Part shown: piece after piece, positions 1 to 37,745 of the stretch
Layout: every line of letters begins with the position of its first letter
Position numbering within the stretch: position 1 is the first letter of the stretch
Virus record (IMG/VR): IMGVR_UViG_3300047558_000127
Location: 1 to 37,745 of that record
Strand: one strand, 5' to 3'
Source of the DNA: a virus
DNA length: 37,745 bases
Made by a program: the position numbers and the translations under genes
Notes under the pieces: generated by a model
The model's database searches: none
The model's input: the letters and a program-made list of their open reading frames with translations, nothing else
Told to the model about the DNA's origin: nothing

Positions 1-1722
1 ATTCACGCTGCAGGTGTTGTAACCTCTAAGCAGCCTATCTTTAAGTTTGCTCCACTAGAAACTCGTACGTCTCCAGGAAACAAGGAGCGTATCCCAGTTG
101 TGGCAGTAGACATGGAAGAGGCAGAGCGTATTGGACTAATTAAGATTGACGCACTTGGTCTAAAGACTTTGTCTGTACTAAAGGATACACTCAACATTAT
201 CGAAGAGCGTCACGATAAAAAGATTGACCTGCTATCTGTTGACATGGAAGATGCCAATGTATATCGCATGCTTTCTGATGGCTATACCAAGGGTGTGTTC
301 CAATGTGAAGCTACTCCGTATACAAATCTACTAGTTAAGATGGGTGTGAAGAACCTAGCAGAGCTTGCTGCTTCTAACGCTCTAGTTCGCCCAGGTGCTG
401 CTAATACAATTGGTAAAGACTATATTGCTCGTAAGCAGGGTCGTCAAAATATTGACTACAAGCACCAAGTTATGAAGTCCTTTACTGCAGAAACTTATGG
501 ATGTATTCTATATCAGGAACAGGTTATGCAGGCTTGTACAGAACTTGGCGGTATGACAATGGCTGAGGCTGACAAGGTTCGTAAGATTATTGGTAAGAAG
601 AAGGATGCTAAGGAATTTGATCAGTTCAAGGATAAGTTCGTTAAGGGTGCATCACGATTCCTATCGCCAAACGTTGCTGAAGACCTATGGACAGACTTTG
701 AAGCACATGCTGGATATTCGTTTAACAAATCTCACGCTGTGGCTTACTCAACACTCTCATACTGGACAGCATGGTTGAAGTACCACTATCCTCTAGAGTT
801 TATGTATTCAATTCTTAAGAATGAGAAAGACAAGGATGCACGTACAGAGTACCTAATTGAAACCAAGCGTATGGGTATCTCAATCAAGTTGCCACACGTA
901 AATGACTCAGATGCTGACTTTAAGATTGAGGGCAAGGGTATTCGATTTGGACTGACTGGTATCAAGTATATTTCTGACAATATTGCATCCAAGTATATGG
1001 CTGCTCGTCCATTTAATAGCTACAAGGAACTTGAAGAGTTTACATTTGGCAAGGGCAATGGGGTTAACAGTCGTGCACTACAAGCAATGAGAGTTGTTGG
1101 AGCTGCTACTTTCCAAGATCAGCCAAGAAATGACCAGGAGATTCGTGAGAACCTTTATGAATATCTAAACCTTCCAGAATTTAATATTACAGTACCTCAG
1201 CACTACCATGCATTTATTAGTGATGTTGAGGAGTTTGAAGAAAAGGGTTCCTTCATTCTGATGGGTATGGTCAAGGAGATTAAGCGTGGCAAGGGATGGT
1301 CTCGTGTAGAGATTTTGGATAAGACTGGTAGTGTTGGCATCTTTGATGAAGAGCAGTCAACAATTGAAACTGGTAAGACATACCTACTACTTGCTAGCGA
1401 TAATCGAATAACTGAGGCTATTCAAATTGATGATATTGGCAAGGTAGAGTCAGCACTAGTTAAGTATTTGAATTATAAGCAATTGCCTTATAAGGATGAA
1501 GAAATGTTTGTAGTATCATTTAAGCCACGCATTACAAAGGCTGGCAAGAAAATGGCTACATTGACAGTAGCAGATGCTTCTAGAGAGTTGCACCCAATTA
1601 CGGTGTTCCCTACAGCATTTGCAAAAGCATATATGAAGATTCAAGAAGGATCTGCATATAAATTTGATTTGGGTAAGACCAAGGATGGAACAGTAATTAT
1701 GGAGGATGTACATGCAATTTGA
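1..1722 (+). CDS. dnaE-like: DNA polymerase III alpha-like replicase, C-terminal part (5' truncated)
   Basis: The reading frame is open from base 1 and encodes about 573 residues, the C-terminal part of a bacterial-type family C DNA polymerase, the replicative polymerase. Family blocks are visible in order: HAAGVVTS at the very start, KIDALGLKTLSVL, GVFQCE, TYGCILYQEQVMQ, ADKVRKIIGKK and FNKSHAVAYSTLSYWTAWLK. A helix-hairpin-helix/OB-fold-type tail follows (about residues 380-570, e.g. LMGMVKEIKRGKGWSRVEI). The palm with the catalytic aspartates would lie before the window. The next gene starts inside its last codons, so it heads a replication and nucleotide-metabolism operon. Family assignment is strong; whether this is the sole phage replicase cannot be judged here. 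Confidence 0.93.
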   Translation: MHAAGVVTSKQPIFKFAPLETRTSPGNKERIPVVAVDMEEAERIGLIKIDALGLKTLSVLKDTLNIIEERHDKKIDLLSVDMEDANVYRMLSDGYTKGVFQCEATPYTNLLVKMGVKNLAELAASNALVRPGAANTIGKDYIARKQGRQNIDYKHQVMKSFTAETYGCILYQEQVMQACTELGGMTMAEADKVRKIIGKKKDAKEFDQFKDKFVKGASRFLSPNVAEDLWTDFEAHAGYSFNKSHAVAYSTLSYWTAWLKYHYPLEFMYSILKNEKDKDARTEYLIETKRMGISIKLPHVNDSDADFKIEGKGIRFGLTGIKYISDNIASKYMAARPFNSYKELEEFTFGKGNGVNSRALQAMRVVGAATFQDQPRNDQEIRENLYEYLNLPEFNITVPQHYHAFISDVEEFEEKGSFILMGMVKEIKRGKGWSRVEILDKTGSVGIFDEEQSTIETGKTYLLLASDNRITEAIQIDDIGKVESALVKYLNYKQLPYKDEEMFVVSFKPRITKAGKKMATLTVADASRELHPITVFPTAFAKAYMKIQEGSAYKFDLGKTKDGTVIMEDVHAI

Positions 1723-2032
1723 TGATTGGGCAGAAGAGCTACACAAGACTGCAGTAGCAAAAGGCTTTTGGCCTGAAGATGTAGATGATATCTTTATTAC
1801 AAAGCAGCTAATGATGATTGTATCAGAAGCTGTAGAGGTAATGGAAGCTATCCGCAAGGATAAGGGTCAAGAAGAGGTAGCAGATGAAATGGCTGATATT
1901 CTAATTCGTACCTTTGACCTATATGCAGGGTTAGTAGAGAATGGATATACAACCACATCTCTTGACTATGCTATGGAAAAGAAAACCAAGTTTAACCAGA
2001 GCAGACCAGAGAAGCATGGGGTACGATTCTAA
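1712..2032 (+). CDS. MazG-like NTP pyrophosphohydrolase
   Basis: Small all-alpha NTP pyrophosphatase of the MazG/dUTPase-2 type, expected to hydrolyse (d)NTPs to monophosphates and clean or rebalance the nucleotide pool. The pattern is seen in the helices SEAVEVMEAIRKDK and EEVADEMADILIRTFDL, the E-x(2-3)-E ... E-x-x-D arrangement that binds magnesium in this family. I chose ATG 1712 over ATG 1706, because a GGAGG at 1701-1705 sits 6 bases before 1712 but abuts 1706. It overlaps the polymerase end by 11 bases, and its stop overlaps the recA-like start (TAATG), so the three are probably co-translated. Confidence 0.82.
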   Translation: MQFDDWAEELHKTAVAKGFWPEDVDDIFITKQLMMIVSEAVEVMEAIRKDKGQEEVADEMADILIRTFDLYAGLVENGYTTTSLDYAMEKKTKFNQSRPEKHGVRF

Positions 2033-3045
2033 TGACAATGACAGTAGAAGATGTTTTAGCACAACTTAATCCAAAGTTGCGTAAGGGAATTATGATTGGA
2101 GATGCTGTTCCTCCTACGGAGTTTGCAGCTACACCAAGTTTTGGACTTAACCGTGCACTAAATGGTGGCCTACCATATGGTCGTCAGGTACTTATCTGGG
2201 GGTCAAAGTCATCAGCTAAGTCTTCTGTATGCTTGCAAACAATTGCTTTAGCACAAAAAGAAGGAAAGATCTGTGCATGGATTGATGCTGAAATGTCGTA
2301 TGACCAAAGTTGGGCAGAGCGTCTAGGCGTTGATACTTCTAAGCTGATTGTGTCACAAGCAAGAACTATTAATGAAATGGTAGATGTTGGTGTTCAACTA
2401 ATGGAGGCAGGGGTTGACCTTATTGTGGTTGACTCTATCACATCTTTGCTACCTGCAATTTATTTTGAAAAAGATTCTGATGAACTTAAGCAGCTTGAGA
2501 ATACTAAGCAAATTGGTGCAGAGGCAAGAGACTTTAGCAATGCAGTTAAGATGCTTAATTATGCTAACAATAAGGTAAAGCCAACATTGCTTATTCTTAT
2601 TAGCCAGTCTCGCAATAATATTAGTGCTATGTATACTAGCCAGCAACCAACTGGCGGACAGTCTATTAAGTTCTATTCATCTACAGTAATTAAACTATTT
2701 TCATCTGAATCAGATAATCAAGCACTGAAAGGCAAGATACATGTTGGAGACAAGCTCATTGAAGAAAAGATTGGTAGAAAAGTTCGTTGGGACCTACAAT
2801 TCTCTAAAACTTCTCCTGCTTTCCAAGGTGGCGAATATGATTTCTACTTTAGAGGCGATAATGTTGGTGTTGACAGTATTGGCGATCTTGTTGACACAGC
2901 AGAACAGCTAGGTATTGTGTCTAGAACTGGAGCTTGGTACCAACTTGAAGATGGTTCTAAGATTCAGGGTAGGGACGCATTTGTCGCAAGAGTAAAAGAA
3001 GACCTAGATCTACAGGATTCGATTAAGGCAAAGCTAAATGGCTAG
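2032..3045 (+). CDS. recA-like: RecA-like recombinase
   Basis: 337 residues of the RecA/UvsX fold, an ATP-dependent strand-exchange protein for phage recombination and recombination-dependent replication. The core shows a P-loop at residues 57-65 (GSKSSAKSS, Lys63), an Asp at IDAEMSYD in the position of RecA's catalytic region, a Walker B strand LIVVDSIT, and a sensor-like LILISQSRNN. The P-loop has Ala62 where bacterial RecA has Gly before the lysine; this recalls UvsX proteins, which also lack that glycine. The C-terminal Lys-rich domain of bacterial RecA is short. It is coupled to mazG upstream and overlaps the zinc-ribbon gene downstream by 8 bases. Confidence 0.9.
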   Translation: MTMTVEDVLAQLNPKLRKGIMIGDAVPPTEFAATPSFGLNRALNGGLPYGRQVLIWGSKSSAKSSVCLQTIALAQKEGKICAWIDAEMSYDQSWAERLGVDTSKLIVSQARTINEMVDVGVQLMEAGVDLIVVDSITSLLPAIYFEKDSDELKQLENTKQIGAEARDFSNAVKMLNYANNKVKPTLLILISQSRNNISAMYTSQQPTGGQSIKFYSSTVIKLFSSESDNQALKGKIHVGDKLIEEKIGRKVRWDLQFSKTSPAFQGGEYDFYFRGDNVGVDSIGDLVDTAEQLGIVSRTGAWYQLEDGSKIQGRDAFVARVKEDLDLQDSIKAKLNG

Positions 3046-3220
3046 ATATACGGTATATCCTGGTAAGTTTCCGTGTCATACTTGCAAGGCTGAGGTCAAT
3101 TCTCTAAGATCATATCCAGAGATAAAAGAGTTAACTTGGATGTGTAAGGATGGTCATATCAGCAAGGTATCTATGGCAACAAAGAAGAAGAAGGATTATG
3201 AGCGAGAGAAGCGAGAGTAA
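3038..3220 (+). CDS. Small zinc-ribbon protein
   Basis: 60 residues with a likely metal site made by Cys13 and Cys16 (CHTC) and Cys36 with His40 (CKDGH), followed by a very basic tail (KKKKDYEREKRE). The start overlaps the recA-like stop by 8 bases. Small one-zinc proteins of this type occur beside recombination genes in actinophages. No specific function can be read from the sequence. A nucleic-acid-binding role is a reasonable guess from the charge and the zinc knuckle. Confidence 0.72.
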   Translation: MARYTVYPGKFPCHTCKAEVNSLRSYPEIKELTWMCKDGHISKVSMATKKKKDYEREKRE

Positions 3221-3482
3221 AAGAATAGGTGCTAAGCAGCACAAGAACTCTGGTAGAAATACAAAAAAGGGTGATGCTACTTGGCACAACTTTACTATTG
3301 ATTTTAAGGAATATCCTAAAGGCTTTACGGTCAACAAGGATAACTGGGCAAAAGTAGTTACTGATGCTATTAAAAATGGTAACGATCCAGCTATCTTTGT
3401 TGTCCTTGGCGAGGGAAATCAAAAGGTAAGGCTGGCCATCATTGAAGTCGAAATGCTTGAACAGCTAATTGATAATGTATAA
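3198..3482 (+). CDS. Possible Hjc-like/PD-(D/E)xK small nuclease
   Basis: 94 residues if started at ATG 3198; a longer frame from 3150 exists but overlaps the zinc-ribbon gene more deeply. An early Glu6, then Gly25-Asp26 and Asp35-x-Lys37 (TIDFKEY), gives the E...GD...(D/E)xK spacing of archaeal-type Holliday-junction resolvases. A strand-rich second half follows (AIFVVLGEG, RLAIIEVEM). The N-terminal basic stretch (KRIGAKQHKNSGR) would suit DNA binding. Its position between recA-like and Cas4-like/RuvC-like genes supports a recombination nuclease. The assignment rests on motif reading only and is tentative. The end overlaps a promoter for the next gene. Confidence 0.55.
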   Translation: MSERSESKRIGAKQHKNSGRNTKKGDATWHNFTIDFKEYPKGFTVNKDNWAKVVTDAIKNGNDPAIFVVLGEGNQKVRLAIIEVEMLEQLIDNV

Positions 3483-3483
3483 T
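3478..3483 (+). promoter_or_regulatory. -10 box of a leaderless promoter
   Basis: TATAAT whose last base is followed by exactly 6 bases and then ATG 3490. Transcription would begin at or next to the start codon. A weak -35-like CTTGAA lies at 3456-3461. No Shine-Dalgarno sequence precedes ATG 3490, which fits leaderless translation, common in Actinobacteria. Confidence 0.6.
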
Positions 3484-3489
3484 AGTAAT

Positions 3490-4026
3490 ATGGCAAAACA
3501 AATTAAAAAGCTATTTAGCACAGAAGAGGTAGAATATCTCAAAAAGCTTATACACGATGAAAAAGCAAAACGTAAAGTATTTGTTTGGGATGAGTTTAGC
3601 GGAGATGAGTTCCCACAAGAAATCATGGACAGCTCTGACCATATGGTTCAAAATGTTAGTCTTGGTAAAATAATGTTTAACCTTACCATACCAGACTCAC
3701 TTAAGGATAGGTTGGTTGAGGTAGCAAAATCTATTGGGTATGATGTTGAATATTTTTGTGCAACATATACAGAATATTCAAAGGATTATGGTAAGCCAAT
3801 TCTTACACCACATAAGGATAGGCAGAATTTTTGTCTTATTGACTATCAGCTAGAGGCCAATGCGTCATGGCCACTATTTGTTGAAGAACAAACTTTTGAT
3901 TTGGCAAATAATGATGGATTGATTTTTTTGCCAGCACAGATGGTTCATGGAAGAACAGAAAAGGCATTCCTAGACAAAGAATATGTCAGAATGATTTTCT
4001 TTGATATGAAGTTGGTAAATGAATGA
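3490..4026 (+). CDS. 2OG-Fe(II) oxygenase family protein (tandem copy 1)
   Basis: 178 residues from ATG 3490 (an in-frame ATG at 3469 is possible but lies upstream of the putative transcription start). A double-stranded beta-helix oxygenase is suggested by His108-x-Asp110 (PHKD) and distal His153 (MVHGR) as iron ligands, with Arg155 and a later Arg in YVRMIFFD as candidates for 2-oxoglutarate binding. The strand before the distal His, NNDGLIFLPAQMVH, is typical of the fold. It is the first of three tandem relatives. Substrate is unknown: protein side chain, sugar or nucleobase hydroxylation are all possible. Confidence 0.72.
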   Translation: MAKQIKKLFSTEEVEYLKKLIHDEKAKRKVFVWDEFSGDEFPQEIMDSSDHMVQNVSLGKIMFNLTIPDSLKDRLVEVAKSIGYDVEYFCATYTEYSKDYGKPILTPHKDRQNFCLIDYQLEANASWPLFVEEQTFDLANNDGLIFLPAQMVHGRTEKAFLDKEYVRMIFFDMKLVNE

Positions 4027-4598
4027 TTTCATTAGATAATTTTATTATAGATAATATATTTACTGATGAAGAGATATCAGTAATTTATGATCATGTAAAT
4101 AATACTCCAGAAGACAAAAGATATCTACAAGATTGTTTTGGTCATATTGCTTACTTTTCCTGGTTACCAGAAAGTGTTATTAAAAAGATTGAAAAAGTAG
4201 TTTCTGAAAATTTTGATATTCCTCTAGTTCTCAGAGAGCTTTCTTTTGCTAGGTATGATACAGCAGATGGAAAAAAGCCAGCACTTTATCCACATTTTGA
4301 TGAAACTTTTAAGGAACAAAGAGTGACTGTAGATATTCAAGTTAAGTCAACAAGACCATGGGCAATTGTAGTAGAAGATAGTCCATATATTCTTAAGGAT
4401 AACCAAGCTTTGGTGTTTGGTGGCACACACCAAATTCATTGGCGAGAAAAGGTTGAATTTACAGATACTGACTATGTAGATATGATATTCTGTCATTTTT
4501 CAGAACCAATTGATATAGCAGTTCCACATTCTGCAGAGCATCTAGAAAAAATGTTTGAAAAACAGAAAAAATATAAAGATGCCTATTACGCAAACTAA
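4023..4598 (+). CDS. 2OG-Fe(II) oxygenase family protein (tandem copy 2)
   Basis: 191 residues, overlapping the previous gene by four bases (ATGA). Iron ligands would be His91-x-Asp93 (PHFDE) and His139 (QIHWR). The segment AIVVEDSPYILKDNQALVF aligns by eye with the matching segments of copies 1 and 3. The usual Arg about ten residues after the distal His is absent (DYVDMIFCHF instead); Arg141, two residues after the His, is shared by all three copies. The C-terminal 30 residues form a charged helix. Membership of the cupin-like oxygenase fold is likely; activity is less certain because of the displaced arginine. Confidence 0.68.
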   Translation: MISLDNFIIDNIFTDEEISVIYDHVNNTPEDKRYLQDCFGHIAYFSWLPESVIKKIEKVVSENFDIPLVLRELSFARYDTADGKKPALYPHFDETFKEQRVTVDIQVKSTRPWAIVVEDSPYILKDNQALVFGGTHQIHWREKVEFTDTDYVDMIFCHFSEPIDIAVPHSAEHLEKMFEKQKKYKDAYYAN

Positions 4599-4608
4599 AC
4601 TTTTATGG

Positions 4609-4622
4609 TAAAATTGTATAAA
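4609..4622 (+). promoter_or_regulatory. Possible promoter before third oxygenase gene
   Basis: The gap between the second and third oxygenase genes holds TGG-TAAAAT (-10 at 4609-4614) and an overlapping TATAAA (4617-4622), followed by GAGAGG at 4625-4630 six bases before ATG 4637. Which hexamer serves as -10 cannot be decided by eye, and no -35 is evident. Confidence 0.4.
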
Positions 4623-4636
4623 CTGAGAGGTACAAA

Positions 4637-5431
4637 ATGAATAATAACGTAGCACCAATGCATAAATGGTTAACAGATTTTGATAGATATAACAAGCCTT
4701 TGCCAATCTATATTGAAAATCCATTCAATGAGCAACAGATTGATCTATTGCGTGGGGTAATTGAAAATAACCGTGTTCTGATGAATAACGCTCAATATGA
4801 TCGTCTTCAAGGAAATCAAGAACAGTATTATGGAGAAACAAGATTCCATCCAAAGAAAATTGTTCACATGTCTAGACTACTAATTGAGTTTGTCTGTCCA
4901 CCTGAAATTGAAGCGGTAATGGATTCATATGCCAAGCCAATTCACAAGGATCCTGTTAGACTAACTCATTATAACTATATTGATTATAATATGGCATATG
5001 GAGACGGGAAGTATGCTCCTGCACTTCCTCCACACCTAGATGCAGATGAAAACCTAGTAACCTTTAACTATTGCCTAGACCAGAATATCGAAGACTGGAC
5101 TCTTTGGGTTGATGACAAGGAATATAACCTAAAGAAGGGTGATGCCATTATCTTTAGTGCTGTTAATCAGGTTCACTGGAGACCAAAGCGTAAGTGGAAA
5201 GAAGGAGAGTTCTGTGAAATTGTCAGCTTTGACTATTGCCCAGTAACTAATTACAGATGGACTGGCCAAGGCAATCCTATCGATCCAATTAGCAGATTTG
5301 CTGAAAGACAAAAGTATCAAGATGAAGTTGCTGCTCATCCAAAAATGATTGCTGCATGGGATATCTATAATGCAATGGGAAATGAAGCTGGTATTCCAGG
5401 TCACGAGATTGCAGGCTTTGTGAATGAATAA
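4637..5431 (+). CDS. 2OG-Fe(II) oxygenase family protein (tandem copy 3)
   Basis: 264 residues with a good ribosome site (GAGAGG, 6-base spacing). Iron-ligand candidates are His133-x-Asp135 (PPHLDAD) and His180 (QVHWR). The segment TLWVDDKEYNLKKGDAIIF aligns with copies 1 and 2. As in copy 2, the canonical downstream Arg is replaced (GEFCEIVSFDY), leaving Arg182 two residues after the distal His. It is longer than its neighbours by an extended N-terminus and a C-terminal helical tail of about 60 residues. Divergence between the three copies suggests different substrates or partners rather than dosage. Substrate unknown. Confidence 0.68.
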   Translation: MNNNVAPMHKWLTDFDRYNKPLPIYIENPFNEQQIDLLRGVIENNRVLMNNAQYDRLQGNQEQYYGETRFHPKKIVHMSRLLIEFVCPPEIEAVMDSYAKPIHKDPVRLTHYNYIDYNMAYGDGKYAPALPPHLDADENLVTFNYCLDQNIEDWTLWVDDKEYNLKKGDAIIFSAVNQVHWRPKRKWKEGEFCEIVSFDYCPVTNYRWTGQGNPIDPISRFAERQKYQDEVAAHPKMIAAWDIYNAMGNEAGIPGHEIAGFVNE

Positions 5432-5732
5432 TGAATCTCAGACAACTCTAGATATGATTAATGGTCTTGCAGAAATCGCAGATTATATGCAGGACGAGGA
5501 ACTAACAACGGCACTTACCTTTATTGCTAAGCTTATTGTTAAGCCAGATATTCCTCTTCAAGTAGCAACAATTGAAATAGTACGCCTACAGGCAATTGCT
5601 GCAAAGATGTCTTTTAAAGCAACCTGGATGGCAAATGTAGATAAGGGAGATAGAGCGAAGAAGAACTTGTACTTCACAGCTGCAGAATCAATCAATAATT
5701 TGGTTGCTGCTCTAAAGTACATTACTCGCTAA
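5424..5732 (+). CDS. Hypothetical helical protein
   Basis: 102 residues, starting inside the end of the third oxygenase gene (8-base overlap). It is predicted all-helical by composition (LDMINGLAEIADYMQDEEL, then ATIEIVRLQAIAAKM and AAESINNLVAALKYI) without cysteines, signal peptide or membrane segment. I do not recognise a family. The tight coupling to the oxygenase upstream and the Cas4-like gene 8 bases downstream suggests co-expression with the DNA-processing module. It could be a structural adaptor or DNA-binding protein, but nothing in the sequence proves either. Confidence 0.6.
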   Translation: MNNESQTTLDMINGLAEIADYMQDEELTTALTFIAKLIVKPDIPLQVATIEIVRLQAIAAKMSFKATWMANVDKGDRAKKNLYFTAAESINNLVAALKYITR

Positions 5733-5740
5733 GTGGTATT

Positions 5741-6574
5741 ATGGCTAAGAATTTATTAAGTCAGGTAATGTTGAAAAAGGCTACAGATAAGGCCAGCATG
5801 TTCCTGAACCCAGACGATTTAATTGAAAAGCTTCGTTCTGGATATACAGTTAATCGTGTTGCAAAGTTTACTAAGAAGAAAACTTTTGCACCAAGCACTA
5901 TTGCATTCTCGCATGGAGAGTGTCCACGATACTGGTACCTAGCTTTTGACGGTGCAGTATTTGAAGATAATGCTGATGCATATGGTGTTGCAAATATGAC
6001 TAGTGGTACTTTGTCGCATGAAAGAATCCAGAATGCTATGTTGGCCTCTGGGCTAGCAAAGAAGTTTATTGACGACAAGGGTCAGGAAACTACTGAGTTT
6101 AAAATTACCAGTCAAGATCCACCTATTTTTGGATATGGTGATGCTATGCTGGAATGGCTTGGTGAAGATATTGTTGGAGAAATTAAGACAATGCCAAGCG
6201 AAGGATTTGAGTATAGGAAGTTACATGGTAAGCCTAAGACTGGTCACCTAGTTCAGCTTCTAATCTATATGAAGATTCTTAATAAGACAAAGGGTGTTCT
6301 TATCTATGAGAATAAGAATAACCATGACCTTCTAGTGTTGCCAGTTGAGGTAACACCAGGAAGTTACTATGTATCGTGGGTAAACCAAGCTTTTGATTGG
6401 ATGAGAACTGTTCGTAAGGCATGGACAGATAGAACGTTGCCTGAAAAGAACTACCGTTCCAATTCAAAAATTTGCAAGACATGTCCTATTCAGGCAGCAT
6501 GTGCAGAGGCTGGCAAGGGAGAGATTAAGATTAAATCTCTGGAGCCAATAGATGAAACATTGCCAATGGTGTGA
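5741..6574 (+). CDS. cas4-like: Cas4-like PD-(D/E)xK exonuclease with Fe-S cysteines
   Basis: 277 residues of the RecB/Cas4 nuclease group. All hallmarks are visible: Cys61 (GECPRYW), His93 (LSHERIQ), Asp134 (GYGDAM), Glu147-x-Lys149 (GEIKTM), Gln172 (HLVQLLIYM), and a C-terminal trio Cys245, Cys248, Cys254 (CKTCPIQAAC). With Cys61 these would bind a 4Fe-4S cluster. Such enzymes resect DNA ends; free-standing Cas4-like proteins are frequent in actinophages without any CRISPR array, and none is present here. It lies between oxygenase and RuvC-like genes and overlaps the next gene by 23 bases. Confidence 0.85.
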   Translation: MAKNLLSQVMLKKATDKASMFLNPDDLIEKLRSGYTVNRVAKFTKKKTFAPSTIAFSHGECPRYWYLAFDGAVFEDNADAYGVANMTSGTLSHERIQNAMLASGLAKKFIDDKGQETTEFKITSQDPPIFGYGDAMLEWLGEDIVGEIKTMPSEGFEYRKLHGKPKTGHLVQLLIYMKILNKTKGVLIYENKNNHDLLVLPVEVTPGSYYVSWVNQAFDWMRTVRKAWTDRTLPEKNYRSNSKICKTCPIQAACAEAGKGEIKIKSLEPIDETLPMV

Positions 6575-6875
6575 TACACAGTTCGTACCAAACACTTCAT
6601 ATCAGATATACTGTTCATCCCTATGTCGTGAAGAGGCCACTAAGGAAAAAATAGCATTACGCTATGAAAAAACTAGACGTGAGCGTCGAAAGAATAAGGA
6701 TAGACGTTGTAAAATATGTGACGCATCATTGTCTATTTATAATGATGAAAAAACCTGTGAGCAATGTCTGGTTGATCCAAAAGAAGTTAGCAGAATACTT
6801 AGACAAATAAAAGGAATAGCAAGTGGCAAAATTGAATTCAATAATTGGGAAACCAACAAAGATTCTAGCGATTGA
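6552..6875 (+). CDS. Protein with two four-cysteine zinc fingers
   Basis: 107 residues with two separate metal sites: Cys4, Cys7, Cys21, Cys25 at the N-terminus (CQWCDTQF ... YCSSLC) and Cys53, Cys56, Cys69, Cys72 in the middle (CKICDAS ... CEQC), joined by a very basic helix rich in Arg and Lys (residues 37-52). This looks like a nucleic-acid-binding treble-clef or ribbon protein. It overlaps the Cas4-like gene at its 5' end and the RuvC-like gene at its 3' end by 53 bases. The exact role is unknown; a recombination or transcription accessory factor is possible. Confidence 0.7.
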   Translation: MKHCQWCDTQFVPNTSYQIYCSSLCREEATKEKIALRYEKTRRERRKNKDRRCKICDASLSIYNDEKTCEQCLVDPKEVSRILRQIKGIASGKIEFNNWETNKDSSD

Positions 6876-7401
6876 TGCTAGTACAACTAGCCTAGCATTC
6901 TCTGTGTTTGACTCAAAAGATTTAGCTTCTTTTGGGAAAATAAAATATAGCGGAATCACTACATATGACAAGGTCATTGATGCCTGTAGAAAAACAAAGG
7001 CATTCTTTGACGCATATGGCCCCTTTGATGCTATAGTAATTGAACATACAGTATTTATGAACAGTCCTAAAACTGCTGCAGACCTAGCCTTGGTACAGGG
7101 GGCATTGCTAGGTGCTGCAGGTCTGACTGGGGTATCAGTAATTAAGTCAGTAGCTCCAATTACATGGCAAAACTATATTGGCAATAAGAAATTAACCAAG
7201 GAAGAAAAACTTGAAATACGTAAGAATAATCCTGGAAAGTCTGAGTCATGGCTCAAAACCTACGAAAGAAATCTCAGAAAACAAAAGACTATTAGCTATA
7301 TTAATATCCAATATGATAGGATGGTTACTGATCCTGACGTTGCTGATGCTATTGGTATTGGGCACTATTCGATAAATAACTGGGATAGGTTGACAGACTA
7401 A
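6823..7401 (+). CDS. ruvC-like: RuvC-like Holliday-junction resolvase (RNase H fold)
   Basis: 192 residues from a GTG start with AAGGA (6811-6815) seven bases upstream. The RNase-H-like core is clear: strand ILAIDAST with Asp18, strand AIVIEH with Glu74, and a terminal acidic motif DPDVADAIGIG with Asp172 and Asp175. These are the four carboxylates that bind metal in RuvC-type resolvases. The expected role is cleavage of branched DNA before packaging or during recombination. Together with the recA-like, Cas4-like and possible Hjc-like genes it forms a recombination block; two different resolvase-like proteins would be redundant or act on different branches. Confidence 0.8.
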   Translation: MAKLNSIIGKPTKILAIDASTTSLAFSVFDSKDLASFGKIKYSGITTYDKVIDACRKTKAFFDAYGPFDAIVIEHTVFMNSPKTAADLALVQGALLGAAGLTGVSVIKSVAPITWQNYIGNKKLTKEEKLEIRKNNPGKSESWLKTYERNLRKQKTISYINIQYDRMVTDPDVADAIGIGHYSINNWDRLTD

Positions 7402-7418
7402 TGGCAAAGTTGTATACT
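7390..7418 (+). promoter_or_regulatory. Consensus sigma-A-type promoter
   Basis: TTGACA (7390-7395), 17-base spacer, TATACT (7413-7418). The expected start near 7425 lies inside the small HTH gene, so it would serve the DUF3310 gene and those downstream rather than the HTH gene. The same -35/-10 pair with the same spacing occurs at 18724 and 29641. Confidence 0.6.
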
Positions 7419-7553
7419 AATGAGACATGGCTGCGAAAGCGATTCATTATTGATAAAAAGTCTCCAGAGGACATAGCAAAAGAATGCGGAGTTAGCCTAG
7501 AAACAGTATATGTTTATTTGGCTAAATTTGGACTAAGAAAGAGCAGACGATGA
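7401..7553 (+). CDS. Small helix-turn-helix protein
   Basis: 50 residues, coupled at both ends: its ATG overlaps the RuvC-like stop (TAATG) and its TGA overlaps the next ATG (ATGA). The middle reads SPEDIAKECGVSLETVYVYL, a classic helix-turn-helix with a small residue at the turn and a recognition helix, followed by a basic tail (RKSRR). Proteins of this size in phages are often DNA-binding regulators or terminase-like HTH fragments. No target site can be assigned. The gene is short but supported by coupling, composition and the HTH pattern. Confidence 0.7.
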   Translation: MAKLYTNETWLRKRFIIDKKSPEDIAKECGVSLETVYVYLAKFGLRKSRR

Positions 7554-7786
7554 GCGATAAGCTAAAGATTACAGTAGATCAGGTAAATCACCCAACACAC
7601 TACACTAGCCATCCAAGCGGTATTGAGGCACTACAGATTACCAGACACATGAACTTCAACTTGGGTAATGCTATGAAGTATATCTGGAGAGCTGGGATTA
7701 AGAGCGAAGAAAAGCATATCGAAGATCTTGAAAAAGCTATCTTCTATATTCAAGACGAGATTAAACGTATTAAGGGTGAGTTTTAG
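7550..7786 (+). CDS. DUF3310 family protein
   Basis: 78 residues matching the DUF3310 (SaV-like) phage family by its signature: NHPTHYTSHPSGIEALQITRH, then NLGNAMKYIWRAG and a helical EDLEKAIFYIQDEI. This family is widespread in phages, commonly near nucleotide-metabolism or replication genes, and has been annotated loosely as nucleotide-kinase-like without firm biochemistry. It starts in ATGA overlap with the HTH gene and sits about 125 bases downstream of a predicted transcription start. Family call is strong; function is not established. Confidence 0.85.
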   Translation: MSDKLKITVDQVNHPTHYTSHPSGIEALQITRHMNFNLGNAMKYIWRAGIKSEEKHIEDLEKAIFYIQDEIKRIKGEF

Positions 7787-8092
7787 TTGGCAAGAAAAAA
7801 AATATCTGCAGCACCAACTAATAGCAAGTTCTCAAGAGAGTATTCAATGCTAATTGACGGGTTTGAGATAGCTCGTGGTGATATAATTAAAGTAAGTGGA
7901 CAATATGGACTAAAGTTCAAATTTGACTCTGTAGTTACAAATACACACACTGGAGCAATCTGGGTAGACTGTTTCGAAGTGTTTCGTGGACAGAGTCAAT
8001 GCTTTAGATCATTTGAGCCAGGGCAAATAAAGAGAATACCTCAGAGAGGTAAGAGAGGAAGAAGACGTGTTGCCAACAGTGAAGCACTATGA
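7787..8092 (+). CDS. Hypothetical basic beta-rich protein
   Basis: 101 residues from a TTG that immediately follows the preceding stop; a purine-rich GGTGAG upstream could serve as ribosome site. The middle alternates strands (MLIDGFEIARGDIIKV, LKFKFDSVVTN, GAIWVDCFEVF), suggesting a small SH3-like or OB-like barrel. The C-terminus is strongly basic (KRIPQRGKRGRRR). Nucleic-acid binding is plausible. I do not recognise the family securely. It overlaps the following oxygenase gene by 26 bases. Confidence 0.6.
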   Translation: MARKKISAAPTNSKFSREYSMLIDGFEIARGDIIKVSGQYGLKFKFDSVVTNTHTGAIWVDCFEVFRGQSQCFRSFEPGQIKRIPQRGKRGRRRVANSEAL

Positions 8093-8807
8093 CTTCCCAA
8101 CGCCAATCTGGGTAATTGACGATTTTTTTGAAGACGAGTTAGCACTTCAAATGTCTAATGAGTTTTACTCATATGACGATGAAAGATGGCTAACAAGAAA
8201 CAATTCTGAGTTTGAGGAAAAGCTTTTATCTACACACTGGGACTGGTATCCTGGAGTATTTTATAGGACATTCTTTGAGTTGGCTTCTCAGGATTTTACC
8301 GATGCTTTAAGCGACATAACTGGAATTAAAAATCTTATTGCCGATTATGGTCTGCATGCAGGAGGAATGCATTTGCATGCTAGTAATGGCAGACTTAATC
8401 TTCATCAAGATGCAAAGATTCACCCAAAGCTAGGTCTTAAAAGAAAACTTAACATAATCATTTATCTCAATAAAAATTGGGAAGAGTCCTGGGGCGGAGA
8501 GCTTGAGTTCTGGGATGATTTGGATGGTGAGCCAAATCAAAAAATTGTTTCTGTATCTCCTAAATTTAATCGTGCAGTGCTATTCCAAACTGATGGAGAT
8601 TTTTGGCATGGGCTACCAGAAATGATTGCAGCACCAAATGGAGAAAATAGACAAAGTATTGCTATGTTTTATTATGTAAATGATGAAGAAAGCATAGACC
8701 TATCAACTAGGGCCAAGTTTGCCCTTACATCTGAGCAAAAGAAGGACGCAAGTCTTGTTGCCAAGAATGAAGAAAGAATGAGAACGGCTTTTAAATATGG
8801 AAGATAA
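8067..8807 (+). CDS. Prolyl-4-hydroxylase-like 2OG-Fe(II) oxygenase
   Basis: 246 residues from a GTG with GAGGAAG upstream. It has the full canonical set: His113-x-Asp115 (NLHQDAKIHP), distal His181 (FWHGLPEM) and Arg195 (ENRQSIAMFYY) for 2-oxoglutarate. A typical core strand-loop lies between them (IIYLNKNWEESWGGELEFWD). This is the P4Hc/2OG-FeII_Oxy_3 pattern found for protein prolyl hydroxylases and related phage enzymes. It lies directly upstream of the terminase genes and overlaps the small subunit by 11 bases. Substrate unknown; a virion or host protein is possible. Confidence 0.82.
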   Translation: MLPTVKHYDFPTPIWVIDDFFEDELALQMSNEFYSYDDERWLTRNNSEFEEKLLSTHWDWYPGVFYRTFFELASQDFTDALSDITGIKNLIADYGLHAGGMHLHASNGRLNLHQDAKIHPKLGLKRKLNIIIYLNKNWEESWGGELEFWDDLDGEPNQKIVSVSPKFNRAVLFQTDGDFWHGLPEMIAAPNGENRQSIAMFYYVNDEESIDLSTRAKFALTSEQKKDASLVAKNEERMRTAFKYGR

Positions 8808-9327
8808 GCTAGTAGAACACCTAGATAATGTAAATAAGGTTGTTGAAAAATACCTTGCTGGTAGCGATCCAACACAGATTTCTAAAGAACTTGCTATGCC
8901 AAGGCAGACAGTTGTGGCATACATTGGTGAGTGGCGACAGATGGCTGCAGATAATGCTGCTATTCGTGCTCGTGCCAAGGAAGCTCTAGTGGGTGCAGAT
9001 ACACACTATACAAAACTAATTAGTAAAGCATATGAGGTTATTGATGAAGCAACAACAACTGCTAACCTAAATGCAAAAACCCAGGGTATCAAACTTGTAA
9101 TGGACCTTGAAAAGACACGTATTGAAATGCTACAGAAAGCAGGATTGCTAGAGAACAAAGAGCTTGCAGAAGAAATGGTTGAGATTGAAGAGAGACAGCA
9201 AGCACTTATTGAGATCCTAAAAGACATTGCTTCAGAATATCCAGAAATTCGTGATGAAATTATGCGAAGACTATCAAAGGTAAGCAAGCAAAAAGAAACA
9301 ATAGTGATTGTGAATAATAATGTTTGA
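8797..9327 (+). CDS. terS-like: Putative terminase small subunit
   Basis: 176 residues with an N-terminal helix-turn-helix (YLAGSDPTQISKELAMPRQTVVAYIGEW) followed by a long helical region (residues 75-165) rich in Glu, Lys and Leu that would oligomerise. This architecture, and the 8-base overlap with the large terminase gene downstream, fit the small terminase subunit that recognises phage DNA and regulates the motor. Sequence motifs of small subunits are weak in general, so the assignment leans on position and shape. Confidence 0.72.
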   Translation: MEDKLVEHLDNVNKVVEKYLAGSDPTQISKELAMPRQTVVAYIGEWRQMAADNAAIRARAKEALVGADTHYTKLISKAYEVIDEATTTANLNAKTQGIKLVMDLEKTRIEMLQKAGLLENKELAEEMVEIEERQQALIEILKDIASEYPEIRDEIMRRLSKVSKQKETIVIVNNNV

Positions 9328-11098
9328 TGATTTTTTAGAGGCTCTTAAGTCTGATGCATTTGCTGAGATTCCAGTAGATGCTAAGACTTTCGTGGAGGGT
9401 GAAGATTATCTAAACCAGCCACCACTATCAGAAGTCCAGTATGACATTGTGGAGGCAATGAGTCAGATCTATAAGCTAGATGATCTGATTTACCTAATGG
9501 GAGAAACTGATGGTCGAAGATACTATAAGAAATACACCAAGAACGAAGTTATTCTACAACTTGGCAAGGGGTCTGGTAAAGACTTTACCTCAACAGTTGC
9601 TTGTGCTTATATTGTATATAAGTTACTTTGTCTTAAGGATCCTGCACGTTATTTTGGTAAGCCTAGTGGCGATGCCATTGACATCATTAACGTCGCTATT
9701 AACGCACAGCAGGCGAAGAACGTATTCTTTAAAGGCTTTAAAACTAAGATTGAAAAATCGGCTTGGTTCGCTGGAAAATATAATCCAAAAGCAGAATCCA
9801 TCGAATTTGATAAGTCTATCACAGTATACTCAGGTCACTCAGAAAGAGAGTCGCATGAGGGTCTCAACCTTATCCTTGCTGTTCTTGACGAGATTTCTGG
9901 TTTTGCTACAGAAATTGGAACTGGTAATGATCAAGGTAAGACTGCTGATAACATCTACAAGGCATTCCGTGCTTCTGTAGACTCTCGTTTCCCAGACTTA
10001 GGAAAGGTAGCACTTCTATCCTTCCCTCGTTTTCCTGGCGACTTTATCTCAACAAGATATGATGCAGTTATTGCAGAAAAAGAAACGGTACATAAGACTC
10101 ATAAGTTTATTATGAATGAAGATCTTCCAGAAGATGCTGAAGGAAACTCTCTAGAGATTGAATGGGATGAGGATACAATTGTTTCTTACAAGTATCCAGG
10201 AATGTTTGCACTCAAGCGTCCTACATGGGTTGTAAACCCTACACGTAAGATTGATGACTTTAAGCTTGCGTTCTTTACTGATATTGGAGATGCTATGCAA
10301 CGTTTTGCATGTGTTCCAACATTCTCGTCAGATGCATTCTTTAAGCAACGTGATAAGGTTCGTGCAGCAATGACAATTAGGAATCCTCTAGATACCTTTA
10401 GAAGATTTGAACCAAACTTTGAGCCAGATCCAGATAAGATTTATTATGTACATGCTGACCTTGCACAGCGTCATGACAAGTGTGCTGTAGCAATTGCTCA
10501 CGTAGAAAAATGGGTAAATGTTCAGGTAGTTAAAGATTACGAACAGATTTCTCCAATTGTAGTAGTAGATGCAGTAGCATGGTGGGAGCCAAAGATTGAA
10601 GGCCCCGTAGATCTATCTGAGGTAAAACAATGGATTCAAAATTTGCGTAGAGTTGGATTTAACATTGGACTTGTCTCGTTTGACCGCTGGCAGTCATTTG
10701 ATATTCAGAATGAGCTAAAAGCTGTTGGAATGAGAACTGATACTGTTTCTGTTGGTAAGAAACATTATGAAGATATGGCCATGCTAGTCTATGAGGATAG
10801 AGTAGCTATGCCAGCAATTGAGTTACTGTTTGAAGAACTTACAGAGCTTAAGATTACTAAGAATGGTAAGAATGTAGACCACCCACGTAAGCTGTCTAAA
10901 GACTTAGCTGACGCTGTCTGTGGTTCCATTTTTGGTGCCATAAGTCACACACCAAGAGACCTGAACCTTGAAGTAGAGATTCATACTTTTAGGGATAGAC
11001 CTAAAAATCAGGTTGACAAACAAAAAGATAGTGTGATAGAATATAAACCTATGCCAAAAGAGGTAAAAGACTACTTGGATAGGTTCAATTTAATATAA
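9320..11098 (+). CDS. terL: Terminase large subunit
   Basis: 592 residues, the packaging motor ATPase-nuclease. The ATPase shows Walker A at residues 82-87 (GKGSGK) and Walker B ending Asp190-Glu191 (LILAVLDEISG), with a coupling-motif-like LLSFPRFPG later. The nuclease half begins with a strand carrying Asp380 (YYVHADLAQRHDKCAVAI), an RNase-H-like first metal ligand, and continues through VSFDRWQS and a late acidic motif (KDLADAVCGSIF). The order and length are typical. The last 90 bases contain a predicted promoter for the secreted protein that follows. Confidence 0.92.
   Translation: MFDDFLEALKSDAFAEIPVDAKTFVEGEDYLNQPPLSEVQYDIVEAMSQIYKLDDLIYLMGETDGRRYYKKYTKNEVILQLGKGSGKDFTSTVACAYIVYKLLCLKDPARYFGKPSGDAIDIINVAINAQQAKNVFFKGFKTKIEKSAWFAGKYNPKAESIEFDKSITVYSGHSERESHEGLNLILAVLDEISGFATEIGTGNDQGKTADNIYKAFRASVDSRFPDLGKVALLSFPRFPGDFISTRYDAVIAEKETVHKTHKFIMNEDLPEDAEGNSLEIEWDEDTIVSYKYPGMFALKRPTWVVNPTRKIDDFKLAFFTDIGDAMQRFACVPTFSSDAFFKQRDKVRAAMTIRNPLDTFRRFEPNFEPDPDKIYYVHADLAQRHDKCAVAIAHVEKWVNVQVVKDYEQISPIVVVDAVAWWEPKIEGPVDLSEVKQWIQNLRRVGFNIGLVSFDRWQSFDIQNELKAVGMRTDTVSVGKKHYEDMAMLVYEDRVAMPAIELLFEELTELKITKNGKNVDHPRKLSKDLADAVCGSIFGAISHTPRDLNLEVEIHTFRDRPKNQVDKQKDSVIEYKPMPKEVKDYLDRFNLI
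11013..11042 (+). promoter_or_regulatory. Promoter for secreted protein gene
   Basis: TTGACA (11013-11018), 18-base spacer, and extended -10 TGA-TAGAAT (11034-11042), inside the end of the terminase gene. A start near 11049 would give a leader of about 80 bases to ATG 11128. A second -10-like TATAAT lies at 11094-11099 without a clear -35. Confidence 0.55.
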
Positions 11099-11127
11099 TG
11101 ATAATGATAGAAAAGGAAAACATATAT

Positions 11128-12129
11128 ATGACTTCACTAAAGAAGATCGCATTTGGCTTGGTTGCAGCCACAGCTCTTGCAACATCACTAATTGCAACAC
11201 CTGCAAGTGCTGCAGTTTCAACTGCTCTAACTGTTGGCGGTTCGTCAGCTGTTGGTGGCACAGCTATTTCAGCACCTGTTGCACTACCAGTTCCTGCAGA
11301 CAACTCTGTAGATGCTGCTGACGCACTCAAGATTGGCCTAACTGGTCTTGACACTGGTACTGTTGTTACTGCTGTAGCAACTAACGGAAAGATCGTTACT
11401 GCTCTTTCTACTAGCGATGCACGAGTAACTGCTTCTGCAGGTGCTTCATCTGTATCAGTTAATACTGGTACTGGTACTACTGCAGACCTATACGTATTTA
11501 CCACTACTACTGCAGTTGGTACTGTGGCAGTTACTGTTGGTGGAAATACTACCACCTATTACTTCCAGGGTACTGCTGGTGCACTAAACGCAATTGAGCT
11601 TGCTGGTGCTACTACTGGTGCTGCTGGTACTGTATATACTGCAACTGTAAAGGGTGTTGACGTATTTGGTAATGCTAAGGGTAATGCTGCTATCAGCCTT
11701 CAGGTTGTAACAAGTACTGCATCAACCACTTATTCACTAACTACTGATACTGCAACTGCAACTCTTGGTTCAAAGACTCAGGACATCACTCTTCCAGCAA
11801 CTGGAACTGTACGTCTTATTGCAACTGCAACTGTTGCTTCTGCTGTAACTGGTCTTGCAACTCCTGTTGCTGTTCGTGTTGCAGACGTAACTGTTCGTGA
11901 CCTTGCTTCTGAGCTTGCTGCTGAGAAGGCTGCTCGTGCTGCTGACAAGGTAGTTGCAGATAAGGCTGTTGCTGATGCACTTGCTCTTGTTGCTGCTAAG
12001 GATGCAGAACTTGCAAAGGCAAAGGCAGACAATGCTGCATCTGTAGATGCTCTAAAGAAGGCATTTAATGCACTTGCAACTAAGTGGAACAAGAAGAATC
12101 CAAAGGCAAAGGTTGCCCTACTTAAGTAA
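11128..12129 (+). CDS. Secreted S-layer-like protein with coiled-coil tail
   Basis: 333 residues from ATG 11128, preferred over 11098 because AAAGGA precedes it and it begins a perfect signal peptide: basic KK, hydrophobic core (IAFGLVAATALATSLIA), cleavage near TPASA-AVS. The mature part is Thr/Val/Gly/Ala-rich beta sheet (residues about 30-260, resembling bacterial Ig-like repeats). Then comes an Ala/Lys/Asp helical coiled coil (residues 265-320) and a basic end (KWNKKNPKAKVALLK). It resembles actinobacterial surface-layer or cell-wall proteins. Lying just after terminase with its own promoter and terminator-like hairpin, it may be a recruited host surface gene or a virion decoration protein. 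Function inferred only. Confidence 0.75.
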   Translation: MTSLKKIAFGLVAATALATSLIATPASAAVSTALTVGGSSAVGGTAISAPVALPVPADNSVDAADALKIGLTGLDTGTVVTAVATNGKIVTALSTSDARVTASAGASSVSVNTGTGTTADLYVFTTTTAVGTVAVTVGGNTTTYYFQGTAGALNAIELAGATTGAAGTVYTATVKGVDVFGNAKGNAAISLQVVTSTASTTYSLTTDTATATLGSKTQDITLPATGTVRLIATATVASAVTGLATPVAVRVADVTVRDLASELAAEKAARAADKVVADKAVADALALVAAKDAELAKAKADNAASVDALKKAFNALATKWNKKNPKAKVALLK

Positions 12130-12142
12130 TAAGTAGTATAAT
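12113..12142 (+). promoter_or_regulatory. Promoter for nrdI-nrdE
   Basis: TTGCCC (12113-12118), 18-base spacer, perfect TATAAT (12137-12142), overlapping the stop of the upstream gene. The predicted start near 12149 places the following hairpin at the 5' end of the nrd transcript. Confidence 0.5.
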
Positions 12143-12143
12143 A

Positions 12144-12175
12144 GTAGGGGGAGAGCGTAAAAACTCTCCCCTTAC
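12144..12175 (+). terminator. Strong hairpin between secreted protein and nrdI
   Basis: A 12-bp stem (arms 12144-12155 and 12164-12175, core GGGGAGAG/CTCTCCCC, one G-T pair) with an 8-base loop CGTAAAAA. It is followed by TTGTC rather than a long T-run, so it may be a weak terminator of the upstream gene or a 5' stabilising hairpin of the nrd mRNA. Confidence 0.6.
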
Positions 12176-12206
12176 TTGTCTAAAAATCAAAGGAGCAGAG
12201 AACTTT

Positions 12207-12600
12207 ATGAACGTGGGTATCGTTTATTTCTCTAACCATTCTGGAAACACAAAGAAGTTTGCTGAAAAGATTTCAGACAACCCCATTAGAATTCCCATCA
12301 AGTGGGACTCAGAGAATCCATTAGTTGTATCTAACAAATATGTTCTTTGTGTACCAACATATGGTGGAGGTAGCGAATCAAGTGCTATACCTCGTCAGGT
12401 AAGAAACTTTTTAAATATCCCTGAGAATAGGGATCTCTTAGTCGCAGTAATTGGACTAGGAAACACTAATTTTGGAGAACATTTCTGCAAAGCAGCAGAT
12501 ATAATATCAGCTAAAACTGGAAAGCCAGTGTTGGCAAGAGTAGAGATTTTTGGGACATCAGAAGATGTACAAAGAGTAAAGGATAGGTTGGAGAAGATAA

Positions 12601-12608
<8 letters not shown>
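12207..12608 (+). CDS. nrdI: NrdI flavodoxin-like protein
   Basis: 133 residues, the flavodoxin that supplies oxidant to NrdF for assembly of the metal-tyrosyl radical in class Ib ribonucleotide reductase. The FMN phosphate loop is [10 protein letters not shown] near the N-terminus. The family-specific 50s/80s regions [20 protein letters not shown] and [18 protein letters not shown] are clear. AAGGAG precedes the ATG with suitable spacing. It overlaps nrdE by 8 bases. Order nrdI-nrdE-nrdF is standard for class Ib operons; no nrdH redoxin is seen beside it. Confidence 0.93.
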
Positions 12609-15686
<3,078 letters not shown>

Positions 15687-15700
15687 TTAGATAAATGATT

Positions 15701-15729
15701 GGCCCCTCTTCGGAGGGGCCTTTCTTTTT
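15701..15729 (+). terminator. Rho-independent terminator after nrdF
   Basis: Perfect 8-bp GC-rich stem GGCCCCTC/GAGGGGCC closed by a TTCG tetraloop (15701-15720), followed by TTTCTTTTT. This is the clearest intrinsic terminator in the window. Confidence 0.95.
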
Positions 15730-15741
15730 ATGAAACTGGTG

Positions 15742-15747
15742 TATAAT
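15742..15747 (+). promoter_or_regulatory. -10 box upstream of PA14 protein gene
   Basis: TATAAT directly preceded by TG, 13 bases after the terminator T-run. No good -35 is visible. The start would be near 15754, giving a 32-base leader that contains AAGGAG (15773-15778) seven bases before the TTG start. Confidence 0.55.
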
Positions 15748-15785
15748 TAGATTAGAAAACTTCTAACCCCACAAGGAGACCCCAC

Positions 15786-18251
15786 TTGAAGAAGTTCTTG
15801 ATTCGGCTTAGCTTAACTGGAATATTGCTATTTTTATGGCTTTTATTTGCACCGTCTGAGTCTGCAAAAGCAGAAGAAGTGACTGTGCAGGTTTCCCCTA
15901 CCCCAACAAATGAAACATCTACAGCAACCATACAGGCAACTGCTGCAGATTCTATACAGCAAGCACAAACAGCAATTGCTAATGCAGATGCTCAAATAGC
16001 TACAGTCTCAACTGATGCCAGATCTTTAAATGATTCATCTCTAGTAGATCAAGCTATATCAAATGCACAATCTGCAATTGATGCCGTAGCAACAAATATT
16101 CAGGTGGTACAGGAATCCGTACAGACATTAAATTCTGCTCAAGAATCAGTAACAGTACAAACATCTATTGTAGACTCAGCAACAGCTATTGTTAACAATG
16201 CAACCTCAACTTTGCAGCAAGCAACACAAACATTAGAGTCTCAAACTGCTGTAGTAGATCAAGCACAAACAAATTTGACAAACGCTCAGGCTGATTTGCA
16301 ATCTGCATCGGATGCCGTTGATGCACAAATCCCAGTTGTTGATACAGCTCAGACAAATAAAAATACAGCACAAGCGATAGTTGATTCCAATTCTTCTGCT
16401 GGGCTAACTATGACTGTATACCAAGATCGTGGGTATAATAACGCCCCACCTATGGGTGCTGGAACTATAGTTTCTGTAACCACTGATACAAATGGTATTA
16501 ATGAGCCTTGGGGTGGAGGTGGGCCTGCTAATACATACCCAGAAGACTTCCAGGTAAGATGGCAGGGTATTTGGACACCTCAGTATACTGGAACACAGTG
16601 GATTTATGCTCCAGCAGATGATGGAACAAGATTATATCTTGATGGCCAATTAGTAATTAATGACTGGTTTGATAAAGGTGGTGGTGGTTCTACTGCTGCT
16701 GTTCAAACAACCTCTGGAGTTGGAAAAGCATTAGATTTTTGGTTTTATGAAAATGGTGGTGGAGCATCTGTTTCTTTAATGCGTTATACAGGAAATGGAT
16801 ACTGGGAAGTAATTCCAGCATCAGAATTTTCGACATCTTCTGCTACACCAGAACAACAAGCAGCACTACTATCTGCAATTCAGACCCTGACAGCAGAGCA
16901 ATCTACATTAGTTGTCTTACAACAAATTGAAAGCAACGCATCTGATGTTGTAGCAGATAAGCAAATAGTCCTAGTTAATGAAACTCAAAACCTAACAAAT
17001 GCTCAGCAAAACCTAACAACTGCTACAGAAAACCTAACAACTGCTATAGAAAACCTAACAAATCAGGCAACAATGTTAGATAATCTTGAGTCTCAATCTC
17101 AATCAGCAGAAATAGCTGTTTCTATTGCTGTTGGCAATCTTAACATTTCTGTTCAAACAATGCAGAACAACGTTTCAAATGCTCAATCAGCATATACTGA
17201 TCAAGCCAACCTAGAAGAGCAACAGCGTCAGGCTGCCATAGCTGCAGAACAAGCTAGACAGGCTGAGATTGCCAGACTAGCTGCTGAGGCAGAGGCTGCA
17301 AGAATTGCTGCACAACAAGCTTATGAAGCAGAGCAAGCAAGACTTGCTGCAGAAGCACAGGCAAAAGCAGAAGCTGATGCAAAAGCAGCAGCAGAGGCTG
17401 CAGCCAAAGCAGAAGCAGATCGTTTAGCTGCAGAAGCAGCTGCCAAAGCAGAGGCAGACAGAATTGCAGCAGAAGCAGCAGCTAAAGCTGAAGCAGATAG
17501 GATTGCTGCAGAACAGGCTGCTCAAGCAGAGGCTGATAGGATTGCTGCAGAGCAAGCAGCAGCAGAAGAGGCAGCAAAGCTAGCAGCAGAACAAGCTGCA
17601 CTTGAAGCAGAGGCCAAGGCTGAGGCAGATAGATTGGCAGCTGAAAAAGCTGCTGCAGATGCTCAAGCTAAAGCTGATGCAGAAGCTGCTGCTAAAGCTG
17701 AAGCAGAAAGACTTGCTGCAGAAGAAGCAGCAAAACAGCCAGAAGCAATTATTGAAAATGCAAATGCTGATGGCGTAATAACTGCAGAAGAAAAAGCAGC
17801 AATTGTAGATTCTCTAGTTTCAGACTTGAAGCCAGGAGAAGCATTAACATCTGAGCAAATTCAAAATGCTGGAATTGAATATAAAGATCTTCCACCAGAA
17901 ACTCCAGTAGATGTACGTACAGATGAAAGTGGAAACGCAGTTGTGATTACAGCACAAGATGCAGCAAATATAGAATTAATTTCTGATCCAGGAGCATTGG
18001 TTCAGGAATTACTTACTGATCCAGGGGCAGCAATTGCAGCACTGGGTAGTATTGGGGCTGACATGTCCCCACAAGAAAGAGAAGAAGCAACACACATGGT
18101 TGTAGCCACCGTTGTTGCTGCAGGAGCAGCCATGAATGCTATTGGTTTAGCAGGAGCAGGTGGCGGTAGTGCTCCTTCAGCACCTAGAGGTGGAGGTTCA
18201 CCTAGTGGTGGAAATTCTGGTGGAACAACAAGGAGAAATGAAAAATGGTAA
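15786..18251 (+). CDS. Exported PA14-domain, coiled-coil surface or virion protein
   Basis: 821 residues from a TTG with AAGGAG upstream. An N-terminal signal peptide or anchor (KKFLIRLSLTGILLFLWLLF, then SESAKA) leads into a long helical region. A PA14 carbohydrate-binding-type domain follows at about residues 205-350, with diagnostic VRWQGIWTPQYTGTQWIYA, DDGTRLYLDGQ and VINDWFD. Residues about 475-655 are TolA-like Ala/Glu/Lys repeats (AEAAAKAEADRIAAE units), then an acidic segment, and a Gly/Ser-rich end (SAPRGGGSPSGG). PA14 domains bind glycans in adhesins and toxins. It could be a phage fibre or adhesin, or a host-envelope protein made during infection; the signal peptide favours export. 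Two small membrane genes follow without a gap. Confidence 0.78.
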   Translation: MKKFLIRLSLTGILLFLWLLFAPSESAKAEEVTVQVSPTPTNETSTATIQATAADSIQQAQTAIANADAQIATVSTDARSLNDSSLVDQAISNAQSAIDAVATNIQVVQESVQTLNSAQESVTVQTSIVDSATAIVNNATSTLQQATQTLESQTAVVDQAQTNLTNAQADLQSASDAVDAQIPVVDTAQTNKNTAQAIVDSNSSAGLTMTVYQDRGYNNAPPMGAGTIVSVTTDTNGINEPWGGGGPANTYPEDFQVRWQGIWTPQYTGTQWIYAPADDGTRLYLDGQLVINDWFDKGGGGSTAAVQTTSGVGKALDFWFYENGGGASVSLMRYTGNGYWEVIPASEFSTSSATPEQQAALLSAIQTLTAEQSTLVVLQQIESNASDVVADKQIVLVNETQNLTNAQQNLTTATENLTTAIENLTNQATMLDNLESQSQSAEIAVSIAVGNLNISVQTMQNNVSNAQSAYTDQANLEEQQRQAAIAAEQARQAEIARLAAEAEAARIAAQQAYEAEQARLAAEAQAKAEADAKAAAEAAAKAEADRLAAEAAAKAEADRIAAEAAAKAEADRIAAEQAAQAEADRIAAEQAAAEEAAKLAAEQAALEAEAKAEADRLAAEKAAADAQAKADAEAAAKAEAERLAAEEAAKQPEAIIENANADGVITAEEKAAIVDSLVSDLKPGEALTSEQIQNAGIEYKDLPPETPVDVRTDESGNAVVITAQDAANIELISDPGALVQELLTDPGAAIAALGSIGADMSPQEREEATHMVVATVVAAGAAMNAIGLAGAGGGSAPSAPRGGGSPSGGNSGGTTRRNEKW

Positions 18252-18415
18252 AGTTCTTCAAGGATATGATTGACCAGCTTTGGACACTCCTAGGAATGTT
18301 CATTGCATGGGTCGTTCTAGATGGAAGTGCAAAGACAGTTGTTGGGTATGCGATAGTAGGAACCATGTTTGCATGGGTTGTTACCTACCCTATAAGAAAC
18401 AGAGAGGAAGACTAA
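18245..18415 (+). CDS. Small membrane protein
   Basis: 56 residues. The start overlaps the preceding stop (ATGGTAA) and the stop overlaps the next ATG (TAATG). It carries two hydrophobic stretches, LWTLLGMFIAWVVLDG and VVGYAIVGTMFAWVVTY, separated by GSAK, with charged ends (RNREED). Two short membrane helices fit a holin-like or membrane accessory role, especially as the following gene is also holin-like. It is below usual ORF cut-offs but well supported by coupling on both sides. Confidence 0.7.
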   Translation: MVKFFKDMIDQLWTLLGMFIAWVVLDGSAKTVVGYAIVGTMFAWVVTYPIRNREED

Positions 18416-18705
18416 TGGCAACTAAGAAAGAACCAGGAACAGTTGCAGCAAAACCCCAGGGCCAAAAGGCTCTGTCTAACGTCCTCATGAGAATCGTTGC
18501 AGTATTTGCAGCAAACGGTCTTGGAGTACTTGGTGCAGGAGCTGTTGTAGGAATTGATACCCTACAGGCAGTATTTCTTGCAGGATTGCTGGGTGTAGCC
18601 ACAGTCGTAGAGAAGCTTGCAAGAGCCTTTCTTGATGACGGCAAGCTTACAATTGCTGAAATCAATGAAGCATTCGCTACAGTCGATAAAAAACAAGTTA
18701 AATAA
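18415..18705 (+). CDS. Holin-like membrane protein
   Basis: 96 residues from ATG 18415, with GAGGAAG upstream; the longer frame from 18280 lies inside the previous gene. After a polar N-terminus (KKEPGTVAAKPQGQK) come two hydrophobic segments, about residues 27-48 (IVAVFAANGLGVLGAGAVVG) and 52-66 (TLQAVFLAGLLGVATVV). A charged tail follows (EKLARAFLDDGKLTIAEIN). This is the layout of many small phage holins. The endolysin gene is 10 kb away, so the call is by topology only. Confidence 0.6.
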   Translation: MATKKEPGTVAAKPQGQKALSNVLMRIVAVFAANGLGVLGAGAVVGIDTLQAVFLAGLLGVATVVEKLARAFLDDGKLTIAEINEAFATVDKKQVK

Positions 18706-18723
18706 TCATTATTTTGGGGTAAC

Positions 18724-18752
18724 TTGACAGGGTCCCCTAGTTCATGTATACT
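18724..18752 (+). promoter_or_regulatory. Consensus promoter for the proteasome-like gene
   Basis: TTGACA (18724-18729), exactly 17 bases, TATACT (18747-18752). Start expected near 18759, leaving a 26-base leader with AGGGGA (18773-18778) six bases before ATG 18785. Confidence 0.8.
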
Positions 18753-18783
18753 TATTACAAGTATCTAGAGCTAGGGGATTTTT
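18733..18783 (+). terminator. Terminator-like hairpin overlapping the promoter
   Basis: TCCCCTAG (18733-18740) pairs with CTAGGGGA (18771-18778), with an inner stem ATACTT/AAGTAT (18748-18753, 18759-18764), followed by TTTTT (18779-18783). Only transcripts entering from upstream contain the left arm; transcripts started at the embedded promoter do not. Confidence 0.6.
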
Positions 18784-18784
18784 C

Positions 18785-19309
18785 ATGACTTGTATAGTTG
18801 CAGCACGTCAAGATGGAAAGATTTATATGGCAGGTGACCGTGGGGCATCTGAAAGTAATCTAATCATGTCCTTAACCAGTCCAAAAGTTTGGAAGCATGG
18901 AGAATATATTTTTGGATATTGTGGTTCTATGGATGGCGATAGAATGAAGTATAATTTTAAACCACCCACTCCAAAAGGTGATGATTTAGATAAGTTTATG
19001 TATACAGACTTTCTGATTGCTCTACGTGTATTTTATGAAAATTGGTGGGTAGATGTTTCTAATGATTCAGATTTTGGATTGTTGGTTGGTATTCGTGGAA
19101 AGATATACGAACACAATGCTGTAGATATGTCTTTAAACCAATATATGCACGACTATGTTGCAATGGGTTCTGGTTCAGAATATGCATATGGATCAATGCA
19201 TTCTACTGAGGGTTTAAAAGATACTCGCAAGCGTGTCATGAAGGCAGTTGGAGCAGCAATAAAATTTTCAACTTCTTGCCAAGGTCCAGTTGACATTATC
19301 AGCAGTTAG
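18785..19309 (+). CDS. Proteasome-beta/HslV-like N-terminal threonine hydrolase
   Basis: 174 residues of the Ntn-hydrolase (20S proteasome beta/HslV) family, cytoplasmic peptidases that are normally ring-forming. The protein begins Met-Thr, so removal of Met exposes the nucleophile Thr1 with no propeptide. Counting from it, Asp17 (MAGDRG) and Lys33 (TSPKVW) fall at the exact positions of the proteasome catalytic triad. The S2-type strand IFGYCGSMDGDRM and later GMGSGSEYAYGSM-like turn (read as AMGSGSEYAYGSM) match the family Gly-rich region that precedes helix 3. It has its own strong promoter. No HslU- or Mpa-like ATPase is in the window, so it may work alone, in a homo-ring, or with host factors. 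Confidence 0.85.
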   Translation: MTCIVAARQDGKIYMAGDRGASESNLIMSLTSPKVWKHGEYIFGYCGSMDGDRMKYNFKPPTPKGDDLDKFMYTDFLIALRVFYENWWVDVSNDSDFGLLVGIRGKIYEHNAVDMSLNQYMHDYVAMGSGSEYAYGSMHSTEGLKDTRKRVMKAVGAAIKFSTSCQGPVDIISS

Positions 19310-19318
19310 TGGTATTAT
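19290..19318 (+). promoter_or_regulatory. Leaderless promoter for small acidic gene
   Basis: TTGACA (19290-19295), 17-base spacer, TGG-TATTAT (-10 at 19313-19318), then exactly 6 bases to ATG 19325. It is the most complete example of the leaderless arrangement in the window. Confidence 0.78.
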
Positions 19319-19324
19319 ATTTAT

Positions 19325-19504
19325 ATGACAGATAAAAATTTTGACGAGCTGTGGGATTGGCTACAGCATGGTATTGATAAGGGATGGGTCACTGAACCAT
19401 TCTGCTACACCCATGAGGGTGATCCACACATGACAGAAGAAGAAGAGCAAGAGTGGGAAGACGGAGGAGATCCGTGTTGTCCAGTAATTAAACTAAAGCA
19501 ATAA
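19325..19504 (+). CDS. Small acidic Cys-containing protein
   Basis: 59 residues with 20% or more acidic residues: FDELWDWLQHGIDKGW, then EPFCYTHEGDP, MTEEEEQEWEDGGDPCC and a short hydrophobic end (PVIKLK). Three cysteines and two histidines could bind a metal. The pattern GIDKGW ... C-x-TH-x-G-x-P ... EEEE ... GGDPC looks like a small conserved protein common in actinobacterial phages; function is unknown. It is too short for common cut-offs but has a full consensus promoter ending 6 bases before its ATG, and lies between two protease genes. Confidence 0.75.
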   Translation: MTDKNFDELWDWLQHGIDKGWVTEPFCYTHEGDPHMTEEEEQEWEDGGDPCCPVIKLKQ

Positions 19505-19516
19505 AAGGAAAAGGGT

Positions 19517-20320
19517 ATGAAGAAGATTATTTATGCAGCACTTGCTGCTACAGTTTCACTAACCACCATTACAGCACCTGCCTATGCAGATACAAAGTCT
19601 CTAGTCATTATTGATAGTTATTTTAATTTATCTAAGCTTGGTCCAAATACCACACAGGTATGTATCGTAGCTGATAAGTGTATCAACACTGCAAAGCCAT
19701 CAAAGAATGTCTCTGATCCAGCAAATCACGGTACAGCAATGGCTGAATTGGCTCTAAAGCAAAATCCAGCAATTAATCTAATTGTAATTCGTGCATCCGC
19801 TGTAAATGCATCTGGTTCTGTTTATGGAGTAACTGGAAATACTTTGCTTGATGCTTTAAAGTGGGTTCAGAATAATGCATCTATAGTTGGTGCAATATCA
19901 TTCTCATACAGTCTAAGTGGAAATATGACAAAGATTGGTGACTGTTCGCTATCATCGTTTGGCCTAACAAATGTTTCAGTTGTTGATCCACAGATTCGTA
20001 CAAGCATTACAAGTCTAAAGAGTGCTGGCATTCCTTTCTTTGCTGCTACTGGAAATAATGGCCCAACGAAGCCAGTATCTTATCCAGCATGCATCTCCGA
20101 CACAGTATCTGTTGGATCTGGTGTTGGTGGTTCGTATATCCCATCATCAAGTCGTGATATCAACACTGATGTGATTGGTTCGCTACCTGCAAATGTATTT
20201 TCATATAAGTCTAACATCTTTGGTATAATTCCTCAGACAACATCATCTGCAACTTCTTCAGTTGCTGCAAAATATTTGTCAGAAAAACTTGACAAAGGTG
20301 TTGTCTTTGTGCTACCATAG
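19517..20320 (+). CDS. Secreted subtilisin-like serine protease
   Basis: 267 residues with a signal peptide (MKKIIYAALAATVSLTTITA, cleavage near AYA-DT) and a compact S8 subtilase domain. The catalytic set is readable: Asp33 (VIIDSYF), His71 (NHGTAMAEL), oxyanion Asn180 (AATGNNG) and Ser243 (TTSSATSSVAA). The usual GTS triplet is TTS here, an atypical active-site block. There is no clear propeptide. It would act outside the cell or in the envelope. AAAAGGAAAAGGG precedes the ATG. Possible roles: maturation of virion or surface proteins, or degradation of host surface layer during release. Confidence 0.78.
   Translation: MKKIIYAALAATVSLTTITAPAYADTKSLVIIDSYFNLSKLGPNTTQVCIVADKCINTAKPSKNVSDPANHGTAMAELALKQNPAINLIVIRASAVNASGSVYGVTGNTLLDALKWVQNNASIVGAISFSYSLSGNMTKIGDCSLSSFGLTNVSVVDPQIRTSITSLKSAGIPFFAATGNNGPTKPVSYPACISDTVSVGSGVGGSYIPSSSRDINTDVIGSLPANVFSYKSNIFGIIPQTTSSATSSVAAKYLSEKLDKGVVFVLP
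20289..20318 (+). promoter_or_regulatory. Promoter of the tRNA cluster
   Basis: TTGACA (20289-20294), 18-base spacer, extended -10 TGC-TACCAT (20310-20318), in the last codons of the subtilase gene. The spacer holds an inverted repeat ACAAAG/CTTTGT (20292-20297, 20305-20310) that could be an operator. Start expected near 20325. Confidence 0.65.
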
Positions 20321-20439
20321 TATTACAAATAAATAGAGAACATGACCTGAGTACGCAGCAGATTATTCTAGATAATAACGTGCGGTACTGAGTGAGGTAA
20401 TTACTCTGACGAGGTAGGCGTTGTCGTTTCCTACCACCT
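20321..20439 (+). ncRNA. Structured leader of the tRNA transcript
   Basis: No ORF. The stretch folds into likely hairpins: an imperfect stem from the GTAC at about 20352 to the GTAC at about 20386, with an inner ATTAT/ATAAT, and GGTAGG/CCTACC (20413-20418, 20430-20435) just before tRNA-Asn. Probably a processed leader; a stand-alone RNA cannot be excluded. Confidence 0.4.
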
Positions 20440-20511
20440 TGCCCCTTAGCTCAATGGCAGAGCAGAGAGCTGTTAACTCTAAGGTTGTTGGTTCGAGTCC
20501 AGCAGGGGCAG
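20440..20511 (+). tRNA. tRNA-Asn (GTT)
   Basis: Cloverleaf by hand: acceptor TGCCCCT/AGGGGCA, D-arm GCTC/GAGC, anticodon loop CTGTTAA, T-arm GTTGG-TTCGAGT-CCAGC, discriminator G at 20511. The 27-43 pair is G-A. CCA is not encoded. Confidence 0.93.
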
Positions 20512-20522
20512 CTAATGGTTCC

Positions 20523-20558
20523 GTTTGCACCACTCCTGGGTATGGGATAAAAGCAAAC
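20523..20558 (+). other. Hairpin between tRNA-Asn and tRNA-Gly
   Basis: GTTTGC (20523-20528) pairs with GCAAAC (20553-20558) around a 24-base loop. It fills the 52-base spacer; a processing signal is likely. Confidence 0.4.
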
Positions 20559-20563
20559 AAAAT

Positions 20564-20634
20564 GCGTGTGTTGCATAATGGTAGTGCCTCTGCCTTCCAA
20601 GCAGACGGTGGGAGTTCGATTCTCCCTACACGCT
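20564..20634 (+). tRNA. tRNA-Gly (TCC)
   Basis: Acceptor GCGTGTG/TACACGC (one G-T), D-arm GCAT/GTGC, anticodon stem TCTGC/GCAGA with loop CTTCCAA, T-arm GGGAG-TTCGATT-CTCCC, discriminator T. Reads GGA codons, which are frequent in these genes. Confidence 0.94.
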
Positions 20635-20827
20635 CAAACAGATTCCTGACGAGGGGTCTGGGATATGGCTGAACGAATCTCTTTGCCAGCAAGGAGAGAG
20701 TAAGGCACAGATCTGAGATTAGCGTCTCTGTTCTTAGCGGAACAAAGGTCTGGTCGGATGAAAGCGGTACTTAATGGTATTGTTGGCTTATCCGTGGTGG
20801 TAAAAGGCAATCCACCTATCCACATTT
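20635..20827 (+). ncRNA. Long structured spacer, tRNA-Gly to tRNA-Asp
   Basis: 193 bases without a plausible ORF. Hairpins seen include TCTCTTTGC/GCAAGGAGA (one T-G pair, about 20676-20697), GTTC/GAAC around TTAGCG, and GGTGG/CCACC near 20795-20818. No T-arm consensus, so not a tRNA. Precursor spacer or an independent RNA. Confidence 0.4.
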
Positions 20828-20901
20828 GGTCTGTTAGCTCAGTTGGTTAGAGCACCACCCTGTCACGGTGGGGGTCGTGGGTTCAAGTCCCATACAGATC
20901 G
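20828..20901 (+). tRNA. tRNA-Asp (GTC)
   Basis: Acceptor GGTCTGT/ACAGATC, D-arm GCTC/GAGC, anticodon stem CCACC/GGTGG with loop CTGTCAC, T-arm GTGGG-TTCAAGT-CCCAT, discriminator G. Confidence 0.95.
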
Positions 20902-20906
20902 CTCAA

Positions 20907-20931
20907 AGTATAAGTCTGAACAACTTATACT
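20907..20931 (+). other. Perfect hairpin after tRNA-Asp
   Basis: Nine-base-pair perfect stem AGTATAAGT/ACTTATACT with a 7-base loop, six bases after tRNA-Asp. No T-run follows. Likely a processing or barrier structure. Confidence 0.55.
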
Positions 20932-20938
20932 AAGATAG

Positions 20939-21026
20939 GTGTATCCGAAAATTACGCTGTCCCAGCGGTAGAGTGAAAGTGTTCAGACTCATGGACTCTA
21001 TGACTAATGCGAGGACTAGGATATAC
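20939..21026 (+). ncRNA. Closed 88-base foldable segment, tRNA-sized
   Basis: GTGTATCC (20939-20946) pairs with GGATATAC (21019-21026) over 8 bp, enclosing a hairpin CGCTG-TCC-CAGCG and a D-arm-like AGCGGTAGAG. It has the size of a tRNA but no T-arm. Degenerate tRNA or a separate small RNA. Confidence 0.35.
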
Positions 21027-21069
21027 AGCCAATGGTATGCGAATATAAAACGGTGCACGATTGGCAAAT

Positions 21070-21141
21070 GCCTTCTTAGCTCAGTGGTAGAGCAACGCAC
21101 TTGTAATGCGTAGGTCGTCAGTTCAATCCTGACAGAAGGCT
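21070..21141 (+). tRNA. tRNA-Thr (TGT)
   Basis: Acceptor GCCTTCT/AGAAGGC, D-arm GCTC/GAGC, anticodon stem ACGCA/TGCGT with loop CTTGTAA, T-arm GTCAG-TTCAATC-CTGAC, discriminator T. Only four bases separate it from tRNA-Glu. Confidence 0.95.
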
Positions 21142-21145
21142 CTCT

Positions 21146-21217
21146 GGCCCCATCGTCCATGGGTTAGGATTCCAGGCTTTCATCTTGGAGAACAGGGTTC
21201 GAATCCCTGTGGGGCTG
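21146..21217 (+). tRNA. tRNA-Glu (TTC)
   Basis: Acceptor GGCCCCA/TGGGGCT (G-T first pair), family-typical ATCGTC D-arm start, anticodon stem CCAGG/CTTGG with loop CTTTCAT, T-arm CAGGG-TTCGAAT-CCCTG, discriminator G. Confidence 0.93.
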
Positions 21218-21218
21218 C

Positions 21219-21224
21219 TATAAT
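21219..21224 (+). promoter_or_regulatory. Extended -10 after the tRNA cluster
   Basis: TGC-TATAAT starting one base after tRNA-Glu. No -35 outside the tRNA. A start near 21231 would leave about 14 bases with AAAGG (21233-21237) before ATG 21245. Confidence 0.5.
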
Positions 21225-21244
21225 ATAAGTAGAAAGGTTTGGAC

Positions 21245-21916
21245 ATGGAAAAACCTCCAATAACTACTGTAGAGATAAATAATTTTGATATTTGGTACGA
21301 TACTAAAGATCCAAATTTTACACAACTTTGCAAACAATCTAACATACCAGAACAGTGGATGTCTTTTCAAACAGTTTTATCTGGTATTAACAAGGACTCA
21401 ATAATAAAACCAATCAATAGATATGTAGAACGATTGGTTCCACCACCAAAGTTGATTAGCATTAAAGATAATATTATTAGACTGCGTCAGGAAAATCATG
21501 CAGAAATTTTTTTGTTAGAAAAAGAAGACGGAGAATTCTATAATGTTGATCGTCCATGGCAAAGACAATATTATAACACAGCACTAGACTTTGAAGCAGA
21601 TAATTGTTTTCCACAAACATTTAAATTTTATGTGCCATGGTTTATTGATGAAAATGTGCAAGTATTTTTTTATCCATCTGAAGAAGATTCTCCATTTTAC
21701 ACATATCCAACAACTGCTACATATCACAATATACCATTAAATATCAGATATGTTGAACCACATTTTGTTCCATTTAGATTTAAAAATATAGGGCCTCATA
21801 TGGTTAATGAAAAATTTGGAAAAATTCCAAAACAATCTCCAATGTACGATATGGTATTCTATGGAAATGATATAATAGTAGAAAGAGTAAAGGAATTCTA
21901 TGAACAACATAATTAA
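21245..21916 (+). CDS. Unknown phage family, tandem paralog 1
   Basis: 223 residues from ATG 21245 (a TTG at 21239 is also in frame but too close to AAAGG). It is aromatic- and Pro-rich, without signal or membrane segments. The stretch FKFYVPWFIDENVQVFFYP and the later IPKQSPMYDMVFYGNDI match, by position and pattern, segments of the next two proteins (MPFWIVKTPKGFSTLV / IPQGTPIAQLIPFKRDDW). It is therefore the most diverged of three tandem relatives and lacks their CMPxFDAxTAGY block. Function unknown; a metabolic or structural beta-fold is possible. Confidence 0.65.
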   Translation: MEKPPITTVEINNFDIWYDTKDPNFTQLCKQSNIPEQWMSFQTVLSGINKDSIIKPINRYVERLVPPPKLISIKDNIIRLRQENHAEIFLLEKEDGEFYNVDRPWQRQYYNTALDFEADNCFPQTFKFYVPWFIDENVQVFFYPSEEDSPFYTYPTTATYHNIPLNIRYVEPHFVPFRFKNIGPHMVNEKFGKIPKQSPMYDMVFYGNDIIVERVKEFYEQHN

Positions 21917-22622
21917 GTTTTATCCACTAAATGAGGATGTTCCCTCATTTGTGCCTGAGCCAGTGCCAGCATCAAAGATGCTTCCACAATGGTATAAGGA
22001 TACTCCTGGATCAATTGATTCTGGAGAAATGATGGCACAGATGGGACAACCAGCAAGTACTGTTAAAAAGTGTATGCCAATTTTTGATGCCATAACCGCA
22101 GGATATATCTTCAGATTGCCAATGGATGTATACGTTGATGCAACTGGAGAAAAACTAACCTACCAGATTCCAATGGCTATGTCTAAGTTCAAGGGCGATA
22201 TGTTTGCTACACATGAGCGTAGACAATATGAAAAGTATCCATATGGAGATAAGTGGCACCAAGACCTATTGCGTATTATGCCATTCTGGATTGTAAAAAC
22301 TCCAAAGGGATTTAGCACACTTGTTACTCAGCCAATACATGGAGACAATTCACCATTATATGCTGTATCTGGTCTTGTAGATACAGATGGTTTTGCTGCA
22401 GATGGTCACTTCTCTTTCTGGGTTGAGAAGGGATTTAAGGGTACAATTCCGCAGGGAACACCAATTGCCCAGCTTATCCCATTTAAGCGTGATGATTGGC
22501 AGATGGAAGTCCAGAGTTATGAAGATACAAAGAAAGAAATTCTTCCACAAAGATTTAATCTTCGTAGTACCTTTAGTAATGGATATAAGAATAAGTTTAG
22601 AAGTCGCAAAGAATATAAATAA
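21900..22622 (+). CDS. Unknown phage family (DUF6065-like), tandem paralog 2
   Basis: 240 residues, overlapping the previous gene by 17 bases. It has an N-terminal PQWYKD motif after SKMLPQW, a central block KKCMPIFDAITAGYIFRLP, then PFWIVKTPKGFSTLVTQP, and IPQGTPIAQLIPFKRDDW. I recall such proteins as a conserved family in aquatic phages, possibly DUF6065, with no known activity; that name is from memory. The conserved Cys, Asp, His and Trp residues could form an active site. Tight linkage to glycosyltransferases and oxygenases suggests a role in a modification pathway. Confidence 0.7.
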   Translation: MNNIIKFYPLNEDVPSFVPEPVPASKMLPQWYKDTPGSIDSGEMMAQMGQPASTVKKCMPIFDAITAGYIFRLPMDVYVDATGEKLTYQIPMAMSKFKGDMFATHERRQYEKYPYGDKWHQDLLRIMPFWIVKTPKGFSTLVTQPIHGDNSPLYAVSGLVDTDGFAADGHFSFWVEKGFKGTIPQGTPIAQLIPFKRDDWQMEVQSYEDTKKEILPQRFNLRSTFSNGYKNKFRSRKEYK

Positions 22623-23398
22623 TGACAGATCCATTAGAGATAACCTTTATTCCTGCAAACTCTGATGCATATCATCATGGGTTTATGAGTGCTCCAGAGC
22701 CAGCAGTTAAGCATATTCCAGAATGGTATAGATCTTTAGCACGTCATGATAAATCAAATGATGATATAACACTAAAGCCAGAAAATCATATTGGTACTGA
22801 TGGAGCACAGGTATCAACAAAAATGTGTATGCCATTCTTTGATGCAATTACTGCAGGGTATCAGTACTGTCTAGAAGATGATTTATATGTTGACATGGAC
22901 GAAAATGGTCATCCAGTTATGCACTGGAAAGGTAATGTTATGCTTGTAGATACAAGACCAATTTTTGATGTTCCTCTTCCAGACAACTGTCATCCAATTC
23001 ACTTTGGGTGGAGAATGAACTGGTTCTATGAAACTCCTCCAGGATATTCCGTGCTGATCACGCATCCAATGAATAGGCATGATCTACCATTCTATACTTT
23101 GTCTGGAATAGTTGATTCTGATATTTGGGGTTTGCCAGTATTCACTGCCTTTTTCTTAAAAAGAAATTTTAGAGGTCTAATACCAAAGGGCACTCCAATC
23201 TTTCAAATGATTCCATTTAAAAGAGATAACTGGGAACTTAAGGTTGATAGCTCTCAAGACACAATTGACGAACACTGGTTCCGTGGTGAAAATCGTAGAT
23301 CAATGCTTTACGGATATTATAAAAAGACAGCATGGAGAAAAAAGATTTTTGGAATCTTTGGTAGAAAAGAAAAAGAGATAAAACACGATGATGAATAA
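22622..23398 (+). CDS. Unknown phage family (DUF6065-like), tandem paralog 3
   Basis: 258 residues, TAATG overlap with the previous gene. It shares with it the blocks IPEWYRSL, MCMPFFDAITAGYQY, WFYETPPGYSVLITHPMNR, PFYTLSGIVDSDI and IPKGTPIFQMIPFKRDNW in the same order. Differences include an additional insertion with ITLKPENHIGTDGAQ and a basic tail. The two full-length copies have diverged considerably, so duplication is old. No signal peptide or membrane segment. Function unknown. Confidence 0.72.
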   Translation: MTDPLEITFIPANSDAYHHGFMSAPEPAVKHIPEWYRSLARHDKSNDDITLKPENHIGTDGAQVSTKMCMPFFDAITAGYQYCLEDDLYVDMDENGHPVMHWKGNVMLVDTRPIFDVPLPDNCHPIHFGWRMNWFYETPPGYSVLITHPMNRHDLPFYTLSGIVDSDIWGLPVFTAFFLKRNFRGLIPKGTPIFQMIPFKRDNWELKVDSSQDTIDEHWFRGENRRSMLYGYYKKTAWRKKIFGIFGRKEKEIKHDDE

Positions 23399-24251
23399 TC
23401 ATATTGCTATTATTGTAATCTCTTACAAGGATAAAAACTTGTATGACTTTATTGTTGATCTTAAATCAAAAACAAAATCAGACCACTCACTTGAAGTATT
23501 TGAACAGCATCCTATAGACCATACTTTATATTTTGATAATATTAATGAGTGTTCGTATGAACATAAAATTTGGGATGACATTGCTGGTCCAACAATAAAA
23601 AGAACAGAAAAAATATTAAATAGAATAGACAATGCAAGCCATATTTGTATTTTAACACCAGATATTAAACTATCTGATGGATGGGATACTGATCTAATTA
23701 ATTTTATTAAAGATGATAATAAAGTTGTTTCTGGATTTGGATTAATACATGTAGAACATAAGGATATTTTTTCTCTAAAAGCATCTTACAAAAATTCTGA
23801 TGTATTTAATAGATCTCAATTCATCACTAAAAACTTTATTTTTGCTAAATCAAATGCATTCCGTAATATCAGAATGCCAGATTTTTTAAAGTATGCTGGA
23901 GAAGATGAATATTGGACTCTTGCATTTATGTCACAAGGATACTCAATATTTTCAGCCCCAAATAGTTTGGGAATAGATAGTGGTTTTAGGTCAATCGAAA
24001 ATACCTACCACACTTTTTCAGCAGAACACAACTACAACATTGTTGTAGATTTGCTACATAAAAAAGATTTAGAAGATTATAAAATAAAACCAGAAGCCGT
24101 AGATGAATTTTTAATGGTTCATGGATTAGATTCAGAAAAGATTCATAGGCTTCCATATCAGACAAATGATGTAATTTATAATCCATATAATCTTAAAATG
24201 CACGATGTGGATGCTAGACGCTTTATAGCTGGCACCAAAGCAGTATATTAG
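23388..24251 (+). CDS. Putative GT-A-like glycosyltransferase
   Basis: 287 residues. The first strand AIIVISYKDKNLYDF and a later region ICILTPDIKLSDGWDTDLI with a Gly-Trp-Asp motif recall GT-A family glycosyltransferases, where the Asp-rich turn binds a metal-NDP-sugar. VVSGFGLIHVEHKD and a GEDEYWTLAFMSQGY segment (acidic catalytic region of GT2-like enzymes) support this. The N-terminus is shorter than usual. The acceptor is unknown. The ATG lies 11 bases inside the previous gene. Confidence 0.55.
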   Translation: MMNNHIAIIVISYKDKNLYDFIVDLKSKTKSDHSLEVFEQHPIDHTLYFDNINECSYEHKIWDDIAGPTIKRTEKILNRIDNASHICILTPDIKLSDGWDTDLINFIKDDNKVVSGFGLIHVEHKDIFSLKASYKNSDVFNRSQFITKNFIFAKSNAFRNIRMPDFLKYAGEDEYWTLAFMSQGYSIFSAPNSLGIDSGFRSIENTYHTFSAEHNYNIVVDLLHKKDLEDYKIKPEAVDEFLMVHGLDSEKIHRLPYQTNDVIYNPYNLKMHDVDARRFIAGTKAVY

Positions 24252-24258
24252 AATAGGG

Positions 24259-24264
24259 TATAAT
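24259..24264 (+). promoter_or_regulatory. -10 box of a leaderless promoter
   Basis: TATAAT followed by exactly 6 bases (ATAGTT) and ATG 24271. No -35 and no Shine-Dalgarno sequence seen. The intergenic gap is only 19 bases and consists of this element. Confidence 0.6.
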
Positions 24265-24270
24265 ATAGTT

Positions 24271-24870
24271 ATGCATAGTATTAAAGTTATTAATGATTTT
24301 GTGGAGCCAGCAGATGCTCAGCTATATATGGATGAAGCTAGGACTCCTAGCCAAGTAGAGCCATTTCCAGATTACTATAAAGATCGTTTTGGTGGAACGG
24401 CTCTTCCATATAATGCAAACACTAGATATTTAAATAAAAAGTATGGCAGAAAAGCTGCGAAATTTGTTCAAGAACTATATGGATTTGTAAATCCAGTATA
24501 CGTTTATAAAGTATTTATGAATTATACAACAAGGCCAGGATATTCTGGACCAATTCACACAGACTCAGTTGATCCTGAGCCATGGATTGAGTGGAGCACT
24601 GTGCTTTACGTTAATGATGATTTTGAAGGTGCAAAACTTCATTTTCCAAATCAGGCCTTTGTCTATAATCCAGTACCACGTGATGCTGTATTTTTCCCAT
24701 CAGCAGGTGCAGAATATATGCATGGTATCTCTGAGATGAAATCTGGCGAAAGATTTTCAATAGTAGTATGTTTGACTAGTAAACCACAATATGCTGATCC
24801 AGATATGCTAGAGCCAGGGGACGAATTAAACTATAAAGCAACAATGTATGATATGGAGGCAAATAGTTGA
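24271..24870 (+). CDS. 2OG-Fe(II) oxygenase
   Basis: 199 residues with the full canonical motif set: His96-x-Asp98 (PIHTDSVD), distal His151 (YMHGISEM) and Arg161 (GERFSIVVCL), ten residues after the His. The strand VLYVNDDFEGAKLHFPNQ and the turn PRDAVFFPSAGAEYMHG are typical. It resembles phage prolyl-hydroxylase-like or Rps23-type enzymes of this fold. It starts a sub-operon with its own leaderless promoter and is coupled to a second oxygenase gene. Substrate unknown. Confidence 0.82.
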   Translation: MHSIKVINDFVEPADAQLYMDEARTPSQVEPFPDYYKDRFGGTALPYNANTRYLNKKYGRKAAKFVQELYGFVNPVYVYKVFMNYTTRPGYSGPIHTDSVDPEPWIEWSTVLYVNDDFEGAKLHFPNQAFVYNPVPRDAVFFPSAGAEYMHGISEMKSGERFSIVVCLTSKPQYADPDMLEPGDELNYKATMYDMEANS

Positions 24871-25517
24871 AGCATGAAATATTAGACTTGGGTCTAGTTT
24901 ACTACACAAATGTTTTTGATAGTCATAAAGATCTTGTAGTAAAGATAGAGTCTATGATGGATCGAATTGCTAATCGTGAACATGGAAACAATGAGATTCA
25001 AGCAGAGGACTGGCAGCCATGGTGGGACAGCCACATGGATAAACCATTTAATTATAAAAGACCAATTTTTAGAAAAGATTCTGTTTCTCCAGAAGGATAT
25101 TATGCTAAAGAACTTTTGGAAATATCTGAAATTGTTTATACTGCATTAGATAAAGCTTTTAATCACTATTCTTCAGAGTTATATCCTTTTGCAAAAAATA
25201 ATATTAAGTCAGAAGAATTTGGTGATGGAATTTTAAAATATGTAGATAGTGGGCACTTGCCTGCTCATCATGACCATGGGGTAAGTAGCCGTGTGCTATC
25301 TGCAGTCATATATCTGAATGATGATTATGATGGTGGAGAAATTGAGTTCCAGCAGTCTGGCGTTAAAATTAAGCCACAGGCTGGTAGCATTGTGTTCTTC
25401 CCATCAAACTTCCTGTACATCCATGAGGTTATGCCAGTTTCAAATGGGACACGGTACGCAATACCACATTGGTATCACAACATGGCTAAGCCAATTCTAT
25501 CGAATGGAAGCGAATGA
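24867..25517 (+). CDS. 2OG-Fe(II) oxygenase (P4H-like)
   Basis: 216 residues from TTG 24867, with GGAGG (24855-24859) seven bases upstream and a four-base overlap with the previous stop. Iron ligands His134-x-Asp136 (AHHDHG) and His186 (YIHEVMPV), and Arg196 (GTRYAIPHWY) for 2-oxoglutarate, are all present. The core VIYLNDDYDGGEIEFQQSG is the hallmark of the 2OG-FeII_Oxy_3 group. Closest in pattern to the enzyme at 8067-8807. Probably hydroxylates a protein or small molecule made by neighbouring genes. Confidence 0.85.
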   Translation: MKHEILDLGLVYYTNVFDSHKDLVVKIESMMDRIANREHGNNEIQAEDWQPWWDSHMDKPFNYKRPIFRKDSVSPEGYYAKELLEISEIVYTALDKAFNHYSSELYPFAKNNIKSEEFGDGILKYVDSGHLPAHHDHGVSSRVLSAVIYLNDDYDGGEIEFQQSGVKIKPQAGSIVFFPSNFLYIHEVMPVSNGTRYAIPHWYHNMAKPILSNGSE

Positions 25518-25600
25518 AAAGAATAATATTTTTAATTAAGTTTAATTTTTGGAAGATTAAGAATCGCAAGAAGCTAAAGAAAGAGACTTATATTTACTAA
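25514..25600 (+). CDS. Short basic peptide
   Basis: 28 residues (hydrophobic start MKRIIFLIKFNFW, then Lys-rich IKNRKKLKKE). Its ATG overlaps the upstream TGA (ATGA) and its TAA overlaps the next ATG (TAATG). Filling the gap exactly, with coupling at both ends, argues for translation. It could serve only to carry ribosomes to the next gene, or be a membrane-active peptide. Function unknown. Confidence 0.45.
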   Translation: MKRIIFLIKFNFWKIKNRKKLKKETYIY

Positions 25601-26484
25601 TGGTTGATTTAGGTAAAAACATTAATTTTGGACATATAGTTAATGGAAATGTCATGGCATTTTCTACTGATTTTGGAAACTCAGGCTGGAGACCAACTGG
25701 TCCAGGCCCAGGAAAAGGATTTCATAAGTGGTATGATTTAGTTGATATTTCAAATAATTCAAATGGGTTTAGATGCGATGAATTTATTGATCATAAAGAT
25801 CGTAATGAGCTGCATGTATTATTTGCAGGGTGTTCCGTTACATGGGGAGATGCTTTAAACCTAGAAGACTTGTGGTCATATAAAGTGTATAAAAAAATAT
25901 CTGAAAAACACAAAGCTACTGGATTTTTTAGTATTGCATTCCCAGGAACAAGTATTATTCAAGAAATTTTTTGGATAATAAAGTATTGCATAAAATATGG
26001 TAATCCAAACCATATATTTTTCTTAATGCCAAATATGGGCAGATTTGTTAATGTTGGAAATATAGGTAATAGTCCAGAGCCTACTTTGGGAAGTTCCTTA
26101 ATGGAAACTGATTCCAATAAGCCAGATGAAGAGTCAATGTTGTTAGCATCATACCTAACCTTTGAAGCGTATATGATGCTAGAACAATACTGTAAGACAA
26201 ACAACATTAATTTAATTTCATCTTCTTGGTCTTTTGGAGATAGTAAAAACTCCAATAATAAATACTTAACATCTACAGTATTCAAAAATTTTGAAACATT
26301 TTTTTCTTTAGATGATGATGGAATCAATCAGCTTGAATGGAAGTATGAGTATGTTAAAAATAATCCAGGAGCAACTTTAAAAGCTCTAGATGATATTCAT
26401 CCAGGAACTGCAGAACACGCATACTTTACAAATAGGATGCTAGATAGATATATGAAAGTTACAAATGAAGATATTAGGCTTTAA
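25600..26484 (+). CDS. SGNH/GDSL-like hydrolase
   Basis: 294 residues. Block I is FAGCSVTWGD with Ser79 as probable nucleophile, block II the Gly of AFPGTSIIQE, block III the Asn of LMPNMGRF, and block V Asp264-x-x-His267 (DDIHPG). These are the four conserved blocks of SGNH hydrolases, which act as esterases or acyltransferases, often on sugars. The long middle insertion and charged C-terminus are normal for phage members. Its setting among carbamoyl-, glycosyl- and methyltransferase genes suggests a sugar O-acyl esterase or transferase. Confidence 0.7.
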   Translation: MVDLGKNINFGHIVNGNVMAFSTDFGNSGWRPTGPGPGKGFHKWYDLVDISNNSNGFRCDEFIDHKDRNELHVLFAGCSVTWGDALNLEDLWSYKVYKKISEKHKATGFFSIAFPGTSIIQEIFWIIKYCIKYGNPNHIFFLMPNMGRFVNVGNIGNSPEPTLGSSLMETDSNKPDEESMLLASYLTFEAYMMLEQYCKTNNINLISSSWSFGDSKNSNNKYLTSTVFKNFETFFSLDDDGINQLEWKYEYVKNNPGATLKALDDIHPGTAEHAYFTNRMLDRYMKVTNEDIRL

Positions 26485-27883
26485 TGAAACATCTCATGAT
26501 GCAGCTATCGCTGTAGTAAAACATGGGGTGGTTGTCTTTGCTGGGCATGCAGAGAGATATAGTAAAGAAAAGAATGATTGGTATACCAATGATGCTTTAT
26601 GGGAAGATGCTCTGAAGTGGGGAGAGCCTGATGCTATTGCATACTACGAGAAACCATATTTAAAAAGACTTAGGCTGCTGAGACACGGTGGGGCAGCAGA
26701 CTGGAAGCCAAAGCACAGATATGATAAATCTTTTAAGCATCACTACTCTCATGCTTGTGCTGGCTATTATACAAGTCCATTTGATAAGGCAGCAGTTGTA
26801 GTTCTTGATGCAATGGGTGAGTTTGCTACATCAACCGTGTGGTCTGGAGATGGTGAAGATATCAAATTAGTTAGAGAAATAAAATATCCACTAAGCTTTG
26901 GTCTATTTTATACTGCCTTTACAAAGTTAATTGGTCTTAAACCAAATGAGCACGAATATATCTTAATGGGTATGGCAGGGTATGGAAATCCAGATCGATA
27001 CTACAAAAAGGTATTAGAGTATTTTCCATATACAGGTAAGCAGAAATATAATTACCACAAAGGAATCTTAGATTGGAATGAACCAATTACAGAACAGGAT
27101 AAGTTTGATATAGCTGCTGCTGTACAGAAAGTGTATGAGCTAAGGTTGTGGGACTTTATGTGTCAGGTAAGAGTTAAACATTTGCCAGAATATGACAATT
27201 TAGTTTTTATGGGTGGCTGTGCATTAAATAGTAAAGCTAACACAATGCTCTGGAAAATCTTTAAGGATGTTTGGATTATGCCTAATCCAGGAGATGCAGG
27301 AAGCTCTCTTGGTGCTGCCCTTGCACTTCGTGGTAAACATGTAAAGTGGGAGGGGCCATATCTTGGCTATGACCTTGGGAATGAGTATCCAGTAGATAAA
27401 GTCTTCAATGAGATTATGACCAATAAGGTTTGTGCAGTAGCTGCAGGACGTGCTGAGTTTGGTCCCAGAGCATTGGGCAATAGAAGTATCCTTGCTGATC
27501 CACGTGACCCAGATATTAAAGATAAGGTCAATAGAATCAAGCAGCGTGAGCTATTTAGACCGTTTGCTCCAGTAGTGATGGCAGAATATGCATCTGAATG
27601 GTTTGATATGGATTATGAATCTCCATATATGCAATTTACACCTAAGTGCCTCAAGCCAGAATTAATCCCATCTGTAGTGCATATTGATGGAACATCTAGA
27701 GTACAAACTGTTACACGGGAGCAACATCCAGGTTTATATGCAGTTTTAGAAAAATTTTATCAGGCAACTGGAGTGCCAGTACTTTTAAATACAAGTCTTA
27801 ACGTTAAGGGGCAGCCACTATTAAATGATGAAGAAGATATCAAGCTTTGGGAAAAAACTTACAAAACTAAGATTGTGCTATAA
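26465..27883 (+). CDS. NodU/CmcH-type O-carbamoyltransferase
   Basis: 472 residues. The N-terminal Kae1-like domain shows ILGFNETSHDAAIAVV, the metal-binding HHYSHACAGYY (His92, His93, His96), VVVLDAMGE and FMGGCALNSKAN. The C-terminal domain has GRAEFGPRALGNRSILADP and VPVLLNTSLNVKGQP. Family enzymes (NodU, CmcH, TobZ) make carbamoyl-adenylate from carbamoyl phosphate and transfer carbamoyl to a hydroxyl of a sugar or natural product. The protein is shorter than the usual 550-600 residues, mainly at the C-terminus. In this context a carbamoylated sugar is the natural prediction. Confidence 0.93.
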   Translation: MKILGFNETSHDAAIAVVKHGVVVFAGHAERYSKEKNDWYTNDALWEDALKWGEPDAIAYYEKPYLKRLRLLRHGGAADWKPKHRYDKSFKHHYSHACAGYYTSPFDKAAVVVLDAMGEFATSTVWSGDGEDIKLVREIKYPLSFGLFYTAFTKLIGLKPNEHEYILMGMAGYGNPDRYYKKVLEYFPYTGKQKYNYHKGILDWNEPITEQDKFDIAAAVQKVYELRLWDFMCQVRVKHLPEYDNLVFMGGCALNSKANTMLWKIFKDVWIMPNPGDAGSSLGAALALRGKHVKWEGPYLGYDLGNEYPVDKVFNEIMTNKVCAVAAGRAEFGPRALGNRSILADPRDPDIKDKVNRIKQRELFRPFAPVVMAEYASEWFDMDYESPYMQFTPKCLKPELIPSVVHIDGTSRVQTVTREQHPGLYAVLEKFYQATGVPVLLNTSLNVKGQPLLNDEEDIKLWEKTYKTKIVL

Positions 27884-27884
27884 T
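27879..27884 (+). promoter_or_regulatory. Extended -10 of a leaderless promoter
   Basis: TGC-TATAAT, overlapping the carbamoyltransferase stop codon, followed by exactly 6 bases and ATG 27891. No Shine-Dalgarno sequence precedes the ATG. Confidence 0.65.
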
Positions 27885-27890
27885 TAAAAA

Positions 27891-28844
27891 ATGAACAACA
27901 AAAACAAAACTATTTTTATGACTGTTCCAGCATACAACGATCCATCTTTAATAAGAACAATTGAGAGTGCTTTAGATAATGCTTTGTTCCCAGAACGAGT
28001 TTATTTTTGCATAGGCATGCAGTATGATGATGACAAAATGCCAGATGTTTCTAAATATCTTAATAATCCCAACTTTAATTTTATTTTTTATGATGTAAAA
28101 GAACGTCCAGGAGTCTATTGGATTAGACGTGAGATGGCTGAGCAACATTCAGGTCAAGACTACTTCCTGATGATTGATTCTCATATGGTATTTTCAAAAT
28201 ATTGGGATGCTAGACTGATCAACGATTACGAAGACCTTAGACGTTTGCATGGAGATAGAACAATTATTTCTAGACCAACAATGGGTGAGGTCGGAGAAGC
28301 AATTAATAATGGATTAATTAATGACAGATCTCACTGGATTGTTGATTGGAACAATGAGGCAGAAAGTATTGAGAGAACAATTCTTCCATGGACATCACAG
28401 TTTCCGTGGGAAGGTGAAAGGTATCAAAAAACATACTATTCTTGCAGTCACTTTTTCTTTACCAATAAAGACTACCTAACAGATGTTGGATTCCATCAAA
28501 TAATTAGATCATACTCTGAAGAATATACTATTGCTATCACTACATTCTTGTCTGGATGGGACTACTACATGTTGCCAGAATATGTACATATTGGACATGA
28601 TGATACTGAAACTGCTAGGGCAATTTATGGCAAAGATAAGCATACTCTTGCAGAAGGTAAGCGTTACCAAGCTCTATTCGAAACAGAGGAAGAGAAACAA
28701 GAGATAGCAAGATTTGTTTTCTTAGATGATTCAAAACTCTTTAAGGTAAAAAACCAAAGACGTAACATAGAAGAGTTTTACGAATTAGCTGGAGAAGACT
28801 TAAAAAAAGCTCAGCAAGCATATATTGCTTTGCTTAGCTTATAA
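27891..28844 (+). CDS. GlcNAc-type glycosyltransferase (PF11397-like)
   Basis: 317 residues. The pattern TVPAYNDPSLIRTIESAL, then CIGMQYDDD, GVYWIRREMAEQ, and LMIDSHMVFSKYWDARLI with Asp96 as the metal/nucleotide motif matches the Skp1-type GlcNAc-transferase family found in eukaryotes, bacteria and phages. WEGERYQKTYYSCSHFFF and HIGHDDTETARA are further matches. Family enzymes transfer GlcNAc to hydroxylated proline on Skp1. It is notable that this window also carries several prolyl-hydroxylase-like enzymes. Acceptor in the phage is unknown. It likely has its own leaderless transcript. Confidence 0.78.
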   Translation: MNNKNKTIFMTVPAYNDPSLIRTIESALDNALFPERVYFCIGMQYDDDKMPDVSKYLNNPNFNFIFYDVKERPGVYWIRREMAEQHSGQDYFLMIDSHMVFSKYWDARLINDYEDLRRLHGDRTIISRPTMGEVGEAINNGLINDRSHWIVDWNNEAESIERTILPWTSQFPWEGERYQKTYYSCSHFFFTNKDYLTDVGFHQIIRSYSEEYTIAITTFLSGWDYYMLPEYVHIGHDDTETARAIYGKDKHTLAEGKRYQALFETEEEKQEIARFVFLDDSKLFKVKNQRRNIEEFYELAGEDLKKAQQAYIALLSL

Positions 28845-28860
28845 CAACTAGGAGGATAAT

Positions 28861-29640
28861 ATGGCTGAAGTTAGCCTACACCCAGTTATAGCAGAAAAGG
28901 GACTAACTCCAGGTACGCCAGAGGCCGTACTTGCTGTAGCAGAATTTTTTGTTAAACTGAAGTACGAAGATGATAAGAAAAACAAAGACAATATCTTTGG
29001 AAAATGGTATGGAATGAATCACACAGCATGGTGTGCAATGTTTGTTTCGTATTGCTTTAATAAGGCAGGGGCAGGAGAAGTCGTAAATGGTCTATCTTCT
29101 CCAAAGGGATATGCTTCATGTCGTGCTGGCATTGCGGCAATGAAAAAGCGTGGATATAAGCAAATTCCAGTTTCAGAAGCACAACCAGGAGATATTGTAT
29201 TCTTTGACTGGGAGCACGATCATGATCCAGATCACACTGGAATTGTTTTAAAGAATAATACTGCAAAGAAAACTCTAACCTGTAGAGAAGGAAACACTTC
29301 ACGTGGAGATGGTTCTCGCTCAAATGGTGGACAGGTAGCTCAGAGAGATAGAGCATATAGCCTAATCTTTGCTGTTTTCCGTCCTAACTGGAAGGTTGGT
29401 GGAGCTGCTGCTCCAGCTGCCAAGGTTGCTACTCCAAAGGCGGTAGAGCCTAAGCCAGAAACAGTATCAGCACCTGCTCCAGTTGCAAAAGCACCTGCAA
29501 AGGTGTATACTGTTAAGTCAGGGGATACTCTATCTGCTATTGCATCTGCAAACAATACTACTGTTGCAAATCTTGTAAAGCTTAATGCTATCAAGAATGC
29601 TAACGCTATCAAGGTTGGTCAAAAGATTAAGCTTGGCTAG
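28861..29640 (+). CDS. Endolysin: CHAP peptidase/amidase with LysM
   Basis: 259 residues. N-terminal CHAP domain (residues about 20-178) has Cys58 (TAWCAMFVSY), His125 (DHTGIVL) and Glu143/Asn145 (REGNTS) as the papain-like catalytic set. An Ala/Pro/Lys linker (180-212) leads to a LysM repeat (213-258: VYTVKSGDTLSAIASANN ... KVGQKIKLG) for peptidoglycan binding. No signal peptide, so holin-dependent release is expected. AGGAGG lies upstream of ATG. It is cytoplasmic until lysis. The C-terminal LysM suits an actinobacterial cell wall. Confidence 0.92.
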   Translation: MAEVSLHPVIAEKGLTPGTPEAVLAVAEFFVKLKYEDDKKNKDNIFGKWYGMNHTAWCAMFVSYCFNKAGAGEVVNGLSSPKGYASCRAGIAAMKKRGYKQIPVSEAQPGDIVFFDWEHDHDPDHTGIVLKNNTAKKTLTCREGNTSRGDGSRSNGGQVAQRDRAYSLIFAVFRPNWKVGGAAAPAAKVATPKAVEPKPETVSAPAPVAKAPAKVYTVKSGDTLSAIASANNTTVANLVKLNAIKNANAIKVGQKIKLG

Positions 29641-29669
29641 TTGACAACTGCTGCATTGGGTGGTATACT
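29641..29669 (+). promoter_or_regulatory. Consensus promoter downstream of endolysin
   Basis: TTGACA (29641-29646), 17-base spacer, TGG-TATACT (-10 at 29664-29669). The start near 29677 is followed at once by a hairpin TGCCAC/GTGGCA (29679-29695), so the mRNA would begin with a 5' stem-loop, then AGGAGG and ATG 29714. Confidence 0.78.
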
Positions 29670-29713
29670 AATATTGTATGCCACCCTTTGTGGCACTTAT
29701 CTTAGGAGGAAGT

Positions 29714-29914
29714 ATGGAATCCAAGAAGAGAAGTCTTGTTAAGACACTATCATGGCACACTGTTCATATAGTAATGGTTGGCCTTGTTGCATTTATTGTA
29801 ACTAAACGCCTAGATCTTGCAGCTATTATTGCATCTGCAGAACTTGTATGGGAGTCAGTCCTATATTTTGCACATGAACGTGCATGGGCTAAGTGGGGAA
29901 AGCATCTACACTAA
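29714..29914 (+). CDS. DUF2061-like small membrane protein
   Basis: 66 residues from ATG 29714 (AGGAGG at 29704-29709). An ATG at 29678 would be leaderless from the upstream promoter but adds a poorly supported extension. Two hydrophobic helices (TVHIVMVGLVAFIVTK and LAAIIASAELVWESVLYF) and the signatures SLVKTLSWH and YFAHERAWAKWG match the DUF2061 membrane family. Function of the family is unknown. Its closeness to the endolysin makes a lysis accessory or holin-like role possible. Confidence 0.78.
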   Translation: MESKKRSLVKTLSWHTVHIVMVGLVAFIVTKRLDLAAIIASAELVWESVLYFAHERAWAKWGKHLH

Positions 29915-30090
29915 TGCCAGTTTATGAATATGCATGTACATCATGTGATAACACTTTTAAAGAAACTAGAAGTATTCACGACCCATCTCCAGATCACATC
30001 TGTGAGAAATGTGGGTATAGAATGCGTCAAGTATTAGGTACTCCTGCTGTTCATTTTAAAGGCAGCGGTTTTTATAACACAGACAAATAG
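29914..30090 (+). CDS. FmdB-type zinc-ribbon protein
   Basis: 58 residues from ATG 29914, overlapping the previous TAA by one base. MPVYEYACTSC is the classic FmdB start; Cys8, Cys11, Cys30 and Cys33 form the zinc ribbon, and VLGTPAVHFKGSGFY is the family's second conserved block. FmdB-like ribbons are described as putative regulators and are common in phages. Exact role unknown. Confidence 0.9.
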   Translation: MPVYEYACTSCDNTFKETRSIHDPSPDHICEKCGYRMRQVLGTPAVHFKGSGFYNTDK

Positions 30091-30098
30091 GAGAGACA

Positions 30099-30335
30099 GT
30101 GGATTCTGTGGAAGAAAAGCAGTGGACATTAATGCTGCAAGATCGTTGTGATGCTTGTGGAGCACAGGCATATGTACAGGCTACTGGTGTTACTGGTAGT
30201 TTGCTTTTTTGTGGACATCATTATAATGAAATTGTAGATAATGCTGTGGGGTATGACAAAATGATGAAATTTGCATATCAAATTTTAGATGAACGTGAAC
30301 GATTAATAGAGAATAGAACTAAGGGCGATGACTAA
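30099..30335 (+). CDS. DUF7455-like small zinc protein
   Basis: 78 residues from a GTG with GGAGA upstream. Cys17 and Cys20 (CDACGAQAYV), then Cys38-Gly-His40-His41 (LLFCGHHYNE), form a likely zinc site. This pattern is typical of short actinobacterial and actinophage proteins of the DUF7455 type, supporting an actinobacterial host. The C-terminal half is a charged helix (DERERLIENRTKGDD). It overlaps the dehydratase gene by 8 bases. Function unknown. Confidence 0.75.
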   Translation: MDSVEEKQWTLMLQDRCDACGAQAYVQATGVTGSLLFCGHHYNEIVDNAVGYDKMMKFAYQILDERERLIENRTKGDD

Positions 30336-31329
30336 AAGAGTTTTACTAACTGGTGGTGCTGGCTTTGTTGGTAGCCACGTACTTAAACGTATTTTAGATA
30401 CAACTGATTGGGAAGTAGTATGCCTTACTACATTCCATCACCATGGATTGCAAGATAGAATTATTTTTGCAACAGATAACAATCAAGATAAGCTTGCTAG
30501 GATTAAGCTGCTTACTTGCGATTTAACTGCACCAATTTCTAGCGTAACTGCTAAGCAGTTTGGAAAGATTGATTATGTTATTAATCTTGCAAGTGAAAGC
30601 CATGTAGATCGAAGCATTGCAAATCCTACACCATTTATTATTAATAATGTGCAGGCAATTTGTCACATGCTTGATTGGGCACGTGAAGCTAAACCAGAAA
30701 AGTTTATTCACGTATCTACTGACGAAGTCTTTGGCCCATATCAGGGTCGTAACTTTACTGAGTGGGACACACACCTACCAAGTAATCCATACAGTGCGTC
30801 TAAGGCTGCACAGGAAGATATTATCTATTCATATTGGAGAACATATAGCATTCCAGTAGGTATTGTTAACATAATGAATATTGTTGGTGAATGTCAAAAT
30901 GTTGAGAAGTTTACACCGATGGCAATTAAGAAAATTATTAATAGTGAGACTCTAGATATTCATACCTACGATGGTGACAAGATTGGAAAGCGTTATTGGC
31001 TTTATGCAGGAAACAAAGCATCTGCATTGCTACATGCATTGTCACAGGAATTTCCACTACCATCAAATGCAGACAAGCCTTTGAGATTCAATATCGCAGG
31101 GGACGCTGAGTATTCAAACCTTGAGTGGGCAGAGAAGATTGCAAACATCATTGGCAAACCAATTAAGTATCAACTTGTAGACTCTTCTATTTCTAGACCA
31201 GGGTATGATTCAAGCTATGGGCTTGATAATAGTAAGCTTGTTGAGTCTGGATGGGTACCACCATATGACCTTAATGAATCTCTAAGAGAGATTGTAGAGT
31301 GGTATATGGAGCATCCAGAATGGCTATAA
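30328..31329 (+). CDS. rmlB-like: dTDP-glucose 4,6-dehydratase-like (RmlB-type) SDR
   Basis: 333 residues, extended short-chain dehydrogenase. NAD-binding GGAGFVGSH (Gly9-Gly15), substrate segment SESHVDRSI, RmlB-type active site Thr131-Asp132-Glu133 (VSTDEVFGP) and Tyr155-x3-Lys159 (NPYSASKAA) are all present. The reaction would be NDP-glucose (or a relative) to the 4-keto-6-deoxy sugar, the entry to many deoxysugars. The adjacent C-methyltransferase suits such a 4-keto product. Together they imply a branched or modified deoxysugar; no nucleotidyltransferase (RmlA) is in the window. Confidence 0.88.
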   Translation: MTKRVLLTGGAGFVGSHVLKRILDTTDWEVVCLTTFHHHGLQDRIIFATDNNQDKLARIKLLTCDLTAPISSVTAKQFGKIDYVINLASESHVDRSIANPTPFIINNVQAICHMLDWAREAKPEKFIHVSTDEVFGPYQGRNFTEWDTHLPSNPYSASKAAQEDIIYSYWRTYSIPVGIVNIMNIVGECQNVEKFTPMAIKKIINSETLDIHTYDGDKIGKRYWLYAGNKASALLHALSQEFPLPSNADKPLRFNIAGDAEYSNLEWAEKIANIIGKPIKYQLVDSSISRPGYDSSYGLDNSKLVESGWVPPYDLNESLREIVEWYMEHPEWL

Positions 31330-32516
31330 GAAATAAATGTAGAGCATGTGATAGTACTAAACTATTTACCGCAATTGATTTAGGATTTCAGCCAATTGCT
31401 GGGGCATTCACAAAAGATGAAGAAGTAGTGCCTGTATATCCAAATACTATGCTTATGTGTGAAGATTGTGGACTTGGACAGCTATCAGTTGATCTTCCAC
31501 CATCCGAACTATATAAGAATTATAATTGGCGTACATCAACAAGTAAGTCATATATAGAATATATTCACGCATTTGCTGATAAGGAAATCATTCCTAGGAT
31601 AAAGCCTGGAGAATGGGTACTTGAGATTGCAAGTAATGATGGCTATCTGCTAAAGTATCTTCAGTCAAAGGGCATTGATGTTCTTGGGGTAGATCCTGCA
31701 GAGAATATATCTAGATATGCTATTTGTGATGGTGTCCCAGTAATTACTGACTTCTTTGGACTAGATGTTGCAACAGATATTGTAAATATTAAGGGAACTC
31801 CTAAATGGATTATAGCTAATAATGTTTTAGCACATACACCAGATATTCAAGGATTTATGGCTGGAATTGCTTTACTATCTAGTTCAGATACCATTGTAAC
31901 TATTGAAAATCCAACAGTTATGAACATATTAGATCATGATCATTTTGATGTAATATTCCATGAACACTATTCATATCTTTCTGCATATTCTGTGGCTAAA
32001 CTTGCTAATAAATTTGGGCTATCACTATTTAATGTTCAGTCTACGCCACCACAGGGGGGATCAAATAGATATTGGATTAAGCAAGGTAAAGACATAGAGG
32101 ATGGTGTTCGCACTGCCATTAGAGAAGAAATTGCCTATGGTCTTGTAGACAAAGATAAGTGGCAAAACACTCAGGATAGGATTACATCTCAGGTGTTAAA
32201 GTTTAATGGTCGTGTAGAGTCTTTGTGGCAAGCAGGGGCAGTAATCTGTGGTATTGGTGCATCTGCAAAATCAACAGTTATGATTAATTTTGCAAACATA
32301 CAGCCAAAAAGGATTTCAGCAATTGCTGATGATGTAAAAGAAAAACAGGGATACAATGTCCCTGTACAGAGTATCCCAATTGTAAGTGTAAGCGAAATGC
32401 TAAAACTTAATCCAACTGATATAATAGTTTTTGCATGGAATATTAAAGATGAACTTGAGGCAAAGCTACGAGGTCTTGGATACACTGGCAATGTTTGGGT
32501 ATGGAACGGAGAATAA
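31320..32516 (+). CDS. Sugar C-methyltransferase-like SAM enzyme (NovU/TylCIII type)
   Basis: 398 residues from ATG 31320, overlapping the dehydratase end by 10 bases. The zinc-binding N-terminus has CRACDS and MCEDCGLGQL. The SAM-binding domain follows with VLEIASNDGYLLKYLQ and GVDPAEN, then IIANNVLAHTPD and HEHYSYLS, the catalytic His region of this group. The C-terminal domain carries PPQGGSNRYWI and GIGASAKSTVMINF. This three-domain order is typical of deoxysugar 3-C-methyltransferases acting on 4-keto sugars. Function with the upstream dehydratase is well supported by adjacency. Confidence 0.87.
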   Translation: MAIRNKCRACDSTKLFTAIDLGFQPIAGAFTKDEEVVPVYPNTMLMCEDCGLGQLSVDLPPSELYKNYNWRTSTSKSYIEYIHAFADKEIIPRIKPGEWVLEIASNDGYLLKYLQSKGIDVLGVDPAENISRYAICDGVPVITDFFGLDVATDIVNIKGTPKWIIANNVLAHTPDIQGFMAGIALLSSSDTIVTIENPTVMNILDHDHFDVIFHEHYSYLSAYSVAKLANKFGLSLFNVQSTPPQGGSNRYWIKQGKDIEDGVRTAIREEIAYGLVDKDKWQNTQDRITSQVLKFNGRVESLWQAGAVICGIGASAKSTVMINFANIQPKRISAIADDVKEKQGYNVPVQSIPIVSVSEMLKLNPTDIIVFAWNIKDELEAKLRGLGYTGNVWVWNGE

Positions 32517-32517
32517 A

Positions 32518-32925
32518 ATGTACGAGTATTATGTAAATGAAGTAACTAACGTAGTAGATGGAGATACCATTGACGTTGTAATTGATCTAGGGTTTGATAT
32601 CCTATTTAAGAGTCGTGTTCGTCTAGCTGGTATTGATACTCCAGAGTCACGCACATCTGATAAGGCTGAGAAGGTTCTTGGGCTTGAGGCTAAAGAATAC
32701 CTTAAGAAGAATATTAAGGCAGCAAAGAAGGTTGTTATCCGCACTGAGAAGATGGATTCATCTGAGAAGTATGGTCGCATCCTTGGTTGGGTATACCTAG
32801 ATGATAATTCTGAATCAATCAATAATAAGATGATTAACGAGGGTTATGCCTGGGGCTATTTGGGTGAAACTAAGATCAAAGATTTTGATGCACTAGCAAA
32901 AGCACGTGCAGCTGCTAAGCATTAA
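32518..32925 (+). CDS. Thermonuclease-like (SNase) nuclease
   Basis: 135 residues from ATG 32518 with GGAGA upstream; a longer frame from 32431 lies inside the methyltransferase gene. The SNase OB fold shows VVDGDTIDVVIDLG, RLAGIDTPES and YGRILGWVY. Catalytic residues Arg35, Asp40, Thr41, Glu43 and Arg87 are all present, in the same relative spacing as the staphylococcal enzyme. No signal peptide, so it acts inside the cell or virion. Likely degrades host DNA/RNA or processes phage DNA. Confidence 0.92.
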   Translation: MYEYYVNEVTNVVDGDTIDVVIDLGFDILFKSRVRLAGIDTPESRTSDKAEKVLGLEAKEYLKKNIKAAKKVVIRTEKMDSSEKYGRILGWVYLDDNSESINNKMINEGYAWGYLGETKIKDFDALAKARAAAKH

Positions 32926-32932
32926 TAAGTAG

Positions 32933-32938
32933 TACAAT
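32933..32938 (+). promoter_or_regulatory. -10 box of a leaderless promoter
   Basis: TACAAT in the context AAGTAGTACAAT, followed by exactly 6 bases and ATG 32945. The context closely resembles AAGTAGTATAAT at 12131-12142, also just after a stop codon. Confidence 0.6.
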
Positions 32939-32944
32939 TATCTT

Positions 32945-33382
32945 ATGGAATATTTATTTGGCTCTTTGGTAACTTTGCTTACCCTTTTTATTGCAGCTAG
33001 AAAGTTTAACTCTAGTAAAACAATGAATTTAAAGGTACGTGTTAAGTACAATCAGACCAGAGCCTTTGAGCTTGAAAGGCCATTAGACATCCTAGGTGAC
33101 ATGGTTGAAATGATAACTTCAAGAAAAGTATCTCAGACTAGCAAGTTTGAAGATTCTTTAAACATAAAAGTTGTCATTTCAGATAATGAAGCTTATTGGA
33201 TATCTGATAATATATTTTATGTTGCAGATGTTCGGGATAAGATGGTAATTCAAGAGTCAGCACGTAAGGTTGACACAATGACCATGGATGATGTACAATT
33301 GAAGAAGATAAGTGAAATAGTAGAAATCCTTAGAGAGGAAGAAAACAATGATAGTCGTGGTACAGGGGACAAAAAACTTTAA
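32945..33382 (+). CDS. Hypothetical protein with N-terminal membrane anchor
   Basis: 145 residues. A hydrophobic segment (LFGSLVTLLTLFIAARKF, residues about 4-22) is followed by a cytoplasmic domain of strands and helices (VVISDNEAYWISDNIFYV) and an acidic C-terminal helix (ISEIVEILREEENND). No family recognised. It seems to have its own leaderless promoter. Its last 35 bases overlap the next gene. A type I membrane-tethered scaffold is all that can be said. Confidence 0.6.
   Translation: MEYLFGSLVTLLTLFIAARKFNSSKTMNLKVRVKYNQTRAFELERPLDILGDMVEMITSRKVSQTSKFEDSLNIKVVISDNEAYWISDNIFYVADVRDKMVIQESARKVDTMTMDDVQLKKISEIVEILREEENNDSRGTGDKKL
33270..33299 (+). promoter_or_regulatory. Internal promoter before 33348 gene
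   Basis: TTGACA (33270-33275), 18-base spacer, TACAAT (33294-33299), within the previous coding region. The predicted start near 33306 leaves about 40 bases with GAGGAAG before ATG 33348. Confidence 0.5.
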
Positions 33383-33698
33383 CGACTACTCAATCTTTTT
33401 GTCTGGAATGCGTTCTGCATTAATCCATAGACCAGAAGATGACAAAGAGTTTACGGTATTTTCTGCAGGTCCTTTGCAGATTAATAATATGGCCTTAGAA
33501 TTTGTTAATATTACAGAACGAAGTCTAAAGGCTAAGGGTATTAAGATTAAGCTAGTCAAGATTCCACCAAGATGGATCCTTGACAACCACGAGAAGATTG
33601 ACTTCTTTGGATACTTCTGTAACCCAAAGGAAACAATTCCTCAGCTGGTTCATGACGCAAATGCTAAAGATGTAAACGTACAAATCTATAGGTTTTAA
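33348..33698 (+). CDS. Possible SLOG/Rossmann-like protein
   Basis: 116 residues beginning with a strand and turn (MIVVVQGTKNFNDYSIFL) like the first beta-alpha unit of SLOG-type Rossmann proteins (YspA/DUF2493 relatives). Further strands EFTVFSAGP and IKIKLVKIPP and a C-terminal strand VNVQIYRF follow. SLOG domains bind nucleotides or ADP-ribose derivatives. The match is by shape, not by a complete signature. GAGGAAG precedes the ATG, and a strong promoter-like sequence lies just upstream. Confidence 0.5.
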   Translation: MIVVVQGTKNFNDYSIFLSGMRSALIHRPEDDKEFTVFSAGPLQINNMALEFVNITERSLKAKGIKIKLVKIPPRWILDNHEKIDFFGYFCNPKETIPQLVHDANAKDVNVQIYRF

Positions 33699-33699
33699 A

Positions 33700-34065
33700 A
33701 TGCAGTTGAGTAGAAGCGAACAAGCTTTTTTGGGTATTGCTAGGTATATGGCTAAGAAGTCAGTATCTAGGCAGAAGCATGGTGCTATCATCGTTCGTGG
33801 TGGTAGTGTCCTAGGTATGGGATACAATAAGGATAAAAATAATCCTTTGAGTGTATCTCCAGAACACATCAAAACACACTGTTCAAGGCACGCAGAATTA
33901 GAAGCAATTCGTGATGCCAAGTGGAACGTTAAGGGTGCAACTTTGTATGTTGCCAGGGTAAACAGTCTTGGCCAAGATAGAAATAGCAAGCCATGTGTTT
34001 TGTGTGAAAACATAATAAGAGAAACAGAAATAAAAAAGGTAATCTACACAAGGAGTGTAAGCTAA
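33700..34065 (+). CDS. Cytidine/deoxycytidylate deaminase family protein
   Basis: 121 residues with the zinc-deaminase signature His64-Ala-Glu66 (SRHAELEAI) and Cys99-x2-Cys102 (PCVLCEN). The N-terminus KKSVSRQKHGAIIVRGG and GMGYNKDKNN fit the dCMP-deaminase-like subgroup. It may convert dCMP to dUMP for dTTP supply, or act on another base or nucleotide. Separated by one base from the previous gene and coupled to the next (TAATG). Works with the ribonucleotide reductase in nucleotide metabolism if a dCMP deaminase. Confidence 0.82.
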   Translation: MQLSRSEQAFLGIARYMAKKSVSRQKHGAIIVRGGSVLGMGYNKDKNNPLSVSPEHIKTHCSRHAELEAIRDAKWNVKGATLYVARVNSLGQDRNSKPCVLCENIIRETEIKKVIYTRSVS

Positions 34066-34274
34066 TGAACGTAAAGTCTTTAGGTAAGATGGAAGAGATT
34101 GTCAAAAAGAACAGATCTCTATCATGGAATGGCTGGGATGTTATCAACACAATTCCTAATCCAACAGCATGGAGTAAGCCAGATGGCGTTTTTATCCGTG
34201 GTCGTTGGTACATCAAGCAGGTGTTTCCAGTTACTGAGAGTGGTTGGGAAATCCCCAATAGATTTGTGGGGTAG
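34065..34274 (+). CDS. Small hypothetical protein
   Basis: 69 residues, TAATG overlap with the deaminase gene. Short strands around GVFIRGRWYIKQVFPVT and a Trp-rich composition (five Trp: SLSWNGW, TAWSK, GRWY, SGWEI). No cysteines, no membrane segment. I do not recognise a family. Small size and coupling suggest an accessory of the neighbouring deaminase or regulator. Confidence 0.6.
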   Translation: MNVKSLGKMEEIVKKNRSLSWNGWDVINTIPNPTAWSKPDGVFIRGRWYIKQVFPVTESGWEIPNRFVG

Positions 34275-34277
34275 TTT

Positions 34278-34565
34278 ATGACTAACCATAAATACAAATG
34301 GCAAGATGATGCTAGATGTAAAGGTTTTGATACAAATCTATTCTTTGATACATACGAAGAAGATCTAGAAATTCGTGAAGATGTTGATACTCTTTGCTCT
34401 ATGTGTCCTGTAGCAAGAATTTGTTTTGCTACTGGAGTATCGCAAAAAGGCTGGGGAGTTCATGGAGGAATCTACATTGAAGATGGAGAAATCTCTAGAG
34501 AATTTAATAGACATAAGACAAAGGCCAAATGGGCTGAGACATGGAAGTATCTGACGGTGGACTAA
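34278..34565 (+). CDS. whiB-like: WhiB-family Fe-S transcription factor
   Basis: 95 residues. The four cluster-binding cysteines are Cys14 (ARCKG), Cys40, Cys43 and Cys49 (CSMCPVARIC), with the C-x2-C-x5-C spacing of Wbl proteins. The G-W-G-turn KGWGVHGGIY and a basic C-terminal segment (REFNRHKTKAKW) follow. Wbl proteins bind sigma factor region 4 and DNA and occur only in Actinobacteria and their phages, so this is strong host evidence. Phage copies can repress host whiB functions or redirect host transcription. Confidence 0.95.
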   Translation: MTNHKYKWQDDARCKGFDTNLFFDTYEEDLEIREDVDTLCSMCPVARICFATGVSQKGWGVHGGIYIEDGEISREFNRHKTKAKWAETWKYLTVD

Positions 34566-35131
34566 TGAGTGGAAGTGTTTGGGCTATAGATCGATTAATC
34601 ATGTATTCTCCAAAAACTTTTGATGAAAAATCAATTGTTGAGAATAGTGTAGATCTACATAATCAAATGCTTGGAAATGCCAAAAGCAAATTTGATAACT
34701 ATAACATATTTAGTGGTCAAATGGAAGGTCTAGATAATATACATAGTTTAGCTATTCTTAGTAACGGAAAGATTAAGTTTTCAGACTTTGAAATAGAAAT
34801 AGATGTTTATCGTGGAGATTTAATTGCATATAGAAGTGATCTCCATGTTGACACAAACTTTAGCTTTATAGAAAAGCTATTTGCCTATAATAATGCACCA
34901 AAAACATTTGGCAATGGCTCAAAGTTATATGAAATAACTGCAACTATTAGGGATGACTATAAAATTTCTGTATATGCTAATAACAGCGAAGAGGCACTAA
35001 AGGTGGCAAACGATGTATCTATATCTGAATGGAGACATCCAGATGTGCTTGAGGATAGCCACTTGGAAGATAGAAGAATTATTAGACATGCTAGATGGGG
35101 AAACCTGTCAGTAAATGAGATTAAGGATTAA
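34565..35131 (+). CDS. Hypothetical protein
   Basis: 188 residues from ATG 34565 (TAATG coupling to whiB-like); an in-frame ATG at 34541 would add eight residues. Alternating strands (SGSVWAIDRLIMYSP, KIKFSDFEIEIDVYRG) and a C-terminal region DDYKISVYANNSEEALKVAN, which reads like a small ferredoxin-fold or DUF repeat, are visible. The end is charged (RRIIRHARWGNL). No family recognised and no catalytic motif seen. Confidence 0.6.
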   Translation: MSGSVWAIDRLIMYSPKTFDEKSIVENSVDLHNQMLGNAKSKFDNYNIFSGQMEGLDNIHSLAILSNGKIKFSDFEIEIDVYRGDLIAYRSDLHVDTNFSFIEKLFAYNNAPKTFGNGSKLYEITATIRDDYKISVYANNSEEALKVANDVSISEWRHPDVLEDSHLEDRRIIRHARWGNLSVNEIKD

Positions 35132-35132
35132 C

Positions 35133-35375
35133 ATGTATACTAATGAAATGAAAACAGCTTTCAGGTCATTGGCACATTACGCTCCAAAGGGATTCAAGCT
35201 AACGATTGTAGATAATGAAACATTTATTACTGTAAAAGCAAGTGAGCCTGATTTTATGAAACTACTTGACGAAGATAAGCGTCGTGCGGTAGAATATATG
35301 GTAAGGGTAAAAGATGCCCTGGAATATAATGGAGCCATCGTACTACTTGTACGTGAGGGTGGAGAGGAACTTTAG
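35133..35375 (+). CDS. Small hypothetical protein
   Basis: 80 residues from ATG 35133, chosen because AAGGA (35124-35128) precedes it; ATG 35115 lies upstream in the previous gene. Pattern: helix (NEMKTAFRSLAHYAP), strands (FKLTIVDNETFITVKA), helix (DEDKRRAVEYMVRVKDALE), strand (GAIVLLVREG). That gives a compact alpha/beta fold. No family recognised. Overlaps the next gene's GTG by one base. Confidence 0.6.
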   Translation: MYTNEMKTAFRSLAHYAPKGFKLTIVDNETFITVKASEPDFMKLLDEDKRRAVEYMVRVKDALEYNGAIVLLVREGGEEL

Positions 35376-35866
35376 TGCAAACTTTTTTGCCATCAAAAGA
35401 TTTTGATACTACTGCAAGCATGCTAGATTCAAAGCGACTTAACAAACAGATTCTTGAATGCTATCAGATTTTGAAGGTACTATCATCAGATGATCCAAAG
35501 GCAGGCTGGAGAAATCATCCAGCAGTTAAGATGTGGCGTGGACACGAGCACACCCTTTTCACATATTCTCTTGCTATGGTCAGCGAGGCAAAGCGTCGTG
35601 GCATCAAAACAGATAAGAATATGGATAATCTGATCAATCTTAGGGTTGCTAATCTCAAAAAATGGGGTAGCGGATTCCCAGAGTGGTACCAAAATTCTGA
35701 TGAAATGAAACGCATTACAGTAACTCATATGGCAAGACTATTTGTTAAAGACCCAGTTTTTTATCAGCCATTTAGTTTTTTCTCTGAGCACAAGGATAAT
35801 GTTCCATGCTGCAGCCATTGCAACTATTATTGGCCAACACACGTAAAAGACAAGGTAACAGTATAG
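35375..35866 (+). CDS. Pyrimidine-dimer DNA glycosylase-like protein (PF03013-type)
   Basis: 163 residues from a GTG overlapping the preceding TAG. MQTFLPSKDFDTTASMLDSKRLNKQ, GWRNHPAVKMWRGHEHTLF and a C-terminal region PEWYQNSDEMKRITVTHMARL match the actinobacterial branch of the Pyr_excise family, related to T4 endonuclease V. A Cys/His-rich end (PCCSHCNYYWP) may bind zinc. Expected role: recognition of UV dimers or another DNA-repair function, useful to a phage in sunlit water. Catalytic residues are not certain in this branch. Confidence 0.72.
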   Translation: MQTFLPSKDFDTTASMLDSKRLNKQILECYQILKVLSSDDPKAGWRNHPAVKMWRGHEHTLFTYSLAMVSEAKRRGIKTDKNMDNLINLRVANLKKWGSGFPEWYQNSDEMKRITVTHMARLFVKDPVFYQPFSFFSEHKDNVPCCSHCNYYWPTHVKDKVTV

Positions 35867-36285
35867 TGGTAGAATCATTTATTATTGGTGTATTGACAGT
35901 TCTTTTGCTTTTGTCAATTTATGGCATAGCACTATTTAAGAAACAGTCAATCAATTCTGCTTTGCAGAATGCACAATTACTGATTGATAAAAATATTCTG
36001 CAAGAAAAACTTGTTCAGCTAAATGAAGATAAGCGTTTGGTTGAATCTGAAGAGTTCATGCAGTTTATGATTTCAAGCAGAGAGTATGCTTTTACTTATA
36101 TAGAAGCAGTTCAGGATGCCTTGAATGAATATAAAAAGGTAATGGAGCCAAAGATTGCGTATCACAAGAGCTATGGAATGGTCCTTGGAGAAACAAGAGA
36201 TTGGCAAAACATGGAAGATATCTCTAAGGCCTATGAAACCCTTATGGATGTTCTTCCTAAAGATAATGATATAAAAAATAATTAA
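35866..36285 (+). CDS. Membrane-anchored coiled-coil protein
   Basis: 139 residues from GTG 35866 (TAGTG overlap with the previous stop). One N-terminal membrane segment (FIIGVLTVLLLLSIYGIALF, residues about 5-24) is followed by a long helix (NSALQNAQLLIDKNILQEKLVQLNEDK region) with heptad character, and a charged C-terminus. One membrane helix plus coiled coil recalls i-spanins, but this would be unusual in an actinophage lacking an outer membrane in a Gram-positive host. The topology is clear, the role is not. Confidence 0.62.
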   Translation: MVESFIIGVLTVLLLLSIYGIALFKKQSINSALQNAQLLIDKNILQEKLVQLNEDKRLVESEEFMQFMISSREYAFTYIEAVQDALNEYKKVMEPKIAYHKSYGMVLGETRDWQNMEDISKAYETLMDVLPKDNDIKNN

Positions 36286-36302
36286 TATCCTAGGAGGAAA
36301 TT

Positions 36303-36590
36303 ATGAATAAACAGCTAAAGGCAATGATTGCATCATACGGACGATCAGTTCTAGGTGCAGCAACAACACTATATCTAGCAGGAGTTACTGAGCCACAAGA
36401 CCTAATTTGGTCTCTTGTTGGTGCGATTGCCCCTGTTGTGATTCGCTATGTAAATCCTAATGATCCAGCATTTGGACGCATTCCAAGTTCTGACGAAGTT
36501 GAGGTTGCACTTGCTACTGCAAAGCCAAAGAAGGCTCCTGCTAAGGCACCTGCACGCAAGCCAGCTGCTAAGAAGCCAGCTGTCAAGTAA
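36303..36590 (+). CDS. Holin-like protein with histone-H1-like tail
   Basis: 95 residues with AGGAGG upstream. The N-terminal half has two moderately hydrophobic segments (YGRSVLGAATTLYLAGV and LIWSLVGAIAPVVIRYV) consistent with a small holin. The C-terminal 25 residues are repeats of Lys-Ala-Pro (KKAPAKAPARKPAAKKP), like histone H1 tails. A basic tail is typical for holin C-termini, though this one is long. It could alternatively bind nucleic acid. A terminator follows directly, so it ends a transcription unit. Confidence 0.62.
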   Translation: MNKQLKAMIASYGRSVLGAATTLYLAGVTEPQDLIWSLVGAIAPVVIRYVNPNDPAFGRIPSSDEVEVALATAKPKKAPAKAPARKPAAKKPAVK

Positions 36591-36603
36591 TAGAAGATAG
36601 ATT

Positions 36604-36636
36604 AGGGGGATTGCATGTTGCAGTCCCTCTTTTCTT
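36604..36636 (+). terminator. Rho-independent terminator
   Basis: Twelve-base-pair stem with two G-T pairs (arms 36604-36615 and 36619-36630), 3-base loop TGT, then TTTTCTT. It ends the unit that stops at 36590. Confidence 0.85.
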
Positions 36637-36640
36637 ATGC

Positions 36641-36646
36641 TATAAT
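36641..36646 (+). promoter_or_regulatory. Extended -10 of the hsp20 promoter
   Basis: TGC-TATAAT right after the terminator T-run; TTGCAG at 36618-36623 is a weak -35 with 17-base spacing inside the terminator stem. The leader to ATG 36702 is about 50 bases and contains a 10-codon ORF. Confidence 0.6.
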
Positions 36647-36650
36647 TTAT

Positions 36651-36683
36651 ATGCCTGCCAATTGGGGGCAATTAACTCGCTAA
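36651..36683 (+). CDS. Possible leader peptide before hsp20
   Basis: ATG 36651 opens a 10-codon ORF (MPANWGQLTR) that lies four bases after the -10 and ends 18 bases before the hsp20 start. A CCAATTGG palindrome and TGCC/GGCA pairing lie within it. It may be a leaderless upstream peptide or chance. Confidence 0.3.
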   Translation: MPANWGQLTR

Positions 36684-36701
36684 ACATTAGGAGATGATAA
36701 C

Positions 36702-37088
36702 ATGGTTATTAACACACCATTCGCAGGACTTGGTCTAGATATTGACAAGTTCTTTGCACTAAACACAACTACCCCAGCATACCCACCATACAACATTGTT
36801 AAAATTGATGATGATAAGGTTGTACTTGAATTTGCGGTTGCTGGATTTAAAAAGGACGATATCAGTATTGTAACTGAAAAAAATGTCCTATCAATTAAGG
36901 GTGAAAAGTCATCAGATGAACGTACTTATCTCCACAAGGGGATTGCAGCACGTAAGTTTGCACGATCATTCACACTACCAGAATATTTTGAGGTAGAATC
37001 GGCAGGGTATGAGGATGGTATCCTCTATATTGATTTGATCCGCAATATCCCAGAAGAAAAGAAACCAAAGCAGATTAGTATTAACTAA
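36702..37088 (+). CDS. hsp20: Hsp20/alpha-crystallin small heat-shock protein
   Basis: 128 residues. The alpha-crystallin domain runs from about residue 24 to 115: YPPYNIVKIDDDKVVLEFAV, FKKDDISIVTEKNVLSIKGE, RKFARSFTLPEYFEVESAGYEDGILYIDLIR. The usual C-terminal Ile-x-Ile tail motif is present as ISIN. Phage Hsp20 proteins occur in aquatic phages and often sit near virion genes, where they may aid assembly. AGGAG lies before ATG. It has its own promoter and a 49-base leader. Confidence 0.93.
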   Translation: MVINTPFAGLGLDIDKFFALNTTTPAYPPYNIVKIDDDKVVLEFAVAGFKKDDISIVTEKNVLSIKGEKSSDERTYLHKGIAARKFARSFTLPEYFEVESAGYEDGILYIDLIRNIPEEKKPKQISIN

Positions 37089-37092
37089 TCAA

Positions 37093-37121
37093 AAGCCCTG
37101 GGCATGGCTTAAAACTGCCCA
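37093..37121 (+). ncRNA. Candidate H-type pseudoknot in hsp20 3' region
   Basis: Stem 1 AAGCC (37093-37097) with GGCTT (37106-37110). The loop segment TGGGCA (37099-37104) pairs with TGCCCA (37116-37121) as stem 2. Loops are 1, 1 and 5 bases (AAAAC). It lies 5 bases after the hsp20 stop and before the next promoter. Geometry resembles compact ligand-binding or frameshift pseudoknots; function unknown. Confidence 0.45.
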
Positions 37122-37129
37122 CACTATGC

Positions 37130-37135
37130 TATAAT
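37130..37135 (+). promoter_or_regulatory. Extended -10 of a leaderless promoter
   Basis: TGC-TATAAT followed by exactly 6 bases and ATG 37142. No Shine-Dalgarno sequence. It would start the structural-gene operon at the right end. Confidence 0.65.
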
Positions 37136-37141
37136 AATTGT

Positions 37142-37423
37142 ATGACTCAGCATGCACTAGTAACCCTTTCAAGCTCTACAGCTACCAGACTAACCCCCAA
37201 TGGGATACATTCAGGACTAGATATAACTCTTCAGAATGTAGACGATGTGGCATATGTTTATATTGGGGGAGAGGGAGTTACCATATTAAATTATGGATAT
37301 CGCATTGCTCCTGGTCATGCAATCTCTTGGGAGCTTCCAGGAAATGATTCTCTTTATGCAATTACAGACACTAACCTATCTAAGCTAGCAATTTTAAAGA
37401 CAAGTCTTGAGAGTGGAAGTTAA
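37142..37423 (+). CDS. Putative small virion protein
   Basis: 93 residues, beta-rich (HALVTLSSSTATRLTPNG, DITLQNVDDVAYVYIGGEG, HAISWELPGNDSLYAI). This resembles small head or tail decoration proteins found next to collagen-like tail proteins in aquatic phages. It is coupled to the following gene by TAATG and preceded by a leaderless promoter. Identity as a virion component is inferred from fold and neighbour. Confidence 0.6.
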   Translation: MTQHALVTLSSSTATRLTPNGIHSGLDITLQNVDDVAYVYIGGEGVTILNYGYRIAPGHAISWELPGNDSLYAITDTNLSKLAILKTSLESGS

Positions 37424-37745
37424 TGTCAAGGTTTACTAATCATACAGACGGAACACCAGGACCACAGGGTCCTGCTGGCCAACCTGGATACGGAGCACTT
37501 ACTAGATGGTCACCAAACTTTAAGGCAACTGGACTTTCTTTTACTGGAACGGGAAGCTCTTATCCAACATACAACTCTTATTATGCTAAAAATGGTCATA
37601 TAGTTAGTTTTTGGATTCAGATTGATCTAGATACTGTTACTAATTTTGGAACTGGTCAGTACATAACAGAGTTGCCTTTTATGCCAATTGCTGGCTCAAT
37701 GAATCACTTTTCTGGCTGGGCACTTGTTGATCCAACACAAAACCC
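37423..37745 (+). CDS. Collagen-like phage tail/structural protein (3' truncated)
   Basis: At least 107 residues, open to the window end. After MSRFTNHTDG comes a short Gly-x-Y run (GTPGPQGPAGQPGYG), then a beta-rich domain (WSPNFKATGLSFTGTG, HIVSFWIQIDLDTV, GSMNHFSGWALVD). Collagen-like segments are frequent in phage fibre proteins as trimerising linkers. The start overlaps the preceding stop. Most likely a fibre or appendage protein; completeness cannot be judged. Confidence 0.7.
   Translation, partial: MSRFTNHTDGTPGPQGPAGQPGYGALTRWSPNFKATGLSFTGTGSSYPTYNSYYAKNGHIVSFWIQIDLDTVTNFGTGQYITELPFMPIAGSMNHFSGWALVDPTQN

Follow-up and report, generated by a model that had tools for sequence, protein, structure and literature searches.

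A phage HslV-like Ntn hydrolase gene in an optional cassette slot behind a promoter embedded in a hairpin

Proteasome homologs of phages have been on record since 2021, without a function and without a genomic context that hints at one. The described forms, AAH and PPH, belong to group I; they are encoded without a propeptide and without an AAA+ partner, their function is not known, and no AAH was found in any actinobacterial phage (Fuchs, Alva and Lupas 2021, PMC8665760). For the control region described below, the precedent is provided by the translational hairpins of the T4 genes e, soc, 49 and I-TevI (PMC3014915).

The present study concerns a 37,745-nt stretch of DNA (the window), the whole of IMG/VR record IMGVR_UViG_3300047558_000127. 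The gene at 18785-19309 (+) encodes an HslV/proteasome-beta-like Ntn hydrolase of 174 aa, with the nucleophile Thr at codon 2 (Thr1), Asp17 and Lys33. An initial annotation, made from the sequence alone, had placed this ORF exactly, with its Met-Thr start and with D17 and K33 numbered from Thr1; it had overlooked that phages were already known to carry this family (PHROG_1040; PMC8665760).

The terminase large subunit gene (9320-11098, +; phrog_17415, 5.5e-10) was used as the anchor for placing the phage and for sampling its relatives. The terminase is closest to those of Streptomyces and Gordonia phages, with about 55% identity to the enzymes of Streptomyces phages Francob, Phredrick and Gilson (Stanwilliamsviridae), and the gene order polymerase-MazG-RecA-RuvC-terminase, compared by eye, is common to the window and Stanwilliamsviridae. 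A gene for a WhiB-like transcription factor, a marker of actinobacterial hosts (PMC10202952, PMC6802176), is located at 34278-34565 (+; PF02467, 1e-9, 39.2 bits against a cut-off of 23.6). By these sequence affinities the window phage is a WhiB-bearing relative of the Stanwilliamsviridae; the earlier reading of the DNA as that of an actinobacterial phage is borne out by the WhiB gene and the terminase affinity. The GC content of the window (38.6%) would fit low-GC freshwater actinobacteria as host. Five tRNA genes are present at 20440-21218, with a manA RNA motif among them (20642-20826, 75.8 bits).

Fold, family and catalytic residues of the phage protein

The window protein was compared with family profiles and solved structures. 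It scored just above the gathering cut-off of PF00227 (23.1 against 22.4 bits) and matched PHROG_1040, 'peptidase HslV family', at 1.2e-21. A family profile built from 79 relatives matched the solved structures of the beta-proteobacteria proteasome homologue BPH (8e-9) and of HslV (3e-8) over the whole chain. The AlphaFold2 monomer model (pLDDT 95.5, pTM 0.90) shows the Ntn alpha-beta-beta-alpha sandwich. Its nearest solved fold is Thiobacillus BPH (Z 20.0, rmsd 2.4, 165 residues), followed by HslV (Z 19-19.6) and mycobacterial proteasome beta (Z about 18), and all these structural alignments begin at the Thr1 position. With the sandwich fold and Thr/Ser1, Asp17 and Lys33, the protein is a proteasome-like Ntn hydrolase of the PF00227 type, as the initial annotation had proposed; the resemblance greatly exceeds what would arise by chance. 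It also has the features of group I (Fuchs 2021), being a compact subunit with no insertions, propeptide or C-terminal S12/H5; in the model, helices 51-57 and 68-86 are both present, and helix 147-161 is followed by the final strand (169-173) with no long insertion. The narrower families do not include it. The scores were 21.9 bits against 157.75 for the HslV equivalog TIGR03692 and 26.1 against 191.9 for 20S beta (PrcB, TIGR03690), a family in which a cleaved propeptide is also expected, and the protein lies far under the cut-off of the archaeal beta family model.

Like PHROG_1040 and AAH/PPH, the protein is phage-borne, starts with Met-Thr, lacks a propeptide and an AAA+ partner, carries T1/D17/K33 and is a compact group I subunit. 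Unlike them, it falls in a deep separate clade carried by WhiB-bearing phages: in a tree of 92 sequences a long branch (length 3.7, support 100/100) sets the window clade apart from the rest. Compared by description only, it is compatible with the published features of AAH (PMC8665760; cluster KEGG OC.661151) and, on the same basis, differs from PPH, which has about 140 residues and lacks helix H2 (PMC8665760), in having 174 aa and H2. BPH (5ovt/5ovs/5ovu) is both the closest solved fold and the best profile match; however, it is only 22% identical to the window protein, and its gene is bacterial and chromosomal. BPH is known as a double-ring assembly with a long acidic pore loop; the phage protein was modelled here as a monomer. 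HslV (ClpQ) has the fold, size and Met-Thr start in common with the window protein but differs in that the latter is under its family cut-off and is accompanied by no HslU gene in the records searched.

Relatives are encoded by more than 541 IMG/VR stretches, and the closest annotated phage proteins among the matches listed share no more than 35% identity with the window protein. When 84,980 bacterial and archaeal genomes were scanned with window-clade patterns, no relative was found; six distant bacterial relatives occur in Pseudomonadota, Myxococcota and Planctomycetota. Distant relatives labelled as proteases are carried by Arthrobacter phages Hum25 and Pitbull, Microbacterium phage Pumpernickel and Actinomycetia phage DSL-LC01. 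The DSL-LC01 protein, whose gene adjoins a whiB gene, is about 27% identical to the window protein; the other three are 27-32% identical to that of DSL-LC01, and none is among the matches listed for the window protein. Since these relatives sit in named actinobacterial phages, a peptidase of this kind in an actinophage is not in itself new. The genome context in these phages differs from that in the window.

Conservation of the catalytic residues was determined in 174 distinct relatives, 90 of them at <80% identity. Position 1 was Thr in 172, Ser in one and beyond the contig edge in one, with the start-codon choice in relatives favouring Met-Thr/Ser/Cys; position 17 was Asp in 167 and Glu in 7, and position 33 was Lys in all 174, some of the loci having been fetched by patterns spanning D17 or K33. 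Ten named phages are free of this pattern bias because they were found by plain tblastn, and T/S1, D17 and K33 were present in 10/10. The natural Ser1 variant is found in Tenacibaculum phage pT24 (L086), and Glu17 replaces Asp17 in a few relatives (L011, L059, L068-L071). In 190 of 253 genes no other start codon exists between the upstream in-frame stop and Met-Thr, in agreement with the earlier claim that a propeptide is lacking. The dN/dS values of the peptidase gene against its nearest relatives (0.02-0.09) indicate strong purifying selection, and the gene therefore codes for an expressed, working protein. The position of the proteasome second-shell Asp166 is mostly Ser in the family of the window protein, which counts against reading it as an active enzyme, as does Glu17 in the seven relatives that carry it.

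An optional cassette slot with exchangeable peptidase genes

The left border of the slot is the gene for a holin-like membrane protein of 96 aa (18415-18705, +; phrog_443 holin, 0.0011), which also matches phrog_26427, labelled nuclease, at 5.7e-25 and is in the same place in relatives. The right border is an acidic 59-aa ORF (19325-19504, +), for which Pfam, PHROGs, NCBIfam and annotated phages gave no match. Of the 19 loci anchored on the terminase that extend 9.5 kb or more downstream, 18 had the 59-aa ORF, with or without the peptidase gene, and 8 had the peptidase gene. The ORF was considered as an operon partner, being adjacent to the peptidase gene in 115 of 159 loci; however, it is also found in 49 of 80 fetched loci that have no peptidase gene. 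It is thus a core gene and not a dedicated partner.

The content of the slot was compared in 59 non-redundant relatives. It held an HslV-like gene in 21, was empty in 20, held an M78-type zinc peptidase gene in 12 and another gene in 6 (two DUF885, four oxygenase-like), so that 35 of the 39 occupied slots carried peptidase-like genes. In empty slots, 52-147 bp separate the holin-like gene from the 59-aa ORF. The M78 slot protein has 128 aa and an HExxH motif (Peptidase_M78, 27.0 bits against a cut-off of 22). The DUF885 proteins (L373:3265-4971 and L396:3275-4915; E about 1e-115) belong to a family of unknown function in Pfam, and their peptidase nature was judged from the motif HESVPGHH. Thus, the site between the holin-like gene and the 59-aa ORF holds the peptidase gene as an optional cassette, which is exchanged there with unrelated peptidases; the initial annotation had missed both points.

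HslV-like and M78 genes were found together in no fetched locus. A profile search of 17 long records without an HslV-like gene at the slot found none elsewhere in them (the same profile recovered the gene in 6 of 7 control records), and no M78 gene was found in 22 HslV-bearing records. This mutual exclusion is partly expected, as the slot usually takes one gene, and the slot samples, drawn with the terminase and 59-aa ORF of the window itself, lean to the window's relatives; for both reasons exclusivity carries less weight than the recurrent choice of a peptidase.

A different protease gene is conserved 3' of the 59-aa ORF, whether the HslV-like cassette is present or not. The gene at 19517-20320 (+) encodes a predicted secreted subtilisin-like protease with a signal peptide (AF2 pLDDT 90; subtilisin match E 4e-11; no Pfam match), in which D33, H71, N180 and S243 are invariant in 50 aligned relatives.

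A promoter within a hairpin ahead of the slot gene

A sigma70-type promoter, TTGACA (18724-18729) and TATACT (18747-18752) with a 17-nt spacer, matches the consensus at 11/12 positions (18724-18752, +) and ends 32 nt 5' of the peptidase start codon. The number of such promoters in the region is not significant (7 found, 7.2 expected), so the case for this one rests on its conservation: a promoter of at least 10/12 was present in 35 of 42 non-redundant upstream regions of relatives, compared with about 2% of shuffles.

The same region can form a hairpin (18733-18784, +). Its 5' arm, TCCCCTAG (18733-18740), lies between the -35 and -10 boxes, and its 3' arm, CTAGGGGA (18771-18778), covers the Shine-Dalgarno sequence and is followed by TTTTTC up to the start codon. 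The RNA fold of -28 kcal/mol (z -6.3) was equalled by none of 200 shuffles. Because MAFFT alignment misplaces the arms, covariation was assessed by swapping arms between sequences. In 18 relatives the arms covary, with own arms folding at -21.8 and swapped arms at -14.0 kcal/mol; own arms were better in 20000/20000 permutations, the kinship of the 18 relatives being uncorrected. Another 17 relatives, roughly half of those whose upstream regions were sampled, keep the promoter without the hairpin. When the window was scanned, no other gene with a comparable perfect stem over the Shine-Dalgarno sequence was found. This promoter-in-hairpin layout had also gone unnoticed in the initial annotation.

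The sequence layout, the predicted fold and the arm covariation all correspond to the layout at T4 gene e. As at T4 e, soc, 49 and I-TevI, the Shine-Dalgarno sequence of long upstream transcripts would lie in a stem, and RNA from the internal promoter is predicted to be without the 5' arm. Unlike at these genes, the internal promoter is sigma70-type and not a T4 late promoter, and the stem ends in a terminator-like T-run and precedes any slot gene. In transcripts from upstream the hairpin would cover the Shine-Dalgarno sequence. RNA starting after the -10 box lacks the hairpin 5' arm, so that translation of the gene would be expected from its own transcript alone. A hairpin specific for the peptidase gene was considered and rejected: the same promoter-hairpin precedes whichever gene fills the slot after the holin-like gene and is thus a junction element. 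It probably acts on upstream RNA as both a terminator and a translational lock, and it also supplies the promoter of the cassette. The covarying hairpin with its internal promoter offers a testable case of read-through silencing in actinobacterial phages.

A second promoter-like site, TTGACA-N17-TATTAT (19290-19318, +; 11/12 consensus), overlaps the last codons of the peptidase gene and ends 6 nt 5' of the start codon of the 59-aa ORF. A site of at least 10/12 is found at the same place in 32 of 42 relatives, and the start of the 59-aa ORF is likely to be leaderless. Another TTGACA-N-TATACT lies in a strong hairpin (29641-29716; fold -30.9 kcal/mol) directly 3' of the endolysin gene; that stem holds no Shine-Dalgarno sequence.

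Possible roles of the peptidase during infection

The slot context points to an optional tool for cutting proteins in the course of infection. Because the same place in close relatives is empty or occupied by other peptidases, it seems to be peptidase activity itself that is selected. On balance we favour an active, self-assembling accessory Thr peptidase that is independent of an ATPase and is expressed from its own promoter in an optional cassette, a reading that we consider probable. Removal of Met by the host methionine aminopeptidase would expose Thr1, as the Met-Thr start, like that of HslV, suggests. The subunits would most likely form an HslV/BPH-like ring, which may work without a dedicated ATPase and, inside the infected actinobacterium, cut either a single specific target or proteins that are small or unfolded. 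A broader proposal is that the slot is dedicated to peptidases, with the Thr-Ntn enzyme, the M78 zincin and DUF885 interchanging for the same job behind the buried-promoter hairpin, and with a virus-specific, ATPase-free HslV-like ring; we regard this as tentative and on the doubtful side.

HslV and 20S rings ordinarily act together with ATPases, and the phage protein could accordingly be the proteolytic half of an ATP-dependent machine. As the phage brings no ATPase, one could be borrowed from the host, as an AAA+ unfoldase such as Mpa/ARC, ClpC/ClpX or an HslU-like protein. AAA+ genes were searched with PF07724 (AAA_2) and PF00004 (AAA) in 13 records, namely the window, 11 long relatives and DSL-LC01, some of which may be fragments. 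No AAA_2 gene, and so no HslU, was found in the 13 records; for AAA, there was no convincing match in the window and the 11 long relatives, with one match below the cut-off in one relative, and two above the cut-off in the distant DSL-LC01. The earlier observation that no ATPase gene lies nearby thus holds and extends to the 11 long relatives. Mpa/ARC ATPases dock on the alpha rings of proteasomes, and no alpha-like subunit was seen; the competition for host Mpa/ARC put forward earlier is unsupported. Furthermore, none of these homologs was found together with an AAA+ partner in Fuchs 2021, where HslV is not listed in Actinobacteria (PMC8665760). A borrowed unfoldase is, on this evidence, quite unlikely.

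Unlikely, too, is a site-specific enzyme by which a single target, for example a host regulator or defence protein, would be cut, or joined as by connectase, and so switched off. M78/ImmA-type peptidases, which replace the HslV-like protein in the slot, cleave specific regulators, and connectase is an example of a proteasome-like fold acting as a specific ligase (PMC8665760). The model, however, shows no insertion of the connectase type between strands 3 and 4, all four flanking helices are present, and the protein had no match to defence families. Maturation of virion proteins, as a prohead protease or in tail processing, had been raised in the initial annotation, and a phage protease near late-type genes (the holin-like gene, a PA14 protein) would be in keeping with it. 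As far as the tools reach, this is contradicted. The head-maturation protease of Streptomyces phage Gilson has a homolog in 11 of 13 records of the window's group tested, the exceptions being the window and one other fragment; two further matches were in M78-type or empty-slot phages. The identity as prohead protease was rejected given this separate enzyme; moreover, the peptidase gene is optional and exchanged, and it lies in an accessory region after the terminase, away from the portal and capsid genes. We therefore consider a role in virion maturation highly improbable. With the slot context in hand, the function of phage proteasome homologs becomes a matter of comparing near-isogenic phages with an empty slot, a Thr peptidase or a zinc peptidase.

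Two further observations concern gene content. An HSP20 small heat-shock gene is present at 36702-37088 (+; 72 bits), and in 58 of 159 loci the peptidase gene has an HSP20 homolog no more than 3 kb away. In Aeromonas phage 2L372X (L090), two adjoining genes are both labelled 'peptidase HslV family' and may encode a two-subunit ring.
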